From Bacteroides sp. 224 (GTDB lineage Bacteria; Bacteroidota; Bacteroidia; Bacteroidales; Bacteroidaceae), in assembly GCF_010500995.1 (NCBI RefSeq), contig NZ_QVMK01000034.1, forward strand, positions 18,179 to 82,178: 64,000 bases of DNA, read 5' to 3'. This document shows positions 1-64,000 of the stretch, in pieces (within the stretch, counting starts at the first letter, position 1; each line of letters opens with the position of its first letter). The position numbers and the translations under genes are program-made. The notes below the pieces were generated by a model. It was not told where the DNA came from and did not search any database. It was given only the letters and a program-made list of their open reading frames with translations.

Positions 1-85
1 GCAGATTAACGCAGAGGATTAAGTTTTAGTTCTATGCAGCATTGTATTAAAAACTCTGTGTTAATCTGCGTAACTTTGCGGTTCA
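1..85. repeat. Long intergenic inverted repeat, CAGATTAACGCAGAG type (copy A)
   Basis: The left arm at 1-20 is complementary to part of 50-84, which reads as a CTCTGTGTTAATCTGCG-type sequence. The element probably continues to the left of the window. Its closest relative here is at 53413-53497, and four more divergent hairpins of the same style occur in the window. No gene is visible in it. Confidence 0.7.
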
Positions 86-106
86 AATTTAATCATTTCC
101 AAACCG

Positions 107-164
107 TTTTAAAGGAAATGGAAATGGGTGTTTTCAGCGTATCTATCTTCTTTTGAGTTAAAAA
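107..164. repeat. Direct repeat, left copy flanking the ATPase gene
   Basis: Two blocks here recur downstream of the ATPase gene. The first is a 23-nt block at 107-129, also at 1668-1690. The second is a 37-nt block at 128-164, also at 1727-1763. In this left copy the blocks abut; in the right copy they are separated by about 36 nt. The rest of 165-318 shows nothing recognisable apart from AT-rich leader DNA. Confidence 0.75.
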
Positions 165-318
165 GGGCGATGATATAAACTAATTATGAACATCTACTTA
201 CATGATTAAACTTATACCTAACGAAAGTAGTTGGGAATGTATGATTTATCATGAATTATTTGCAAACCTCAAAATATTGAGTAAATTTGCTATCTATATT
301 GAGTAAAATTGAAAATAT

Positions 319-1503
319 ATGTTTGAACGTCCTTATCTGAAGTCGGTTAAATCAAGAATTGAAGAGCCCAGAAAGTTTATTCAGGTTATTCTGGGACCTC
401 GCCAAGTGGGCAAAACCACTATGGTAACACAACTTGTTGAACAGTTGTTAATCCCAAACTTATTCGAATCAGCAGATGCCATTTCAGCTACAAACTCAGC
501 TTGGATCACACAAATTTGGGAATCAGCTCGCCTGCGGATGAAAGCGTCGAACGCTTCAGAGTTCTTGCTTATAATTGATGAAGTTCAGAAAATAGACAAT
601 TGGAGTGAAGTCGTGAAACAACAATGGGATAAAGATACTCGTGAGAAAATCAACATAAAGGTGATTCTGCTTGGTTCTTCTCGATTGCTAATACAGAAAG
701 GGCTAACCGAATCATTAGCCGGTCGTTTTGAAACTTTATATTTAGGACACTGGTCTTATCCCGAAATGCAGGAGGCATTTGGATGGAGTATAGAACAATA
801 CGTCTACTTTGGAGGCTATCCCGGATCGGCAACACTGATTAGTGATGAGGAACGTTGGAAGAACTATATAAAAGATTCGCTTATTGAGACCAGTATCTCC
901 AAAGATATTTTGATGCTGACGCGGGTAGATAAGCCTGCTTTGTTAAAACGATTATTCGAGTTGGGTTGCCTTTATTCAGGTCAGATACTTTCATACACGA
1001 AGATATTGGGTCAACTTCAAGATGCTGGTAATACAACAACATTGGCCAACTATCTAAAACTGTTATCCGATTGTGGATTATTAGGCGGATTAGATAAGTA
1101 CGCCGGAGATATAATCCGCAAACGTGGATCAAGTCCCAAATTCCAAGTATATAACAATGCATTAATTACAGCACAAAGCGATGATACCTACGAAAAAGCA
1201 ATTGTTGATCCAAAGCTATGGGGGCGATTAGTTGAATCTTCAATTGGAGCTCATTTGATAAATCATGCTATTTCCGAAAGATACAACCTCTATTATTGGC
1301 GAGATGGAAATTACGAAGTTGATTTTGTCTTAGAAAAAGGTGATAAGGTAATCGGACTTGAAGTAAAAAGTGGAATGAAAGCAGAAAATGCGGGAATGGG
1401 AATTTTTACAGAGCGATTTCATCCGGAAAAGGTTCTGCTCGTTGGAACAGGTGGAATTCCTTACAATGAGTTTCTGAAGATTAATCCGAGAGAGTTATTT
1501 TGA
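319..1503 (+). CDS. AAA family ATPase with DUF4143 (archaeal-ATPase-like) C-terminal nuclease-fold domain
   Basis: A 394-residue soluble protein. The N-terminal AAA module has a Walker A motif GPRQVGKTT at residues 26-34, a Walker B segment LLIIDE at 83-88 and a sensor-like LLGSS at 118-122. The C-terminal part carries EVDF (E333, D335) and EVK (E348, K350), the PD-(D/E)XK-like pattern usual in DUF4143 proteins. The family is widespread as single accessory genes in Bacteroides, and its cellular role is not established. It stands alone, and near-identical repeat blocks lie on both sides, which suggests insertion or duplication. Length and motifs look intact. The call to family is firm; the function is unknown. 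Confidence 0.88.
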   Translation: MFERPYLKSVKSRIEEPRKFIQVILGPRQVGKTTMVTQLVEQLLIPNLFESADAISATNSAWITQIWESARLRMKASNASEFLLIIDEVQKIDNWSEVVKQQWDKDTREKINIKVILLGSSRLLIQKGLTESLAGRFETLYLGHWSYPEMQEAFGWSIEQYVYFGGYPGSATLISDEERWKNYIKDSLIETSISKDILMLTRVDKPALLKRLFELGCLYSGQILSYTKILGQLQDAGNTTTLANYLKLLSDCGLLGGLDKYAGDIIRKRGSSPKFQVYNNALITAQSDDTYEKAIVDPKLWGRLVESSIGAHLINHAISERYNLYYWRDGNYEVDFVLEKGDKVIGLEVKSGMKAENAGMGIFTERFHPEKVLLVGTGGIPYNEFLKINPRELF

Positions 1504-1537
1504 AATGCTTGCTGTTTTAATTCAGTTTTGAGCTAAT

Positions 1538-1646
1538 TCACCACAGATTAACACGGATTTTCACAGATTATTAACTAAAAGTTCTGTCCTCTTTGGTTTT
1601 GTAGTGGAATAATTTAATCTGTGAAAATCTGCGTAATCTGTGGTGA
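1538..1646. repeat. Long intergenic inverted repeat, ACAGATTAACACGGATT type (copy B)
   Basis: The left arm 1538-1570 and the right arm 1615-1646 are largely complementary (TCACCACAGATTAACACGGA against its reverse complement with a few changes) around a loop of about 44 nt. It lies 35 nt after the ATPase stop codon, so it may end that transcript. Confidence 0.75.
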
Positions 1647-1667
1647 AAAGTCCTCCTTTCCGAACCA

Positions 1668-1763
1668 TTTTAAAGGAAATGGAAATGGGTACGCGGAAAA
1701 AACGGAATGAGCGGATGAACGCGGAAGTGTTTTCAGCGTATCTATCTTCTTTTGAGTTAAAAA
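1668..1763. repeat. Direct repeat, right copy flanking the ATPase gene
   Basis: Identical to the left copy over 23 nt (1668-1690) and 37 nt (1727-1763), with an extra GCGGA-rich 36-nt segment between them. The order hairpin, then this block, is the same on both sides of the ATPase gene. Confidence 0.75.
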
Positions 1764-1784
1764 ATTTAGACCGCTTCATCAGAA

Positions 1785-2099
1785 TCAATAGTAGCCTCTA
1801 TTCCAAACAGCTGTTAGCAAAGCCTCAAATTCTTCCCTCAAAAAACAAGGAATGAAACAAAACTTATCATAGTAATAGAACAGCCTTAGCATTAGCTCCA
1901 AAGAACCGCCACGCCCATTCTCAACGTAGGTAAGAAACCTACGTGTTATAAAAGTGTTTGCAACAACTGTGTGTTGTGTTAATCCATTTGCTTTACGAAT
2001 TTTCCACAATACAATACCAATGCGCGATCCAACCATACTTTTTCTTTCTTCAAATGTTTTTGCAAAAAAATCTATATCATCTATAAAAGGGGTATTCAT
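1785..2099 (-). CDS. Small HTH (XRE-like) DNA-binding protein
   Basis: A 104-residue protein. Residues about 23-75 resemble a lambda-repressor/XRE helix-turn-helix: an IGIVLWKIRKANGLTQ segment, then a helix and FLTYVENGRGG, the position where XRE proteins usually have a YLSxIExG motif. The C-terminal third is unassigned. It diverges from the amidase cassette that starts at 2263, the usual place for a regulator of an integrated element, with a palindromic hairpin between them. Regulation of that cassette is inferred from position only. The downstream end runs to the repeat block at 1668-1763. Confidence 0.6.
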   Translation of the reverse strand: MNTPFIDDIDFFAKTFEERKSMVGSRIGIVLWKIRKANGLTQHTVVANTFITRRFLTYVENGRGGSLELMLRLFYYYDKFCFIPCFLREEFEALLTAVWNRGYY

Positions 2100-2123
2100 T
2101 GATTGATTATTTTAAATCGTTTC

Positions 2124-2142
2124 AGACGCACGCCGTGCGTCT
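2124..2142. repeat. Perfect short palindrome AGACGCAC-GCC-GTGCGTCT
   Basis: Eight-bp arms with a 3-nt loop in the divergent region between the HTH gene and the amidase cassette. It could be a hairpin of a dispersed repeat or an operator; the sequence alone does not decide. Confidence 0.5.
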
Positions 2143-2262
2143 CTACAAAGGAATAAAACCGTTTCCTAATAAAATGAGAAAAAATATTCCCATTCCATTA
2201 CAAATTGATTTTATTCTTTTGTATTCAAAAGGATTTAAACATTACAAACAAAAGATTAAAAG

Positions 2263-2595
2263 ATGAGAAAGAGAACAATAGGAGATCATAACAAACGCCT
2301 CCGGTATCACATTATGAGAGAGAAAGGCTATTCCGAAACCACTGCCTTATGGATGATTGAGCGACTGAAACAATTGGTAGATCACCTGCAATATGGACAT
2401 GCCGTAATTGCCTATCGCAAACAAAATGGAGAATTCAGGTTGACCACCGGCACACTCATTTACTATCCGAATGCTTTTAAATGCAATTATCACTTTAAAC
2501 GCATACAAACAACCGTGGTTTATTGGGATGTAGCCGAACAGGGATGGCGCACTTTTCAGGTAGAGAATTTTATGGAATGGAGGCCTGTAGTATGA
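2263..2595 (+). CDS. SH3 beta-barrel fold (DUF2693-like) protein of an integrated-element cassette
   Basis: A 110-residue protein. The C-terminal half (HAVIAYRKQNGEFRLTTGTL, then a YWDV..GWRTFQVENF pattern at about residues 85-103) matches the way DUF2693 SH3-barrel proteins of Bacteroides elements run: a K-x-DG-x-x-R-x-x-x-GTL strand pair, then Y-F-D-V ... W-R-x-F-x-V-E-N. The function of the family is unknown. Its stop overlaps the start of the amidase gene by the tetranucleotide ATGA at 2592-2595, which implies translational coupling. It is the first gene of a three-gene cassette. The family match is from memory of the pattern, so it is moderate. Confidence 0.6.
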   Translation: MRKRTIGDHNKRLRYHIMREKGYSETTALWMIERLKQLVDHLQYGHAVIAYRKQNGEFRLTTGTLIYYPNAFKCNYHFKRIQTTVVYWDVAEQGWRTFQVENFMEWRPVV

Positions 2596-2990
2596 GTTGG
2601 AAATATATTATGATTCATTGCACAGCTACCCCCGAAGGCAAAGATTATACTGTGAAAGAGATAGACAGGTGGCACCGCGAAAAGGGATTCAATGGTATAG
2701 GTTATCATTATGTTATTCATTTAAATGGTTGCATCGAAGAAGGAAGACCCATCACGCGGGCAGGCGCCCATTGCTATGGGTGGAACAGCAGCGCCATTGG
2801 CATAGCCTACATTGGCGGCACAGATGCCGATGGCACCCCGAAAGACACCCGAACAGAAGCACAGAAAAAAGCCATCAGGCAACTGGTGGAACGATTCAAA
2901 GAGCTCATCCCCATTAAACGCGTATTAGGGCATAACGAGGTAAGCAACAAAGCTTGCCCCTGTTTTGATGTCGGAAAGGAGTTTGCATGA
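2592..2990 (+). CDS. N-acetylmuramoyl-L-alanine amidase, T7-lysozyme type (Amidase_2)
   Basis: A 132-residue peptidoglycan amidase. The spacing of key residues fits T7 lysozyme: zinc ligands H9, H114 and C122 (T7 H17, H122, C130), the catalytic tyrosine Y38 (T7 Y46) and lysine K120 (T7 K128). It would cleave the bond between MurNAc and L-alanine. No signal peptide is visible, so export would need a holin or lysis. The ATG at 2592 is chosen because it overlaps the preceding stop (ATGA) and puts MSWKYIMIHCTAT at the N-terminus, as in the family. A longer reading from 2523 would add unrelated residues. The stop overlaps the next start the same way. Such amidases are recurrent in Bacteroides prophage-like and conjugative elements. 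Confidence 0.85.
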   Translation: MSWKYIMIHCTATPEGKDYTVKEIDRWHREKGFNGIGYHYVIHLNGCIEEGRPITRAGAHCYGWNSSAIGIAYIGGTDADGTPKDTRTEAQKKAIRQLVERFKELIPIKRVLGHNEVSNKACPCFDVGKEFA

Positions 2991-3658
2991 TAAACGATCA
3001 GTATTTTCCACACGACGCTACCGCTGCCAATAACCTGAAGCTGATGGCGCTTATACAAGAAGAAGGTGCCAAAGGCTATGGGGTATACTGGTTTCTTATT
3101 GAGTTTCTCCGTCAGCAAAACGGCTACAGAGGTCAGCTCAAGATGCTGGATATGCTGGCCCGGCGAATAAAGACAACACGCGTGGTGGTAGAACGTATTA
3201 TTACGCATTACGCGCTCTTTGCCGTAGAAGACGATTGTTTTTTCTCGCCCGGCCTGAACGAAAGAATGCGCCCCCTCGACGATAAGCGAGCTGCCAAGAG
3301 CGATCAATGTCGGCGGGCAGCCGAAACTAAGTGGATGAAAATCAGGCAGCAACCGCCTGCGTGCGCAGTGCAAGAAGAGGAAAGGAAAGAAGAGGAGAGA
3401 AAGATAGATGATGAAGGAGGGCATTCTTCTATTAAAGCTCCTCCGGAATACGCATTCAATAAAAAAACGCATAACCTGGAAGGGCTATTGCAGCAGTTAG
3501 CCCGCCTAAAAATTAACGACTCGCAAGAAGTAAATGCTATATTAAAACTATCCGACTATGGAAAGTTAGGAAATACTATCTGGCAACTGCTCTACCATAC
3601 ACAATGGGGAAAAATAAAAACGCCGGGAAAGTTTCTGATAGCCGGGTTAAAATCATAA
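2987..3658 (+). CDS. DUF4373 (Lin1244/Lin1753-like N-terminal) protein
   Basis: A 223-residue protein. The N-terminal domain, about residues 1-95, starts with YFPHDATAANNLKL and continues through GAKGYGVYWFLIEFLR, the pattern of the Lin1244/Lin1753 (DUF4373) domain found in phage and mobile-element replication-initiation-like proteins. A charged linker with EEERKEEERK follows at about 130-145. The C-terminal part (IWQLLYHTQWGKIKTPGKFLI) resembles the usual ending of these proteins. The start overlaps the amidase stop (ATGA at 2987-2990). No primase, helicase, integrase or holin gene follows, so the cassette looks like a decayed or minimal relic. Confidence 0.7.
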   Translation: MINDQYFPHDATAANNLKLMALIQEEGAKGYGVYWFLIEFLRQQNGYRGQLKMLDMLARRIKTTRVVVERIITHYALFAVEDDCFFSPGLNERMRPLDDKRAAKSDQCRRAAETKWMKIRQQPPACAVQEEERKEEERKIDDEGGHSSIKAPPEYAFNKKTHNLEGLLQQLARLKINDSQEVNAILKLSDYGKLGNTIWQLLYHTQWGKIKTPGKFLIAGLKS

Positions 3659-3662
3659 ATAA

Positions 3663-3791
3663 TATCATTTTGACACACTTCAGTTGTTTCATTATGCATC
3701 TGGATTAAAGAAACCCAGAGAAGCCCAAAGAAAAAAAATAGAGGAAGCCTTTCATAAATTAGGCAAAGAGTTATTGGCTGTGGAATTATGA
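3663..3791 (+). pseudogene. Possible 3' remnant of an unidentified coding sequence
   Basis: Between the stop at 3660 and the TGA at 3789-3791 one frame stays open and reads like protein: ...FDTLQLFHYASGLKKP, then an amphipathic helix EAQRKKIEEAFHKLGKELL. It has no ATG start and is in a different frame from the preceding gene. It may be the tail of a deleted gene of the same element. The remaining DNA from 3792 to 4130 holds only the two hairpins listed next and no gene. Confidence 0.3.
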
Positions 3792-3827
3792 TGTTTAACT
3801 TGACACTGAACGTTTGTTCAACAGCTT

Positions 3828-3854
3828 GCCCCGGTTGAAAGATCGGGGCTTTTC
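3828..3854 (+). terminator. Rho-independent terminator after the element cassette
   Basis: Stem GCCCCG (3828-3833) with CGGGGC (3844-3849), a 10-nt loop, then TTTTCT. The orientation fits the end of the rightward cassette. Confidence 0.65.
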
Positions 3855-3910
3855 TGTACTCCTTTCAACGAAACAACGAAGCTTACCTCCCTATCACTAC
3901 ACGTGTGAAA

Positions 3911-3942
3911 GAAAAAACGGGTAAGAAACCACCCTCACCCGT
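3911..3942 (-). terminator. Rho-independent terminator for leftward transcripts
   Basis: Read on the minus strand: stem ACGGGT (3937-3942) with ACCCGT (3917-3922), followed by a T-run (TTTTTTC). It lies about 190 nt after the tRNA-Pro gene and would end the tRNA transcript and any aroB read-through. Confidence 0.6.
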
Positions 3943-4130
3943 ATATCATTCAACCACCAATAAAACAGAGTTTATTCAGTAGCAACACAAAGATAATGCT
4001 TTATTTTTGCATATAAAGAAAAAACGGTTAGTTCAGTTGCCTAAATCTAACCGCTTTTATAAATTCTTGATAAAACCGAACAATAACCGAACATTTTCCA
4101 TCTAAGTTATTGATAATCAGTATATCATTG

Positions 4131-4204
4131 TCGGGATGACAGGATTTGAACCTGCGACCACTCGCCCCCCAGACGAGCACTCTACCGGGCTGAGCTACAT
4201 CCCG
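4131..4204 (-). tRNA. tRNA-Pro (anticodon GGG)
   Basis: A 74-nt cloverleaf on the minus strand. The acceptor stem CGGGATG pairs with CATCCCG, followed by discriminator A. The D-arm region is AGCTC..GAG. The anticodon arm CTCGT-CTGGGGG-GCGAG gives anticodon GGG, reading proline CCC/CCU. The T-arm is GCAGG-TTCAAAT-CCTGT. CCA is not encoded. It has its own well-matched promoter just upstream. Confidence 0.95.
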
Positions 4205-4215
4205 AAATGCGGATG

Positions 4216-4246
4216 CAAAGATAGGGGTTAGTTTGAAAAAGACAAA
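4216..4246 (-). promoter_or_regulatory. Bacteroidetes-type promoter of tRNA-Pro
   Basis: On the minus strand a -33 TTTG (4243-4246) is separated by 19 nt from a -7 TATCTTTG (4216-4223), a full match to the TTTG/TAnnTTTG consensus of the Bacteroides primary sigma factor. The predicted start of transcription falls a few nt before the tRNA 5' end at 4204. Confidence 0.8.
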
Positions 4247-4274
4247 GTATTTTAGCAATTTTTCTACAAGAAAC

Positions 4275-5336
4275 TTATAATCCCATGCACTCACGGTAAA
4301 AATCGAGCATTTCAAAGATATTATCTTTATTGGCAGTTTGGTTTATAACGATCTTACCAATATCTTCTAATAAAGTGAAGTTAATAGTATCTCCTACATT
4401 CTTTTTATCATGCTGCATGAAATCATATAAAGTATCATATTTATCACAGTCAATGTAAAACGTACCATAGTTCTCTTTAACAAATGAAACAGTCTTCCGT
4501 AACTTCTCTTTTGGAAAACCTACATTCATAGTAGATAGATACAATTCACAAACAATGCCCCAAGCTACTGCATAACCATGAAGAACCGGACGTTTTTCGG
4601 CTAATGCCAAACTTTCAAAAGCATGTCCTACTGTATGCCCTAAATTTAAGGCTTTTCGAATTCCATGTTCTAAAGGATCTTGCAGAACTATATCTTCCTT
4701 GATATGTACCGAATGTCCAACTAATGATTTCAAATAGCTATAATCAATTTGTTCTGTATTGAAAGCGAGCAGTTCATTCCAATGTTCATCTGTACTAATC
4801 AATCCGTGTTTAAGCATTTCTGCATAACCAGAAAAGAAGTTGTAAGAATCAAGCGTACGAAGAAAATTAGTATCGATCAATACTGAATCGGCAGGTGCAA
4901 AAACACCGACTTCATTTTTCAAACCATTAAAGTTGATACCGGTTTTCCCACCTACAGAGGCATCCACCATAGCAAGAAGAGTGGTAGGAATATTAATATA
5001 ATTCAGCCCTCTTTTGAAAGTAGCAGCAGCAAATCCTCCTAAATCCGTTACCATTCCACCCCCTAAATTAATTAAGAGAGAATGACGGGTAGCTCCTTTA
5101 TCGCTCAAAACCTGCCAGACATGAGCTAAAGTATCAAGCGTTTTAGATATGTCATCGGCTTCAATACAGATTTCAATGGCTGTATGCAATTCCGGAATAC
5201 CAATCAATTGCGGCATACAAAGTAGATGAGTATGCTTATCAGTTAGAATAAATATCTTATCGTGAGCACAACGACCAATTGCTCGTTTTACACTACTCTC
5301 TAAATTCTCACTTAGTATTACTTCTTGCTTATTCAT
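4275..5336 (-). CDS. aroB: 3-dehydroquinate synthase
   Basis: A 353-residue enzyme that converts DAHP to 3-dehydroquinate, the second step of the shikimate pathway; it needs NAD and a divalent metal. The dinucleotide-binding GGGMVTD lies at residues 92-98, followed by the IPTTLLAMVDASVGGKTGIN core at about 116-135. The metal-ligand segments EMLKHG and LNLGHTVGHAFE are present. Length is normal. The start chosen (MNKQEVIL) is preferred over an in-frame ATG eight codons upstream, which would place the start very close to a -7-like element at 5358-5365. It diverges from the membrane-protein gene at 5415. Confidence 0.93.
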   Translation of the reverse strand: MNKQEVILSENLESSVKRAIGRCAHDKIFILTDKHTHLLCMPQLIGIPELHTAIEICIEADDISKTLDTLAHVWQVLSDKGATRHSLLINLGGGMVTDLGGFAAATFKRGLNYINIPTTLLAMVDASVGGKTGINFNGLKNEVGVFAPADSVLIDTNFLRTLDSYNFFSGYAEMLKHGLISTDEHWNELLAFNTEQIDYSYLKSLVGHSVHIKEDIVLQDPLEHGIRKALNLGHTVGHAFESLALAEKRPVLHGYAVAWGIVCELYLSTMNVGFPKEKLRKTVSFVKENYGTFYIDCDKYDTLYDFMQHDKKNVGDTINFTLLEDIGKIVINQTANKDNIFEMLDFYRECMGL

Positions 5337-5414
5337 AATTATTGGGTTTCTATGATGCAAAGATAGAACTTAGAAAACAAAAGAGTATATTTGCAACATA
5401 AAATATAGACTTAT

Positions 5415-5819
5415 ATGAAAGCTTTACTACCCATATTCTGCCGTCCAATGGGATATATCATCCTTCTTCTTGCAGTTTTTCTACCATTCATCCTTGCCAT
5501 GTTTGGCAAGGTAACCGATCACAATCTTTTATTTTATAAAGAATGTTCTAAACTACTAATGATGGCCGGTGCCTTGATGATTCTTTTAGCACTTACCAAA
5601 AACGAAAATCTTGAAACGGAAAAAATCAGGATTAAAGCCATGCGCAATGCTGTATTCCTAACTCTCATATTTATTTTTGGAGGAATGCTTTACCATATTG
5701 CGCAGAAAGACATTACTTATGTAGATTCAACTTCATTTCTTATCTTCCTAATAATGAACATTTTAACATTAGAGTATGGTTTTAAAAAAGCAACCATGGA
5801 CAAAATGTTCAAAAAATAA
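5415..5819 (+). CDS. Small integral membrane protein of unknown function
   Basis: A 134-residue protein with four predicted membrane segments at about residues 13-32, 45-62, 79-97 and 104-120, and a lysine-rich C-terminal tail. No catalytic motif is visible and I do not recognise a family. A TATATTTG -7-like element at 5386-5393 lies just upstream, back-to-back with the aroB promoter region. It precedes the large outer-membrane barrel gene by 76 nt on the same strand, and nothing else ties the two together. Confidence 0.7.
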   Translation: MKALLPIFCRPMGYIILLLAVFLPFILAMFGKVTDHNLLFYKECSKLLMMAGALMILLALTKNENLETEKIRIKAMRNAVFLTLIFIFGGMLYHIAQKDITYVDSTSFLIFLIMNILTLEYGFKKATMDKMFKK

Positions 5820-5895
5820 TGTAATACGGATTAAACCTTTCGGATATCTTCAAGTCAAAGGATCAATCGTTATTACTCATTCATAGCTCATAAAT

Positions 5896-8733
5896 ATGAA
5901 AAAAATCTCTCTTTTAACGGTACTATTACTTAGTACCTGTATGACTTTTGCACAAAATGATAATAAAACAATCACAGTTACAGGAACAGTAGTTGAAGCT
6001 GAGACATCAGAGCCGGCCGTACAAGCTACCGTACAACTACTTTCGCTGCCCGACAGCACATATACTGCCGGTATAGCTACAGTAGCAGGAGGTAATTTTA
6101 ACCTTTCCAATGTAAAACCTGGTAATTATGCATTAAAAATAAGCTATATTGGTTTTCAACCCTCTATTACATCTCTGAAACTCAATGCTACGAACCCTAA
6201 CGTTAATATAGGTACAATAGTTATCAAGCCAGATGCAGTAATGCTGAAAGAAACTCAGATTGTAGCAGAAGCACCTCCCGTACAAGTAAAAGAAGATACG
6301 CTTATATATGCAGCCACTGCTTACAGAACCCCCGAAGGGGCTATGTTGGAAGAACTAATAAAAAAACTCCCCGGTGCAGAGGTTTCCGATGAAGGAAAAA
6401 TAACCATCAACGGAAAAGAAATAAAAAAGATTATGGTGGATGGGAAAGAGTTCTTCTCCGATGATCCGAAAGTAGCCATGAAAAACCTACCTGTTAATAT
6501 GGTAGAGAATGTGAAGTCTTATGAAAGAAAAAGCGACATGGCCCGAATCACCGGTATAGACGACGGTGACGAAGAATCCATTCTCGACCTTACTGTTAAA
6601 AAAGGCATGAAGCAAGGTTGGATAGGAAACCTGATTGCAGGAATGGGTAACAAAGAACGCTATGAAGCCGGTGGTATGGTGAGTCGTTTCCAAGACGATG
6701 CAAGTTTAAGCATTATAGGATCTCTCAATAACACAAATAATCAAGGTTTTTCTGAGTTTGGAGATGCAGGGCAAGGGATGAGCGATCGAAATGCCGGCAC
6801 AGGAGTGACTGCTTCGAAAATGTTAGGAGTAAACTATGCTAAGAACACCGAAAAATGGCAAATAGGAGGAAACGTGAAATATGGTTTCTCTGATAATGAT
6901 GCCTATACCAAACGTTCTTCTGAAGAGTTTACTGACAGAGGATCAAGATTCACCAACAACATCAATACCGCCAACCGAAAAAGACACGATGCACGTGCCG
7001 ACTTTCGGATAGAATGGCGACCGGATAGCATGACTACGGTTATTTTTCGCCCAGGTGCTTCTTATTCTCACACCAATTCAAGCAGTGCTACTTGGTCGGA
7101 TGTGTGGGAAGGAGATACCTTACAGAGAGTATCTAATCGATGGTCTTCCAGCAAAAGCAATAATTACACATTGAATGGTAGATTAGAGTTCTACCGAAAA
7201 TTAAACAACAAAGGGCGTAATTTCTCGTTAAGGGGAAGTTTTGGTTATAGCGATGGAGGCACAGATAGAGACTCTTACACCACCAATGTATACTCTAACG
7301 ACACAATACCCAACGATACCTTAGACTTATATACCGACATTGCCAGAGACAGCAGAAACTGGAGTATAGGAGCTTCTTATACAGAACCAATATTCAAGAA
7401 CCACTTCTTGCAGATGCGTTATGAATTTGCACACCGGAAGCAACTTTCAGAATCACTGGTGTACGACAACCTTACCGGTAATATACTCTATGTTGATTCA
7501 TTAAGTTCGCGTGTTGAGAATTTCTACGATACACATTCGATAGAAGCCTCCATTCGGGGTATTTATCCTAAACTGATGTATAGCGCCGGTATTACACTGA
7601 CCCCTCAATCTTCTTTAAGTGAAACAACTATAGGCCCTAACTCAAGCAAACAATTACCCAAGCAGAATGTAACCAACTTTGCTCCTCAGGTAATGTTACG
7701 TTATCGGTTTGACAAACAACATATACTGATGCTTCGCTACAGGGGTAGAAGCAGCGAACCCAATATTGAAGATTTGCAAGAGGTTATAGACTTATCGGAT
7801 AAATCAAACATCAGATATGGTAACCCTAACCTGAAACCCACATTTACACATAACATGATGCTACGTTACAACCGGTATATACCGACATCTATGAGTAGCT
7901 ACACAGCCAACCTTTCTTATAGCAATACCCAGAATGCAGTAACCAACCAAATTACGTATATTGAAGGGGGAACCATCTCTAAGAAAGTAAATGTAAATGG
8001 TAACTGGAATGCTCGTGGTTCTTTTACCTTTAATACCCCACTGAGAAACAGGAGATTTACAATTTCTACTACCACTAATGCTACACTGTCTGATGCGGTG
8101 AGTTATACGCGCACAAGACAAAAACCAGGAGAAGAAGTACCGGCGGAGCTAAGCACCACCCACAACCTCATACTTGGAGAACGACTTACAGGTAGCTACC
8201 GTACCGATAACTTTGATGTATCACTCAAAGGATCTGTAAGTTACAACCATACAACCAACAATAAACAAGCCAATAGCAACAGGGAAACATTCGACTACAT
8301 TGTAGGAGGAAGTACAAACATCAACCTTCCCTGGCAGTTGTATCTCTTTACCGATTTAAACTACCGAATTAAAGATGGATACAATGGAGATTTTAAGAAA
8401 AACGAAGCTATTTGGAATGCACAACTTTCAAAGAACTTCCTCAAAAATAACAGAGGTACCATCCGTATTAAGATTTACGACATTCTTCAGGAGCAAACTA
8501 ACCTGAGCCGAAGCATTTCTGCCAATATGATCAGCGATACCGAAACCAACACTTTAGGCAGCTACTTCATGGTTCACTTCGTATATAAGTTGAACACATT
8601 GGGCGGCAAAAGCGTTAACCGTAGAGCCAACTTTGGAGGTGGTGGACGTCCGGAAGGAATGCCCCCAAGAGGTGAACGCCCAAGTGGCGGATACGGCGGT
8701 GGCAACTTCGGTGGCGGTGGCGGACGCTTCTAG
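5896..8733 (+). CDS. Outer-membrane beta-barrel protein, TonB-receptor-like with carboxypeptidase-regulatory domain (OMP_b-brl_3 type)
   Basis: A 945-residue secreted protein. A signal peptide covers about residues 1-20 (cut after TFAQ). A carboxypeptidase-regulatory-like beta-sandwich spans about 26-110 (TVTGTVVEAETSEPAVQATV ... GNYALKISYIGFQP). A plug-like region at about 125-240 contains LEELIKKLPGAEV and INGKEIKKIMVDGKEF. The rest is a long series of amphipathic strands typical of the OMP_b-brl_3 barrel family. These proteins sit in the outer membrane; most have no known substrate. There is no SusD partner next to it, so a glycan-uptake role is not supported. The C-terminal 35 residues are unusually glycine-rich (GGGGRPEGMPPRGERPSGGYGG...), extending past the expected last strand. 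Confidence 0.85.
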   Translation: MKKISLLTVLLLSTCMTFAQNDNKTITVTGTVVEAETSEPAVQATVQLLSLPDSTYTAGIATVAGGNFNLSNVKPGNYALKISYIGFQPSITSLKLNATNPNVNIGTIVIKPDAVMLKETQIVAEAPPVQVKEDTLIYAATAYRTPEGAMLEELIKKLPGAEVSDEGKITINGKEIKKIMVDGKEFFSDDPKVAMKNLPVNMVENVKSYERKSDMARITGIDDGDEESILDLTVKKGMKQGWIGNLIAGMGNKERYEAGGMVSRFQDDASLSIIGSLNNTNNQGFSEFGDAGQGMSDRNAGTGVTASKMLGVNYAKNTEKWQIGGNVKYGFSDNDAYTKRSSEEFTDRGSRFTNNINTANRKRHDARADFRIEWRPDSMTTVIFRPGASYSHTNSSSATWSDVWEGDTLQRVSNRWSSSKSNNYTLNGRLEFYRKLNNKGRNFSLRGSFGYSDGGTDRDSYTTNVYSNDTIPNDTLDLYTDIARDSRNWSIGASYTEPIFKNHFLQMRYEFAHRKQLSESLVYDNLTGNILYVDSLSSRVENFYDTHSIEASIRGIYPKLMYSAGITLTPQSSLSETTIGPNSSKQLPKQNVTNFAPQVMLRYRFDKQHILMLRYRGRSSEPNIEDLQEVIDLSDKSNIRYGNPNLKPTFTHNMMLRYNRYIPTSMSSYTANLSYSNTQNAVTNQITYIEGGTISKKVNVNGNWNARGSFTFNTPLRNRRFTISTTTNATLSDAVSYTRTRQKPGEEVPAELSTTHNLILGERLTGSYRTDNFDVSLKGSVSYNHTTNNKQANSNRETFDYIVGGSTNINLPWQLYLFTDLNYRIKDGYNGDFKKNEAIWNAQLSKNFLKNNRGTIRIKIYDILQEQTNLSRSISANMISDTETNTLGSYFMVHFVYKLNTLGGKSVNRRANFGGGGRPEGMPPRGERPSGGYGGGNFGGGGGRF

Positions 8734-8749
8734 TTTTCCTACCATTCCA

Positions 8750-8781
8750 TTGGCTTATATGCTATATTTTGTTTACATTTG
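8750..8781 (+). promoter_or_regulatory. Promoter of the cardiolipin synthase gene
   Basis: A -33 TTG at 8750-8752 and a -7 TACATTTG at 8774-8781 (TAnnTTTG) are 21 nt apart. An upstream TTG start codon at 8779 would overlap this -7 element, so the ATG at 8803 is the better start. Confidence 0.6.
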
Positions 8782-8802
8782 AATGTTATAAGCCAATGGA
8801 AT

Positions 8803-10242
8803 ATGGAATGGAATATTCTCGCTAACCAAATTACCGGAATAGTTTTCAATATCATTTATACCGGTATTATTATAGGAACTATCATCGTGATTTTACTGGA
8901 TAACCGAAATCCGGTAAAAACAATTGCATGGATCCTTATACTAATATTCCTACCTTTAGTTGGCTTGGTTTTCTATTTCTTTTTTGGACAAACCAGCAGG
9001 CGCGAACGCATCATTGAAAGAAAAAGTTATGACCGCCTGCTACAGAAACCAATGGCAGAATATCAAGCACAAGAGCCTCTCAATATTCCGGAAGAGCACA
9101 ACCGCCTCATGCACTTATTCTGGGGTATCAATCAATCTTTCCCTTTCGACTGTAATCAGATAGAAACATACACCGACGGTTATAGCAAACTACATTCTCT
9201 TATTCGCGAACTCTCGAAAGCTCAAAATCATATTCATCTGCAATATTATATTTTTGAAGATGATCCTGTTGGTAGGCTTATACGTGATGTATTAATAGAT
9301 AAGGCTAAACAAGGTGTGGAAGTACGCGTTATCATTGATGATGTAGGATGTTGGCATGTACCTAATAACTTCTATGAAGAAATGCGCGATGGAGGAATAG
9401 AAGTACGTAGCTTCCTCAAAGTCCGCTTCCCTCTTTTTACCAGTAAGGTCAACTATCGTAATCATCGCAAACTTGTAGTGATCGATGGCTGTGTAGGATT
9501 TGTTGGGGGTATGAATCTTGCCTGGCGCTACGTAAAAGGATACTCCTGGGGGATATGGAGAGATACTCATATTATGATTAAAGGAAAGGCTGTACATGGC
9601 CTACAAACCAGTTTTTTATTGGACTGGTATTTTGTAGACCGTACCTTAATCACCGCTTCGCGATACTTTCCACGTATTGATTCCTGTAGCGGAAATGCAT
9701 TGACCCAAATTGTAACCAGCGACCCGATTGGAGAATGGAAAGAAATTATGCAAGGGATAACAATGGCACTTAACAGTTCCCAAAAATATTTCTATATACA
9801 AACACCTTATTTCTTGCCCACCGAAACCATATTAGCAGCACTCCAGACAGCTGCATTGGCAAGCGTAGATGTTCGGCTAATGATACCGGAACGTGCCGAT
9901 AACCAATTTACCCATTGGGCCAGTCGTTCTTATCTAAAGGATCTATTGAAAGCCGGAGTCAAAGTATATATCTACCAAAAAGGATTTCTCCATTCTAAGA
10001 TGATGGTTTCTGATGATTCACTATCAAGTGTTGGCTCTACTAACATTGACTTCCGAAGCTTTGAACACAATTTTGAAGTCAATGCTTTTATATACGACCA
10101 AGAAACTGCCCTCTACATGAAGGATATATTTATTCGGGATCAGAAAGATTGCAAACAAATATATTTAAAGAATTGGGTTAAAAGACCCATTCACCAAAGA
10201 ATGATCGAGTCTGTTATGAGGCTATTGGCTCCCCTACTCTAA
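8803..10242 (+). CDS. cls: Cardiolipin synthase (phospholipase D family)
   Basis: A membrane enzyme that joins two phosphatidylglycerols to make cardiolipin. From the ATG at 8803 it has 479 residues. Two N-terminal membrane segments (about residues 10-32 and 40-62) are followed by two HKD motifs: NHRKLVVIDGCVGFVGGMN in the middle and LHSKMMVSDDSLSSVGSTN near the C-terminus. The conserved YYIFEDD and QTPYFLP segments are present. Length and order match bacterial Cls. A TTG eight codons upstream (8779) is a possible longer start but lies inside the promoter. The gene stands alone, convergent with rsmD. Confidence 0.93.
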   Translation: MEWNILANQITGIVFNIIYTGIIIGTIIVILLDNRNPVKTIAWILILIFLPLVGLVFYFFFGQTSRRERIIERKSYDRLLQKPMAEYQAQEPLNIPEEHNRLMHLFWGINQSFPFDCNQIETYTDGYSKLHSLIRELSKAQNHIHLQYYIFEDDPVGRLIRDVLIDKAKQGVEVRVIIDDVGCWHVPNNFYEEMRDGGIEVRSFLKVRFPLFTSKVNYRNHRKLVVIDGCVGFVGGMNLAWRYVKGYSWGIWRDTHIMIKGKAVHGLQTSFLLDWYFVDRTLITASRYFPRIDSCSGNALTQIVTSDPIGEWKEIMQGITMALNSSQKYFYIQTPYFLPTETILAALQTAALASVDVRLMIPERADNQFTHWASRSYLKDLLKAGVKVYIYQKGFLHSKMMVSDDSLSSVGSTNIDFRSFEHNFEVNAFIYDQETALYMKDIFIRDQKDCKQIYLKNWVKRPIHQRMIESVMRLLAPLL

Positions 10243-10273
10243 GAAACCGTTTTGAATTTTATAAAATAACCTA

Positions 10274-10807
10274 TCAACGAAAGAAAGAGAAGTTTACACT
10301 ACCATACACTCTTTTTTCTATAAAGTGAGGATGATCATCGAAGTTATCCTTCTTTCCATGTTCAAGCACTAATATCCCATCTTCTTTAAGCAAATTGTGA
10401 TTAAAGATCAAGTCCGGAATTGTTTCTAATCCCTTAAGTTCATAAGGAGGATCAGCAAATATTAAATCAAACTGCTCGCGAGTATTGCTCACGAATTTAA
10501 AAACGTCACCACGAATCGGAAAGCACTTATCTGTTTTGAGTTCTTTGAGAATCTTAGTTATAAAAGCAAAGTGTGCCGGCTCTTTTTCTATACTAATCAC
10601 CTTTTCACAGCCACGAGACACAAGTTCTACACTAATGCTGCCTGTACCTGCAAAAAGGTCGAGGGCTGTTATATCTTCAAAATCAAGATAATTGCTACTC
10701 AATACGTTAAATAGATTTTCTTTGGCAAAATCTGTAGTGGGACGCGCCTTAAATGTACGGGGCACTTCGAAACGTCTCCTTTTATAAATACCACTGATTA
10801 TTCGCAT
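10274..10807 (-). CDS. rsmD: 16S rRNA (guanine(966)-N(2))-methyltransferase
   Basis: A 177-residue SAM-dependent methyltransferase that modifies G966 of 16S rRNA in the small subunit. It starts with the family MRIISGIYKRRR, has the SAM-binding LDLFAGTGSISVEL at residues 49-62 and the catalytic DPPY at 118-121. Length is normal. It is the last gene of a tight leftward operon: the DUF3822 gene ends 5 nt upstream, and a small membrane-anchored protein precedes that. The rsmD-DUF3822 pairing is common in Bacteroides. Confidence 0.93.
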   Translation of the reverse strand: MRIISGIYKRRRFEVPRTFKARPTTDFAKENLFNVLSSNYLDFEDITALDLFAGTGSISVELVSRGCEKVISIEKEPAHFAFITKILKELKTDKCFPIRGDVFKFVSNTREQFDLIFADPPYELKGLETIPDLIFNHNLLKEDGILVLEHGKKDNFDDHPHFIEKRVYGSVNFSFFR

Positions 10808-10812
10808 GTTGT

Positions 10813-11616
10813 TTAATCGTTAGATAGTAAGATTTGCATATCAAACGGTACCTTTTCTATATTAAAAGCTGCTGATTGGGCTAAATCTGCACTTGGGTTA
10901 ATTACAAAAACTTGTTGCACGAAGCGTTGGAGTCCTTTTATCAGTTGCTCCTTATCCGGTAGTTCACCTGTTAGATTTAATTCATCACGCAATTGATCCA
11001 TATTAAGTTGCTTCCATACATACAACAAATAATAAATACGATCTTCCGTTTGTTTGCAAGTAAAGGAGTTTACCAACAACAACTGTCCGCGCTCAAAGCA
11101 ATACACATCTATAAAGTTTTGATGTACATATACATACATTTTCTTTGTATTGCCCGAACGGCTTTTCATAGAGAAGTATTCAATCAATGAACTTGATTGC
11201 GAATAGAACTTTGTATCCGGATAGTGTTCGCCGATAGAAGTATACACACTCTTATCGAAAGCAAATAGAATAACCGTACCGTATTTCCTCAGTATATTAT
11301 ATAATACTTTTTCATTATCCCATACCGGATGATTATAATAAAAAAGCGTTTCGGCCATTTCATCATCAAACAGTTCAAGAGGTATAAGCGTAAAGCGTTT
11401 GCTTACTACAATAACATTAACTCGTTTGTAGGCACGAGATAAAAAATCCAGTTCTTTAAATGCTTGCTTAAGATTGGCAGCCAGAGATAGTGCCTGATCT
11501 ACTTTGTAGTCAAAATAGTGTATCGAATTATCAGAGATCGGATTATAGATAGAAAAAGAAAATCCATCCGCACTCAGGCGGATGGATAGTGTTTCTAAAG
11601 TTGCTCTTTCGGGCAT
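10813..11616 (-). CDS. DUF3822 family protein
   Basis: A 267-residue cytoplasmic protein without signal or membrane segments. It starts ERATLETLSIRLSADGFSFSIYN and is followed by the repeated alternation of strands and helices expected of DUF3822, a Bacteroidetes family thought to have an actin-like ATPase fold. The molecular role is unknown. It lies directly upstream of rsmD (5-nt gap), its usual place, and 17 nt after the membrane-anchored protein gene, so the three genes are probably one transcript. Confidence 0.85.
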   Translation of the reverse strand: MPERATLETLSIRLSADGFSFSIYNPISDNSIHYFDYKVDQALSLAANLKQAFKELDFLSRAYKRVNVIVVSKRFTLIPLELFDDEMAETLFYYNHPVWDNEKVLYNILRKYGTVILFAFDKSVYTSIGEHYPDTKFYSQSSSLIEYFSMKSRSGNTKKMYVYVHQNFIDVYCFERGQLLLVNSFTCKQTEDRIYYLLYVWKQLNMDQLRDELNLTGELPDKEQLIKGLQRFVQQVFVINPSADLAQSAAFNIEKVPFDMQILLSND

Positions 11617-11633
11617 TCTTTGGTTTTATTTTA

Positions 11634-12317
11634 TTATTCCCAGTTTCCTGAGTTGTTATTTGGATGAGTTAAAGAACCAATCATCAAACCAGGATATTTC
11701 TCCAATTTTGTTTGAAGATCGATAAGATTAATAATTTCTTGTTTGTCAAGTCCATCCAAATAAACAGAATAAGGAGTTTTCACCTCTAACAAAATAAGGG
11801 GAGCACCAGACTCAGCTGTATCATGTTTATATTCCATCTCAAATTCTTTTCCGTTTCCGAAAGGCACGTATCTGATAGAATCAACATTAAATCCTTTTCC
11901 GTAAAGTGTATCAAGAACAGATACCCATATAGTGTCACGCTTGAAATTTTCAAGACCGGCTTTCTGCACTTCATCCCATTTTCCGGTTTGTTTTGCCTTA
12001 TTGATAATGGCCATCGCTTTTCTTTCAGTCAAACCATCTTCCAACTGTCTATCTGTTAAAACACCTTCTTTAGCCACATACGGAATTTGGCCGGTTTTAA
12101 CAAAGTCAATTAATGTATCGAAGCTTTTTGTATACGTAAGCTTTTGTACGCGATATTCCTGCTGAGCTTTACGAATATCAATCAAACGCGCAATTACCTT
12201 GGCGTCTCTAACTTTTTTGTCTTTCTCAAAGTTAATAGGGCCCATGATACTTGCATAGCAAACATATACTAATGCACAAATACATAGACCTAATAATACA
12301 TTAACAACTGTTTTCAT
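11634..12317 (-). CDS. Membrane-anchored periplasmic protein of unknown function
   Basis: A 227-residue protein with one N-terminal hydrophobic segment (about residues 5-23), likely an uncleaved anchor, then a soluble, charged domain. The segment RDAKVIARLIDIRKAQQEY at about 38-56 looks like a helix reminiscent of pseudopilin-type stalks, but the prepilin peptidase motif is absent, so I do not call it a pseudopilin. It is the promoter-proximal gene of the operon with DUF3822 and rsmD. A CAAAAATA (minus-strand TATTTTTG) -7-like element lies at 12354-12361. Confidence 0.6.
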   Translation of the reverse strand: MKTVVNVLLGLCICALVYVCYASIMGPINFEKDKKVRDAKVIARLIDIRKAQQEYRVQKLTYTKSFDTLIDFVKTGQIPYVAKEGVLTDRQLEDGLTERKAMAIINKAKQTGKWDEVQKAGLENFKRDTIWVSVLDTLYGKGFNVDSIRYVPFGNGKEFEMEYKHDTAESGAPLILLEVKTPYSVYLDGLDKQEIINLIDLQTKLEKYPGLMIGSLTHPNNNSGNWE

Positions 12318-12414
12318 GATAAATATATTTTTTTTAGTTTATATTCGTAGCCGCAAAAATAAAATAAATAAATCTAATTAACGAGCGTTCACAAGACTTT
12401 TTTCCATAACAGAA

Positions 12415-13833
12415 ATGATTAATAACTATTTAGAACGTCAAATTAAGGAATATTTCCCTTATGAACTGACCGCAGAACAAGGAAAAGCGTTAAATAACCT
12501 TTCCTCTTTTCTGGTTTCAACGTCTAATGAGGCGCTGTTTATATTACGAGGATATGCCGGAACCGGAAAAACCTCGCTGATAGGTGCTTTGGTTAAAGCA
12601 ATGGATAAACTCCAGCAGAAAGTGATACTCATGGCACCCACCGGACGGGCCGCCAAAGTATTTGCCGGCTATTCGGGACACCCGGCCTTCACCATTCATA
12701 AAAAAATATACAGGCAACAATCTTTTTCGAATGATACCAACAACTTCTCAATCAATGATAATTTGAACAAGCACACTCTTTTCATTGTTGATGAAGCCTC
12801 TATGATTTCTAACGATGGCCTCTCAGGAAGTGCATTCGGTACGGGTCGATTACTTGACGACTTGATACAGTTTGTTTATTCAAGCCCGGGATGTCGTTTA
12901 TTATTAATGGGAGACACAGCGCAGCTACCGCCTATAGGCAATTCCGAAAGCCCGGCTCTATCTACAGGAGTCATCAAAGGCTATGGATTGGATGTCACGG
13001 AGATCAATCTTACAGAAGTAGTAAGGCAGGGATACAACTCTGGGATTCTTTGGAATGCAACCTTACTCCGAAAACTGATTGCAGAAGAAGATTGCTTTGC
13101 GCTTCCACCCATCAAAGTCAGTGGCTTCGCAGACATTAAACGCCTCAATGGAGATGAACTCATTGATACGCTAAATGCATGCTACGAGCGCGACGGCATG
13201 GAAGAAACAACCGTTATATGTCGTTCCAATAAACGTGCCAACATTTACAATAAGGGAATAAGAAACACGATTCTGTATCGGGAAGATGAATTGAATACCG
13301 GAGACATTCTGATGATTGTAAAAAACAACTACTATTGGACTGCACAGAATAAGGAGATTGATTTTATAGCCAACGGAGATATTGCCGTCGTACGCAGAAT
13401 ACGTCGCGGAAAGGAGCTATACGATTTCCGTTTCTTAGATGTGGTACTTTCTTTCCCCGACTACGACGACTTGGAAATAGAAGTTAAAATTCTATTAGAC
13501 ACGCTCCACACCGACACCCCTGCCCTCCCCAAAGCCGATAATGACAAATTATTCTATGCTGTATTCGAAGACTATGCCGATATTGGTAACAAACGGGAGC
13601 GCATGGCAAAGCTTAAATCTGATCCTTTTTATAATGCCTTGCAAGTGAAATATGCTTATGCTATCACCTGCCACAAAGCACAAGGCGGACAATGGAAAAA
13701 TGTATTTCTGGATCAAGGATATGTATCGGAAGAGTATTTAACGCCGGATTATTTTCGATGGCTGTACACAGCTTTTACACGAGCTACAGATAATTTGTAT
13801 TTGGTAAATTATCCGAAGGATCAAACAGAGTAA
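12415..13833 (+). CDS. ATP-dependent RecD-like DNA helicase (superfamily 1B)
   Basis: A 472-residue single-domain helicase. Walker A GYAGTGKT lies at residues 46-53, motif Ia APTGRAAKVF at about 74-83, Walker B FIVDEASM at 123-130, motif III LLMGDTAQLPP at about 163-173, and the C-terminal UvrD-like motifs ITCHKAQGGQW and LYTAFTRATDNLYLV near residues 423-465. RecD2-type proteins unwind 5'-3'. It is much shorter than RecD2 (about 740) and has no N-terminal HhH region; it is of the compact type common in Bacteroides. No RecBC partners lie nearby. The role is probably repair or replication support. Confidence 0.85.
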   Translation: MINNYLERQIKEYFPYELTAEQGKALNNLSSFLVSTSNEALFILRGYAGTGKTSLIGALVKAMDKLQQKVILMAPTGRAAKVFAGYSGHPAFTIHKKIYRQQSFSNDTNNFSINDNLNKHTLFIVDEASMISNDGLSGSAFGTGRLLDDLIQFVYSSPGCRLLLMGDTAQLPPIGNSESPALSTGVIKGYGLDVTEINLTEVVRQGYNSGILWNATLLRKLIAEEDCFALPPIKVSGFADIKRLNGDELIDTLNACYERDGMEETTVICRSNKRANIYNKGIRNTILYREDELNTGDILMIVKNNYYWTAQNKEIDFIANGDIAVVRRIRRGKELYDFRFLDVVLSFPDYDDLEIEVKILLDTLHTDTPALPKADNDKLFYAVFEDYADIGNKRERMAKLKSDPFYNALQVKYAYAITCHKAQGGQWKNVFLDQGYVSEEYLTPDYFRWLYTAFTRATDNLYLVNYPKDQTE

Positions 13834-13888
13834 CAGTATTTAAAACAGATACGCGGAAGAAGAGGGATACGTATACAAAAAAAGAGGT

Positions 13889-13948
13889 GAACAGCCACAA
13901 AGTCACAAAGAAAGAATATAAATTCTGTGTCTTTGTGACTCTGTGTTC
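13889..13948. terminator. Inverted repeat between convergent genes (copy C), probable bidirectional terminator
   Basis: GAACAGCCACAAAGTCACAAAG pairs imperfectly with CTTTGTGACTCTGTGTTC across an AT-rich loop. It lies between the 3' ends of the helicase gene and alaS. The style resembles the other CAGATTAACGCAGAG-like hairpins of the window. Confidence 0.55.
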
Positions 13949-14010
13949 ATTCTATTCATAGAGGAAATATAGCATAATCTGCTCTCTTTTCCAAGTAAAC
14001 AGATTCATTT

Positions 14011-16626
14011 TTAAAATCCTGCCAGTTCAAGTACTTTCGATACAGCAGATGTTAAACCTTCGATGTTTTTACCCCCTGCCGTAGCAAAATGAGGTTGTCC
14101 TCCACCGCCGCCTTGAATCAGCTTGGCAGCTTCGCGCACCAATTGTCCGGCATTCATTCCACCGGCAACCAAATTATCGCTAAGCATAATGGTTAACAAT
14201 GGCTTACGTCCATCTGTACTTCCTGCTACAAAGAAAAGATTTTCCGTTATTTCTCCACGCAACTGGAAAGCTATATTCTTCACAGAATCAGCAGGCATTG
14301 GTCCTACATATTTAACGACTTTCACTCCATTTACTTCTCGGATACTTTTAATCAGTCTTTCTTTGATGGAAGCTTCTTTTTCTTTCATGTAGTCTTCCAC
14401 TTGTTTCTTCAAGCCGGCATTTTCATCCAAGTACCTACGAACAGCTACCGACAGGTCGGGAGCGTTATTAAATAAAGACCGGATTTCTGCAATGCTATCC
14501 TGAATAGTATCAAGCAATTCTTCAACCCTCTCTCCTGTAACAGCTTCAATACGACGCACACCTGCAGCTATAGAGCTTTCGGAAATGATCTTCATGATAC
14601 CAATGTTACCTGTAGATGGCACGTGGATACCTCCACAGAACTCTATAGATGAGCCAAATTTAACAACACGTACTTCATCGCCATACTTCTCTCCAAAAAG
14701 AGCAATAGCACCTAAATCCTTCGCTTCGCTGATTGGAATACTCCGGAACTCGGTCTGCATTATATTCTCGCGGATACGCTTGTTTACCAAGTGCTCTACC
14801 TTACGTATTTCTTCATCGGTTACTTTTTGGAAATGAGAAAAGTCAAAACGAAGAGCATCCGGTGTAACTAAAGACCCTTTCTGTTCTACATGCGTACCTA
14901 AAACTTCGCGCAATGCCTCGTCCAACAAGTGGGTTGCAGTATGGTTAGCCGCACTTGCAGCGCGTTTCTTTAAATTCACACAAGCCTTCATAGGAGCTTC
15001 GGGCTGCTTAGGTAGTGTTTTGGTGATGTGTACAGAAAGATTATTCTCTTTCTTGGTGTCTATCACTTCAATGGTTTCGAATTCGTTAGACAGCGTACCT
15101 ACATCTCCTACCTGTCCTCCACTCTCTGCATAGAACGGAGTATAATCAAGTACAATTTGATATAATGTCTGATTCTTCTGCTTAATTTGACGATAACGAA
15201 GAATAGAAGCATCGTATTCGGTATAATCATAACCCACAAATACGGAATTACCTTCCTTTAAAGTAACCCAATCTCCTGTTTCTATGGCAGCCGCATTACG
15301 TGCACGTTCTTTTTGCTTCTGCATTTCGGCATTAAACTCTTCTATATCCACCGTCATTTTATTCTCACGGAGAATAAGTTCTGTCAGGTCTAAAGGAAAC
15401 CCGAATGTATCGTAAAGCGTAAAGGCATCTTTACCATTTACAACTGTTGTGCCTTTGGCTTTCGCATCTTCCATGGTTTTATCCAACATGCGAATACCAG
15501 TTTCGAGCGTATGCAAGAAAGTTTCCTCTTCTTCTTTAATCACTTTCTCTATCAACACTCTCTGAGCAACCAATTCCGGATAAGCTTCTCCCATATTGTC
15601 GATAAGAACCGGAATCAACTTATACATAAACGCACTCTTTTGTCCCAGGAAGGTATATCCATAACGAACAGCACGGCGAAGAATACGACGAATTACATAA
15701 CCGGCTTTGGCATTCGAAGGCAATTGTCCGTCGGTAATCGAGAAAGCAATGGTACGAATATGGTCGGCTATCACACGCATGGCAATATCCTTTTGTTCGT
15801 CTTTGCCATATTCGTTATGAGTGATTTTAGCTATTTCTTTAATGATGGGTTGGAATACATCCGTATCATAATTAGATATTTTCCCTTGCATTGCCATACA
15901 AAGACGCTCAAATCCCATACCTGTATCAATCACCTTGGCCGGAAGCCCTTCGAGTGATCCATCAGCCTTACGGTTATATTGCATAAATACAAGGTTCCAG
16001 ATTTCAATTACTTGCGGATGGCTTTGGTTTACTAAAGTAAGCCCATCTACCTCGGCACGTTCAGCCTCGCTACGCAAGTCAATATGTATTTCGGAGCAAG
16101 GACCACAAGGACCGGTATCGCCCATCTCCCAGAAATTATCATGTTTATTTCCGTTAATAATGCGACCGGCAGGCAGAAACTGTTCCCAAATGGAGGCAGC
16201 TTCATTGTCGCGTTCCAAACCATCTTCAGGACTACCCTCAAAAACGGTGGCATATAAGCGCTCGGGATTAAGCTTTAATACTGTTACCAGATATTCCCAC
16301 GCCCATTCAATGGCTTCTTTCTTAAAATAATCTCCAAACGACCAGTTACCAAGCATCTCAAACATGGTATGATGGTATGTATCGTGACCTACCTCTTCTA
16401 AGTCATTATGCTTTCCGCTTACTCTTAAGCATTTCTGCGAGTCCGCAACCTTTTTATACTTAGCCGGTTGATTACCCAGAATAATGTCTTTAAACTGATT
16501 CATTCCCGCATTGGTAAACATCAGTGTAGGGTCATCTTTAACAACCATAGGAGCCGATGGTACTATCTTATGGCCTTTCGACTCGAAGAAACTCTTAAAT
16601 GAGTCTCTGATTTCTTTAGCAGTCAT
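14011..16626 (-). CDS. alaS: Alanine-tRNA ligase
   Basis: An 871-residue class II aminoacyl-tRNA synthetase that charges tRNA-Ala, with an editing domain for mischarged Ser and Gly. It starts [18 protein letters not shown], followed by the class II catalytic core with [11 protein letters not shown] and [17 protein letters not shown]. The editing-site zinc ligands HTATH (about residue 565-570) and CGGIH (about 668-672) are present, then a coiled region and the C-terminal DHHA1 domain with [14 protein letters not shown]. Length is standard. The leader of about 200 nt upstream carries a long inverted repeat, and the M23 peptidase gene diverges from it. Confidence 0.96.
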
Positions 16627-16629
16627 ATT

Positions 16630-16825
16630 TGAGTTTTAAGTTTATTGTTTTTAGGGTTTTAAGTTTATAGTTTTGAGTTTTAAGTTTATAGTTTTTAGGG
16701 TTAAGTAATCAAAGAGTTAAAGGGCTGCTTCAAGCAAGAACTTATGTTAATCTTCATTATTAGTAATTCGAAAACAGTTCGCAAACAACCTAAAAACTTA
16801 AAAACTATAAACTTAAAAACTTAAA
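16630..16825. repeat. AT-rich inverted repeat, TTTATAGTTTTAAGTTTTGAG type
   Basis: Several direct copies of a TTTTAAGTTTATAGTTTT unit at 16630-16706 face reverse-complement copies at 16788-16825. A second element of the same unit lies between pyrH and frr. It fills the alaS leader. Confidence 0.7.
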
Positions 16826-16830
16826 TGGTG

Positions 16831-16858
16831 CAAAGATAGCTCGTTTTTATTATTTTTG
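16831..16858. promoter_or_regulatory. Back-to-back -7 elements of alaS and the M23 peptidase gene
   Basis: CAAAGATA at 16831-16838 is a minus-strand TATCTTTG, and TATTTTTG at 16851-16858 is a plus-strand TAnnTTTG. Matching -33 TTG elements are not clear. The plus-strand element places transcription start near 16865, supporting the ATG at 16889 for the peptidase. Confidence 0.45.
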
Positions 16859-16888
16859 TCGCATTATCGGCGAAATATTAACCCAACT

Positions 16889-17857
16889 ATGCGTAAAGTA
16901 TACTATATCTATAACCCTCAAACTCAAACGTACGACCGTATTTATCCTACCATTCGTCAACGATGGCTAAGCATACTCCGTCGCCTTTTCATTGGTATGG
17001 GTTTTGGGGCCGGAGCTTTTATTATTCTTCTGATTATATTCGGCTCGCCTTCGGAGAAAGAACTTCGCATAGAAAACAGCCGCTTGGAAGCACAATACAA
17101 TGTACTTTCGCGACGTCTGGATGAAGCCATAGGCGTATTGCAGGACATACAACAAAGAGATGATAACCTCTACCGGGTGTTATTTGGAGCAGACCCCGTG
17201 CCATCAGACATACGAAAAGCCGGCTATGGTGGTACCAACCGCTACAAGCACCTGATGAATATGCCTAATGCAAAGGTTGTTATCGACAACACTCAAAAGC
17301 TCGACCTACTGTCTAAACAGCTTTATATACAATCCAGATCTTTCGATGATGTATTGGATATGTGCAAGAGCAGAGAGGAAATGCTACAATGTATGCCGGC
17401 CATCCAACCGGTATCCAACAAGGATCTTCGTAAAACAGCTTCCGGATACGGTATGCGTATAGACCCGATTTACAACACACGTAAATTTCACGCAGGAATG
17501 GATTTCTCGGCTCCTTCCGGAACAGATATATATGCCACCGGAAACGGCGTAGTAGTGAAAGTAGGATGGCAAAGTGGATATGGTAACACCATAGAGATTG
17601 ATCATGGCTTTGGCTATCGTACATTATATGCCCATTTGCAGGATTTTCGCACCACAGTGGGCAAGAAAGTTATGCGTGGCGAAGTTATTGGTGGCGTAGG
17701 AAATACGGGGAAAAGCACTGGTCCACATCTCCATTATGAGGTTCATGTAAAAGGACAACATGTAAACCCCATCAACTATTACTTTATGGATTTAAGTGCA
17801 GAAGATTACGACCGCATGATACAGATTGCAGCCAACCACGGTAAGGTATTTGACTAA
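16889..17857 (+). CDS. M23 family metallopeptidase (peptidoglycan endopeptidase)
   Basis: A 322-residue inner-membrane-anchored protein. A membrane segment at about residues 33-53 is followed by a coiled coil (about 60-95) and a C-terminal LytM/M23 domain with HAGMDF (HxxxD zinc ligands) and HLHYEVH (HxH), then NPINYYF. It should cut peptide cross-links in the cell wall or regulate amidases. The ATG at 16889 (MRKVYYIYNP) is preferred to an in-frame TTG at 16856, which lies inside the -7 element. It is followed 12 nt later by a MerR regulator, a pairing seen often in Bacteroides. Confidence 0.88.
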   Translation: MRKVYYIYNPQTQTYDRIYPTIRQRWLSILRRLFIGMGFGAGAFIILLIIFGSPSEKELRIENSRLEAQYNVLSRRLDEAIGVLQDIQQRDDNLYRVLFGADPVPSDIRKAGYGGTNRYKHLMNMPNAKVVIDNTQKLDLLSKQLYIQSRSFDDVLDMCKSREEMLQCMPAIQPVSNKDLRKTASGYGMRIDPIYNTRKFHAGMDFSAPSGTDIYATGNGVVVKVGWQSGYGNTIEIDHGFGYRTLYAHLQDFRTTVGKKVMRGEVIGGVGNTGKSTGPHLHYEVHVKGQHVNPINYYFMDLSAEDYDRMIQIAANHGKVFD

Positions 17858-17869
17858 AACTTTGTGAAG

Positions 17870-18253
17870 ATGCCACTGAAAGATAAGAAAGATTTTAAGC
17901 TATATTACTCTATTGGCGAAGTAGCACAAATGTTTAACGTCAACGAGTCTTTACTTCGTTTTTGGGAAAAAGAGTTTCCACAGATCGCTCCTCATAAAAC
18001 AGTACGTGGCACAAGACAGTATCGTAAAGAAGACATAGAGACCATAAAACTCGTTTATCATTTAGTGAAGGAGAAAGGTATGACACTACCCGGAGCCCGA
18101 CAGAAGCTCTCCGATAACAAAGAGAATACCACCCGAAACTTTGAGATCATCAGTAGATTGAGAGATATAAAAGAGGAACTGTTATCCATAAAAAAAGAGT
18201 TAGATGGGTTTCCTAACTCTCAATCGGATAATAGACAAGAGAATCACAGTTAA
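17870..18253 (+). CDS. MerR family transcriptional regulator
   Basis: A 127-residue protein. The winged helix covers YYSIGEVAQMFNVNESLLRFWEKEF, then RGTRQYRKEDIETI, at about residues 11-60. A helical C-terminal region follows, with a coiled-coil dimer helix (RDIKEELLSIKKELD). No cysteine-based metal site or effector domain is visible. ATG at 17870 is used; a GTG two codons earlier (17864) is also possible. It lies 12 nt after the M23 peptidase gene and is likely co-transcribed. The target genes are unknown. Confidence 0.85.
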   Translation: MPLKDKKDFKLYYSIGEVAQMFNVNESLLRFWEKEFPQIAPHKTVRGTRQYRKEDIETIKLVYHLVKEKGMTLPGARQKLSDNKENTTRNFEIISRLRDIKEELLSIKKELDGFPNSQSDNRQENHS

Positions 18254-18264
18254 AACAGAAAGAC

Positions 18265-19104
18265 ATGACAAAGAAAGAATCTTTAAAACTATTCGAAGAT
18301 AAGAAAATCCGTACCATTTGGGATGACGAACAAGAAAAATGGTATTTTTCTATTGTAGATGTAATAGCTGTATTAACTGATAGTGTGGATCCTCAAGCCT
18401 ATTGGCGCAAACTAAAACAACGTCTAAAAGAAGAAGGAAATGAAACCGTGACGAATTGTCACGCTTTGAAGATGCAAGCAGCTGATGGTAAAATGAGAAT
18501 GACGGATGTAGCGGATACAGAACAATTATTCCGACTTATTCAATCCATACCATCACCCAAAGCAGAACCTTTCAAACAGTGGATGGCAAAAGTTGCCAGC
18601 GACAGGGTAGATCAATTACAAGACCCGGAATTATCCATTGATCAAGCAATTATGGACTATAAGCGGCTTGGTTACTCCGACAACTGGATAAATCAACGTA
18701 TCAAAAGCATCGAAGTACGTAAAGAGCTTACCGATGAATGGCAACGTAGTGGAGTTGATGGTGTACAATACGCTTCACTTACTGACATTATCACCAAAGA
18801 ATGGAGCGGACGCACCACAAAGGAATACAAAAAACTGAAAGGGCTGAAAAAAGAAAATCTTCGAGACAATATGACTAACATTGAGCTTGCTTTGAATACG
18901 CTTGCAGAAGCTTCTACTACGGAGATATCAAAACAAAGAAATCCAAAGGGTTTTAATCAAAATGCAGCAACGGCAAAAAGTGGTGGTAGCGTAGCAAAAG
19001 TAGCAAGACAACAACTTGAATCACAACTCGGGCGTTCTGTTATTTCTTCTGAGAAAGCGAAAGATTACTTATTACCTGATAATGAAATGGGCAAAGACGA
19101 ATAA
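18265..19104 (+). CDS. BRO-N domain protein, phage-antirepressor/DinD-like
   Basis: A 279-residue protein. The N-terminal BRO-N domain, about residues 8-115, reads IRTIWDDEQEKWYFSIVDVI ... DVADTEQLFRLIQSIPSPKAEPFKQWMAKVA. The helical C-terminal half contains LGYSDNWINQRIKSIEVRKELTDEW, as in Bacteroides BRO-N and DinD-type proteins. BRO-N domains bind DNA; many are phage antirepressors, others are damage-inducible. It follows the MerR gene by 11 nt. No other phage gene is nearby, so it may be a domesticated or recently acquired single gene. Its function here is unknown. Confidence 0.8.
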   Translation: MTKKESLKLFEDKKIRTIWDDEQEKWYFSIVDVIAVLTDSVDPQAYWRKLKQRLKEEGNETVTNCHALKMQAADGKMRMTDVADTEQLFRLIQSIPSPKAEPFKQWMAKVASDRVDQLQDPELSIDQAIMDYKRLGYSDNWINQRIKSIEVRKELTDEWQRSGVDGVQYASLTDIITKEWSGRTTKEYKKLKGLKKENLRDNMTNIELALNTLAEASTTEISKQRNPKGFNQNAATAKSGGSVAKVARQQLESQLGRSVISSEKAKDYLLPDNEMGKDE

Positions 19105-19139
19105 TTGCCCATCCCCCTCCATCTCGAAGTTACCATCCT

Positions 19140-21404
19140 CTACTCCTGAACACGAGTAACCATTTTTATATCAGACACTTTCTTCAGATTATCGATAATC
19201 TGTTTCACATCATCCACATCATGAACAAAAAGCTGGAATTTACCTTCAAAAATGCCTTCTTCACATACGATATTTACATTCTTGATATTTACCCCCAATT
19301 GGCGAGATATCACCTGAGTTACTTCATTCAGCAAGCCAACACGATCAATTCCTTTCAAAACAATGTAAACTAAGAAAGAGAGAGATTTATGTAAATCCCA
19401 TTCGGTGGCAATAATCCTATTTCCATAGCTGCTTTTCAATTTCACAGCTACAGGGCATTGCCTTTTATGAATAGTTACTTTATTCCTTTCATCCAAATAT
19501 CCTAATACATCATCGCCCGGTATAGGATTACAACAGGTAGCTATCACATAGTTTTTCTGTATAGCATCTTCTGTTAGTTTGAGAATTTTTTTGGGATTGA
19601 TAACTTCTTTCGAAGTTTTTTCTTCAATCTCATTTTCTTGTTTTTTGGATTGCTTGCTGTCTTTATTATTGCTACCAAAAGAGAATGTTAAATACTTTTT
19701 CCAATTAGAACTCTGTTTTTCTTTCAATACATTCCTATCATTGTCACCCAGGATAATCATCCGACTACCAATAGCTGCCAATAGTTCTTCTTTGGTGTGT
19801 ATATTATGTAGGTTCAACAATTTATCATAGTTAACTATTTCCGGGCGTATGCCTTCTTCAAGCAAAAACTCATTCAGTACAGTTTCTCCTTTCTTTTGAT
19901 AATTACGTTGTTCTTTCTTTAAAATCGCAGATATCTTCGAACGCGCCTTAGCAGTAGTGGCAAACGTCAACCACTGTGGTTGTACACGCTGAGATTTGGA
20001 TGTTAATATTTCTACCTGGTCGCCACTCTCCAACTTATGACTGAGAGGCACCAATTTATGATTCACTTTGGCTCCAATACAATGCCGTCCAATATCTGTA
20101 TGCAGAGAGAAAGCAAAGTCCAATGCCGTAGCATTTTGAGGCATCGTTTTAATTTCTCCTTTAGGAGTAAACACAAATATTTCCGAAGCAAACAAGTTCA
20201 GCTTAATGGTATCCAGAAAATCAATTGCATCAGGCTGAGGGTCGTCCAGAATCTCTTTAATGGTACGCAACCATTTATCAAGTTCGCCTTCATCTTCGCC
20301 TCCGCCACCTTCTTTATACTTCCAATGGGCTGCAAATCCTTGCTCGGCTACATCATTCATACGATCACTTCGGATCTGCACTTCAATCCACTGACCGTTA
20401 TTGCCCATCAATGTTACATGCAACGCCTCATAGCCATTTGCTTTAGGATGACTCACCCAATCTCGTAATCTGTCAGGATGAGGTTTGTATATTTTAGATA
20501 TTGCTACATAGATATTAAAACACTCGTTCAATTCCTCAGCCGAATTCTTTGGTTCAAAGATAATACGTACGGCGAGCAGATCAAAAATTTCATCGAACGG
20601 CACATGCTTAGTTTGCATTTTATTCCAAATGGAATAAATAGATTTGATACGGGCAAGAATATAATACTTAATACCCATCGCATCTAACTGACTACGAATA
20701 GGAGCCGTAAATTGCTGAAACACCTCATCACGCTCAGCAGCCGAGGCATGTAGCTTGTTCTCTATTTCTTCATATTCTTCCGGGTGTTCATACTTAAAGC
20801 TAAGATTTTCAAGCTCAGTCTTTATTTTATGAAGCCCTAAACGATTAGCTAAAGGAGCGTATATATAAAGCGTCTCACCTGCTATTTTCAATTGCTTATT
20901 GGTGGCTAACGACCCTAATGTACGCATATTATGAAGACGATCGGCTATCTTAATCAAGATAACACGTATATCGCTCGACATAGTGAGCAGCAGTTTCTTA
21001 AAGTTCTCTGCCTGAGCCGAAGCTTTATCGCCAAATATACCACCGGAAATTTTAGTTAGCCCGTCGACAATCTGTGCTATTTTCGGCCCGAAGATATTTT
21101 CAATATCCTCCACTGTATAATCAGTATCCTCAACTACATCATGCAATAAAGCCGAGCATATAGAGGTAGATCCCAAACCAATTTCATTACACACAATCTT
21201 TGCCACAGCCAACGGATGCATAATATAAGGTTCACCGGATTGTCGTTTAATTCCTTTATGCGCCTGATTGGCGAAATTAAATGCTTTGGTTATTATTTCA
21301 ACACGTTTACGATGTTTGGTAGAAAGGTAATCATTCAGTAATTCCTGAAATGTCTGTTCAATCAATTCATCGTCCGATATATTATATAATGCGTTATTAT
21401 CCAT
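19140..21404 (-). CDS. spoT: Bifunctional (p)ppGpp synthetase/hydrolase, RelA/SpoT family
   Basis: A 754-residue enzyme that makes and degrades the alarmone (p)ppGpp. The HD hydrolase domain has its metal and catalytic residues (HDVVED: H88, D89, E92, D93) and KIADRLHNMRTL. The synthetase domain has RIKSIYSIWNKM and the GYEALHV loop, so both activities should be intact. A TGS domain (EIFVFTPKGEIKTMP ..) at about 400-460 and a C-terminal ACT domain at about 680-754 follow. A lysine-rich linker at about 590-615 varies in the family. It is the last gene of the parA-parB-DUF5683-mltD-spoT operon. Confidence 0.94.
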   Translation of the reverse strand: MDNNALYNISDDELIEQTFQELLNDYLSTKHRKRVEIITKAFNFANQAHKGIKRQSGEPYIMHPLAVAKIVCNEIGLGSTSICSALLHDVVEDTDYTVEDIENIFGPKIAQIVDGLTKISGGIFGDKASAQAENFKKLLLTMSSDIRVILIKIADRLHNMRTLGSLATNKQLKIAGETLYIYAPLANRLGLHKIKTELENLSFKYEHPEEYEEIENKLHASAAERDEVFQQFTAPIRSQLDAMGIKYYILARIKSIYSIWNKMQTKHVPFDEIFDLLAVRIIFEPKNSAEELNECFNIYVAISKIYKPHPDRLRDWVSHPKANGYEALHVTLMGNNGQWIEVQIRSDRMNDVAEQGFAAHWKYKEGGGGEDEGELDKWLRTIKEILDDPQPDAIDFLDTIKLNLFASEIFVFTPKGEIKTMPQNATALDFAFSLHTDIGRHCIGAKVNHKLVPLSHKLESGDQVEILTSKSQRVQPQWLTFATTAKARSKISAILKKEQRNYQKKGETVLNEFLLEEGIRPEIVNYDKLLNLHNIHTKEELLAAIGSRMIILGDNDRNVLKEKQSSNWKKYLTFSFGSNNKDSKQSKKQENEIEEKTSKEVINPKKILKLTEDAIQKNYVIATCCNPIPGDDVLGYLDERNKVTIHKRQCPVAVKLKSSYGNRIIATEWDLHKSLSFLVYIVLKGIDRVGLLNEVTQVISRQLGVNIKNVNIVCEEGIFEGKFQLFVHDVDDVKQIIDNLKKVSDIKMVTRVQE

Positions 21405-21433
21405 AGTATATTTAGTTAGACCGCCGGGGGCAA

Positions 21434-22711
21434 CTACTTCTTTTTATATATTTTCAGTTGTTTACCGGCAATAATCTTATTGTTCCTCATATTATTCCAA
21501 CTCATAATATCGTTTACACGTACTCCATATTTAGTGGCAATAGTAGACAACGATTCTCCATTTCTGATTTTATGATAAACCAATTTGCCGGAAGCAGAAG
21601 CAGAGCCGGAAGATGTTCTTCTGGAAGAAGAAGCCTGAGACGCTTTCACGTCAACTGTTCTTCGATTCTTAAACAATTCATCTGCCCGATGTGCATAAAT
21701 GCTATCTTGGTTACTTATAAATGCACATATCTGATTATGCGGCAAACGAAGCGTATAAGGTTTAGAATCCCCCGGAATTATATGATTCTTGTATTGTGGA
21801 TTCAAACTCGCCAACTGATCTACAGAGATATTACATAAATCGGATATTTGCTCAAAATGCAGTTTACGAGTGATCTGTAATGTATCTGTATCTGCCGGGA
21901 TATTAGTTTCCATGGGGCAGATATTATGATTGCAATAATAGGTCATTACATAGTTGGCAGCAATAAAGGCCGGTACATATCCACGTGTTTCTCTGGGCAG
22001 ATACTCATAGATTTCCCAGTAATCGGTTTTACCTCCGGAACGTCGAATGGCTTTATTTACATTACCCGGCCCACAGTTATAAGCTGCAATCACAAGATTC
22101 CAGTCTTTATAAATATCATACAAATCTTTCAGATAACGCGCAGCTGCCCAGGTTGACTTAATAGGATCTCTTCTTTCATCTACTAAGCTGTTAGAAGATA
22201 AGCCGTAAATCTGCCCTGTCTTTATCATAAACTGCCATAAACCCGAAGCTCCTGCACGAGATACGGCAGACGGATTCAACGCAGACTCAATAATAGGCAA
22301 GTATTTTAATTCTATAGGAAGCCCATAAGCATCTAATGCCTCCTCAAAAATAGGCATATAGAAGTTCGAACTGGCAAGCATCAATGAAACCTGATTGCGC
22401 AACCGCACATTGTAGGTATCTATAAATTTACGTACCACCTCATTATATGTCATTTCCATAATGGTAGGTATACGCGAAAGGCGATCAATATATACCGAGT
22501 CGGGAAACTCCGGGTTCACTTTGGAAGTATTACAATCCTCGTCCGAAACAATGAAAGTACGTACACGCCAGTCGCTTAACAAACTATCCATCGGGAAAGT
22601 CATTCCTTCGGGAAGGGGTATATCTTCATTCACATCTTGCCCTTTTACCTGTGTTGTAAACAGGAAACAAAAAACAAGCAGGCAATAGCCAAATAAATTA
22701 ATAGATTTCAT
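21434..22711 (-). CDS. Membrane-bound lytic murein transglycosylase D-like protein with LysM
   Basis: A 425-residue exported enzyme that cleaves the MurNAc-GlcNAc bond forming 1,6-anhydroMurNAc. A signal peptide covers about residues 1-24. The SLT domain at about 122-250 has the catalytic glutamate E142 in IIESALNPSAVSRAGASGLWQFM and the AAYNCGPGNVNKAI motif at 209-222. A degenerate LysM-like stretch at about 285-335 precedes a clear C-terminal LysM at about 380-424 (YHKIRNGESLSTIATKYGV). It sits between DUF5683 and spoT in a conserved Bacteroides operon, and spoT begins 29 nt downstream. Confidence 0.9.
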   Translation of the reverse strand: MKSINLFGYCLLVFCFLFTTQVKGQDVNEDIPLPEGMTFPMDSLLSDWRVRTFIVSDEDCNTSKVNPEFPDSVYIDRLSRIPTIMEMTYNEVVRKFIDTYNVRLRNQVSLMLASSNFYMPIFEEALDAYGLPIELKYLPIIESALNPSAVSRAGASGLWQFMIKTGQIYGLSSNSLVDERRDPIKSTWAAARYLKDLYDIYKDWNLVIAAYNCGPGNVNKAIRRSGGKTDYWEIYEYLPRETRGYVPAFIAANYVMTYYCNHNICPMETNIPADTDTLQITRKLHFEQISDLCNISVDQLASLNPQYKNHIIPGDSKPYTLRLPHNQICAFISNQDSIYAHRADELFKNRRTVDVKASQASSSRRTSSGSASASGKLVYHKIRNGESLSTIATKYGVRVNDIMSWNNMRNNKIIAGKQLKIYKKK

Positions 22712-22740
22712 TTACTCTAATCCTCTCTTTTTCTTTCTTC

Positions 22741-23478
22741 TTAAAATCTAAAACTGCATTGCAGCCCCACTGCATTATTCTTTCGATGCAAATTATCATT
22801 GATTACTGTAGGCTCTAAACGCATACTAATATCATCGGATATATCAAAATTAGATAACTCCGCATCCACGTATGCATCTACTATTGATAACAAATATACC
22901 CCAATAAAAGCAAAAACACTGATATCACGGTAACGTCTATAATAATCTTTTCGTTTTTTTAATAAAGAAGGGTATCGCCCGGACATATCTCCTTCAACAA
23001 TTGTTTCGTTAGTTCTTATAAAATCGTAATAGCTCTTTGTCTGCGGATCTCCGTCCATAATATCCATATAAGCTTTTGAGTAATCCCTATACATATTATT
23101 ATTCCAGTTCAGTGCATAAGCACAGCCTGCGAACCCTCCATATATAATAGGTAGTTTCCAATACTTACGATTATAGATCTGACCTCCTCCGGGGAATATA
23201 ACAGCCAACCATGTAGCTGTTTGTGGTTTAGGCACCCATACTTTTTTCTCTTTTATCGGTTCCAGAGGAATACTATCCAGTTTTATTTCAGGCGAGACAG
23301 AAGCCTCCAACTTTTCAAGACTCTCTTGGTTAACCCGTTCTAAACTATCAGCAATAATCCTCTCCGATTCAACAACCAACGAATCCGGTTGCTGTGCATA
23401 CACATCAATCCCTGCCACCTGTAAGAAACAGAGAAGCAGGGCTATCCGTAATTGGTATTTTATGCTCTTCTTTATCAT
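22741..23478 (-). CDS. DUF5683 domain protein
   Basis: A 245-residue exported protein. A signal peptide covers about residues 1-28 (cut after VYAQ), followed by a low-complexity E/S/V-rich linker and the DUF5683 core starting at about residue 85: WLAVIFPGGGQIYNRKYWKLPIIYGG, then hydrophobic segments and a membrane segment near 190-205. The function is unknown. It abuts parB (its start is at the base next to the parB stop) in the operon parA-parB-DUF5683-mltD-spoT, which is conserved among Bacteroides. Confidence 0.82.
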   Translation of the reverse strand: MIKKSIKYQLRIALLLCFLQVAGIDVYAQQPDSLVVESERIIADSLERVNQESLEKLEASVSPEIKLDSIPLEPIKEKKVWVPKPQTATWLAVIFPGGGQIYNRKYWKLPIIYGGFAGCAYALNWNNNMYRDYSKAYMDIMDGDPQTKSYYDFIRTNETIVEGDMSGRYPSLLKKRKDYYRRYRDISVFAFIGVYLLSIVDAYVDAELSNFDISDDISMRLEPTVINDNLHRKNNAVGLQCSFRF

Positions 23479-24366
23479 TTATTTCTTCAACGAATCAAAC
23501 ATTTCCATGATTCGTTCTAACTCTTCCTCATTACTAAACGGAATACTTATTTTCCCTTTCCCTTTATCGGAACAAGTAAGCTGAACCTTTGTATTGAAAA
23601 AGCCCGAAAGTTGTTGTTTCAACACATTAAACTCTTCCGGTAAACGCGCATTCTTGGGGGTCAACTTTTTAGAACCACTCTTAACGGTTTCTCCTTCGCC
23701 CAAAGATTTTACAATTTCCTCAACCTTACGAACAGAATAATCATGCTTGCGGATTTCATCAAACACTTTGACTTGCAATTTCGGATCATTCAAGGCAATC
23801 AATGCACGGGCATGCCCCATATCAATTTCCTTATTTTGCAAAGCCATTTGAATTTGCGCAGGAAGTTTCAACAATCTCAAATAGTTGGCTATGGTAGTAC
23901 GCTTCTTCCCTACTCGCTCGCTTAAACGTTCTTGTGTAAGACTATAGCGTTCAATCAGTTGTTGATAGGCTAAGGCTATTTCAACGGAATTCAAATCTTC
24001 GCGCTGAATATTCTCAATGAGTGCCATCTCCATCACATTCTCATCGTCGGCGGTACGTATATAAGCAGGGATACGTGTAAGCCCGGCCTTTAATGAAGCA
24101 CGATAACGGCGCTCTCCTGCAATAATCTGATATTCATCTTCCGACAGCTTACGCAATGTAATCGGTTGAATAATACCTATTTCGGCAATAGAGTCCGACA
24201 ATTCCTGCAAAGCTACCTCATCAAACTCCCGACGTGGTTGGTTGGGGTTAACAGATATTTTAGAAAGTTCTATCTCGTTGATAGAAGAAGAACCTTCGGT
24301 TTTTACATCATCCATAGAGAGTAGGGCGTCGAGTCCTCTTCCCAGGGCATTTCTTTTCTGTGCCAT
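23479..24366 (-). CDS. parB: Chromosome-partitioning protein ParB
   Basis: A 295-residue centromere-binding CTPase clamp. It starts with the chromosomal ParB signature LGRGLDALL (residues 8-16), then the CTP-binding ParB/Srx domain with PNQPRREF and GERRYRA (84-90), the ENIQREDLN segment (118-126), a parS-reading HTH (about 143-170) and a C-terminal dimer domain. It lies 20 nt after parA. A parS site was not recognised in the window. Length is typical. Confidence 0.95.
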   Translation of the reverse strand: MAQKRNALGRGLDALLSMDDVKTEGSSSINEIELSKISVNPNQPRREFDEVALQELSDSIAEIGIIQPITLRKLSEDEYQIIAGERRYRASLKAGLTRIPAYIRTADDENVMEMALIENIQREDLNSVEIALAYQQLIERYSLTQERLSERVGKKRTTIANYLRLLKLPAQIQMALQNKEIDMGHARALIALNDPKLQVKVFDEIRKHDYSVRKVEEIVKSLGEGETVKSGSKKLTPKNARLPEEFNVLKQQLSGFFNTKVQLTCSDKGKGKISIPFSNEEELERIMEMFDSLKK

Positions 24367-24386
24367 ATATAACTATTCCTCGTCTA

Positions 24387-25151
24387 TTAACTATTCTTGT
24401 CTATCAGCTCTTTAGCCAATGTCATATAATTCTTTGATCCATTAGATTCGGCATCATATAATATGGTAGGTACTCCATAACTTGGTGCCTCGCTCAACTT
24501 CACGTTACGCTGTATAGCCGTCTGAAATACAAGCTCCTGGAAGTGTTTTTTCACCTCATCGTAAATCTGGTTAGCCTGACGAAGACGAGAATCATACATT
24601 GTAAGCAAGAATCCTTCAATCTCCAGGTTAGGATTCAATTTCGATTTAATGATCTTTATGGTATTCAGAAGTTTACTAATTCCTTCCAAAGCAAAATATT
24701 CGGCCTGTACCGGAATAATAACCGAGTCGGCAGCAGTAAGTGCATTAATGGTAATCAATCCCAATGAAGGCGAGCAGTCAATCAGAATATAGTCATACTC
24801 ATTCTTTAGAGGTGCTAATACCTCTTTCATTATTTTCTCGCGATTGGGCAGATTTAGCATCTCGATTTCTGCTCCCACCAAATTGATGTGCGAAGATATC
24901 ACCTTTAGTGAATCTATGTCTGTGTCGTGAATGGCTTTCTTCACATCTGCTCTATCTATAAGACATTCATAGATAGTACATTCCGACTGTTTAATGTCTA
25001 CACCCAGTCCGGACGATGCGTTTGCCTGCGGGTCAGCATCTACTACCAACACTTTCTTCTCAAGCGTAGCCAGCGAAGCTGCCAGATTAATCGTAGTCGT
25101 CGTTTTTCCTACACCACCTTTTTGATTGGCTAAAGCAATAATTTTTCCCAT
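24387..25151 (-). CDS. parA: Chromosome-partitioning ATPase ParA (Soj)
   Basis: A 254-residue Walker-type ATPase that moves or separates ParB-bound origins on the nucleoid. The deviant Walker A KGGVGKTT lies at residues 11-18 with the signature lysine K11. Walker A' and B motifs are VVDADPQANASSGLG and DYILIDCSPSLGLIT. There is no N-terminal HTH, so it is the short chromosomal type. It is the first gene of the five-gene leftward operon; a minus-strand TATATTTG at 25311-25318 may be its -7 element, which gives a leader of about 150 nt. The leader shows no further feature. Confidence 0.95.
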   Translation of the reverse strand: MGKIIALANQKGGVGKTTTTINLAASLATLEKKVLVVDADPQANASSGLGVDIKQSECTIYECLIDRADVKKAIHDTDIDSLKVISSHINLVGAEIEMLNLPNREKIMKEVLAPLKNEYDYILIDCSPSLGLITINALTAADSVIIPVQAEYFALEGISKLLNTIKIIKSKLNPNLEIEGFLLTMYDSRLRQANQIYDEVKKHFQELVFQTAIQRNVKLSEAPSYGVPTILYDAESNGSKNYMTLAKELIDKNS

Positions 25152-25377
25152 ACAGTTTCATTTTGTTACGAGGCGAAATAAGTAATTATCACTCAGAGCA
25201 CCTACGAAAAAAGAAAGTCTTTGCAATATTTGTTGATAAGTCCCCGGTTTTGTTAATAACTACAAGGTCATATCACGCTAACTTTCTTGAACTTACTACA
25301 TTCAAGATCGCAAATATACAGATTTTCGGCGAATAACGGCGAGGGATTAAATAATGATGAATTATAAATGATGAATT

Positions 25378-26685
25378 TTAACTATGAGTACCCTTCATCT
25401 CCAGATACTTATTTATTACATCTACCGAGAGACTCTCGGGAGTAGTCAGCAATGAATAGATGCCGTGTTGCTTCAGAGTAGACACAATCAGCCTCTTCTC
25501 AAAAGCAAACTTCTCTGCAATGACTTGCTGATAATATGCCTCGGTACTTTCCGGAGTCTTTTCTATTTGCTCTTTGAGTTCGGCATCTTCAAAGAATACT
25601 ACCAGCAAACGGTGCTGCCGGGCCAATTGTTTCAAATAAGGCATTTGCCTGTTTAAGCTTGCTATGGTATCAAAATCGGTGTAGAGGATAAGAAAGCTAC
25701 GCTTATTTAAATATTTACTTAAATGTACACAAAGTGCCGAGTAATCGGTTTCCTTAAAAGATGTTTTCTGCTGATACAATCCCTCCAACAGTGCTTGCAT
25801 CTGTCCGGATCTTCTGGAAGCAGGAATAAAGCTATCGAAATGGTCGTTGAAAGTAACCAGGCCGGCTTTATCTTCTTTGTGGATAGATACATAAGAAAGA
25901 ACCAGCGAAGAATTTATGGCATAATCCAATAGTGTTATTCCCCGGAAGGCACGTTGCATCACACGCCCTTTATCTATTACACTATATATTTGCTGCGATC
26001 GTTCGTCCTGATACACATTCACCATCAACGTATGTTTGCGGGCGCTGGCTTTCCAGTTGATTGTTCGGTAATCATCCCCTTTTACGTATTCTTTGATATG
26101 TTCAAATTCCGATTGATGCCCAATACGACGTATCTTCTTAATACCCAATTCGGTTAGATTATTGCTCATTGCCATAATTTCGTAGCGATGAAGCATTAAA
26201 TAAGAAGGGTACACTTTAATTGATTCCGGTTCTCCACAGGTAAAACGACGGGATATCAAGCCGATAGGAGTGGCTGCAAATACACGAATCTTACCAAAGT
26301 TATAGACTCCTCTTTGCGTGGGCCGAAGTTTATACTCGATATTCTTTCCTTCTCCGCTCTCAAGTGATAACCTGAAATCAATATTGCGTTGCTGAAAGAT
26401 AACGGGTATTTCGTCTATTACCTTTAAATGGATAGCAAAAGAATAACGGTTTTCTACTCTTATCTGTACCGGATTGTCGTCTCCATTGGAGAAACGATCC
26501 GCGCAAGTTCTCGATGCTGTAATTCCTCTGACGGCATATAACAACCAACAATCAACCACCAGTGCAATAAGTAATACAACAAAAGCGAGCTGCCCTATTA
26601 TAAACAGAGAACTGAATGCATAGCCAACCACAAACAGCAGAATAATCAGCGTGCAAACCAAATAAAACCGTTGGTTCAGAAACAT
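25378..26685 (-). CDS. DUF58 domain protein
   Basis: A 435-residue protein with two N-terminal membrane segments (about residues 7-24 and 30-51), then a beta-rich region and the DUF58 core with YVKGDDYRTINWKAS at residues 200-214. The C-terminal half has a von Willebrand A-like arrangement (IYSVIDKGRVM ... LILYTDFD). DUF58 proteins work with MoxR ATPases; here the start overlaps the MoxR stop by one base, so the two are translationally coupled. Role: probably assembly or quality control at the membrane, by analogy with MoxR/Bat systems. It is the last gene of the operon. Confidence 0.87.
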   Translation of the reverse strand: MFLNQRFYLVCTLIILLFVVGYAFSSLFIIGQLAFVVLLIALVVDCWLLYAVRGITASRTCADRFSNGDDNPVQIRVENRYSFAIHLKVIDEIPVIFQQRNIDFRLSLESGEGKNIEYKLRPTQRGVYNFGKIRVFAATPIGLISRRFTCGEPESIKVYPSYLMLHRYEIMAMSNNLTELGIKKIRRIGHQSEFEHIKEYVKGDDYRTINWKASARKHTLMVNVYQDERSQQIYSVIDKGRVMQRAFRGITLLDYAINSSLVLSYVSIHKEDKAGLVTFNDHFDSFIPASRRSGQMQALLEGLYQQKTSFKETDYSALCVHLSKYLNKRSFLILYTDFDTIASLNRQMPYLKQLARQHRLLVVFFEDAELKEQIEKTPESTEAYYQQVIAEKFAFEKRLIVSTLKQHGIYSLLTTPESLSVDVINKYLEMKGTHS

Positions 26686-27656
26686 TATTTAGGTACTTCT
26701 ACTTTGTCAATCAATCTTTGGGTTACTTTTATGGGCGAATAGCCTTCCATCTCTGCCTCTGCGGTGAGTATCAAACGGTGCTGCAATACATAAGGAGCCA
26801 CAAATTTAATATCTTCGGGAGTCACAAAATCTCTTCCCTGCAATAATGCGTAGGCTTTGGATGCTTGCAACATAGCTACCGAAGCACGAGGCGAAGCTCC
26901 CAGGAAAACAGCTTTGCTGGTACGCGTCTGCTGTATAATCAGGGCGATGTATTGCAACAAAGTACGTTCCACAAAAACCACTTCGGTTAACTTACGCAAT
27001 GACAGAAGCTCTTCTTTGGTGATTACCGGTTTTATATCTTCCAGCTTCACCAAGTTGGAACGGGTATGATGACGCTCCAAGATATCTACTTCTTCTTCCA
27101 AAGAAGGATAATCCATGGTGATCTTCACCAGAAAGCGGTCGAGTTGTGCCTCCGGAAGCTTATAAGTTCCTTCCTGCTCTACCGGGTTTTGAGTAGCGAG
27201 AATCGTATAAAGCTCTCCCATCTTATAGGTGTTTCCGTCGACACTGATTTGCCTTTCTTCCATCACCTCGAACAAAGCAGATTGGGTTTTGGCAGGAGCA
27301 CGATTTATCTCGTCAACCAATACGACATCTGCAAAGATGGGACCTCTATGAAAGTCGAACTCATTGGTCTTCATATTAAATACGGTGGTACCCAATACAT
27401 CACTGGGCATCAAGTCCGGCGTGAATTGTATACGACTGAAATCCGCGTCTATCAATTTGGTGGTAAGTCGGGCAAGCAATGTTTTAGCTACACCGGGCAC
27501 TCCTTCCAGCAGCACATGTCCGTTGGCAAGGATGGCAGTTAGTACCAGATCCACTGTTTTTTCCTGACCTACTATGACTGTGGCGATATGTTGTTTCAAC
27601 TCTTTCATCTTGCTGGAGAAAAGGGTTAAATCTGTTCGCGTATTCATTTCTTCCAT
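26685..27656 (-). CDS. MoxR family AAA+ ATPase
   Basis: A 323-residue AAA+ chaperone. Walker A GVPGVAKT is at residues 52-59, Walker B with VLVDEINRA at 112-120, sensor 1 ILATQNPVEQEG follows, and a LDRFLVKI box and C-terminal lid complete it. MoxR ATPases act on partners with VWA or DUF58 domains. It lies between the DUF4350 gene (14-nt gap) and the DUF58 gene (1-nt overlap), within a six-gene set of membrane proteins. Confidence 0.92.
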   Translation of the reverse strand: MEEMNTRTDLTLFSSKMKELKQHIATVIVGQEKTVDLVLTAILANGHVLLEGVPGVAKTLLARLTTKLIDADFSRIQFTPDLMPSDVLGTTVFNMKTNEFDFHRGPIFADVVLVDEINRAPAKTQSALFEVMEERQISVDGNTYKMGELYTILATQNPVEQEGTYKLPEAQLDRFLVKITMDYPSLEEEVDILERHHTRSNLVKLEDIKPVITKEELLSLRKLTEVVFVERTLLQYIALIIQQTRTSKAVFLGASPRASVAMLQASKAYALLQGRDFVTPEDIKFVAPYVLQHRLILTAEAEMEGYSPIKVTQRLIDKVEVPK

Positions 27657-27670
27657 AAGGCTGTATGTGA

Positions 27671-28882
27671 TTATAATTGGTTGATTATCTTATTCATTTG
27701 ATCTATTGTTCTCTTCATTTCTTCCTCCTCTACCCTTCTTTCTCCACGAGAAACCGGACGCAGGTTGCGGAAGAGTTGTTCAATCTCTCCCTTATCCATT
27801 CCTGTTTTATCTGATATAACTTGCGCCAGGCGGCGATCATCTTCCTCATTATCAATGTCTACCTGAATATTCCTGCGCAATGTCTCCGCAAAATAAACAT
27901 ACTTCTTCCAAAGCAAGTCTGTATGATCTTTCTTCTGGAAATAGAGTGTGCCTATCAGCTTTACAAATTCAACGGTTTTATTCTCCAGTTTACGAACCAC
28001 GGGGATGGGTCGCTGTTTACGACGGGCTGTGAAAACCATAAACAGCACAATTACCGCCATAGTTATATATAAAGCCCACCTGAGCGATGGTTGCGAGAGA
28101 ATATAACGGAAAGGCGTTTCATCTTCATATCCGGTAGCCCCTGCCCCGTAAGCTTCCGTACGAACAATGGGTGCTCCTTTTAGTTGTGTAAGCAAACGAA
28201 AGATCAGCGCAGCATTGTTATTATCCAACATTCCGTAATTAGTAAACAACAAAGGAGTTGATACTAAAATAACTTCTCCTTTACCTACTTCTCGTTTAAT
28301 GGCAATCGTCGAGCCATCTTTCTTCTTGGCAAGTGCAGTCTTTAACGAATCTCTTTTATAAAAGGTAGCATAACAAAGTTGAGACTTCAGGTAATACTCA
28401 GCCTCGTTGTACACAGCATCTTTCTGCCAGCAGATAGTATCCTGATTATATACAAAAGAGGTAGCATATTTCTTAAATTGCTGTATATTAAAATACCCGT
28501 AATGCATTTTAAAGCCAAGTGTATCGCCCAGTAAATAACCAAATTGGGAGGCCACCAACATTATTTTATTCCCTTTCTCTGCCATAGAAAGAACTGCTTC
28601 CACATCAGGTTTTCCTAACTGAAGCTGATCGGCAACAACCAACACATTCCGGTTTTGAGTCGAATCTTCGGCTAATTGATAAAGGGTATGATCGCATATT
28701 GTATATTCCGTATCTAAGGAAGATAACACTACATCATCGAAAATTGCCGACCCAAATGGTTGTTTATCATACCGGCTATAGGTGGGTATCCAGCTAAACT
28801 TCTTGGGTCTATTGTGCTCCACGGCAAATAGAATGACAAGGAATACCAATATACAAATAATATATATACTGTTTCCTTTCAT
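27671..28882 (-). CDS. DUF4350 domain membrane protein
   Basis: A 403-residue protein. There is an N-terminal membrane segment at about residues 5-22, an extracytoplasmic DUF4350-like (GATase-like fold) domain at about 35-250 that starts PFGSAIFDDVVLSS, and a second membrane segment at about 270-288 before a basic cytoplasmic tail. The charged tail (VSRGERRVEEEEMKRTIDQ) may contact MoxR; that is inference. The start overlaps the DUF4129 stop by four bases (28879-28882), indicating coupling. Confidence 0.78.
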   Translation of the reverse strand: MKGNSIYIICILVFLVILFAVEHNRPKKFSWIPTYSRYDKQPFGSAIFDDVVLSSLDTEYTICDHTLYQLAEDSTQNRNVLVVADQLQLGKPDVEAVLSMAEKGNKIMLVASQFGYLLGDTLGFKMHYGYFNIQQFKKYATSFVYNQDTICWQKDAVYNEAEYYLKSQLCYATFYKRDSLKTALAKKKDGSTIAIKREVGKGEVILVSTPLLFTNYGMLDNNNAALIFRLLTQLKGAPIVRTEAYGAGATGYEDETPFRYILSQPSLRWALYITMAVIVLFMVFTARRKQRPIPVVRKLENKTVEFVKLIGTLYFQKKDHTDLLWKKYVYFAETLRRNIQVDIDNEEDDRRLAQVISDKTGMDKGEIEQLFRNLRPVSRGERRVEEEEMKRTIDQMNKIINQL

Positions 28883-29502
28883 CCGTTTCCTCCTTTGAAC
28901 ATCTTTTCCTGTTGCTGCCTCATCTCCTGAAAAAGCAACTCAGAAGCTTCGAAGTTTCCATAACGAACCCGCAAAAAGCTATTGGTCAGGTTGCGGAAAG
29001 ACTCTTTCATTCCTTCGGCTTTTACCTCATAGATATATTCGGTAGGTGTTTTATACAATTGCCAGTCTATCAGCTCCTTATCGCTTAATTGCTTGAGGGT
29101 TTGGAGGTATAATAAACGAACGGCTTCTTTATAATCCGATCCCGAAAGGGCGCGTTCTATTTCTTTATTGAAATCTATTCCGTAAATGGTATCTTCGTGT
29201 ACGGTATACTGCAACGGCACTTTACGCGAGCGCATAAACAGTTCGGGGCGTTTACGGTACAAAAACCAAACCAGCAACAATACAATTGCCACAAAAATAA
29301 GTACCAGTACGAGTTCTCCGTAATCGTTTGCAAACTTACTGCCAAAGAACTTTCCCAACAACTCATTCAACCACCGAAGCAACAACTCATAGATGTTCAC
29401 ATCCGGCATCATGAGCTCCCGATTATAGTTATACGCAGGATCAGATTGCCACCGGGCAACCTTCTCCGCATTGTATGCTATAGTATCGGTGGGGTGAAGC
29501 AT
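28879..29502 (-). CDS. DUF4129 domain membrane protein
   Basis: A 207-residue protein with a single membrane segment at about residues 58-82 (LVLVLIFVAIVLLLVWFLY) and a cytoplasmic domain with the DUF4129 pattern: SGDYKEAVRLLYLQTLKQLSDK, then SFRNLTNSFLRVRYG. The N-terminal part is periplasmic. The gene is found with MoxR/DUF58/DUF4350 genes in many Bacteroidetes. The function is not known beyond that linkage. There is an 8-nt gap from the preceding gene and a 4-nt overlap with the next. Confidence 0.82.
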   Translation of the reverse strand: MLHPTDTIAYNAEKVARWQSDPAYNYNRELMMPDVNIYELLLRWLNELLGKFFGSKFANDYGELVLVLIFVAIVLLLVWFLYRKRPELFMRSRKVPLQYTVHEDTIYGIDFNKEIERALSGSDYKEAVRLLYLQTLKQLSDKELIDWQLYKTPTEYIYEVKAEGMKESFRNLTNSFLRVRYGNFEASELLFQEMRQQQEKMFKGGNG

Positions 29503-29510
29503 GCTGTTAT

Positions 29511-30446
29511 TTATAGATTTTCGAAGTTATCAATATCACTTTCAACAGATACACGGCTTACTTTTTCGCTGGCATGGCTATATTGATAGGCCAATCCAAG
29601 GCAAACAAGAATTGCAGACAAATAGCCACTGAAAGATTGAAGCACTCCTAACACATACAGCATAAATTTATAGCCAACAGAAACATCTCCTACCGTATCG
29701 CTTTGACTAAACATATTCTTCACCATAGTGCTGACCGTCAGAGGAGTAGAGAACACTCCCTGAACAACTGAAGCCAGAATAGCCGTTACCAAATATATGG
29801 CAAGTACACCACCGAGTGTAGCAAAACCTAAACGATAGCTTTTACTCAAAGCTCCGAATACACTATTTTGCTCCATCAGGTAAGTTGCCGGCCAAATCAA
29901 TAAAGGAAAAGAAAACACAATCAGTGCAGGTATAGTAAGTATTAAGGTAAATGGAGTAACAGCAGCCAGCAGCCCAAGCACTAACGCCACCCCAATATAC
30001 AATAATAAGGATACAAGAAACATAATAAGACAGCGTCCGATATTACCTATTAACGGAGATGTAATGTTGGATAATGTAATTCCCTTCAAACCCTCTTCTC
30101 TTTCATTGTACGTTTTCAGCAATGTATAAACAAGAGAAAGAAGCAGAAACTGCCCTACAAAAGACGACAACATCAGCCCTACATAATTAATCAAAAAACC
30201 TTCCTGGTCGAAAGGAAGAACTCCACGATTTATCTGACTCTGAAAAGCCGGATTGTAAAGCAACCCTGCCATACTCATTACGGAACCGGTAAAGATTCCC
30301 TGTATTAAGCTTACAGGCAGAAGCAAATAGGTGGTAGTTTTCAGCAGAATCTTCCAATTCTCTTTAATAAAATCGAAAGCTGCATTTATCTTGTCCGAGA
30401 AAGAGCGTTGTACATAAAAGGGGATTTTAGTTTTTTCTGTTTCCAT
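29511..30446 (-). CDS. Polytopic membrane protein of the MoxR/SpoIIM operon
   Basis: A 311-residue protein with about six hydrophobic segments (near residues 32-60, 78-112, 134-160, 163-190, 208-230 and 262-285) and a cytosolic N-terminus (FSDKINAAFDFIKENWKILLK). I do not recognise a named family; the layout resembles glycerophosphoryl-type or DUF975-like integral membrane proteins in which an N-terminal amphipathic helix leads into the bundle. It overlaps the SpoIIM-like gene by 20 nt at 30427-30446. Confidence 0.72.
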   Translation of the reverse strand: METEKTKIPFYVQRSFSDKINAAFDFIKENWKILLKTTTYLLLPVSLIQGIFTGSVMSMAGLLYNPAFQSQINRGVLPFDQEGFLINYVGLMLSSFVGQFLLLSLVYTLLKTYNEREEGLKGITLSNITSPLIGNIGRCLIMFLVSLLLYIGVALVLGLLAAVTPFTLILTIPALIVFSFPLLIWPATYLMEQNSVFGALSKSYRLGFATLGGVLAIYLVTAILASVVQGVFSTPLTVSTMVKNMFSQSDTVGDVSVGYKFMLYVLGVLQSFSGYLSAILVCLGLAYQYSHASEKVSRVSVESDIDNFENL

Positions 30447-31389
30447 GATGTATCTTATTGGGTAAATAAATATAGTAAAATAGAATAAAAGCCAACGATA
30501 ATAGTATAATCCCTAACCGGATAGCCACCGGCAAGTGAGTGTGTCGGGTTATAAAACCTTCTATAAATCCGGCCAGCATAAAAACAGGCACAGTGCCTAT
30601 AACTATTTTCAATCCTTTCTTCGCTCCATGCATAAAGGAGGTAAGGCGGGAATAAGTTCCGGGAAATAGCCATCCGTTGCCTAATGCCAGTCCGGCCGCT
30701 CCTGCCACAATAATGGCCCAAATTTCTAATGTACCATGCAGCCAGATAGCAAGCATCGATTCTCCCAACAAATCGTGTTGAAAAAAGAATGCCTGAAAAG
30801 CACCTACCATTATACCATTCTTTACTAAAAGAAGTCCGGTGCCGAAGCTGGTTAATAAACCAAAAACAAATGTATTGAACGAAACCATTATATTATTCAG
30901 GGTGATGCCCAGCGTCATCGCCACTTCGCTCCCTCCGTTATAAACCGCCATTGGTTCTCCATTGGCTATATTGCGGAGCGTCATATCTATATATTGATTT
31001 CCCATGATAAGACGGGCAAACGTTTCATCATGCAAGGTAGATACCACCCCTATCAATACACTGATGGCGAAAACTGTAAAGGATATTAGTAACTCCTTAC
31101 GGGCATTATACATGGTTTGCGGCACCTCAGATGTCCAAAAGGAAACAACGCGTGTCCATTTCTCCCGCTTATTACGATAAATCACATTATGTAAAGAAGA
31201 GGCGAGATTATTTAAGTAGATAGTAATACGCGAGTTCGGGTAGTGAGTTTGCGCAAAAGCCAGATCGGCGGTCAAGTCCATATAAGCGTCGGCCAATTGG
31301 TCGGGACTAAGTTGGGAGGCTTTCTCCACCACTTCTTCCGTTTTCCTCCATTTTTCTATATTCCGACGAATAAATACGACTTCTTTCAT
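30427..31389 (-). CDS. Stage II sporulation protein M family membrane protein
   Basis: A 320-residue protein. A soluble helical N-terminal part (EKWRKTEEVVEKASQLSPDQLADAYMDL...) is followed by five or six membrane segments from about residue 105 on, with the family LVKNGIMVGAF and LLAIWLHGTLEIWAIIVAGAAGLALG segments. SpoIIM itself acts in septal wall remodelling in Bacillus. This organism shows no sign of sporulation; in Bacteroidetes the family member goes with RDD, MoxR and DUF58 genes. It is the first gene of the leftward operon, divergent from the RDD gene with about 107 nt between the starts. Confidence 0.87.
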   Translation of the reverse strand: MKEVVFIRRNIEKWRKTEEVVEKASQLSPDQLADAYMDLTADLAFAQTHYPNSRITIYLNNLASSLHNVIYRNKREKWTRVVSFWTSEVPQTMYNARKELLISFTVFAISVLIGVVSTLHDETFARLIMGNQYIDMTLRNIANGEPMAVYNGGSEVAMTLGITLNNIMVSFNTFVFGLLTSFGTGLLLVKNGIMVGAFQAFFFQHDLLGESMLAIWLHGTLEIWAIIVAGAAGLALGNGWLFPGTYSRLTSFMHGAKKGLKIVIGTVPVFMLAGFIEGFITRHTHLPVAIRLGIILLSLAFILFYYIYLPNKIHHGNRKN

Positions 31390-31455
31390 TGATTACTTTA
31401 TCCCGTTGCCGTGAAACTTTCAGTTTAGCGAGAGACAAAAGTAAGAGAATTATCA

Positions 31456-31463
31456 TATATTTG
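31456..31463 (+). promoter_or_regulatory. -7 element of the RDD gene
   Basis: TATATTTG fits TAnnTTTG, 33 nt before the chosen ATG at 31497. No good -33 TTG was found at the expected distance. Confidence 0.4.
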
Positions 31464-31496
31464 CAATCAAAACGCACAAATAGTTTCAAAAGAGAA

Positions 31497-32228
31497 ATGG
31501 CTACATCCACCATCATTACAGGACAGTTTGTTCGCATCAACCAGGTATCTGCAAGTCTTGGCGATCGTCTGATTGCTAAATTCATTGATTATGTGATACT
31601 CTTTTTGTACCTGATATCTACCATTTATATAGTTAGTTTATTCAGGCTTACTTCTTTTTCCGATGTAACGATGATCGTTTGGGCAATTATCATTTATGTG
31701 CCTTGGATTTGTTATTCTCTGCTTTTCGAAGTGTTTAACCAAGGGCAAAGTCCGGGTAAAATGCTTCTCAACATTCGCGTGGTAAAGGCAGATGGCAGCA
31801 CCCCTACTTTTAGTTCTTATCTGCTCCGATGGTTGCTCTATATAGTAGACGTTCCTTTAACCGGAGGTTTGGGGCTACTCGTTATATTATTATCCAAAAA
31901 CAATCAACGATTAGGCGACTTGGCGGCCGGCACTTTAGTTATTAAAGAAAAGAACTACAAGAAGATACAAGTCAATCTGGATGAATACGATTATTTAACG
32001 GACAGTTATCGCCCTACCTTTCCACAGGCTGCCGACTTATCTTTGGAACAAGTCAATGTTATTTCCAAAACTTTGGACGCACCTCCCGGCAAACGTTGGC
32101 AAATGTTGCAATTGTTATCGAAGAAAATTAAAGAAGTGCTTGGTATTCACTCCACAGAACTAAACGATGAACAATTTCTACAAACTTTAATAAGAGATTA
32201 CCAATATTATGCATTGGAAATTATCTAA
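31497..32228 (+). CDS. RDD family membrane protein
   Basis: A 243-residue protein. The RDD domain holds three membrane segments between about residues 30 and 145. Its first motif, SLGDRLIAKFIDYVILF, contains the R and D residues that name the family, and QGQSPGKMLLNIRVV and DLAAGTLVI follow. A cytosolic C-terminal domain of about 80 residues comes after. The start at 31497 (MATSTIITGQF) is used because an upstream in-frame ATG would add 36 low-complexity residues across the promoter. It diverges from the SpoIIM/MoxR operon, and the pairing is recurrent, so a shared job at the membrane is likely. Confidence 0.87.
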   Translation: MATSTIITGQFVRINQVSASLGDRLIAKFIDYVILFLYLISTIYIVSLFRLTSFSDVTMIVWAIIIYVPWICYSLLFEVFNQGQSPGKMLLNIRVVKADGSTPTFSSYLLRWLLYIVDVPLTGGLGLLVILLSKNNQRLGDLAAGTLVIKEKNYKKIQVNLDEYDYLTDSYRPTFPQAADLSLEQVNVISKTLDAPPGKRWQMLQLLSKKIKEVLGIHSTELNDEQFLQTLIRDYQYYALEII

Positions 32229-32311
32229 TTTTATTTTTCCCTCAGAAAGTTTTTCCTTCAAAAAAGTACCGCAAGTCCCACCTCGAAGACAACCACCTAA
32301 TATTCAAGATA

Positions 32312-32325
32312 TTACACAGGTGTAA
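32312..32325. repeat. Short palindrome TTACAC-AG-GTGTAA
   Basis: Six-bp arms with a 2-nt centre in the space between the convergent RDD and fucosidase genes. The rest of 32229-32463 shows no gene. Confidence 0.4.
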
Positions 32326-32463
32326 CTTCCCATAAAAAGTTCCATCAAGTACCACCAAAGTCCCATCTTTTCTTGTTTCTATACACAAAGTCTGCTTATC
32401 CACCATCCTATTCTTTTCTCATCTCCCTTTGTTCATTTACCCACTAATTAGATAAAGTTTTTC

Positions 32464-32547
32464 TACACCCGGGTGTATCATTCGGGTACATCCGGGTGTA
32501 AAATACAGGTAGACCCGGGTGCACAAGCCTCATACATCCGGGTCTAC
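32464..32547. repeat. Tandem array of CCCGGGTGTA-type palindromes
   Basis: It begins with the perfect 14-bp palindrome TACACCCGGGTGTA (32464-32477). Variants follow every 20-25 nt: ACATCCGGGTGTA, AGACCCGGGTGCAC and ACATCCGGGTCTAC. The array lies between the 3' ends of two convergent genes and is GC-rich in AT-rich surroundings. It may act as a terminator region. Confidence 0.65.
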
Positions 32548-32569
32548 AAAAAGAGAAGAAAGTTTTACT

Positions 32570-34354
32570 TTAATCAGCTATTAACGCCTTCAATGATGAA
32601 TAAACATACTCTTTTGCATCACCAGTTAGCTGCGTTGGTTGCAATTTAATATATGATGCCTTTATGTTCTTCTCAAAGCGAACATCCTGCTGTATAGGGT
32701 TATTCTTTATATTATTAAATATACCATTGCTTATTACCTTCTCCCATTGCTTTCCGTCTGTACTTATATAGAAGTCGTAACGCTGAACAGTCGATACCCG
32801 TTCCGATGGGTAAGGTATAAATGAGAAACCGGTCAATGTAGTTTCTTTGCTTAGGCTAACCACAATTGCTTCTTCTTTTCCTAATGCTTTCTTCTCAAAT
32901 TTTCCGGTATCAAAAGAAGGTATTTCGGGACTATTGAATATCTCCAGATTGCAAAGAACAGGCACAGACAATGATTCGGCAATTTCAATTCTTATTTTGC
33001 TTGTAGTAACCAACGGGATTCTTAATATACGTTTATAACCAACTGTTGTTGCCTGCTTTACTTCATCCCATTCTTGAGTCTGCTGATTCCAAACTTTTAT
33101 ATTGAATTTACTAATTCGCTGTCCCAACGGAATGTACTCTTGCAACAAAATGCGGTTAAACGTTTTCTCACCATTCAATGTAACCTCTATTGCTGCCGAG
33201 GTAATGCCATCGTCTGTAGTCCAATAACTGTTTTTGTTTCCATCCAAAAGATTTGCAGGCGCATAAGCTTTACTGTTTCCTCTTACATTATCTGCAATAA
33301 TGGTTGCACCTTTAGCCAGATTATTGGCAAAAGAGATGTCTCTCAACTCTTTGAACTCCATAAGTCTTGCCGAATCTGTGGGATGTATCCGCCCTCTTCT
33401 GTCGGGTGGTACATTCAGTAAGAGGTTGGCATTTCTTCCCACCGACGAATAATAAATATCCATCAAGCGCTCTGCCGATTTTACTTTATCGTCTGTTTCG
33501 GGGCTATAAAACCATCCCGAACGAATAGAAACATCTACTTCCGCAGGTATCCACTTGGCACCATTTGCTTGTCCTTCATTCAGAATTGTTGCGTTGGGGG
33601 CGCCATGTCCCGGAGTAAAACCTTCAACATCCATCTTCGACCAGTTGGTTTCTCCCATGTATCCCCTTTCGTTACCCATCCAACGACACCCCGGACCTAT
33701 ATCACTGAATATAATGGCGTGCGGCTGATGGTTATATACAGTTTCATGATACAAATCCCAATCGTAAACTTGCTTCGAGGTTCCATCGGTTGCACCATCG
33801 AACCATTGCTCGAATACGTGTCCATAACCCGACAATACCTCATCAAGAGTATTAGCAAATATCTGATTATATTCGGAGGTACCGTAAGCCGGATGGTTTC
33901 TATCCCAGGGAGAAAGGTATACGCCAAACAGCAATCCATGTTTTTTGCATGATTCCGACAACTCTTTCAGCAAATCTCCTTTCCCATCTTTCCATGAGCT
34001 TTCGCGCACTGTATGTGTGCTATATTTACTGGGCCACAAACAAAAACCATCGTGGTGTTTTGCAGTAATGATAATGCCTTTCATACCAGCGGCTTTAGCG
34101 ACAGATGCCCATTGATCGGTATCAAGGTGTGTGGGATTGAAGACCTTGGGGTCTTCGCTACCATCTCCCCACTCCACATTGGTAAATGTATTAGGACCGT
34201 AATGAACAAACATATAGTACTCTAACTCCTGCCATGCTTGTTGATGCTTTGTGGGGGTTGGCTCAAGTTTTTCGGGTGGAGCTACTTCCGAACAAGAGGC
34301 TCCTATTAATAGCAGGGTGGCTAATGCGGTTAGATTTTGTTTAAATGTTTTCAT
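32570..34354 (-). CDS. Alpha-L-fucosidase-like glycoside hydrolase (GH29) with C-terminal discoidin-like domain
   Basis: A 594-residue exported lipoprotein. The signal peptide ends at Cys21 (LLIGASC). The GH29 barrel spans about residues 35-340: YYMFVHYGPNTF, the KHHDGFCLW motif at 99-107, WFDG at 184-187 with D186 as likely nucleophile, and LLLNVPPDRRGRIH at 311-324. An F5/8-type (CBM32-like) beta-sandwich follows at about 345-475 and a further beta domain runs to the end. The predicted action is release of terminal L-fucose from host or plant glycans at the outer membrane or periplasm. It lies 13 nt after an HD-hydrolase gene; no SusC/SusD pair is nearby. Confidence 0.88.
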   Translation of the reverse strand: MKTFKQNLTALATLLLIGASCSEVAPPEKLEPTPTKHQQAWQELEYYMFVHYGPNTFTNVEWGDGSEDPKVFNPTHLDTDQWASVAKAAGMKGIIITAKHHDGFCLWPSKYSTHTVRESSWKDGKGDLLKELSESCKKHGLLFGVYLSPWDRNHPAYGTSEYNQIFANTLDEVLSGYGHVFEQWFDGATDGTSKQVYDWDLYHETVYNHQPHAIIFSDIGPGCRWMGNERGYMGETNWSKMDVEGFTPGHGAPNATILNEGQANGAKWIPAEVDVSIRSGWFYSPETDDKVKSAERLMDIYYSSVGRNANLLLNVPPDRRGRIHPTDSARLMEFKELRDISFANNLAKGATIIADNVRGNSKAYAPANLLDGNKNSYWTTDDGITSAAIEVTLNGEKTFNRILLQEYIPLGQRISKFNIKVWNQQTQEWDEVKQATTVGYKRILRIPLVTTSKIRIEIAESLSVPVLCNLEIFNSPEIPSFDTGKFEKKALGKEEAIVVSLSKETTLTGFSFIPYPSERVSTVQRYDFYISTDGKQWEKVISNGIFNNIKNNPIQQDVRFEKNIKASYIKLQPTQLTGDAKEYVYSSLKALIAD

Positions 34355-34367
34355 ATCTCAATCTTCT

Positions 34368-35033
34368 TTACAGCATCATACTATTATTTATATTCAGCTT
34401 AAACTTTAGCCCCAGAAACTCGGCTGCTTTGCGAGACAATAACATACGCCCCAGGAATATCTCAAAATAATCCATCACGGAACAGATTTCGGTATCAATG
34501 GTAAGGCAAAGCGTAATTGTTTTTGCCTCTATGTTTAAACTTATATCTGCTTTCTCTACGGCATAGTTCACCCGATCGTGAATATCTGTTTGTATGGTTT
34601 CCAGACTACGAACGCGACTACGACGTACATCCGTTTTATCTGCAATGATAAGAGCTGCAGCCACGGCGTTCACAGGATAAGCGGTAGCCTCATCATGATT
34701 ACCAATGGCAGTAATAACAGCGGCGGTATCTTTAGGGTCCATACCCATTTTATCTAACAAGCGGAAAGCCATGATAGCTCCACTCTGTGCATGATCTACC
34801 CGGTTTACCACATTGCCTATATCGTGCATAAAGGCAGCGATTCTTGCTAATTCTACTTCATGAGGATCATAACCCAAGTCTTCCAAAAGATTTCCGGCTA
34901 CTTCGGCACACTTCGTGGTATGTGCAAAACTATGCTCTGTATATCCCAATGCTTCAAGAGAGGCATCTGCTTGTTTTATATAGGTTCTTATTTCCTCTGA
35001 ATGTTTTATATCTTCGAATGTAATTCTGCTCAT
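34368..35033 (-). CDS. HD domain phosphohydrolase
   Basis: A 221-residue soluble protein. An HD-type metal site is built from H39 (HTTKCAEVAG), HDIGN at about residues 70-74, and later HDEA (GNHDEATAYP) and DKTDVRRSR. The architecture fits small HD proteins acting on nucleotides or phosphomonoesters; the substrate is unknown. A -7-like TACCTTTG (minus strand, 35063-35070) lies just upstream. It is the first gene of a likely two-gene transcript with the GH29 enzyme, an unexpected partner. Confidence 0.82.
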   Translation of the reverse strand: MSRITFEDIKHSEEIRTYIKQADASLEALGYTEHSFAHTTKCAEVAGNLLEDLGYDPHEVELARIAAFMHDIGNVVNRVDHAQSGAIMAFRLLDKMGMDPKDTAAVITAIGNHDEATAYPVNAVAAALIIADKTDVRRSRVRSLETIQTDIHDRVNYAVEKADISLNIEAKTITLCLTIDTEICSVMDYFEIFLGRMLLSRKAAEFLGLKFKLNINNSMML

Positions 35034-35145
35034 CTAAATATATTCAATTATGCTTTATGATACAAAGGTAGTGCATTTCCTTCTGTTTTTACGTATGATT
35101 CATTGGTTACAAGCGGAATAAGCTGTTAAATCTTTATTATAGCTC

Positions 35146-35176
35146 TTGAAAATCTGCCGAATTTCATGTAAGTTTG
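35146..35176 (+). promoter_or_regulatory. Promoter of the first Rpn-type gene
   Basis: A -33 TTG at 35146-35148 and a -7 TAAGTTTG at 35169-35176 are 20 nt apart. The predicted transcription start is near 35183, 18 nt before the ATG at 35201. Confidence 0.55.
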
Positions 35177-35200
35177 TTGTCGCAACTAACAACTAAAGTC

Positions 35201-36130
35201 ATGGGAAGCGAAGGACTCATAGAAAAATACATTAACCCCTATACCGATTTCGGGTTTAAAAAGCTGTTTGGAACCGAACTTAACAAGGATTTGTTAATCA
35301 GTTTTCTGAATTCGTTGTTGCCCGACGGACAGGTTATTAAAGATGTAACCTACCTCAATGCCGAGCAACTTGGTACATTGGAAGCCGACCGACGCGCCGT
35401 ATTCGACGTTTATTGCGAAAACGAACAGGGGGAGAAGTTCTTGGTAGAGATGCAAAAAGGCGAACAACAATTCTTTAAAGACCGTAGCATATTTTACACC
35501 ACATTCCCCATTCGCGAACAAGCTATGAAAGGCAGAAGTTGGAATTATGAGTTGAAAGCAGTGTACACTGTTGGTATACTTAACTTCGCATTCGATAATA
35601 AAAACAACGATTACTTTCACCACGAAGTAAAGTTGGTAGATATGGGCTCTCAGGAAGTGTTCTATGATAAACTAACACTCATTTACCTGGAAATGCCCAA
35701 GTTCAACAAAACAGAACATGAGTTGGAAAACATGTTCGACAAATGGATGTTTGTACTCCGCAACCTCTCCAGATTGATGGAACGTCCGGCTGCCTTGCAA
35801 GAACGCATATTTACCCGCCTGTTCGAAGCGGCCGAAATAGCTCGCTTCAACCGCCAGGAGTTGGTAGAGTACGAAGACAGTTTGAAGAATTTTCGCGATT
35901 GGTACAGTGTAATGGAAACATCGCTGAATAAAGGACGAGCGGAAGGATTGGCGGAAGGAATTGAGAAGGGCTTGGCGGAAGGGCTTGAAAAGGGCTTGGC
36001 AGAAGGGCTTGAAAAGGGACGAACAGAAGGCGTTCTTGAAGTTGCCCGCAAAATGAAATCCAATTCAATTCCTTTACAAACAATTCAAGAACTAACAGGA
36101 TTATCTTTGGGGGAAATAGAAAAGTTATAA
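35201..36130 (+). CDS. Rpn family recombination-promoting nuclease/putative transposase, copy 1 (PD-(D/E)XK)
   Basis: A 309-residue protein. It starts MGSEGLIEKYINPYTDFGFK, the usual opening of Bacteroides PD-(D/E)XK nuclease family transposases. The nuclease motif has D69 (VFDVY) and E83-x-Q85 (LVEMQK). A helical middle leads to a C-terminal tract of GLAEGLEK-type octads (residues about 245-275), typical of Rpn proteins. At DNA level a 24-nt unit occurs twice in tandem at 35968-36015. The ATG at 35201 is shared by all copies; a longer start would cross the promoter. Rpn proteins promote RecA-independent recombination in E. coli; activity here is untested. A near-identical copy begins 12 nt downstream. 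Confidence 0.87.
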   Translation: MGSEGLIEKYINPYTDFGFKKLFGTELNKDLLISFLNSLLPDGQVIKDVTYLNAEQLGTLEADRRAVFDVYCENEQGEKFLVEMQKGEQQFFKDRSIFYTTFPIREQAMKGRSWNYELKAVYTVGILNFAFDNKNNDYFHHEVKLVDMGSQEVFYDKLTLIYLEMPKFNKTEHELENMFDKWMFVLRNLSRLMERPAALQERIFTRLFEAAEIARFNRQELVEYEDSLKNFRDWYSVMETSLNKGRAEGLAEGIEKGLAEGLEKGLAEGLEKGRTEGVLEVARKMKSNSIPLQTIQELTGLSLGEIEKL

Positions 36131-36142
36131 TAAACTAAAGTC

Positions 36143-37048
36143 ATGGGAAGCGAAGGACTCATAGAAAAATACATTAATCCCTATACCGATTTCGGGTTTA
36201 AAAAGCTGTTTGGAACCGAACTTAACAAGGATTTGTTAATCAGTTTCCTGAATTCGTTGTTGCCCGACGGACAGGTTATTAAGGATGTAACCTATCTCAA
36301 TGCCGAGCAACTTGGTACATTGGAAGCCGACCGACGCGCCGTATTCGACGTTTATTGCGAAAACGAACAGGGAGAGAAGTTCTTGGTAGAGATGCAAAAA
36401 GGAGAACAGCAGTTCTTTAAAGATCGTAGCATATTTTACACCACATTCCCCATTCGCGAACAAGCTATGAAAGGCAGAAGTTGGAATTATGAGTTGAAAG
36501 CTGTATACACTGTTGGCATACTTAACTTCGCATTCGACAATAAAAACAACGATTATTTTCACCACGAAGTAAAGTTGGTAGATATGGGCTCTCAGGAAGT
36601 GTTCTATGATAAACTAACACTCATTTACCTGGAAATGCCCAAGTTCAACAAAACAGAACATGAGTTGGAAAATATGTTCGACAAATGGATGTTTGTACTC
36701 CGCAACCTCTCCAGATTGATGGAACGACCGGCTGCCTTGCAAGAACGCATATTTACTCGCCTGTTCGAAGCGGCCGAAATAGCTCGCTTCAACCGCCAGG
36801 AGTTGGTAGAGTACGAAGATAGTTTGAAGAATTTCCGCGATTGGTACAGTGTAATGGAAACATCGCTGAATAAAGGACGAGCGGAAGGATTGGCGGAAGG
36901 AATTGAGAAAGGCTTGGCAGAAGGGCTTGAAAAGGGACGAACAGAAGGCGTTCTTGAAGTTGCCCGCAAAATGAAATCCAATTCAATTCCATTACAAACA
37001 ATTCAAGAACTAACAGGATTATCTTTTGGGGAAATAGAAAAGTTATAA
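36143..37048 (+). CDS. Rpn family recombination-promoting nuclease/putative transposase, copy 2
   Basis: A 301-residue near-twin of the preceding gene. By eye the two proteins are the same apart from one missing C-terminal octad (GLAEGLEK) and an S-L-G-E to S-F-G-E change near the end; most DNA differences are silent. The catalytic D69, E83 and Q85 are kept. The AAACTAAAGTC sequence just before the start is also repeated, so the duplicated unit includes the leader. The 3' end of copy 1 contains TATCTTTG (36099-36106), a -7-like match that could serve this gene. Recent tandem duplication is the simplest reading. Confidence 0.87.
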   Translation: MGSEGLIEKYINPYTDFGFKKLFGTELNKDLLISFLNSLLPDGQVIKDVTYLNAEQLGTLEADRRAVFDVYCENEQGEKFLVEMQKGEQQFFKDRSIFYTTFPIREQAMKGRSWNYELKAVYTVGILNFAFDNKNNDYFHHEVKLVDMGSQEVFYDKLTLIYLEMPKFNKTEHELENMFDKWMFVLRNLSRLMERPAALQERIFTRLFEAAEIARFNRQELVEYEDSLKNFRDWYSVMETSLNKGRAEGLAEGIEKGLAEGLEKGRTEGVLEVARKMKSNSIPLQTIQELTGLSFGEIEKL

Positions 37049-37060
37049 TAAACTAAAGTC

Positions 37061-37117
37061 ATGGGAGGCGAAGACTCATAGAAAAACACATTAACCCCTA
37101 TACCGATTTCGGGTTTA
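37061..37117 (+). pseudogene. 5' fragment of a third Rpn-type gene
   Basis: After the same AAACTAAAGTC leader, an ATG at 37061 starts a sequence matching the first 58 nt of the other copies, with one base lost (GAAGGACTC to GAAGACTC), causing a stop at codon 7. The match ends abruptly at GGGTTTA (37111-37117), where unrelated coding sequence begins. Confidence 0.8.
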
Positions 37118-37486
37118 GAATGGGAATATGCAGCTCGCGGAGGAAACAAAAGCCAAGGATATAAATACAGCGGTAGTCACAGTGTCTCTAATGTTGGTTG
37201 GTATACAGATAATAGCAACAACACTACTCACGCCGTAGGCACCAAAAGCCCGAACGAATTGGGTATTTATGATATGAGTGGAAATGTATGGGAATGGTGT
37301 GCCGACTGGTATGGTGCTTACAGTAGCAATGCACAAACTAATCCTAAAGGTTCTGATACAAGTGATTTCCGGGTGAATCGCGGCGGTAGCTGGTACTACG
37401 ATGCGAAGTATTGTCGTGTTTCGTTTCGCGACCTCAACACTCCCAACTCTCACTACTACGACCTGGGCTTTCGCTTGGCCCTTTAG
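37118..37486 (+). pseudogene. Fragment of a formylglycine-generating-enzyme-like (SUMF1/FGE-sulfatase) domain protein
   Basis: An open frame of 122 codons without a start codon. It begins exactly at EWEYAARGG, normally preceded by LPTEA in this family, and goes on with ELGIYDMSGNVWEWCADWY, RVNRGGSWYYDAKYCRVSFR and ends YYDLGFRLAL, the standard C-terminus of the domain. So it is the C-terminal half of an FGE-like gene joined to an Rpn 5' end at 37117/37118. The N-terminal half is absent from the window. Expression from an internal start (for example at 37259) cannot be excluded but is unlikely to give an active protein. Confidence 0.82.
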
Positions 37487-37585
37487 GTTACTATTAGGCA
37501 TCCCTCTCTGTTCTAAGTTAAACCATGAGTTGTGTAAAGGGCGAGCGAGGAAAGAGCGAAGACAAGAACAAAACGAATATTAATA

Positions 37586-37650
37586 AATTCAATTCCTTTA
37601 CAAACAACTCAAGAACTAACAGGATTATCTTTGGAGGAGATAGAAAAGCT
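37586..37650 (+). pseudogene. 3' fragment of an Rpn-type gene
   Basis: Matches the end of the two intact Rpn genes (AATTCAATTCCTTTACAAAC ... ATCTTTGGAGGAGATAGAAAAG, reading NSIPLQT.QELTGLSLEEIEKL). Together with the 5' fragment at 37061 it brackets the FGE-like segment. The stretch 37651-37830 shows no recognisable gene. Confidence 0.75.
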
Positions 37651-37840
37651 AATTATGCGCACCACTTTTACCCTAATCAAACTTCGACAATTGGATACTT
37701 AGCAAGGAAAATCCTCCTGGACTTACCGCAGGTTTCCCTAAGACTTGCTAGTAGTATGCCTTAGACAATCTTGTGGTAAATCCAGAAGTAAATTGCAATC
37801 ATAAAAGCAGAGAAAATGTGTTCTATATAAACTATTACTA

Positions 37841-37848
37841 TATCTTTG
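37841..37848 (+). promoter_or_regulatory. -7 element of the permease-like gene
   Basis: TATCTTTG, a full TAnnTTTG match, 29 nt before the ATG at 37878. The -33 element is unclear. Confidence 0.45.
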
Positions 37849-37877
37849 CAGCCTGTTTAAATTCAACCAACACATTT

Positions 37878-38852
37878 ATGAAAGATATCTTCACCCGCCG
37901 TTTTTGGAAATACTTTATTATTACCTTCTTTCTAGTACTCATCCTCAGTGCTTTGGGAGTTGGCAACCGTTATATAGATTTGTTTATAGCTAACTCCACA
38001 CCATTTAAAACACTTGCTAAACTATGCGCATGTATAGCTCTGGGAATAATTCCCGCAGCATTGTGCATTTCCACAGCATTGGCTACATTCATATCCTTTA
38101 GAAATCTGCCGGCAAACATAAAGGCAATAGGTATTTTTAGGAAGTTTGGTATTGGATTGTTGTGTTTCTTTCCTTTGGCTGCCGCTATTTATTGGTTTGA
38201 TCTCGACATTCAGCCCCGCTTTCAAACAGATGCAATGAAGATACTTTGGGAAGTTAAAAATGGCCGTCCTTTTCTTGCGGTAGACGACAAACCCTTAGAA
38301 TACCCCGATTTCAAAAACCACATTCTAAAACTATGCACTAAAAACGATCTGTATTTTCGCTTGGATTCACTCAAAAATCAATGTGGCGAATTGAGAGAAG
38401 AATGCAGCAAACTACTTATTCAACTGCCCGACACTGCTGCCAACAAAGCCTACGAGGCTTATCAACTCAAATGGTTGGGTGTAGACTACCAACATGCGCC
38501 ATCCCCTGTAACGATAAGCAAGGATAGTGTAATTCACATTCAACAATATGAACTATTCGACACTTCCGAGCAGCTATACAAAAGTAAGATTGAACATCTA
38601 TTGCATACATCCGAGTACTACAAACGAATGTTGAATGCAATGGTATTATTATTGGAATTTCTAATCTTTTCCATCTTGGGCTATCTATCCCGAAAGAAAA
38701 CGATAAAGAATATTCTGGGTATACTTGCCATTATCATAATGGCAGGGCTATTTGTTCGCTCAGTAACAAACCTTGGAGAACACTATGCAGAAACAGCACG
38801 CATAGGAATGAAGGCATACAAAAGAGATATAATCCATCAGGAGTTTAAATAG
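37878..38852 (+). CDS. Membrane protein, possibly a divergent LptF/LptG-like permease
   Basis: A 324-residue protein. Three membrane segments (about residues 11-29, 48-72 and 89-107) are followed by an extracytoplasmic domain of about 145 residues (108-250) and two or three more segments (252-270, 276-294). This 3 + domain + 2-3 layout, a basic loop after segment 2 and the ending SILGYLSRKKTIKNILGILA...NLGEHYAETARIG recall LptF/LptG permeases of the lipopolysaccharide exporter. The match is one of topology and weak pattern only. It is not next to other lpt genes and lies in accessory DNA, so it would not be the housekeeping copy. Otherwise it is a hypothetical membrane protein. An upstream extension to 37773 is rejected because it crosses the promoter. 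Confidence 0.6.
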   Translation: MKDIFTRRFWKYFIITFFLVLILSALGVGNRYIDLFIANSTPFKTLAKLCACIALGIIPAALCISTALATFISFRNLPANIKAIGIFRKFGIGLLCFFPLAAAIYWFDLDIQPRFQTDAMKILWEVKNGRPFLAVDDKPLEYPDFKNHILKLCTKNDLYFRLDSLKNQCGELREECSKLLIQLPDTAANKAYEAYQLKWLGVDYQHAPSPVTISKDSVIHIQQYELFDTSEQLYKSKIEHLLHTSEYYKRMLNAMVLLLEFLIFSILGYLSRKKTIKNILGILAIIIMAGLFVRSVTNLGEHYAETARIGMKAYKRDIIHQEFK

Positions 38853-38973
38853 GAATCACTTCACAACCTTTTTGTATACAACATAATCAGAAATACTCTC
38901 GAAAGAGTTGTCCGGTATCAAATCCATGTGCACCATCTATACGAATAGTATAGTTCAGTGAATAAAAATAAAC

Positions 38974-39003
38974 TATCTTTGGGAAGAAATAGAAAAGTTA
39001 TAG
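38974..39003 (+). pseudogene. Short relic of an Rpn 3' end, containing a -7-like sequence
   Basis: CTATCTTTGGGAAGAAATAGAAAAGTTATAG matches the last codons of the Rpn genes (LSLG.EIEKL, stop) with an extra base. It includes TATCTTTG (38974-38981), a TAnnTTTG match 45 nt before the GNAT gene start, so it may now work as that gene's promoter. The DNA from 38853 to 38973 shows nothing else. Confidence 0.5.
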
Positions 39004-39025
39004 CGTTATTATATCAATATAAATC

Positions 39026-39466
39026 ATGAAACTACATCGTCCCTCTTCCAACGACTTCGCTGAAATCACAACTGTGTGGGAAGCTTCCGTACGTGCTACT
39101 CACACCTTTCTATCCGAAGAAGATATTGCTTTCTTCAGACCATTGGTTCTTAATGAGTATCTTAAAAACGTCAATCTTTACTGTCTGAAAGATGAAGAAG
39201 GCGCCATTATCGCCTTTATGGGCATTGCCGAAAATAACCTGGAGATGCTCTTCATTCACCCCGATCAGCGAGGTAAGGGGTTGGGGAAATATTTGGTAAA
39301 TTACGCCACCACACAACTGGGCATAGATAGCGTAGATGTAAATGAACAAAACGAACAAGCTGTTGGCTTTTACTATAAAATGGGATTTGAAGTAGTTTCA
39401 CGAGATGAAACAGACGGAATGGGCAAACCATTTCCTATTCTTCATTTAAGATTGAAAGACATTTAA
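39026..39466 (+). CDS. GNAT family N-acetyltransferase
   Basis: A 146-residue acetyl-CoA-dependent acetyltransferase. The acetyl-CoA-binding QRGKGLGKYL lies at residues 81-90 after the beta4 strand LEMLFIHPD, and the C-terminal NEQNEQAVGFYYKMGFEV motif is present. The overall pattern is like YjaB-type small GNATs. The substrate is unknown. It stands alone between the Rpn relic and the convergent LytTR regulator gene; a -7-like match within the relic may drive it. Confidence 0.88.
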   Translation: MKLHRPSSNDFAEITTVWEASVRATHTFLSEEDIAFFRPLVLNEYLKNVNLYCLKDEEGAIIAFMGIAENNLEMLFIHPDQRGKGLGKYLVNYATTQLGIDSVDVNEQNEQAVGFYYKMGFEVVSRDETDGMGKPFPILHLRLKDI

Positions 39467-39476
39467 TAACAGGCTC

Positions 39477-40199
39477 TTACAATCGCTTCTTTTTCCTCAA
39501 TACCTTTTCCATAAACAACTCTCTGAAGTTATTCCCAATCAGAATTTCATTTCCTTTGATGTACACACTATTGTTGTCAAAGGAGTGAATATGTTCCATA
39601 TTAATAATATATGATTTACTCACTCGCAGAAAAGTGTCCGAAGGTAATTCCTCGTATATATTTTTGAGGTTCATGCGAGCAATCAGGCGTTGGTTATCAC
39701 ATTGAATAATCGAATAATCTTTCAATCCTTCAATAAACAATATGTCTTTGTACTCTACCTTGAAAAACTTCCGATCGCATTTAATGAAAAGGAAATCATC
39801 CTCTATGGTTTCTATATTATCTTTCTTATCTCCCCCTTCAAGCAAAAGAGAATGATAAGAAATTGCTTTGTTTACAGCCTTTTGGAAGCGTGGTAGTTCA
39901 ATGGGCTTTACGAGATAATCAATAACGTCGATATCATAACTTTCGGCAGCATACTCAGTATAAGCAGTGGTGAAAATCACAAGGGTACGATCCGACAAAG
40001 AGCGGGCAAACTCCAAGCCCGTCATTTTAGGCATCTGGATATCCAGAAAAACAAGATCCACAGGGTTCTCGTTCATAAAACGGGCAGCAGAAGCCGCACT
40101 ATTGAACATACCCAAAAGAGTAAGCTCTCCGGTTTCTTCAATCAATATCTCCACAGCACGCCGGGCAAGTGGTTCGTCATCTACAATAATACAATTCAT
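39477..40199 (-). CDS. LytTR family response regulator
   Basis: A 240-residue two-component regulator. The receiver domain (about 1-118) keeps the acidic pocket D7, D8, the phospho-acceptor D53 (LVFLDIQMPKMTG), T77/T78 and K98 (DYLVKPIE). The LytTR DNA-binding domain is at about 135-238 (FFKVEYKDILFIEGLKDYS ... FLRVSKSYIINMEHI). All residues needed for phosphorylation are intact. It is 13 nt downstream of a LytS/YpdA-type sensor gene whose product lacks the phospho-acceptor histidine, so its phosphate may come from another kinase or from small phosphodonors. Confidence 0.92.
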   Translation of the reverse strand: MNCIIVDDEPLARRAVEILIEETGELTLLGMFNSAASAARFMNENPVDLVFLDIQMPKMTGLEFARSLSDRTLVIFTTAYTEYAAESYDIDVIDYLVKPIELPRFQKAVNKAISYHSLLLEGGDKKDNIETIEDDFLFIKCDRKFFKVEYKDILFIEGLKDYSIIQCDNQRLIARMNLKNIYEELPSDTFLRVSKSYIINMEHIHSFDNNSVYIKGNEILIGNNFRELFMEKVLRKKKRL

Positions 40200-40212
40200 G
40201 CCTCAGGCTTCT

Positions 40213-41304
40213 TCATACTTCTTCATTAAAATAAAGGGTTAGAGCAATGATATGCCCATCGGGAATAATAAAGGGAGGAGGAAGCACTTGCAATGAATAG
40301 GTCTTTCCAAATAGAAAATCAAGGCGCTGCCTGATGGTGATGAAAGACTCATTATGGCTCTCGATAGGTAAATCTGTTACACAGGTAAAAAGGAGTTTCT
40401 CTTCATCTACGTTGAAAGTCAAAGATAGATTTGCATATTTGTCCGGATGTTCTATTCCACTTATCAACAATTGGATAAATGGAGTAAAGAGCAAAGGCGG
40501 AACAAGTGTGCAAGATATATCACCTTGTGTATTAATCTCATAACTCAACTGTTTGTTGTATAATTGTTCTAATTTGAGGTAATCGCTCACAAATAGTATT
40601 TCCGAACTGAGGAAAACTTCGTTGCGATTGCTGTCATAGAGTTGATAACGAAGCAGTTTGCTGAACTTCATTAAGGTAACAGATGCCTCTGTCGTATTCG
40701 TTTCACCTATCTGAGCAATACGATGTAAAGTGTTATATAAAAAACCAGGATTCACTTGCTGTTTCAAATGCTCCACTTCGGTTTTGAGGTGTTCTTTCTC
40801 TAATTGTTTGGCACGCTGATTATCTGTGATCCAATAACGCAGCAGGAGGGTAACCGAGCAACCGGTAAAGGCGATGAAACAGAGAAAATAATTACCGAAC
40901 AAATCAAGTATCAGTACATAGTTATTGTTAAAGTTATAGGTAGGTTCCGGATCAATCTCCATGGCAGCATAAGCCCTATTTTCCAGATAAAACTGAAGGA
41001 TAAGAATAATAAAAATAAGCAGCGCCAATAAGAGGAAATAAGTTAAGTATCTTTTCGTTAGCAGATACCGAGGCATAAGGAAATAAAGATTGAAATAACT
41101 CGGTAACAGATAGGTGAAAAATATACCGGCAGCATAACAAATAAATAATGGAGCAGTACAAACCTCGAAATAATCATAAGGAATTGCATAATTCAGTGCA
41201 ATACTCAACAACACAAAGACTAATATAATATGCCTTAAAGCTCTGTACTTTCTGTCTATCAACAGCTTGTACAGTATTTCGTGATTATCTTTTTGCTCTG
41301 CCAC
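40213..41304 (-). CDS. Degenerate sensor histidine kinase (LytS/YpdA, His_kinase type)
   Basis: A 363-residue membrane protein. Four membrane segments (about residues 24-40, 51-70, 88-107 and 128-157) are followed by a helix and the His_kinase domain. Where active members have NPHFLFNTLN, this one has NPGFLYNTLH, so the phospho-acceptor His is Gly187 (codon GGT). The N-box, normally PPLLLQPLVENAIKHG, reads PPLLFTPFIQLLISGIEH (269-286), without the Mg-binding Asn. The G-box glycines before the RQRLDFLFG segment (325-333) are also missing. It is therefore probably a pseudokinase. The reading frame is full length with no stop or frameshift, and the regulator gene follows directly, so the loss of residues looks like adaptation rather than decay. 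Confidence 0.85.
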   Translation of the reverse strand: MAEQKDNHEILYKLLIDRKYRALRHIILVFVLLSIALNYAIPYDYFEVCTAPLFICYAAGIFFTYLLPSYFNLYFLMPRYLLTKRYLTYFLLLALLIFIILILQFYLENRAYAAMEIDPEPTYNFNNNYVLILDLFGNYFLCFIAFTGCSVTLLLRYWITDNQRAKQLEKEHLKTEVEHLKQQVNPGFLYNTLHRIAQIGETNTTEASVTLMKFSKLLRYQLYDSNRNEVFLSSEILFVSDYLKLEQLYNKQLSYEINTQGDISCTLVPPLLFTPFIQLLISGIEHPDKYANLSLTFNVDEEKLLFTCVTDLPIESHNESFITIRQRLDFLFGKTYSLQVLPPPFIIPDGHIIALTLYFNEEV

Positions 41305-41502
41305 CGGTATATTTTATTTAGAATTCTAATTTCAGTCCATCAATATAGGGTGTGCGAATGTAGAGAAATAGTAATTACGAAAATTAAAAAGTAGACGAAA
41401 ATCCAAAATAAGAATACGAAAACATTCTTTTTCATATCCGTATCTTTTAGTTCTTTATTAGATAACACAGCCTACCAGGTATTAGTTTACCCATTGAAGA
41501 AA

Positions 41503-41534
41503 AATCCTCCCAAAGGAAAGCCTTCAAGAGGATT
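41503..41534 (-). terminator. Rho-independent terminator of hcp
   Basis: On the minus strand: AATCCTC (41528-41534) pairs with GAGGATT (41503-41509), followed by TTTCTTC. TTGAAG/CTTCAA flanks can extend the stem. It lies 32 nt after the hcp stop codon. The remaining 41305-41502 shows no gene. Confidence 0.6.
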
Positions 41535-41565
41535 CTTCAACTTCAAGTATAGAGTATTTAATTGA

Positions 41566-43203
41566 TTATCCTAAAAAAATCTTCATATCCTCATCTACCG
41601 TGGTAATTCCTCTAATACCAAAATTGTCGATTAGCACTTTGGCAACATTCGGCGAAAGGAATGCAGGCAGTGTAGGCCCTAAGTGGATATTCTTCACTCC
41701 TAAAGAAAGCAGAGCCAGAAGAACAATTACTGCCTTCTGTTCATACCAGGCAATATTATAAGCTATCGGAAGTTCATTTACATCATTCAGTTCAAATACT
41801 TCTTTCAGTTTCAAAGCTATCAACGCCAACGAATAGCTATCGTTACATTGTCCGGCATCCAATACACGTGGAATTCCACCTATATCACCCAATGGTAGTT
41901 TGTTGTAACGGTATTTGGCACATCCTGCTGTAAGGATAATCGTGTCTTTTGGAAGTTTATCGGCAAACTCCGTATAGTAGTTGCGATTCTTCATACGTCC
42001 GTCGCAACCTGCCATTACGAAGAATTTACGGATAGCACCCGATTTTACGGCATCAACTACCTTATCTGCCAACGCAAATACCTGTTCATGAGCAAAACCT
42101 CCGATGATCTCTCCCGTCTCAATTTCGGTAGGGGCTTTGCAGCGTTTGGCATGTTCAATCAGCTTGGAGAAGTCTTTCGCTTGTCCTTCTTTGCGGTCTT
42201 CAATATGTGCGAATCCGCTAAACCCGGAAGCACCTGTGGTATAAACCCGGTCGGAATAAGTAGAGGTGGAACGGGGAGGTACGATGCAGTTAGTGGTAAA
42301 TAGGATAACACCGTTGAATGATTCAAAATCTTCATTCTGACGCCACCATGCACTACCATAGTTACCTGCGAAGTGCTTGTACTTCTTAAATGCGGGATAA
42401 TAATGAGCCGGAAGCATTTCGCTGTGTGTATAAACGTCTACACCTGTACCTTCGGTTTGTTCCAATAAGTCTTGCATATCGCGCAAGTCATGCCCGGATA
42501 TCAATATAGCCGGATTATTACGGACACCGATATTTACTTTGGTTATTTCCGGGTTGCCATAAGTAGAAGTATTAGCCTTATCGAGTAGAGCCATTGTTTT
42601 TACACCGTATTCTCCACATTTAAGAACCAATGCTGTTAACTCATCTACAGAAAGCTCCTGAGTGGTAGCCACCAAGGATTCTTGTATAAAGGTTTGGATA
42701 GCATCATCGTCAAAGCCCAGATTAACAGCATGTTCTGCGTATGCGGCCATCCCTTTTAATCCATATTTGAGCAATTCACGTAAAGAACGTATGTCTTCGT
42801 TTTCTGTTTTAAGAACTCCAACCATAGCAGCCTTTGCCTCCATTTCTTCCAACGTATTTCCTCGCCAAGTCATACAATCGCAATCGACAGTGATGCTTCC
42901 CGCCTCTGCAGCAAGCTTATCGCGTAAGGCGATAGCTTCCTGAATGCGAGTTACAAAACGCTCTTTATCGAAATTGGCATTGGTTATTGTCATAAAGAGC
43001 GACTCCATCACAAAGTGATTGGTCTTTGCCGATACCTCAACCCCTTTTTTACGCATTTCTACTGTATAACAAGAAATACCCTTTAACAGGAATATCAATA
43101 AATCCTGCAAGTTAGCCACATCGGAAGTTTTTCCGCATACACCTTTCAAAGTACAACCTTTGTTTTGTGCTGTTTCCTGACATTGATAGCAAAACATGTT
43201 CAT
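41566..43203 (-). CDS. hcp: Hybrid cluster protein (hydroxylamine reductase)
   Basis: A 545-residue cytoplasmic iron-sulfur enzyme. The N-terminal cysteine set C5, C8, C17, C23 (FCYQCQE ... [10 protein letters not shown]) binds the cubane cluster. The cluster-2 ligands sit in the later [28 protein letters not shown] and [12 protein letters not shown] segments. Hcp reduces hydroxylamine in vitro and nitric oxide in vivo and works in nitrosative stress. No hcr reductase gene is adjacent, as is usual in anaerobes. A CRP/FNR-type palindrome and a -7 match lie 290-330 nt upstream, pointing to regulation by an HcpR-like factor and a leader of about 280 nt. Confidence 0.95.
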
Positions 43204-43282
43204 CTTTTCTTTAATTTTAATTTGTTAGTAATCAGTTTTCTTCTATTATTTCTCTTTGTATATTATATAATAACTTTTTTAC

Positions 43283-43308
43283 GGGAACTTTGTTTAATGT
43301 CTGTTCCC
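43283..43308. other. Hairpin in the hcp leader
   Basis: GGGAAC (43283-43288) pairs with GTTCCC (43303-43308) around a 14-nt loop. If hcp is transcribed from near 43484, this lies in its 5' leader. No terminator-like T-run follows it. Confidence 0.35.
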
Positions 43309-43489
43309 TGCACCTCGTCTATCATATCAGCTTTTTTAAACACTTGAGTTTCTTTGTCACTATCTAATTTCGGACAAACTATGGCTAAAGTGTAATTACG
43401 CATAAAGTAATTGTGAAGTAAAGGAAGTTACATAGTTATTTATTTCTTACAGTCTTTCTTCTCATTAATCTTCTCCAATTATTCTTTTG

Positions 43490-43497
43490 CAAACATA
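43490..43497 (-). promoter_or_regulatory. Candidate -7 element for hcp
   Basis: CAAACATA on the plus strand is TATGTTTG on the minus strand, a TAnnTTTG match. It predicts a start of transcription near 43484. There is no good -33 TTG; the palindrome at 43519-43534 occupies that place, which is what an activator-dependent promoter would look like. Confidence 0.45.
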
Positions 43498-43518
43498 CAG
43501 TGATATGGAGACATAATC

Positions 43519-43534
43519 TGTAACATTTGTTACA
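43519..43534. promoter_or_regulatory. CRP/FNR-superfamily-type operator, TGTAACA-TT-TGTTACA
   Basis: Two perfect 7-bp inverted half-sites around a 2-nt centre. The centre is about 42 bp before the predicted hcp transcription start, the class II activator position for CRP/FNR proteins. HcpR, a member of this superfamily, controls hcp in several anaerobes, so an HcpR-like factor is the likely ligand; its gene is not in the window. Confidence 0.55.
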
Positions 43535-43582
43535 CTCGTCAAATCTATTATGTGGTTGAGTCTGCGTGTGGTGACTTGCCAG

Positions 43583-43638
43583 CCCCGGGCTGCGCTTCGC
43601 TGACCCGGGGTTATGCACATCTCACCCCTATCGGGGTG
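43583..43638. repeat. GC-rich double hairpin
   Basis: Two adjacent hairpins: CCCCGGG (43583-43589) with CCCGGGG (43604-43610), and CACCCC-TATC-GGGGTG (43623-43638). They are strongly GC-rich against AT-rich flanks, so probably a dispersed repeat unit. The stretch 43639-43760 shows nothing else. Confidence 0.5.
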
Positions 43639-43760
43639 ATTGCTGAAGTATGAATTATTTCTGAACACTTATCAAAAACAGAAGGTGATTTGTCTACGAA
43701 ACAGGAATCAGCCGATAATACAAAAATGTATAAACACGATAACATATTCATATATAATGC

Positions 43761-43777
43761 TTAGCTTTGTGAGCTAA
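43761..43777 (+). promoter_or_regulatory. -7 element of the yeiH-like gene inside a palindrome
   Basis: TAGCTTTG (43762-43769) fits TAnnTTTG and lies within the inverted repeat TTAGCT-TTGTG-AGCTAA. The ATG follows at 43788. A repressor binding the palindrome would block the promoter; that is inference. Confidence 0.4.
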
Positions 43778-43787
43778 AAGAAAGAAC

Positions 43788-44810
43788 ATGACTAAAAAGA
43801 AAGCAAACACCATTCATGGTGTACTGTTTGTGGCTTTATTTGCCTGCGCTGCATTTTATATTTCAGATTTTAAGGCATTGCAATACCTATCCTTCAGTCC
43901 ACTGATTATCGGTATCATTATCGGGATGATTTATGGAAATACATTAAAAAAGAATATGCCCGATGAGTGGCTTCCCGGTATCACTTTTTCATCTAAGAAG
44001 CTTTTGCGGCTCGCTATCATTTTATATGGTTTCAGGCTTACTTTTCAGAATGTGATATCAGTAGGTCTTTCGGCTATCGTAGTGGATGTTATCATTATTG
44101 CAAGTGTATTAATTCTTGGGCTTTTATTAGGTAAGCTTCTAAAGATAGATAAGGAAATATCCCTGCTTACCAGTACCGGTAGCGCAATATGTGGTGCAGC
44201 CGCTATTTTAGGTATGGAACCGGTATTGAATAACAAGCCTCATAAAACAGCGATTGCGGTATCTACTGTTGTTATTTTCGGCACCATCTCGATGTTCTTA
44301 TACCCCATACTTTACAGAAACGGATGGCTCGACCTTAACGCCCAGCAATGGGGACTCTATACCGGTGCCACCGTGCACGAGGTAGCGCATGTAGTTGGAG
44401 CAGGAAATGCAATGGGCGAAAGCATATCCGAAGTAGCTATCATTGTAAAAATGATCCGGGTAATCTTTCTGGCTCCTGTTTTGTTAATCTTCGCACTCAT
44501 CATTGCTCAACAGGCCAAGCGAACAGCAGGCGGCGGCCAAAGTAGCATCAAAATAGCGGTGCCCTGGTTTGCATTCGGCTTCATTGCCGTCATTGGTTTT
44601 AATTCGTTGAATCTTTTGCCGCAAGTTGTAGTGGATGGCATCAATTATATAGATACATTCTTACTCACCATGGCTATGACTGCCTTAGGGATGGAAACTC
44701 ACTTAAAGAAATTCAAAGAGGCAGGTGCTAAACCTTTCCTATTAGCCTTTATCTTGTTTTTATGGCTGTTGGTTGGGGGGTATTTTGTGGTAAAGTGGGT
44801 ATCGTTTTAA
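43788..44810 (+). CDS. YeiH family putative sulfate exporter
   Basis: A 340-residue inner-membrane protein of the UPF0324/PSE family (PF03601) with about ten membrane segments. Family motifs include the LRLAIILYGFRLTF segment, LTSTGSAICGAAAILG and the GATVHEVAHVVGAGNAMG motif in the second half. Members are annotated as sulfate exporters or are linked to taurine and sulfolactate metabolism, but the substrate is unproven here. It is followed 13 nt later by the dihydrouridine synthase gene and probably shares its transcript. Its own promoter lies within a palindrome. Confidence 0.88.
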   Translation: MTKKKANTIHGVLFVALFACAAFYISDFKALQYLSFSPLIIGIIIGMIYGNTLKKNMPDEWLPGITFSSKKLLRLAIILYGFRLTFQNVISVGLSAIVVDVIIIASVLILGLLLGKLLKIDKEISLLTSTGSAICGAAAILGMEPVLNNKPHKTAIAVSTVVIFGTISMFLYPILYRNGWLDLNAQQWGLYTGATVHEVAHVVGAGNAMGESISEVAIIVKMIRVIFLAPVLLIFALIIAQQAKRTAGGGQSSIKIAVPWFAFGFIAVIGFNSLNLLPQVVVDGINYIDTFLLTMAMTALGMETHLKKFKEAGAKPFLLAFILFLWLLVGGYFVVKWVSF

Positions 44811-44823
44811 TACCACCACACCC

Positions 44824-45762
44824 ATGCATTACATCACTCTCCCTATTCATTTTGCTCCATTACAGGGATATACAGATGCCATCTATCGCCATGCACATGC
44901 ATTTAGCCTTGGTGGTATAGATCATTATTATACTCCTTTTGTGAGAATAGAGAAGGGAGAATTCAGAAACAAAGACCTCAAAGATATAATACCCGAGAAC
45001 AATAAAATATCTTCCCCGGTTCCTCAACTAATTGCCGCAGAACCGGAGGAAATGAAAAGGATTGTTACTCTCTTTATAGAAAATGGATATCGAGAGATTG
45101 ATATCAATCTGGGTTGTCCTTTTCCCTTAATTGTTAAGAAGAAAAAGGGTTCGGGGCTTCTACCTTATCCGGAGCAAGTGAAAGAACTGCTATGTACTGT
45201 GCAGCAATTTCCAGACATCCGGTTCTCCGTTAAAATGAGATTAGGTTTACATTCGGCCGAAGAAAGTATAAACTTGCTTCCGATATTGAACGACATACCT
45301 TTAAAACACATCACCCTGCACCCTCGACTGGGGATTCAGCAATACAAAGGGGAGGTTGACCTAAAAGGATTTGGCTTGTTTTATGAGCAATGCAATCATC
45401 CATTAATCTACAATGGAGATATTAAATGTATTGAAGATATTCAGAGAATACAGCAACATTACCCTAAACTTTCGGGAGTAATGATCGGCAGAGGCCTATT
45501 AACCAATCCCGCGCTGGCACTGGAATACAAGGAGGGTAAACAACTTACTGTTGAAGAGTTCAAAGAAAAGATGAATCGAATGCACCAATATGTGTATGAA
45601 CATTATCGCAATCGCATCGAAGGTGGAGATGCGCAACTTCTCAACAAAATGAAAACGTTCTGGGAATACCCTTATCCGGAATTAGACAGAAAAGTAAAGA
45701 AGAAAATTCAGAAATGTACCAGATTGACTGATTATGAGGAAATAGTTGGCAGTACACTATAA
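44824..45762 (+). CDS. tRNA-dihydrouridine synthase family protein
   Basis: A 312-residue FMN enzyme that reduces uridine in the tRNA D-loop. It begins with the FMN-binding FAPLQGYTDAIYR (residues 10-22), has the NLGCPFP motif with catalytic C98, KMRLG at about 139-143, and GDIKCIEDIQRI and GVMIGRGLLTNPAL near 200-228. It is the short Bacteroidetes type, not clearly DusA, DusB or DusC, so no symbol is given. It ends at a bidirectional terminator facing the convergent small acidic protein gene. Confidence 0.88.
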   Translation: MHYITLPIHFAPLQGYTDAIYRHAHAFSLGGIDHYYTPFVRIEKGEFRNKDLKDIIPENNKISSPVPQLIAAEPEEMKRIVTLFIENGYREIDINLGCPFPLIVKKKKGSGLLPYPEQVKELLCTVQQFPDIRFSVKMRLGLHSAEESINLLPILNDIPLKHITLHPRLGIQQYKGEVDLKGFGLFYEQCNHPLIYNGDIKCIEDIQRIQQHYPKLSGVMIGRGLLTNPALALEYKEGKQLTVEEFKEKMNRMHQYVYEHYRNRIEGGDAQLLNKMKTFWEYPYPELDRKVKKKIQKCTRLTDYEEIVGSTL

Positions 45763-45765
45763 ATA

Positions 45766-45789
45766 AAGCCCGACTTTTCAGCCGGGCTT
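45766..45789. terminator. Bidirectional terminator between dus and the small acidic protein gene
   Basis: AAGCCCG (45766-45772) pairs with CGGGCTT (45783-45789) over a 10-nt loop. A-rich DNA before it and T-rich DNA after it suit both directions. Confidence 0.7.
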
Positions 45790-45816
45790 CCATTTATTTT
45801 CGAGTTTTACAGGACC

Positions 45817-46152
45817 TTAGTCTATCTGTCCTAAGGAGTTTCCGTATTCCATTTCTCCTTGTACAATGAACAAGATTTCTTCCGGATCATATTCACCCAT
45901 TTCGTCCTTTTTTGCTTCATTAACGATATATTCAACCACTTGTTCCAAATCGAGATTCACATATCCCTCTTCGTCAGGTTCGGCGTCCAGTATACCACTT
46001 TCTGCATAATATTCGTCCATTAGATCCAGGAAGTAGCAAAATTCATCATTGGTGAACTTCTCTTTCAATTCCTGGGGCAAATAGTTCTTGATGTACTCGA
46101 TGGTCTTTTCGTCATCGGCATCATTTAGTAAAAAGTCTTCTTCCTGTCCCAT
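45817..46152 (-). CDS. Small acidic protein of unknown function
   Basis: A 111-residue protein from the ATG at 46152 (MGQEEDFLLNDADD); an in-frame ATG at 46188 would add 12 residues. It is strongly acidic throughout (EYIKNYLPQELKEKFTND, DAEPDEEGYVNLDLEQVVEYI, EYDPEEILFIVQGE), with no membrane segment or cysteine cluster. I do not recognise a family, though it reads as a genuine folded protein. It lies 49 nt after trxA on the same strand and probably shares its transcript, ending at the terminator near 45780. Confidence 0.75.
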   Translation of the reverse strand: MGQEEDFLLNDADDEKTIEYIKNYLPQELKEKFTNDEFCYFLDLMDEYYAESGILDAEPDEEGYVNLDLEQVVEYIVNEAKKDEMGEYDPEEILFIVQGEMEYGNSLGQID

Positions 46153-46201
46153 AAAACTATCTGTTTTTTTAGTTACTAAAGGATTCACTCCTTTATCTTA
46201 C

Positions 46202-46516
46202 TTATACTAAAGAGTCTATTTTTCCTTTATACACATTCTTTGCAGCAGCACCTACTTGCTTATCCACTACTTCGCCATTTTTAATAAAAAGTACAGTAGG
46301 GATATTACGGATGCCATAAGTAGCCGGAAGATCGGGGTTTTCGTCAATATCACATTTGCCGATGATTGCTTTTCCTTCGTATTCCGCTGCTAATTCTTCA
46401 ATTACAGGACCTACTTGCTTACAAGGTCCACACCATGGAGCCCAAAAGTCGATAACAACTAATTTTCCTTCATTCAATAAACCTTCTACATTGCTGTCGG
46501 TAATTTCTAATGCCAT
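46202..46516 (-). CDS. trxA: Thioredoxin
   Basis: A 104-residue cytosolic disulfide reductase. The active site is FWAPWCGPCK with C29 and C32, the cis-proline loop is RNIPTVLFIKNG at about 70-81, and the length is that of classical TrxA. It lacks a signal peptide, so it is cytoplasmic. It has its own promoter overlapping the dnaE stop codon and precedes the small acidic protein gene. Confidence 0.94.
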   Translation of the reverse strand: MALEITDSNVEGLLNEGKLVVIDFWAPWCGPCKQVGPVIEELAAEYEGKAIIGKCDIDENPDLPATYGIRNIPTVLFIKNGEVVDKQVGAAAKNVYKGKIDSLV

Positions 46517-46563
46517 ATCAATTTCTATTTTTAGGTTAGTATTCTATGTTACTATATTCTATA

Positions 46564-46592
46564 CAAAGATAATCAATTTATACGATATTCAA
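46564..46592 (-). promoter_or_regulatory. Promoter of trxA overlapping the dnaE 3' end
   Basis: On the minus strand a -33 TTG (46590-46592) and a -7 TATCTTTG (46564-46571) are 18 nt apart, slightly shorter than usual. The -33 element lies inside the last codons of dnaE. Confidence 0.5.
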
Positions 46593-49500
46593 GTTCCGAA
46601 TGCTCTTTTAAGTAAGAAACAAGCTCATTTCCTACAGAAAGCTTCACCGGACGTGACACAAAGTCAATAGTCCCCCCTTGATGGTCGTCCGGATCTTGTA
46701 TCCTGAAACAGAGTTCGGCATTGCCCGGAGAGCTCTGTATTATGGAAGCTAAATCGGCTACAAGTGCTGTATTTAAAGAAGGCAGTGGAATGGTGATGGT
46801 TATCTTTTCAATCAGTTTTTCTTTCACATCGGAAAGCAATTCAATAGAACCTACTTTAATTTCCATTTCATTGGCATTCCACTGTTTGGGTTGGCATTTG
46901 GCTCGCATAAACAAAAAGCGACCTTCCTGCATATAGTTCTGGAAGTTAATCCAATCCTGCCCAAAGAATGCCAGCTCGGCCGAACCGGAGTAATCTTCCA
47001 CACGGGCAATTCCGTACGGACTTCCTTTTTTAGATATCCCCTGACGCACACCTATCACAATGCCTCCCATGGTGATGTCTCTGGTTTCCAGCGCACTTCT
47101 GTCGGCAAGTTCAATCATTTTAGTGTTGCACACATGCTCAAGCACAATTTCATATTCATCCAACGGATGGGCAGAGAGGTAGATACCAATTAATTCTCTT
47201 TCTTTATTCAATCTTTCCAGATCGTTCCAACGCTCTGCCTGTGGTATTTCGGGAGTAGCCACATCTATCACATTTTCACCTCCAAAAAGAGAGTTGGCAG
47301 CTACAGATTTATCTGTTTGGTACTTATTTCCATACCGCATCAGTGTTTCAAGAAAGACATCTCCTTTGGAATTGGCAGCAAAATACTGCTCTCTTTTCAT
47401 CTCGGGGAAACTATCGAAAGCTCCGGCCAAAGCCAGGTTTTCCATATTCTTTTTATTGCAGGCATTCAGGTTGACGCGTTGCACAAAATCGAAGATACCT
47501 TTAAAAGGACCATTCTCACGGCGTTCATCTACAATACATTGTACTGCATTCTCTCCTACTCCTTTCACGGCTCCTAATCCGAAGCGAATGTTTCCTTCTT
47601 TATTAACAGTAAATTTCAGGTTACTTTCATTCACATCCGGCCCCAACACTTCCATGTTCATAGACTTACACTCGTCCATGAACTTAGTGATTTCCGTAAT
47701 GTTCGAAATATTTCGACTCATAACGGCAGCCATATATTCGGCCGGATAATTGGCCTTCAGGTAAGCCGTTTGATAAGCTACCCAAGAATAGCAAGTAGCA
47801 TGTGATTTGTTAAACGCATAAGAAGCAAACTTTTCCCAGTCGGCCCAGATCTTTTCCAATACTTTTGGGTCGTGCCCATTCGATTTTCCACCTTCGATAA
47901 ATTTGGGCTTCATCTGATCCAGCTTATCACGCAGCTTCTTACCCATAGCTTTACGCAGGGCATCAGACTCTCCACGAGTGAAGTTACCCAACAGACGAGA
48001 CAAAAGCATGACCTGTTCCTGATATACCGTAATTCCATAAGTATCTTTCAGGTAGGTTTCCATAACCGGAATATCATAGATAATAGGCTTCCGACCGTGC
48101 TTACGTTCAATAAAGTCGGGAATATAATCCATAGGTCCCGGGCGATAAAGCGCGTTCATCGCAATCAAGTCTTCGAAGGTAGAAGGTTGCAACTCCCGCA
48201 GGTATTTCTGCATCCCGGCAGACTCAAACTGGAATGTTCCCACTGTTCTCCCTTCACTATATAATTGATAAGTGGCGGGGTCTTCAATGGAGATGTTCTC
48301 CATATCAATGGTTTCTCCGGTACGCAAACGGATATTCTCAACCGCTTCTTTAATGATGGACAAAGTCTTTAGTCCCAAGAAGTCCATCTTAATCAGTCCG
48401 GTATCTTCAATCACGGAGCCTTCATACTGGGTTACCAGCATTTTCTCTCCGGTTTCTTTATCGTCGGCGGTACTTACGGGTACCCAATCGGTGATATCGT
48501 CTCGACAAATAATGATACCACAGGCATGTACACCTGTACCACGCACATTCCCTTCCAGTATCTTGGCATACTTAATGGTATCTCTGACTAAAGGATCGGG
48601 AGATGCTTCGGCGGCTTGCAATTCCGGCACATAATCAATGGCGTTTTGCAGATTTACTTTTTTATCGGGTATTCGGTCGGGCACCAGCTTGGTTAACCTG
48701 TCAGACTCCGATAATGGCAATTTCTGTACGCGGGCTACGTCTTTCAAAGACATCTTGGTAGCCATCGTGCCATACGTAATGATATGAGCTACTTTCTCAT
48801 ATCCATATTTTTCTGTTACCCAACGCAAAACTTCCCCTCTACCATCATCATCGAAGTCGATATCAATATCGGGCAAAGAGATACGGTCGGGATTAAGGAA
48901 ACGTTCAAACAGCAAATCGTATTTAATTGGGTCAATCAATGTAATTCCCAAACAATAAGCCACGGCAGAACCGGCAGCAGATCCACGCCCGGGACCTACG
49001 GAAACGCCCATATTACGTGCGGCGGCAATGAAATCCTGTACAATTAAGAAGTAGCCGGGGAAACCCATTGTTTTCATAATGTGAAGTTCGAAAACCAAAC
49101 GTTCTTTCACTTCGGGTTCTAACGGATCGCCATATTTGCTCTTAGCCTTGTCAAAAGTTAATTTAGCCAGATAATCACCTTCCAATTTGATACGGTATAG
49201 TTTTTCGTAGCCTCCCAAACTGCTGATCTTGGCATGTGCATCGGCTTCGCTCAATACTACCTGCCCGTTTTCATCGCGGGTAAATTCATTGAATATATCT
49301 TCTTCCGTATATTTTTGCCTGTACTCTTCTTCCGTACCAAATTCTTCGGGAATCTCGTACTGGGGCATGATAGGCGGATTATCAATAGTATAGTATTCTA
49401 CTTTATCGCAAATTTCGGTTGTATTGGACAGTGCTTCGGGAACATCCGCAAAGAGTTCATTCATTTCTTCGCGGGTCTTCATCCACTCCTGCTTGGTATA

Positions 49501-50373
49501 ATACATACGTTTGGGGTCGTCCAAATCTTTTCCTGTACTAAGACAGATTAAGCGGTCGTGCGCCTCGGCATGTTCTTCGTTCACAAAATGCACGTCGTTG
49601 GAACAGATCAACTTTACGTTGTGCTTTTTGGCAAGTTCTATCAGGTGCTTGTTGACATGCTGCTGCAATGGATAAGCTTCATGGTTGGCATTCGGAACGG
49701 TGGCTCTATGGCGTTGAAGTTCCAGGTAATAATCGTCGCCAAACAGATTCTTATACCATTGAATGGCTTCTTCTGCCTCCTCATATTGTTCGTTGGTAAT
49801 GCGCTTGGGTACTTCTCCTCCTAAACAGGCGGAACAAATAATCAAACCTTCGTGATATTTCTCCAATTCATTCCGGTCGGTACGTGGACGCATGTAATAA
49901 CCATCTGTCCAAGCTTTGGATACAAGTTTAATAAGGTTATGATATCCGGTTTTATTTTTAGCAAGCACCACTAAGTGATATCCGCTTTGATCGGTCTTTC
50001 CTTCTTTCTTGTCCATGGTTCTCCGAGCCACATACATTTCGCACCCGATGATGGGTTTAAAGAGTTTGGCTTCGGTTTCTGCCAATTCTGTTCGAAGAGC
50101 GGCCAATTGTGCTTCTTTATCTTCGCCTTCCGTTTCGTTTTTCTCCAAGTCGGCAATTTGCTTTTTCAGCCCTTTAATTGCCTTGTTAGTACCCCCGTTT
50201 TTCTTCGATACATAGTCATAGAACTCCTTGATTCCAAACATGTTACCATGATCGGTAACAGCGATTCCCTTCATCCCGTTTTTCATCGCTTTATCGACCA
50301 ATGCGCTTACGCTGGCCTGACCGTCTAACAAAGAATATTGGGTGTGAACATGTAAATGAACAAAATCTTGCAT
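46573..50373 (-). CDS. dnaE: DNA polymerase III subunit alpha
   Basis: A 1266-residue replicative polymerase subunit. The PHP domain starts at the N-terminus (FVHLHVHTQYSLLDG) with its metal-binding histidines; an insertion of charged residues lies at about 65-100. The polymerase core has VGPGRGSAAGS and the catalytic acidic motif PDIDIDFDDDGR. Tandem HhH and OB-fold domains occupy the C-terminal third. The start at 50373 (MQDFVHLHVHT) is preferred to an ATG ten codons earlier because the family begins right before the PHP strand. It is the DnaE1 type by length and layout. Confidence 0.96.
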   Translation of the reverse strand: MQDFVHLHVHTQYSLLDGQASVSALVDKAMKNGMKGIAVTDHGNMFGIKEFYDYVSKKNGGTNKAIKGLKKQIADLEKNETEGEDKEAQLAALRTELAETEAKLFKPIIGCEMYVARRTMDKKEGKTDQSGYHLVVLAKNKTGYHNLIKLVSKAWTDGYYMRPRTDRNELEKYHEGLIICSACLGGEVPKRITNEQYEEAEEAIQWYKNLFGDDYYLELQRHRATVPNANHEAYPLQQHVNKHLIELAKKHNVKLICSNDVHFVNEEHAEAHDRLICLSTGKDLDDPKRMYYTKQEWMKTREEMNELFADVPEALSNTTEICDKVEYYTIDNPPIMPQYEIPEEFGTEEEYRQKYTEEDIFNEFTRDENGQVVLSEADAHAKISSLGGYEKLYRIKLEGDYLAKLTFDKAKSKYGDPLEPEVKERLVFELHIMKTMGFPGYFLIVQDFIAAARNMGVSVGPGRGSAAGSAVAYCLGITLIDPIKYDLLFERFLNPDRISLPDIDIDFDDDGRGEVLRWVTEKYGYEKVAHIITYGTMATKMSLKDVARVQKLPLSESDRLTKLVPDRIPDKKVNLQNAIDYVPELQAAEASPDPLVRDTIKYAKILEGNVRGTGVHACGIIICRDDITDWVPVSTADDKETGEKMLVTQYEGSVIEDTGLIKMDFLGLKTLSIIKEAVENIRLRTGETIDMENISIEDPATYQLYSEGRTVGTFQFESAGMQKYLRELQPSTFEDLIAMNALYRPGPMDYIPDFIERKHGRKPIIYDIPVMETYLKDTYGITVYQEQVMLLSRLLGNFTRGESDALRKAMGKKLRDKLDQMKPKFIEGGKSNGHDPKVLEKIWADWEKFASYAFNKSHATCYSWVAYQTAYLKANYPAEYMAAVMSRNISNITEITKFMDECKSMNMEVLGPDVNESNLKFTVNKEGNIRFGLGAVKGVGENAVQCIVDERRENGPFKGIFDFVQRVNLNACNKKNMENLALAGAFDSFPEMKREQYFAANSKGDVFLETLMRYGNKYQTDKSVAANSLFGGENVIDVATPEIPQAERWNDLERLNKERELIGIYLSAHPLDEYEIVLEHVCNTKMIELADRSALETRDITMGGIVIGVRQGISKKGSPYGIARVEDYSGSAELAFFGQDWINFQNYMQEGRFLFMRAKCQPKQWNANEMEIKVGSIELLSDVKEKLIEKITITIPLPSLNTALVADLASIIQSSPGNAELCFRIQDPDDHQGGTIDFVSRPVKLSVGNELVSYLKEHSELEYRIN

Positions 50374-50481
50374 AGTGTGAAGCTCCTTCTTTTTTGAGTT
50401 CATAAAGTTACTACCTACGCCACGACTAACAAAGATTATTCTCTAAAAGTTATCAACAAACTTCATTTATACCTTAATTAC

Positions 50482-50512
50482 TTGTTATATTTTTAAAATA
50501 GCTCTATTTTTG
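50482..50512 (+). promoter_or_regulatory. Promoter of the psd-pssA operon
   Basis: A -33 TTG (50482-50484) and a -7 TATTTTTG (50505-50512) are 20 nt apart. The ATG of psd follows at 50537. Confidence 0.65.
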
Positions 50513-50536
50513 CCGATAATTCATTAAAGGAAAAAC

Positions 50537-51226
50537 ATGGGTAGACGATTAAAAAAACTAAGAAAGATTAGAATACATCACGAAGGAACAGAACTTTTAA
50601 TAGTCTCCTGTTTATTACTACTCTTACTGAATGCTATGTTATACTATGCATTCGAATGCAAAATCGCTTTCTATATTATAGCTACCACCAGTATTGTACT
50701 GTACTCTTTGTTGGTGAACTTCTTTCGATGCCCCATTCGGGTATTTGAGCAAGACACAGAGAAGATTGTAGTTGCTCCTGCCGATGGTAAGATTGTAGTA
50801 ATCGAAGAAGTAGATGAACATGAGTACTTTCACGATCGTCGTTTGATGATCTCCATCTTTATGAGTGTAGTTAATGTACACGCTAACTGGTATCCCGTAG
50901 ACGGCGTTGTGAAAAAGGTTGCTCACCATAATGGTAAATTCCTGAAAGCATGGCTCCCAAAAGCCAGTACGGAAAATGAGCGTTCTACTGTAGTGATTGA
51001 GACTCCCGAAGGAGTAGAGGTATTGACACGCCAGATAGCCGGAGCTATGGCACGCCGCATTGTTACATACGCCAAGGTAGGCGAAGAATGTTATATCGAC
51101 GAGCACATGGGATTCATTAAATTCGGTTCTCGTGTGGATGTATACCTCCCATTAGGTACAGAAGTCCATGTAACAATGGGACAGCTGACTACTGGTAATC
51201 AAACTGTTATCGCAAAACTTAAATAA
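50537..51226 (+). CDS. psd: Phosphatidylserine decarboxylase family protein
   Basis: A 229-residue pyruvoyl enzyme that turns phosphatidylserine into phosphatidylethanolamine, the main membrane lipid. Membrane segments lie at about residues 19-37 and 43-62. The family motif [13 protein letters not shown] is at 111-123, and the self-cleavage site is G197-S198 in [13 protein letters not shown], giving the small pyruvoyl alpha chain. It is the short PSD-A type. pssA begins 2 nt downstream, so the two steps of the pathway are co-expressed. Confidence 0.93.
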
Positions 51227-51228
51227 AA

Positions 51229-51936
51229 ATGGCCAATACCATCACCCGCTATATACCTAACACCATTACTTGCCTAAACCTTTTTTCCGGGTGTATTGCC
51301 TGTGTCATGGCATTTGAAGCGAATTATTCGCTGGCATTTCTTTTTATCATATTCAGCGGTATATTCGATTTCCTCGATGGCATGCTGGCCCGTGTATTGA
51401 ATGCACCTTCTGCTATTGGCAAGGAACTGGATTCACTGGCCGATGATATCAGCTTCGGCGCTGCCCCTGCTTTTATAATTTTCAGTTTATTTAAAGAAGT
51501 TCATTACCCTGCTTTCATGGAAGGAATAAGTGCTTATGTTCCTTATTTCGCTTTTGTTATCGCGGTATTTTCTGCCTTAAGATTGGCTAAATTCAATATA
51601 GATGAACGCCAAACAGAATCTTTTGTGGGACTTAACACTCCATCTAATGCTTTTTTCTGGAGTTCGCTGGTGGTAGGCAATCATGCTTTCTTAACTTCTA
51701 CACAATTCAACGCTATATACTTAATCATTCTGGTGATTATCTTCTCGTTGCTGTTGGTTTCCGAGATCCCGATGTTTGCATTTAAATTTAAATCATTCAC
51801 CTGGCAGGAAAATAAAATACGTGTTCTCTTTTTAGTTGTTGCCATACTGCTTATCGTCTTTCTGGGTATAAGCGGAATCGCAGCAAGTATGGTTTGGTAC
51901 ATTATACTTTCATTAATTACGAATAAAAAGAAGTAG
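51229..51936 (+). CDS. pssA: CDP-diacylglycerol-serine O-phosphatidyltransferase
   Basis: A 235-residue inner-membrane enzyme that makes phosphatidylserine from CDP-diacylglycerol and serine. The full CDP-alcohol phosphotransferase motif is present: D50-G51-x2-A54-R55-x8-G64-x3-D68-x3-D72. About seven membrane segments follow the pattern of the type II family. It is directly downstream of psd (2-nt gap), which uses its product. A DUF4834 gene follows after 66 nt. Confidence 0.94.
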   Translation: MANTITRYIPNTITCLNLFSGCIACVMAFEANYSLAFLFIIFSGIFDFLDGMLARVLNAPSAIGKELDSLADDISFGAAPAFIIFSLFKEVHYPAFMEGISAYVPYFAFVIAVFSALRLAKFNIDERQTESFVGLNTPSNAFFWSSLVVGNHAFLTSTQFNAIYLIILVIIFSLLLVSEIPMFAFKFKSFTWQENKIRVLFLVVAILLIVFLGISGIAASMVWYIILSLITNKKK

Positions 51937-52002
51937 GCCTGCAACTATATCTGGCATACTTATTGTTTTCTATTTATTCAAAACAAAAAAACATTTAATT
52001 CA

Positions 52003-52263
52003 ATGGGAGGAGTATTATTAACTTTTCTATTCATCATCTTCGTTATATTCGTATTCGGTTTATCCATTATCCGTAATATACTCCGTTTTTTATTCGGATT
52101 TGGAGGGCGTTCTTCATCTTCCTCTCAACAATCGGGAAGTTCTCAAGGGCAAACCAGACAAAAAGTCAGTAACCCTTCTCCTAAAAAGAAAAAGTTATTC
52201 GATGATAATGAAGGAGAGTATGTTGAATTCGAAGAGGTTAAAGAAGAAGAAGAAGAGAATTAA
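52003..52263 (+). CDS. DUF4834 family small membrane protein
   Basis: An 86-residue protein with one N-terminal membrane segment (about residues 4-30, GVLLTFLFIIFVIFVFGLSI), then an IRNILRFLFGFGG amphipathic stretch, a serine/glutamine-rich linker and an acidic tail (EFEEVKEEEEEN). This matches DUF4834, usually downstream of pssA in Bacteroides. The function is unknown. It is convergent with tadA, 8 nt away. Confidence 0.8.
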   Translation: MGGVLLTFLFIIFVIFVFGLSIIRNILRFLFGFGGRSSSSSQQSGSSQGQTRQKVSNPSPKKKKLFDDNEGEYVEFEEVKEEEEEN

Positions 52264-52271
52264 AATCTTTA

Positions 52272-52706
52272 TCAACGTTTAGACCGAAAGAAATCTTTCA
52301 TTATTTGTCCACATTCCTCTGCCATCACTCCACTTACTACAACGGTTTTAGGGTGTAATGCCTCTGGTGCATAAGCCTGATATCCTCTTTTTTCGTCTGC
52401 TGCACCAAACACCAGCTTTCCCAATTGCGACCAGGCAATGGCTCCGGCGCACATCACACAGGGCTCTACTGTTACATAAAGAGTACATTCGTTCAGGTAT
52501 TTTCCACCAAGTACATTGGCTGCCGCAGTAATGGCTTGCATCTCGGCATGGGCAGTTACATCGGTCAGTGTTTCCGTTAGGTTGAAAGAGCGGGCAATGA
52601 TACGTTCTTTGCAAACCACCACAGCACCCACCGGCACTTCTCCTTTTGCTTTGGCTTTGTCGGCTTCCAGCAAGGCTTGTTTCATAAAGTATACATCATC
52701 CAGCAT
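52272..52706 (-). CDS. tadA: tRNA-specific adenosine deaminase / nucleoside deaminase
   Basis: A 144-residue zinc deaminase. The zinc site is H53-A-E55 (catalytic glutamate E55) and P82-C83-x2-C86 (TVEPCVMCAGA). TadA converts A34 to inosine in tRNA-Arg(ACG). The C-terminal helix region (FFRSKR) and overall length fit TadA, though related guanine deaminases share the motif. The small RHH-like gene ends 3 nt before its start codon, so they are likely co-transcribed. Confidence 0.88.
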   Translation of the reverse strand: MLDDVYFMKQALLEADKAKAKGEVPVGAVVVCKERIIARSFNLTETLTDVTAHAEMQAITAAANVLGGKYLNECTLYVTVEPCVMCAGAIAWSQLGKLVFGAADEKRGYQAYAPEALHPKTVVVSGVMAEECGQIMKDFFRSKR

Positions 52707-52709
52707 AGA

Positions 52710-52943
52710 TCAGCGGCGCATATCATGTTCTTCGAAAAGTGTGGGATAATCTTCGTCCATGCTTTTATGGATTACAGAGAGTATCGTTTCGCGAAACCAA
52801 CGGGATTTATTTGATATCTTGTATTTAGCCAGATAACGATCTATAATCCGTTGCTCCTCTTCACTGAGTAAACAAGTCATCCTCAACTGTCTTTTTGTCT
52901 CAGTTGACGATGATTTTGCACATATCCGATCTCTCTTTTTCAT
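52710..52943 (-). CDS. Small basic protein, ribbon-helix-helix-like
   Basis: A 77-residue protein. After a basic N-terminus, RQLRMTCLLSEEEQRIIDRYLAKYKISNKSRWFRETI (residues 18-54, read in parts) follows the strand-helix-turn-helix pattern of RHH DNA-binding or mobilisation-accessory proteins (R-M-T-x-x-L-S-x-E-E, then S-K-S-R-W-x-R-E-x-I). A -7 match (minus-strand TAATTTTG, 52952-52959) is so close that a start at Met22 (52880) or leaderless expression is possible. It precedes tadA by 3 nt. The function is unknown. Confidence 0.6.
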   Translation of the reverse strand: MKKRDRICAKSSSTETKRQLRMTCLLSEEEQRIIDRYLAKYKISNKSRWFRETILSVIHKSMDEDYPTLFEEHDMRR

Positions 52944-52969
52944 ATCTTCCGCAAAATTACTTTTACTTC

Positions 52970-53001
52970 TTGAATATCAAAAAATAAAAAGCGTAAATTT
53001 G
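52970..53001 (+). promoter_or_regulatory. Promoter of yraN
   Basis: A -33 TTG (52970-52972) and a -7 TAAATTTG (52994-53001) are 21 nt apart. The ATG follows at 53025. Confidence 0.6.
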
Positions 53002-53024
53002 CAAAAAACACACTAAATGTATAT

Positions 53025-53390
53025 ATGGCAGAGCATAATGACTTAGGACAGGCAGGAGAAGACGCTGCCGTTGAGTACTTAAAAGAGCATAACTACACCA
53101 TTCGTCACCGCAATTGGCGAAAGGGAAATCTGGAGCTGGATATCGTAGCCGCCAAAGACGACGAGCTGGTGGTTATTGAAGTGAAAACACGTAAAAGCAC
53201 GTTGTTCTCGTTACCACAAGAGGCGGTTAATGCCCAAAAGATAAGAAGAACGGTAATAGCTGCAGATACATATATGAAGTTCTTTGGTATTGATAGCCCT
53301 GTACGGTTCGATATTATATCGGTAGTGGGTGATGCTGGGAATTTTAAAATAGAACATATTAAGGAGGCGTTTTATCCGCCTATTTGGTAA
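53025..53390 (+). CDS. YraN family (UPF0102) endonuclease-like protein
   Basis: A 121-residue small protein with a PD-(D/E)XK-like core: E12 in LGQAGEDAAVEYL, E37 and D39 in GNLELDIVA, then E52 and K54 in VVIEVKTR. The family is nearly universal in bacteria, is often close to rnhB or ribosomal genes, and its role is unclear (suggested Holliday-junction resolvase-like fold). It has its own promoter and is followed by a strong inverted repeat. Confidence 0.88.
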   Translation: MAEHNDLGQAGEDAAVEYLKEHNYTIRHRNWRKGNLELDIVAAKDDELVVIEVKTRKSTLFSLPQEAVNAQKIRRTVIAADTYMKFFGIDSPVRFDIISVVGDAGNFKIEHIKEAFYPPIW

Positions 53391-53412
53391 ATACTTAATT
53401 GTATTACTTTTA

Positions 53413-53497
53413 AACCGCAGAGTTACGCAGATTAACGCGGAGTATTATTACGAGAATAAATTAAAAACTCTGCGTTAATCTGCGTAACTCTGCGGTT
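53413..53497. repeat. Long inverted repeat, CGCAGAGTTACGCAGATTAA type (copy D)
   Basis: Two arms of about 31 nt (53413-53443 and 53467-53497) are almost perfectly complementary, with a 23-nt AT-rich loop. It is the best-preserved member of the family seen at 1-85. It lies between yraN and the mmcQ-like gene. Confidence 0.85.
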
Positions 53498-53541
53498 CAA
53501 AAAAGTAATTACAATAGAAATTAAAAGATTAGCAATAATTT

Positions 53542-53898
53542 ATGAACATAGAAACAGCCAGAGAATATTGCCTAAGTAAAAAGGGAACTACCGAATCATT
53601 TCCTTTTGACGATACTTCGCTTGTAATTAAAGTGATGGATAAAATGTTTGCACTGATTGATCTGGAAAGCGCAAACAAGTTATCGCTGAAATGCGATCCT
53701 GAATACGCCATTGAGTTGCGCGAGAAATACAATGCCATTGAGGGTGCTTATCACTTCAACAAAAAATATTGGAACCAAGTTTCCTTCAATAGTGATGCCG
53801 ATGATGCACTTATCAAATCATTGATTGATCACTCTTACGAAGAAGTAATCAAGAAATTTACCCGAAAACTAAAGCAGGAATATGATTCACTTGACTGA
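53542..53898 (+). CDS. MmcQ/YjbR family DNA-binding-like protein
   Basis: A 118-residue protein with the CyaY-like fold pattern: MNIETAREYCLSKKGTTESFPFDDTSLVIKV, then KMFALIDLE and ALSLKCDP-like NKLSLKCDPEYA, then YHFNKKYWNQVSF and a final helix with LIDHSYEEV. The family is common, its function unproven despite the DNA-binding name. Its end overlaps the start of birA by 17 nt, so translation is coupled. Confidence 0.88.
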   Translation: MNIETAREYCLSKKGTTESFPFDDTSLVIKVMDKMFALIDLESANKLSLKCDPEYAIELREKYNAIEGAYHFNKKYWNQVSFNSDADDALIKSLIDHSYEEVIKKFTRKLKQEYDSLD

Positions 53899-54604
53899 AA
53901 CAGATTCTACCAGCAACTACCTGAATACACTTTCGCAAAAGGAGCAGCTCGAGGAGTTTACTGTAGTAATGGCAGACTTTCAAACGGCAGGCAAAGGCCA
54001 ACGAGGCAACTCCTGGGAAGCGGAAGCAGGCAAGAATTTACTTTTCAGCTTCATTATGTACCCCCACTTCTTGCCAATTCGTGAGCAGTTTCTATTATCC
54101 AAAATGGTTTCACTTGCTATCAAGGAGACATTAGAAGATTATGCTGCCGACATTTCCATCAAATGGCCGAATGATATTTATTGGAAGGACAAAAAGATTT
54201 GCGGCATACTGATCGAAAATGATTTATTAGGTTCTACCATTGAGAAGAGTATTGCAGGAATCGGTATTAACATTAACCAGGAATTGTTTCAAAGCCCTGC
54301 TCCCAACCCGGTTTCTTTGCAACAAATCACCGGGAAAGTTCATTCGATAGAGAAAGTTCTTGCTTCAGTGATGGAAAAGGTTCAGGAATACTATAAATTA
54401 CTGAAAAATGGTGATAAGGAAGCAATTAATACTCGCTATCATCGGGCGCTCTTCCGCAGAGTGGGGTATCATTTGTATTCGGACAAAGAAGGTGTATTCC
54501 ACGCACGAATCCGAACTGTGAAAGATACCGGAATACTCGTATTGGAAGATAACGAAGGACGCGAGAGGGAATATGCGTTCAAGGAGGTAAGTTCCCATCT
54601 GTAG
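53882..54604 (+). CDS. birA: Biotin-[acetyl-CoA-carboxylase] ligase
   Basis: A 240-residue biotin-protein ligase that attaches biotin to carboxyl-carrier proteins through biotinyl-AMP. The biotin/ATP loop GKGQRGNSW lies at residues 37-45, KWPNDIYWKDKKICGIL at 94-110, and the GIGININQE segment follows. The N-terminal winged helix of E. coli BirA is missing, so it is a monofunctional ligase with no repressor role, as is usual in Bacteroides. It overlaps the mmcQ-like gene by 17 nt and may overlap a small antisense gene at its end. Confidence 0.92.
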   Translation: MIHLTETDSTSNYLNTLSQKEQLEEFTVVMADFQTAGKGQRGNSWEAEAGKNLLFSFIMYPHFLPIREQFLLSKMVSLAIKETLEDYAADISIKWPNDIYWKDKKICGILIENDLLGSTIEKSIAGIGININQELFQSPAPNPVSLQQITGKVHSIEKVLASVMEKVQEYYKLLKNGDKEAINTRYHRALFRRVGYHLYSDKEGVFHARIRTVKDTGILVLEDNEGREREYAFKEVSSHL

Positions 54605-54779
54605 CTCTCTTTACCTTCTCTATCTTTTCCAAAATCAGTTTAGCTTCCTGAGAAGAAAATTGTTGCACCACATTGAGCAAATGAGCCTGCGCTTTTGTAT
54701 AGTCTGTAATATATACCTCGGATAATCTATCTCTATAATAATAGGTTCCCTGTTCTACTATAGAAGACAATTTAAACAC
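54579..54779 (-). CDS. Small hypothetical protein
   Basis: A 66-residue frame convergent with birA and overlapping its last 26 nt. The composition looks protein-like: FKLSSIVEQGTYYYRDRLSEV, then a helix AQAHLLNVVQQFSSQEAKLILEKIEKV. No signal peptide or known motif. No convincing promoter is seen upstream. It may be a real small gene of unknown function; the evidence is limited to amino-acid pattern and position. Confidence 0.4.
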   Translation of the reverse strand: MFKLSSIVEQGTYYYRDRLSEVYITDYTKAQAHLLNVVQQFSSQEAKLILEKIEKVKRATDGNLPP

Positions 54780-54857
54780 ATTATTGTTCAGGCAAACAAC
54801 GCACTTATTCTTTTTTTATTTATATTTACGCAAACTAACTATCTACATGAAAAACGA

Positions 54858-57281
54858 ATGAGAATAAGAACCTTTTTTAGTCTGATGATTTTAACCTGCT
54901 TTCAGGCTTATGCTCAAACAAATATAGAACAACTAAAAGAACAAGTTCAAACAAACGCAATCAAACAATTAGCACTTTATCCGCAAGAAAAAATATACCT
55001 GCATACCGATAGGGAATATTATATTCCGGGAGATACAGTGTGGTTTAAAGCGTATACAGCAGATGCTTTTACAAATGAGTACTGCGAACGAAGCCGTTTT
55101 GTGTATGTAGAGTTAATTAACTCTTCAGCAAGTGTTATCAAAAGAGTAATGCTTCCTCCACGAAAGAGTTTATTTTTTGGCAATATTGCACTTTCAGAAG
55201 AACTATCCAAAGGGTATTACACTATATGTGCTTACACTCGCCACATGGAAAATCTGGGAGAAGATTACTTCTTCAAGAAAGAAATCTACATTGGAGAGGC
55301 ACCTGTTAAAGATGCAACCAATGAAACACCCACCCAAAAAGAAAAGAAGAAAACTGATCCTATTGATTATGAAGTCTCTTTCTTTCCGGAAGGAGGCAAT
55401 TTATTGGAAAACATATTTAGTAAAGTAGCATTCAAAGCACTAAATGCAAAAGGAATTCCGGAAGAGATTCATGGGCAAGTTCTTGATGGTACTACAGGAG
55501 AAGTCATAGCAAAAGCAGAAACTTTCCATCAAGGAATGGGTACTTTCTCTTTTGCACCTCTGCCGGGAAGAAACTACTTTTTGGAATGTAGTAATAAGGA
55601 GGGAGTCAGTAAACGCTTTCAACTACCCACCCCATTATCTAACGGACATACGCTTTCCTGCATCCTGCGAGATGAGCATATTTATATCAGCAAACACCAT
55701 GCAGGAAATATCAACCCTAATGATACTCTCTATTTGTTAGCCCATATAAAAGGTAAGCCTTATTATTTTGATATTTGGGACACCAAGAAGTCATATATCC
55801 AATTTAACAATAAGATATTTCCTGCCGGCATCATTCAGTTTATTCTCTTTGATTCAGCTATGCACCCAATAAGCGAACGACTTGTATTTTGCAAGAACAC
55901 GGAATTGGCAGATGTCACCTTCCAAGCCAATAAGAAATCTTATACTAAAAGAGAACAGGTTTCTATTCAATTAAATATCAAGAATAGTTTAAATATACCT
56001 TTAAAAGGAAGTATTTCCGTAGCAGTAACAGACGATAAAGATATTCAACTGAACACAACATCAGAATCTATATTAAGCTGCCTGTTGTTAACATCCGAAC
56101 TAAAAGGATATATTGATGCCCCCGGATATTATTTTGAAAACGACAGCATAAACCGTACGCTGGCTTTAGATCATTTAATGTTGACGCACGGCTGGAGAAG
56201 GTACAACATACCGGAAGTAGCAAAAGGAAACTTCGAAATCCCGGAAATACCTTTTGAAGGCAAGAAAAAAATTACGGGGCAAGTGAAACATATTCTATTA
56301 AATACGCCTTTAAAGGATGCTAAAATCACAGTACTAACTGCACCTTTCAACTTTAGTTTCTTAGACACAGACTCCGTAGGACGTTTTTCCACAAATTCGG
56401 AAAAACGAGACAGTACCGTTTATTTCATACAAGCTACCAGCAAAAAAGATAGCAAGCAGGCAAAGCTGATTCTCGATAAAGAAACATTTCCCAATATCAG
56501 CAGCATTCCTTATAAGGCTCCTTTACTCGAAATAAAAGATACAGTTGCAATGGTTAGTAATTTCCTCCAAAAGGCAAATCAACGTATTCAGTATGAGGAA
56601 TATATAAAAAGCATTCATTTAGATGAAGTAAAAATCACTGCAAAAAGAAAAGGAAAAGAGGTTATGTTTTCTGCCATAGCAGACCAATCTATAAGCAAAG
56701 ATGAACTACTAAATTCGGGTGCTAAAAGTATTGCAGATATATTAATAGCAACTCCGGGAGTATTAGGAGTATCCGGAGATAAAGTTTACATTAAAAACCA
56801 CGAGAAGCCGGCATTAATCCGAATTGACAATCAAGATTTTAGCACTTATGACTCAGGTGTCCCCCGATGGAAAAGACTTCACGTTTCCACAGTAGAGCGC
56901 ATTGATATATTTACAGGTAATAACACAACATTCTTTGGTCCGGAAGGAGATCATGGTGTAATCAACATTACCACCATACAGCCCGGAAGGTATCTTCAAA
57001 CCGCAACCATGCCCAATCAAACATTAACAACCCCTCTGGGTTTTCAGAAATATATGGAATTTTACTCCCCCAAATACGATACTTATGAAAATAGAATCAA
57101 CAACATTCCGGATTACCGAACTACCATCTATTGGAAACCGGATATTATCACCAAAGATGATGGCAACGCCGAATTCAACTTCTATACTTCCGACTTCCCT
57201 ACAACCTATACCATCGTTATCGAAGGATTATCGGTATATGGGGATATTATCCGGAAAATAGAAAAGATTGTTGTAAAATAG
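54858..57281 (+). CDS. Exported protein with macroglobulin-like (MG2) N-terminus and TonB-plug-like C-terminus
   Basis: An 807-residue exported protein. A signal peptide covers about residues 1-19 (cut after AYAQ). An MG2-like beta-sandwich at about 45-150 starts PQEKIYLHTDREYYIPGDTVWFKAY. Further beta-rich domains follow, including a possible carboxypeptidase-regulatory-like repeat around 470-530 (KKITGQVKHILLNTPLKDAKI). At about 600-715 it has a plug-like domain (GAKSIADILIATPGVLGVSG ... VERIDIFTGNNTTFFG.EGDHGVINITT), yet only about 90 residues remain, so there is no barrel. Such proteins are frequent in Bacteroidetes; their role, perhaps as outer-membrane partners, is unknown. Confidence 0.78.
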   Translation: MRIRTFFSLMILTCFQAYAQTNIEQLKEQVQTNAIKQLALYPQEKIYLHTDREYYIPGDTVWFKAYTADAFTNEYCERSRFVYVELINSSASVIKRVMLPPRKSLFFGNIALSEELSKGYYTICAYTRHMENLGEDYFFKKEIYIGEAPVKDATNETPTQKEKKKTDPIDYEVSFFPEGGNLLENIFSKVAFKALNAKGIPEEIHGQVLDGTTGEVIAKAETFHQGMGTFSFAPLPGRNYFLECSNKEGVSKRFQLPTPLSNGHTLSCILRDEHIYISKHHAGNINPNDTLYLLAHIKGKPYYFDIWDTKKSYIQFNNKIFPAGIIQFILFDSAMHPISERLVFCKNTELADVTFQANKKSYTKREQVSIQLNIKNSLNIPLKGSISVAVTDDKDIQLNTTSESILSCLLLTSELKGYIDAPGYYFENDSINRTLALDHLMLTHGWRRYNIPEVAKGNFEIPEIPFEGKKKITGQVKHILLNTPLKDAKITVLTAPFNFSFLDTDSVGRFSTNSEKRDSTVYFIQATSKKDSKQAKLILDKETFPNISSIPYKAPLLEIKDTVAMVSNFLQKANQRIQYEEYIKSIHLDEVKITAKRKGKEVMFSAIADQSISKDELLNSGAKSIADILIATPGVLGVSGDKVYIKNHEKPALIRIDNQDFSTYDSGVPRWKRLHVSTVERIDIFTGNNTTFFGPEGDHGVINITTIQPGRYLQTATMPNQTLTTPLGFQKYMEFYSPKYDTYENRINNIPDYRTTIYWKPDIITKDDGNAEFNFYTSDFPTTYTIVIEGLSVYGDIIRKIEKIVVK

Positions 57282-57300
57282 AAGGGGGTTCCTATGCCAG

Positions 57301-57412
57301 TTTTTGCCACGCCTGCGGCAAAGTTTTGTCACGGCCGTGGCAAAAACTTGTTGCGGCCGTAGCAAAATACTGTTGCGGCCGTGGCAAAAACCCGTAACGG
57401 CCGTGGCAAAAT
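57301..57412. repeat. Tandem array of GCCACGGCCGTGGC-type palindromes
   Basis: Five units of about 23 nt, each with a GGCCGTGGCAAAA-like core (variants GCCTGCGGCAAAG, ACGGCCGTGGCAAAA, GCGGCCGTAGCAAAA, GCGGCCGTGGCAAAA, ACGGCCGTGGCAAAA). It is very GC-rich, lies 20 nt after the stop of the MG2/plug protein gene, and has no cas gene nearby. Confidence 0.7.
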
Positions 57413-57462
57413 CTTCTAAAGCAATCAAAAAGATGCCACAGTAGAAATTTATTCAATGAAGA

Positions 57463-57495
57463 TTGAGTAAAATCGGTTAGTTGATGCTATTTTTG
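57463..57495 (+). promoter_or_regulatory. Promoter of pyrH
   Basis: A -33 TTG (57463-57465) and a -7 TATTTTTG (57488-57495) are 22 nt apart. The pyrH ATG is at 57526. Confidence 0.55.
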
Positions 57496-57525
57496 CATAA
57501 ACTAAATGACAATAACCTGTAAAGT

Positions 57526-58236
57526 ATGGTAAAGTATAAAAGAATTCTTCTGAAATTGAGCGGAGAAAGCCTGATGGGCGAGAAACAATATGGCATAGAC
57601 GAAAAACGTCTGGCTGAATATGCCAACCAGATTAAAGAGATTCATGAGTTGGGTGTTCAAATCGGTATCGTAATCGGAGGTGGCAATATTTTTCGTGGAT
57701 TAAGCGGTGCCGACAAAGGTTTCGACCGAGTGAAGGGCGACCAAATGGGTATGTTGGCTACTGTAATCAACAGTCTGGCTCTTAGTTCCGCGCTTGGATC
57801 GGCCGGAGTAAAATCACGTGTACTCACTGCTGTACGTATGGAACCTATCGGAGAGTTTTACAGCAAATGGAAAGCCATAGAAAATATGGAAGCCGGTGAG
57901 GTTGTTATCATGTCTGCCGGTACAGGTAATCCTTTCTTTACTACAGATACGGGATCTTCATTACGCGGCATTGAAATAGAAGCCGACGTTATGCTGAAAG
58001 GAACACGGGTAGATGGTATCTATACTGCTGATCCTGAGAAAGATAAAACAGCCACCAAATTTAAAGAAATCACTTACGATGAAATCTATAATCGGGGGCT
58101 CAAAGTAATGGATCTAACCGCCACTACCATGTGCAAAGAAAACAATCTTCCCATTGTAGTGTTTGATATGGATACCGTTGGTAACCTCAAGAAAGTTATC
58201 ATGGGAGAAGAGATAGGAACACTGGTACATAATTGA
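57526..58236 (+). CDS. pyrH: UMP kinase
   Basis: A 236-residue amino-acid-kinase-fold enzyme that phosphorylates UMP to UDP in pyrimidine biosynthesis. It begins YKRILLKLSGESLMGE, has the GGGNIFRG loop (residues about 52-59), the KGDQMGMLATVIN segment and the nucleotide-binding SAGTGNPFFTTDT motif (about 129-141). Length is standard. It is followed by frr after a long AT-rich inverted repeat, the usual gene neighbour. Confidence 0.96.
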   Translation: MVKYKRILLKLSGESLMGEKQYGIDEKRLAEYANQIKEIHELGVQIGIVIGGGNIFRGLSGADKGFDRVKGDQMGMLATVINSLALSSALGSAGVKSRVLTAVRMEPIGEFYSKWKAIENMEAGEVVIMSAGTGNPFFTTDTGSSLRGIEIEADVMLKGTRVDGIYTADPEKDKTATKFKEITYDEIYNRGLKVMDLTATTMCKENNLPIVVFDMDTVGNLKKVIMGEEIGTLVHN

Positions 58237-58376
58237 GTTTGAGTTTATAGTTTGGAGTTTATAGTTTTAAGTTTTGAGGATGTGTGTTTTTTTAATTACT
58301 TTGCATCTCATAACTATAACCCCCAAACTATAAACTCAAAACTGTAAACTCCAAACTATAAACTTAAAACTCAAAA
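58235..58376. repeat. AT-rich inverted repeat between pyrH and frr
   Basis: GAGTTTATAGTTTGGAGTTT and following TTTTAAGTTTTGAG (58235-58278) face their reverse complements (58321-58376). It is the same unit as in the alaS leader. Its right arm ends 2 nt before the frr ATG, so a stable fold could influence frr translation or pyrH mRNA 3' processing. Confidence 0.7.
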
Positions 58377-58378
58377 AT

Positions 58379-58939
58379 ATGATAGACGTAAACAATTGCA
58401 TCAACGAAGCCCAAGAGAAAATGGATATGGCCATTATGTATCTTGAAGAATCATTCGCACACATCCGTGCAGGTAAGGCTAACCCCAGAATCCTCGATGG
58501 CATCAGGGTTGATTCTTACGGAAGCATGGTACCTATAAGTAATGTTGCTGCCGTAACCACTCCCGACGCTCGCAGTATTACCATCAAACCATGGGACAAG
58601 AGCATGTTCAGAGTGATAGAAAAAGCAATTATAGACTCTGACTTAGGCATTATGCCCGAGAATAATGGCGAAATTATCCGCATAGGTATTCCTCCTCTAA
58701 CCGAAGAACGCCGTAAACAACTTTCCAAACAGTGTAAAGGAGAAGCCGAAACAGCTAAGGTGAGCGTTCGCAATGCTCGTCGCGATGGTATCGATCTTAT
58801 CAAGAAAGCGGTGAAAGAAGGACTTTCTGAAGATATGGGAAAAGACAATGAAGCTAAACTTCAAAAAGCACACGACAAGTATATCAAGAAAGTAGACGAT
58901 ATGCTGGCAGAAAAGGAAAAAGAAATCATGACTGTTTAG
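58379..58939 (+). CDS. frr: Ribosome recycling factor
   Basis: A 186-residue protein that, with EF-G, splits post-termination ribosomes. The family marks are [21 protein letters not shown] near residues 26-46, [14 protein letters not shown], and the C-terminal helix bundle with [14 protein letters not shown]. Length is typical. The start ATG directly follows a long inverted repeat. A second hairpin lies 22 nt after the stop. Confidence 0.96.
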
Positions 58940-58960
58940 TCCACCTCAAATATAAGGAAT

Positions 58961-59036
58961 GAACACAGAAGCACAGAGACACAGAGAATTATTTTCAACG
59001 AAATGAAAAGCTCTGTGTCTCTGTGCTTTCGTGTTC
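58961..59036. repeat. Inverted repeat (copy E) after frr
   Basis: GAACACAGAAGCACAGAGAC plus ACAGAG (58961-58986) is complementary to CTCTGTGTCTCTGTGCTTTCGTGTTC (59011-59036), read in parts, with a 24-nt loop. A probable terminator of pyrH-frr and a member of the hairpin family seen elsewhere in the window. Confidence 0.75.
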
Positions 59037-59071
59037 TATATTAAATTCTTAAACTTTCAATATCCTATACT

Positions 59072-60508
59072 ATGGCAAACACACTTTTACTCATCCTCAT
59101 TATTTATTTTGGAGCACTTATCCTGATCTCTCATATTGTAAGCAATAAGGGAAACGACAATCAAGCCTTCTTTCTTGGAAATAAAAAATCACCCTGGTAT
59201 GTAGTAGCTTTCGGGATGATCGGTTCATCCATATCGGGAGTATCTTTTGTTTCTGTACCCGGAATGGTCAGAGGGCAAGATATGACTTATATGCAAATGG
59301 TTTTAGGATTCTTTGTTGGATACACGATTATCGCTTTTGTACTTCTCCCCCTTTATTATCGCCTTAACTTAACCACTATTTATGGTTATCTGGAACAGCG
59401 GTTTGGCATTCGTTCCTATCGAACGGGCGCTTCCTTTTTTATTCTATCCAAAACCATAGGCGCAGCTGCCAGGCTTTTTCTGGTAGTACTCATTCTGCAC
59501 AGTCTTGTTTTCTCTGCATGGAATATTCCTTTTTATGCCGTAGCGTTGGGTATTATCTTATTTATATGGTTATACACCTATCGGAGTGGTATTAAAACAA
59601 TTATCTGGACAGATGCCCTTCAAACGTTCTGTCTCATTGCAAGTTTAATAGTCATCACCTGGCAGGTAATTGATAAAATTGATCTAAACTTACCGGAGGT
59701 TTTTCAGGTAATAGCCAATCATCCGAACTCTCGAATCTTTGTCTTTGACGACTGGACATCTACCCAGTATTTCTTTAAGCAATTCCTGAATGGTATATTA
59801 ATAGCCATCGTAATGAATGGCCTCGATCAGGATATGATGCAAAAAAGCCTGACCTGCAAGAGCCTGAAGGACTCTCAAAAGAATATGGTTACCTTTGGCG
59901 CGTTGTATATTCCTTTCAACTTATTGTTCTTGTCATTAGGAATCCTGTTGTTGGTTTTTGCTTCTCAGTTTCAGATTGTACTGCCCGAGAAGTCAGATGA
60001 AATCTTACCACTCTTAGCCAATCAATATTTAGGATTTCCGGCTCTGCTGTTTTTCTCTATTGGTATTATTGCAGCAGCTTTCTCAAGTGCCGATTCTGCC
60101 TTAGCTTCCATCACTACAACCGTTTGTGTGGATTTACTCGACATCCGAAAAGGAACAATAGAGAAAGCAGTAAAGACCAGAAGACTGATACATATATTAA
60201 TCAGTATCGCTTTCTTCTTTGTTATTTTGCTGATAGAGTATTTCAGTCAGGATGGTATTTTAAATACGATTTATAAGATTGCCTCTTATACGTATGGTCC
60301 TCTGTTGGGGCTATTCTTCTTTGGGTTGTTTACGCGTGTCAAACCACGTGATAAATTTGTGCCGATAGTATGCGTGTTGGCTCCTATAGCGTGTTTTGGG
60401 ATTGAAGTCTTTCTGAAAGCTAAGTTCAATTATACTGTAGGGAATGAGATCTTATTGATAAATGGGTTGTTGACGGTTCTTGGATTGACAATGATAAGAA
60501 AGGATTAG
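59072..60508 (+). CDS. Sodium:solute symporter family protein
   Basis: A 478-residue SSS-family (LeuT-fold) transporter with 13 or so membrane segments. Family features are the early GMIGSSISGVSFVSVPG segment (residues about 49-65), the RFGIRSYRTGASFF stretch and the AAAFSSADSALASITTT motif at about 330-346 in the Na2 site region. The solute is not clear from sequence; Bacteroides paralogs are annotated for sugars, sialic acid or proline. No catabolic gene is adjacent. Confidence 0.9.
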   Translation: MANTLLLILIIYFGALILISHIVSNKGNDNQAFFLGNKKSPWYVVAFGMIGSSISGVSFVSVPGMVRGQDMTYMQMVLGFFVGYTIIAFVLLPLYYRLNLTTIYGYLEQRFGIRSYRTGASFFILSKTIGAAARLFLVVLILHSLVFSAWNIPFYAVALGIILFIWLYTYRSGIKTIIWTDALQTFCLIASLIVITWQVIDKIDLNLPEVFQVIANHPNSRIFVFDDWTSTQYFFKQFLNGILIAIVMNGLDQDMMQKSLTCKSLKDSQKNMVTFGALYIPFNLLFLSLGILLLVFASQFQIVLPEKSDEILPLLANQYLGFPALLFFSIGIIAAAFSSADSALASITTTVCVDLLDIRKGTIEKAVKTRRLIHILISIAFFFVILLIEYFSQDGILNTIYKIASYTYGPLLGLFFFGLFTRVKPRDKFVPIVCVLAPIACFGIEVFLKAKFNYTVGNEILLINGLLTVLGLTMIRKD

Positions 60509-60513
60509 TATTA

Positions 60514-60599
60514 ACCACAGATTAACAGATTACACAGATTATATTGATTATCAATAATCTGTAAATAAGTAAATCCGTGTAATCTGTTAATCTGTGGTT
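60514..60599. terminator. Inverted repeat (copy F) between convergent genes
   Basis: ACCACAGATTAACAGATTAC (from 60514) pairs with GTAATCTGTTAATCTGTGGT (to 60599) over an AT-rich loop. It is located between the symporter and mrp 3' ends, so probably a bidirectional terminator. Confidence 0.6.
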
Positions 60600-60628
60600 T
60601 ACTGTTATCACGCTAAATTCAGCACTCT

Positions 60629-61732
60629 TTACTTTATCTCCACAATCTTAGTCGGAGCCATCCCGTCATTACGCTTATCAACCTGTTGAATAACCCGATC
60701 TGCCAATTCTATAAATGCTCGACCTGTTATTGAATCTTCATTCAAAGCAACCGGTTTACCTTCATCTCCCCCTTCGCGAATGCTTTGCACTAAAGGTATT
60801 TGTCCTAATAAGGGCACGTTCATGTCTTCGGCCAACTTCTTTGCACCTTCTTTACCAAAAATATAATATTTATTGTCAGGAAGTTCGGCAGGAGTAAACC
60901 AAGCCATATTTTCTACCAAGCCTAAGATAGGAACGTTTACTTTGTCGTTAGTAAACATATTGATTCCCTTTCGGGCATCTGCCAAGGCCACTTCTTGCGG
61001 GGTACTTACTACAATGGCTCCCGTCATGGCCAGATTCTGAACAATAGTCAAATGAATATCACTTGTGCCGGGAGGAAGGTCTATCAGGAAATAATCAAGA
61101 TCGCCCCAGTTGGCATCACCGATTAGTTGCTTCAGGGCATTGCTTGCCATACCACCTCTCCATAAAGTAGCTTGTTCAGGATCTACAAAGAAACCGATAG
61201 AAAGAAGCTTCACTCCGTATTTCTCTATAGGAACAATCAAATCTCTACCGTCTATTTGTTCTGCAACGGGGCGGGCATCTTCTACCTGAAACATCTTAGG
61301 CATGGAAGGACCAAAAATATCTGCATCTAATAAGCCCACCTTGTATCCAAGCTGCGCTAAAGCTACAGCCAGATTAGCTGCTACAGTAGATTTTCCTACG
61401 CCACCTTTACCGGAAGATATACCGATAATATTCTTCACTTGCGGCAAAAGCTTTCCCGCTTCCGGACGAGGAGCCTGCTTAGTAACAACCGAAATGTTAC
61501 CAACTATTTCCACATCCTTGTTTACATACGTTTGAATAGCCGTTTCGGAAGCCTTTACTACAGATTTAATAAAAGGGTCGGTAGGTTTGTCGAAAAGTAA
61601 GGAGAAAGAAACTTTCATTCCTTCGATACGAATATTATCATCGACCATGCCGGCTTCTACCAAGTTCTTTCCTGTACCGGGATAGCGCACAGTAGCAAGG
61701 GCATCGAGTATTAATTTGGGATAAAGAGTCAT
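60629..61732 (-). CDS. Mrp/NBP35 family iron-sulfur carrier-like ATPase, cysteine-free
   Basis: A 367-residue protein. An N-terminal MIP18/DUF59-like domain (about 1-85) is followed by a P-loop ATPase with the deviant Walker A SSGKGGVGKST (about residues 107-117), DADIFGPSMPKMF and LIDLPPGTSD. In most Mrp/ApbC proteins a CxxC in the VENMSYFxCPxCG region bridges a 4Fe-4S cluster between subunits. Here the same region is GLVENMAWFTPAELPDNKYYIFG, and no cysteine occurs anywhere in the protein. So it may not carry a cluster by the known mechanism. I leave the gene symbol empty for that reason. Confidence 0.88.
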   Translation of the reverse strand: MTLYPKLILDALATVRYPGTGKNLVEAGMVDDNIRIEGMKVSFSLLFDKPTDPFIKSVVKASETAIQTYVNKDVEIVGNISVVTKQAPRPEAGKLLPQVKNIIGISSGKGGVGKSTVAANLAVALAQLGYKVGLLDADIFGPSMPKMFQVEDARPVAEQIDGRDLIVPIEKYGVKLLSIGFFVDPEQATLWRGGMASNALKQLIGDANWGDLDYFLIDLPPGTSDIHLTIVQNLAMTGAIVVSTPQEVALADARKGINMFTNDKVNVPILGLVENMAWFTPAELPDNKYYIFGKEGAKKLAEDMNVPLLGQIPLVQSIREGGDEGKPVALNEDSITGRAFIELADRVIQQVDKRNDGMAPTKIVEIK

Positions 61733-61797
61733 GATTAATTGAGAATTGAGAATTATGAATTAAATCTTTAGTAGTTAGGACTACTATCTCCTACCTA

Positions 61798-62556
61798 CTA
61801 ACTACTTTTTTCCAATCCACTTCGCTTGCTACGGTTATAGCTGCGATATGAATCAAGTTCTATTTCCACATCGGGTTCAGCCAGTGTACCTTCTTGCGGA
61901 AGTAGAAATTTTATATATTTAATGGCTAAACCACGATCCAGCCATTGTTGTTCATAATAAGTTTTAATATTAAGAATATCGTCAACCAAATTGGAGTGAT
62001 AGAGATCTTCGGTTATAAACTCTACGGGGAGTTTGTTTTCTTCTATCATGTATTTGGTATAAGTGAACATGAAGTTGCTGTCTGTTTTCAGATGAATCAC
62101 TCCACCAGGAACCAGAAACTTACGATAACGCTCCATGAAGTAGGTAGAAGTTAAACGCTTGGTTGCTTTCTTCATTTGAGGATCGGAGAAAGTCAGCCAG
62201 ATTTCACTGACCTCATTCTCGCCAAAGAAACGATCTATAATTTCTATGTTGGTTCGCAGAAAGGCCACGTTCGTCATACCGGCTTCCAGAGATTCGGTGG
62301 CTCCGCTCCACATGCGAGATCCTTTTATGTCTACAGCAATAAAATTCTTGTCGGGAAACATCTTGCCCAAGCCTACGGTATATTCTCCTCTACCACAACC
62401 TAATTCCAGCACAATGGGATTGTCATTCTTAAAGAATTCCTTGTTCCACTTTCCTTTCATTTCAAAAGGAACGTTCTCAGCAACGGAGTAAGGGTATTCA
62501 AAAACATGGGGATAGCTTGCCATGTCGGCAAACTTGGCGAGTTTATTTTTGCTCAT
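61798..62556 (-). CDS. trmB: tRNA (guanine(46)-N(7))-methyltransferase
   Basis: A 252-residue SAM-dependent enzyme that makes m7G46 in the variable loop of tRNA. SAM-binding [15 protein letters not shown] lies at about residues 49-63, followed by [13 protein letters not shown] and the catalytic [17 protein letters not shown] motif (family TFPDPWPKxRHxKRR). The last 25 residues are a basic tail. Like many Bacteroides members, [11 protein letters not shown] replaces DPWPKKRHNKRR. It precedes mrp by 65 nt on the same strand. Confidence 0.92.
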
Positions 62557-62569
62557 ATATAAAAAAACA

Positions 62570-62703
62570 GCCTCTCCCCAGCCCTCTCCAAAGGAGAGGG
62601 AGAAAGAGCTGCGCTATCTTTATTAATCAATTATTTTTTTCAAATTAACAACCTCCTCCGCATGGTTTTCCTCCCTCTCCTTTGGAGAGGGTTGGGGAGA
62701 GGC
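62570..62703. repeat. Inverted repeat with CCCTCTCCAAAGGAGAGGG arms
   Basis: Two 33-nt arms (62570-62602 and 62671-62703) are complementary with one mismatch; each arm itself contains the palindrome CCCTCTCC-AAA-GGAGAGGG. It fills the ilvE-trmB gap, starting 14 nt before trmB and ending 5 nt after the ilvE stop, so it may terminate ilvE. Confidence 0.8.
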
Positions 62704-62707
62704 TTCT

Positions 62708-63727
62708 TTATTCCACTATAGTAACCCAACCGTGTGTATCCGGCTCGTCACCATATTGAATGGCTCTCAGTTTATTATAAAGTTTGGTACATACAGGACC
62801 TGCCTCACCATCTTTACTGAATACATAAGATTTGTTTTCGTCCAAATCATCTACTTTAAGTACCGGACTGATAACGGCTGCTGTTCCGCAAGCACCTGCT
62901 TCGTCGAAAGTAGCCAGTTCTTCTACCGGAACGGGACGACATTCTACTGTCATACCCAGATCTTCTGCCAACGTCATCAAGCTATTGTTGGTGATGGAAG
63001 GAAGGATAGATTCTGATTTTGGAGTTATATATGAGTTTCCACGAATACCAAAGAAGTTGGCCGGGCCACATTCATCCAGATATTTCTTTTCTTTGGCATC
63101 CAGATAAAGCACAGCAGAGTAACCTCTTTTATGAGCTTCTTCGCCTGCCATTAAGCTGGCGGCATAGTTACCACCGATCTTATAACGTCCGGTACCTAAC
63201 GGAGCCACACGGTCGAAATGTCTTAAAATAGCATACGGAGATGGCTTGAATCCTGTTTTGAAGTAAGGACCTACAGGAGATACAAATACAATAAACATAT
63301 ATTCCGAAGCCGGCTTAACACCTACCTGTGCCTCTGTACCAAATAGCAAAGGACGAATATACAAAGAAGCACCGCTTTCATAAGGAGGCACAAAACGTTC
63401 GTTTAACCTCACTGCTTCAAGAACAGCTTCCTTAAATCTGTCAATTGGTAACTTAGCCATCAAGATGCCTTCGCAAGATGATTGCATACGTTTAGCATTT
63501 TCTTCCAACCGGAAAATACGAATCTTACCGTCTTTTCCACGGAAGGCTTTCAAGCCTTCGAATGCTTCCTGACCATAGTGAAGCGCTGTAGCTGCTATAT
63601 GCAGGTTGATGTATGCACTGCTGCTTACTTCCAGTTTGCCCCACTCACCATTACGATAGTTGATTCTCACGTTATAGTCTGTTGGCATATAACCAAATGC
63701 CAGACTCGACCAATCTATTTCTTTCAT
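62708..63727 (-). CDS. ilvE: Branched-chain amino acid aminotransferase
   Basis: A 339-residue PLP enzyme for the last step of valine, leucine and isoleucine synthesis. It has the class IV aminotransferase pattern: HYGQEAFEGLKAFRGKDG (about residues 51-68), RPLLFGTEAQVGV, the PLP-lysine region GTGRYKIGGNYAAS (about 178-191) and ECGPANFFGI near 220. It is the long BCAT-II type. It ends in a long inverted repeat and follows xseB. Confidence 0.94.
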   Translation of the reverse strand: MKEIDWSSLAFGYMPTDYNVRINYRNGEWGKLEVSSSAYINLHIAATALHYGQEAFEGLKAFRGKDGKIRIFRLEENAKRMQSSCEGILMAKLPIDRFKEAVLEAVRLNERFVPPYESGASLYIRPLLFGTEAQVGVKPASEYMFIVFVSPVGPYFKTGFKPSPYAILRHFDRVAPLGTGRYKIGGNYAASLMAGEEAHKRGYSAVLYLDAKEKKYLDECGPANFFGIRGNSYITPKSESILPSITNNSLMTLAEDLGMTVECRPVPVEELATFDEAGACGTAAVISPVLKVDDLDENKSYVFSKDGEAGPVCTKLYNKLRAIQYGDEPDTHGWVTIVE

Positions 63728-63782
63728 ATCGACATGTTTTATAATATAGTTCTTTTTAACTAAAGAACAAAAATACTCTTTA

Positions 63783-63983
63783 TTATTTAGATTGTTGCTT
63801 GTCGCCCAACAATTTTTCTACTTCTATTTCCGCCTTCGATAACTTCTCGGTACAAAAGGCTATAATTTCATTGGCTTCTTTTATTTTTTCGCTTAATGCG
63901 TCTATCTCCAACTCATTATTATCTATCTGGCGTACTATTTTCTCCAGCCGTTCGATGGCTTGGGAGTAGGTTTCTTTTTTCAT
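63783..63983 (-). CDS. xseB: Exodeoxyribonuclease VII small subunit
   Basis: A 66-residue helical protein that forms the ExoVII complex with XseA to digest single-stranded DNA. The family pattern is TYSQAIERLEKIVRQIDNNELEIDALSEKIKEA, a helical hairpin, followed by a lysine-rich end. The large-subunit gene is expected upstream on this strand, outside the window. A gap of 55 nt separates its stop from ilvE. Confidence 0.88.
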   Translation of the reverse strand: MKKETYSQAIERLEKIVRQIDNNELEIDALSEKIKEANEIIAFCTEKLSKAEIEVEKLLGDKQQSK

Positions 63984-64000
63984 AATTATCTTATATTATA

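Follow-up and report, generated by a model that had tools for sequence, protein, structure and literature searches.

A probable chimeric pseudogene of Rpn gene ends and half an FGE domain in a tandem Rpn array of Bacteroides sp. 224

The present analysis concerns a locus in the genome of Bacteroides sp. 224 (4,421,676 bases in 129 contigs) at which the two ends of an Rpn gene frame the C-terminal half of an FGE/SUMF1 domain. It lies in a stretch of 64,000 nucleotides on contig C57, hereafter the window. The chimera is real, and we consider it probable (roughly 0.8) that it is a pseudogene that illegitimate recombination generated within a tandem Rpn array, using FGE DNA. The array carried a third Rpn copy, the middle of which has been lost, with the 3′ half of an FGE gene of the type associated with diversity-generating retroelements (DGRs), plus about 100 nt, taking its place. 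Most likely this came about through one or two illegitimate events of end joining or template switching in which homology played little or no part, and the FGE source, from a fast-changing and often multicopy family, would either have been lost from the genome since or never have been resident and have arrived by transfer. That the product has no function is suggested by its stop at codon 7, the missing N-terminal half of the FGE domain, the altered Rpn stop codon and its absence from relatives.

Structure of the array and the chimera

Two intact Rpn genes precede the chimera (Table 1), each matching PF12784 in full (E about 4e-76). They differ at 22 of 906 aligned nucleotides, and copy 1 exceeds copy 2 by 24 nt in a repeat region near the C-terminus. 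The third unit begins with a segment that aligns to the start of copy 1 with one G lost and two substitutions, a third mismatch in this alignment being counted as the first FGE base. The earlier note had described Rpn ends framing an FGE segment that begins at the motif EWEYAARGG, and both the alignment and the PF03781 match (E 1.8e-29) confirm this. Translation runs from that motif to GFRLAL over 122 open codons with no inner stop, and the FGE gene's own stop followed by 99 nt agrees with the description of a natural domain end plus about 100 nt. The one-base deletion does place the FGE part in frame with the third Rpn ATG (57 nt, or 19 codons), with codon 7 of that unit reading TAG. At the left junction about one base (A) is common to Rpn and typical FGE DNA. 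On the right, about 17 nt of the intervening segment next to the Rpn tail may be gapped Rpn sequence, and the tail itself is identical to copy 1 at 62 of 66 positions and to copy 2 at 60 of 66, with the stop changed so that it reads AAG CTA ATT ATG.

Table 1. Features of the Rpn array, the chimera and the neighbouring genes (window coordinates)
Feature	Position	Strand	Basis or remark
Rpn copy 1	35201..36130	+	intact frame, PF12784 (PD-(D/E)XK nuclease family transposase)
Rpn copy 2	36143..37048	+	intact frame, PF12784
Array spacer, 12 nt, ahead of third ATG	37049..37060	+	same as spacing between copies 1 and 2
Rpn start, first 58 nt minus one G	37061..37117	+	alignment to copy 1; stop at codon 7
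FGE/SUMF1 C-terminal half, EWEYAARGG to own stop	37118..37486	+	PF03781 positions 117-254
Variable-region-like 3′ end of FGE half	37370..37486	+	template comparison with relatives
99 nt between FGE stop and Rpn tail, without assignable homology	37487..37585	+	
Rpn end, last 66 coding nt	37586..37651	+	stop codon altered
LptF/LptG-like gene, separating both Rpn remnants, outside the chimera	37878..38852	+	
Rpn tail remnant, final ~28 nt of the gene	38974..39002	+	

The chimera retains just 58 nt of the Rpn start and 66 coding nt of its end and contains no PD-(D/E)XK domain in an open frame, and of the complete PF03781 domain (positions 1–255) it carries the C-terminal part only; no FGE N-terminal half was found in the three frames of about 700 nt upstream. 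Two unrelated families are thus joined inside codons in an interrupted frame, as expected of the illegitimate recombination product that had been proposed from the sequence. The chimera is older than the full copies or is decaying faster, because its Rpn ends have diverged more from copy 1 (2 substitutions and a one-base deletion over the 58-nt start, 4 changes over the 66-nt tail) than copies 1 and 2 have from each other in these segments (1 and 2 differences). A hint against the preferred explanation comes from the FGE part, which is open over 122 codons although the 124 nt of Rpn ends have accumulated 6 substitutions and a deletion; this may reflect arrival of the FGE DNA after decay of the third copy had begun, or constraint on it.

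If the Rpn-like ends were a general repeat they should occur apart from Rpn genes, but a DNA search of the whole genome (E ≤ 0.001, 5 matches) placed them in Rpn genes only, and the FGE part matched only 61 nt of the genome's single other FGE gene. To the original account we add a second remnant, the end of an Rpn gene downstream of the LptF/LptG-like gene, which scored 28 against a maximum of 22 among 300 shuffles and had an E value of 0.002 in a whole-genome search in which the next unrelated match had 0.17. It adjoins a short AATAAACTA stretch, the likeness of which to the array spacer was judged by eye.

Nature and source of the FGE half

The FGE piece is the variable half of a DGR-type protein, as indicated by a bias of changes toward AAY codons, by the entropy of its end among relatives and by published targets with FGE-sulfatase domains. 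Four of 138 locus records (L032–L169) contain RT genes like this genome's two DGR-like RTs, and in three of the four the FGE end is repeated close to the RT (no such repeat was found in L040), with mismatches mostly at A bases (31 of 41, 15 of 18 and 24 of 32). Four further short FGE ends from other genomes all had an adjacent RT gene. Compared with templates of relatives, the FGE end in the window has a changed residue at 10 of 12 AAY codons versus 6 of 26 others (L097; Fisher p 0.001), at 11 of 13 versus 5 of 25 (L111; p 0.0003) and at 5 of 5 versus 15 of 33 (L098). Among 62 distinct FGE ends of equal length, drawn from 54 of 80 loci, mean entropy was 3.2 bits where the L111 template has N and 1.2 bits elsewhere. 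By comparison with these templates from relatives, the window piece has its variable residues at template AAY codons. In one paper (PMC4159848), FGE-sulfatase domain proteins are listed as DGR targets.

No cognate template with its RT was found in this genome, the two DGR-like units of which carry other templates, and no second copy of positions 37360–37500 rose above noise (best other E 3.5). One of these units lies on the same contig as the window (L028, C57:1757–5467) and has an adenine-rich template-like region, an RT with GLPIGNLTSQ and an ORF that we take to resemble an Avd accessory gene; it adjoins a broken Rpn gene of a second subfamily (family-B). The other (L027, C52:52873–56466) consists of a target-like ORF, an AAC-rich repeat of its end and a 441-aa RT. 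Origin of the whole insert through a DGR, as cDNA of an adenine-mutated transcript, was rejected, the changes in the Rpn ends not being confined to A.

A donor FGE gene, which the earlier note had suggested seeking elsewhere in the genome, was not found in the 4.42-Mb assembly; the PF03781 family is present at two places, the window half and one different full gene. The search was no more successful among relatives at the DNA level (best 73% over 194 nt, in G005, with the best 5 candidates per genome scored), in 80 contig loci (best protein identity 70%), among 295 genomes of the order (best 70% outside this genome), in viral contigs (best 63%) or in plasmids and phages (best 60.3% and 48.9%). 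When a 675-nt chimera query was compared with 100 genomes, own included, and the best 5 candidates per genome were scored, 30 genomes had a match. Outside the own genome all matches listed fell in the FGE part, with the exception of a 44-nt match to the tail region (G039), where no Rpn gene was seen. Among the same best 5 candidates per genome, Rpn ends joined to FGE were absent from all 99 related genomes, which again fits an illegitimate recombination product, and a conserved expressed small gene was rejected, as no conserved copy was found. There were 2 promoter-like sites at the chimera (shuffle mean 1.7) and 2 terminator-like sites (shuffle mean 0.7, sd 0.8), one of the latter being at the 3′ end of FGE. 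Literature titles and the openings of abstracts describe no such chimera.

Rpn genes, solitary FGE halves and alternative explanations

Rpn genes are unstable in this genome, as seen in the tandem copies, the 24-nt repeat change, the tail remnant and a 60-aa deleted copy. The latter, on contig C54 (L173 1472–1654), is an in-frame mini-Rpn made up of the start, 34 middle residues and an Rpn-like end (PF12784 E 1.2e-6). When its peptide was compared with 119 genomes, the matches listed elsewhere were partial, lay in open frames of at least 114 aa and included no counterpart of similar size, leaving the idea that Rpn is a conserved-end element yielding small derivatives unsupported. Zhong et al. 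(PMC10327210) describe Rpn as toxin-antitoxin phage defence, not as conventional transposases, and attribute the arrays to tandem duplication, with variation through repeats of four residues. Family-B is present in several dispersed copies, many pairs of which share DNA from about 50–100 nt upstream of the ATG to roughly the stop (exceptions being pairs with L012 and the pair L015–L016). Several family-B copies (flanks of L014, L016 and L020) have beside them a repeat of roughly 150 nt whose inverted arms are rich in GCGGAA.

The earlier note suggested that the chimera may be a footprint of Rpn activity. On this view Rpn would have made a double-strand cut in its own gene and repair would have captured FGE DNA, but this is improbable. 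Two intact Rpn genes do adjoin the chimera, and partial Rpn copies are present in other genomes, for example in G030 (L238), where Rpn pieces of 292 and 153 aa lie side by side, the second N-truncated. Kingston et al. (PMC5350276) report that E. coli Rpn has nuclease activity and increases recombination independent of RecA, so that a contribution of Rpn to the joining is possible, and they propose template-switch joining and mention microhomology-mediated assembly. Nothing at this locus points to Rpn, however. None of 251 FGE locus records (1,495,046 bases in all, with some overlap or near-identity among the records and short flanks in many) contains an Rpn gene detectable with a profile built on the Rpn proteins of this genome, which might overlook distant ones; the same profile matched 44 ORFs in Rpn loci. 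A survey of other Rpn loci for captured gene pieces, also suggested by the earlier note, found stray Rpn ends beside a gene in this array only, out of 36 full Rpn rows for which the flanks were included (34 distinct genes, L008 and L011 showing the same two; 8 partial rows, including L238, were left out). One other pair among the full rows was a tandem of full genes, and an Rpn gene with captured FGE DNA was a single case in the whole survey. A non-specific nuclease would, moreover, be expected to show no preference for its own gene. Finally, such halves can be accounted for without Rpn, because in other genomes similar solitary FGE halves, with almost the same first codon, adjoin sequence of other kinds: a leader peptide, an antisense open frame and a piece of an amidase gene.

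Of these, a Prevotellaceae MAG (L063) has a leader peptide joined to an FGE half at EAEWEY, and a spirochaete MAG (L129) has a half starting from LPTEAEWEY beside an antisense open frame without Pfam match. In G190 (L354 2431–3586) the beginning of a duplicated amidase gene is replaced by an oppositely oriented half starting from WEAAARGG, the duplicate having 59% identity to the intact amidase alongside. No FGE N-terminal half was found in any frame within about 700 nt upstream in these three. Two other candidates (L119 and L079) were rejected as frameshifts. On a 210-position FGE model the starts were 84 (L063), 85 (L129), 92 or 91 (L354) and 91 (window), so that all three lie within about 7 codons of the window's position. 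This counts against our preferred explanation, because plain random breakage does not predict such near-coincidence.

An alternative explanation that gives the active role to the FGE 3′ half, with DGR-type C-terminal halves recurrently breaking near EWEYAARGG and moving into unrelated genes, draws on these four starts beside non-FGE sequence but is quite unlikely. There are only three cases besides the window, no common partner-side junction sequence was noticed by eye, and the search query itself began at EWEY. Other fragment starts were spread: among the matches listed in a full-domain survey of 22 chosen genomes they fell at 45 (L362, an internal piece), 103 (L359) and 128 (L358), the one start at 91 being the G190 half already known, while a fragment starting at 93 (L357) sits at a contig end. 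Given this spread, the near-coincidence of four may be chance. Little probability likewise attaches to the broader form, covering Bacteroidales and a spirochaete, in which FGE halves would be repeatedly excised at EWEYAARGG give or take about 7 codons and pasted by an FGE/DGR-linked, Rpn-independent process, the window being one landing; the start at 45 lowers it. In one locus (L359 1–770, G275) a leucine-rich repeat gene piece continues into an FGE fragment slightly beyond the EWEY motif.

Wider scans covered the domain as a whole. In 300 locus records there were 356 FGE chains, 225 full, 17 at an edge and 114 incomplete, and those starting at 26–83 were read as a phage subfamily (26–27), a divergent subfamily (42–55) with 235 or more open residues upstream, and one split match (L111). 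Of the matches listed for 295 genomes, those in open frames shorter than 200 aa comprised the window half, the G190 half and two at contig starts. A motif scan of all loci, blind to the G190 half because its motif differs, gave 213 normal contexts and 2 others, one of which (L340) was read as normal. Lastly, an assembly artefact from misjoining of contigs at the tandem Rpn repeat is very unlikely. The number of contigs (129) and the 62 N in another Rpn locus speak for it; against it, the chimera's Rpn ends show differences that neither full copy has, and Rpn and FGE have about one base in common at the left junction.

Significance and comparison with known systems

The chimera is best regarded as a clear fossil of illegitimate recombination and as a caution against inferring Rpn activity from one locus. 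If the common FGE breakpoint holds in a larger survey, it could reflect an unrecognised way in which hypervariable domains move between genes.

The ends of the chimera and its two upstream neighbours belong to the Rpn (PDDEXK_2, PF12784) nucleases, with tandem arrays and variation in repeat number like those described in PMC10327210. Unlike these nucleases, the chimera has neither a nuclease domain nor an open Rpn frame. Compared with DGR variable proteins containing an FGE-sulfatase domain, the window piece has the same C-terminal variable-region form as the L097 and L111 targets; unlike them it is half a domain without its own start codon context, and no template or matching RT unit was found for it in the genome. 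Chimeric pseudogenes formed by illegitimate recombination are a general kind, and the window shares with them the joining of unrelated pieces, an interrupted frame and occurrence in a single genome. It differs from that general kind in that its left FGE breakpoint nearly coincides with those of three other solitary halves.
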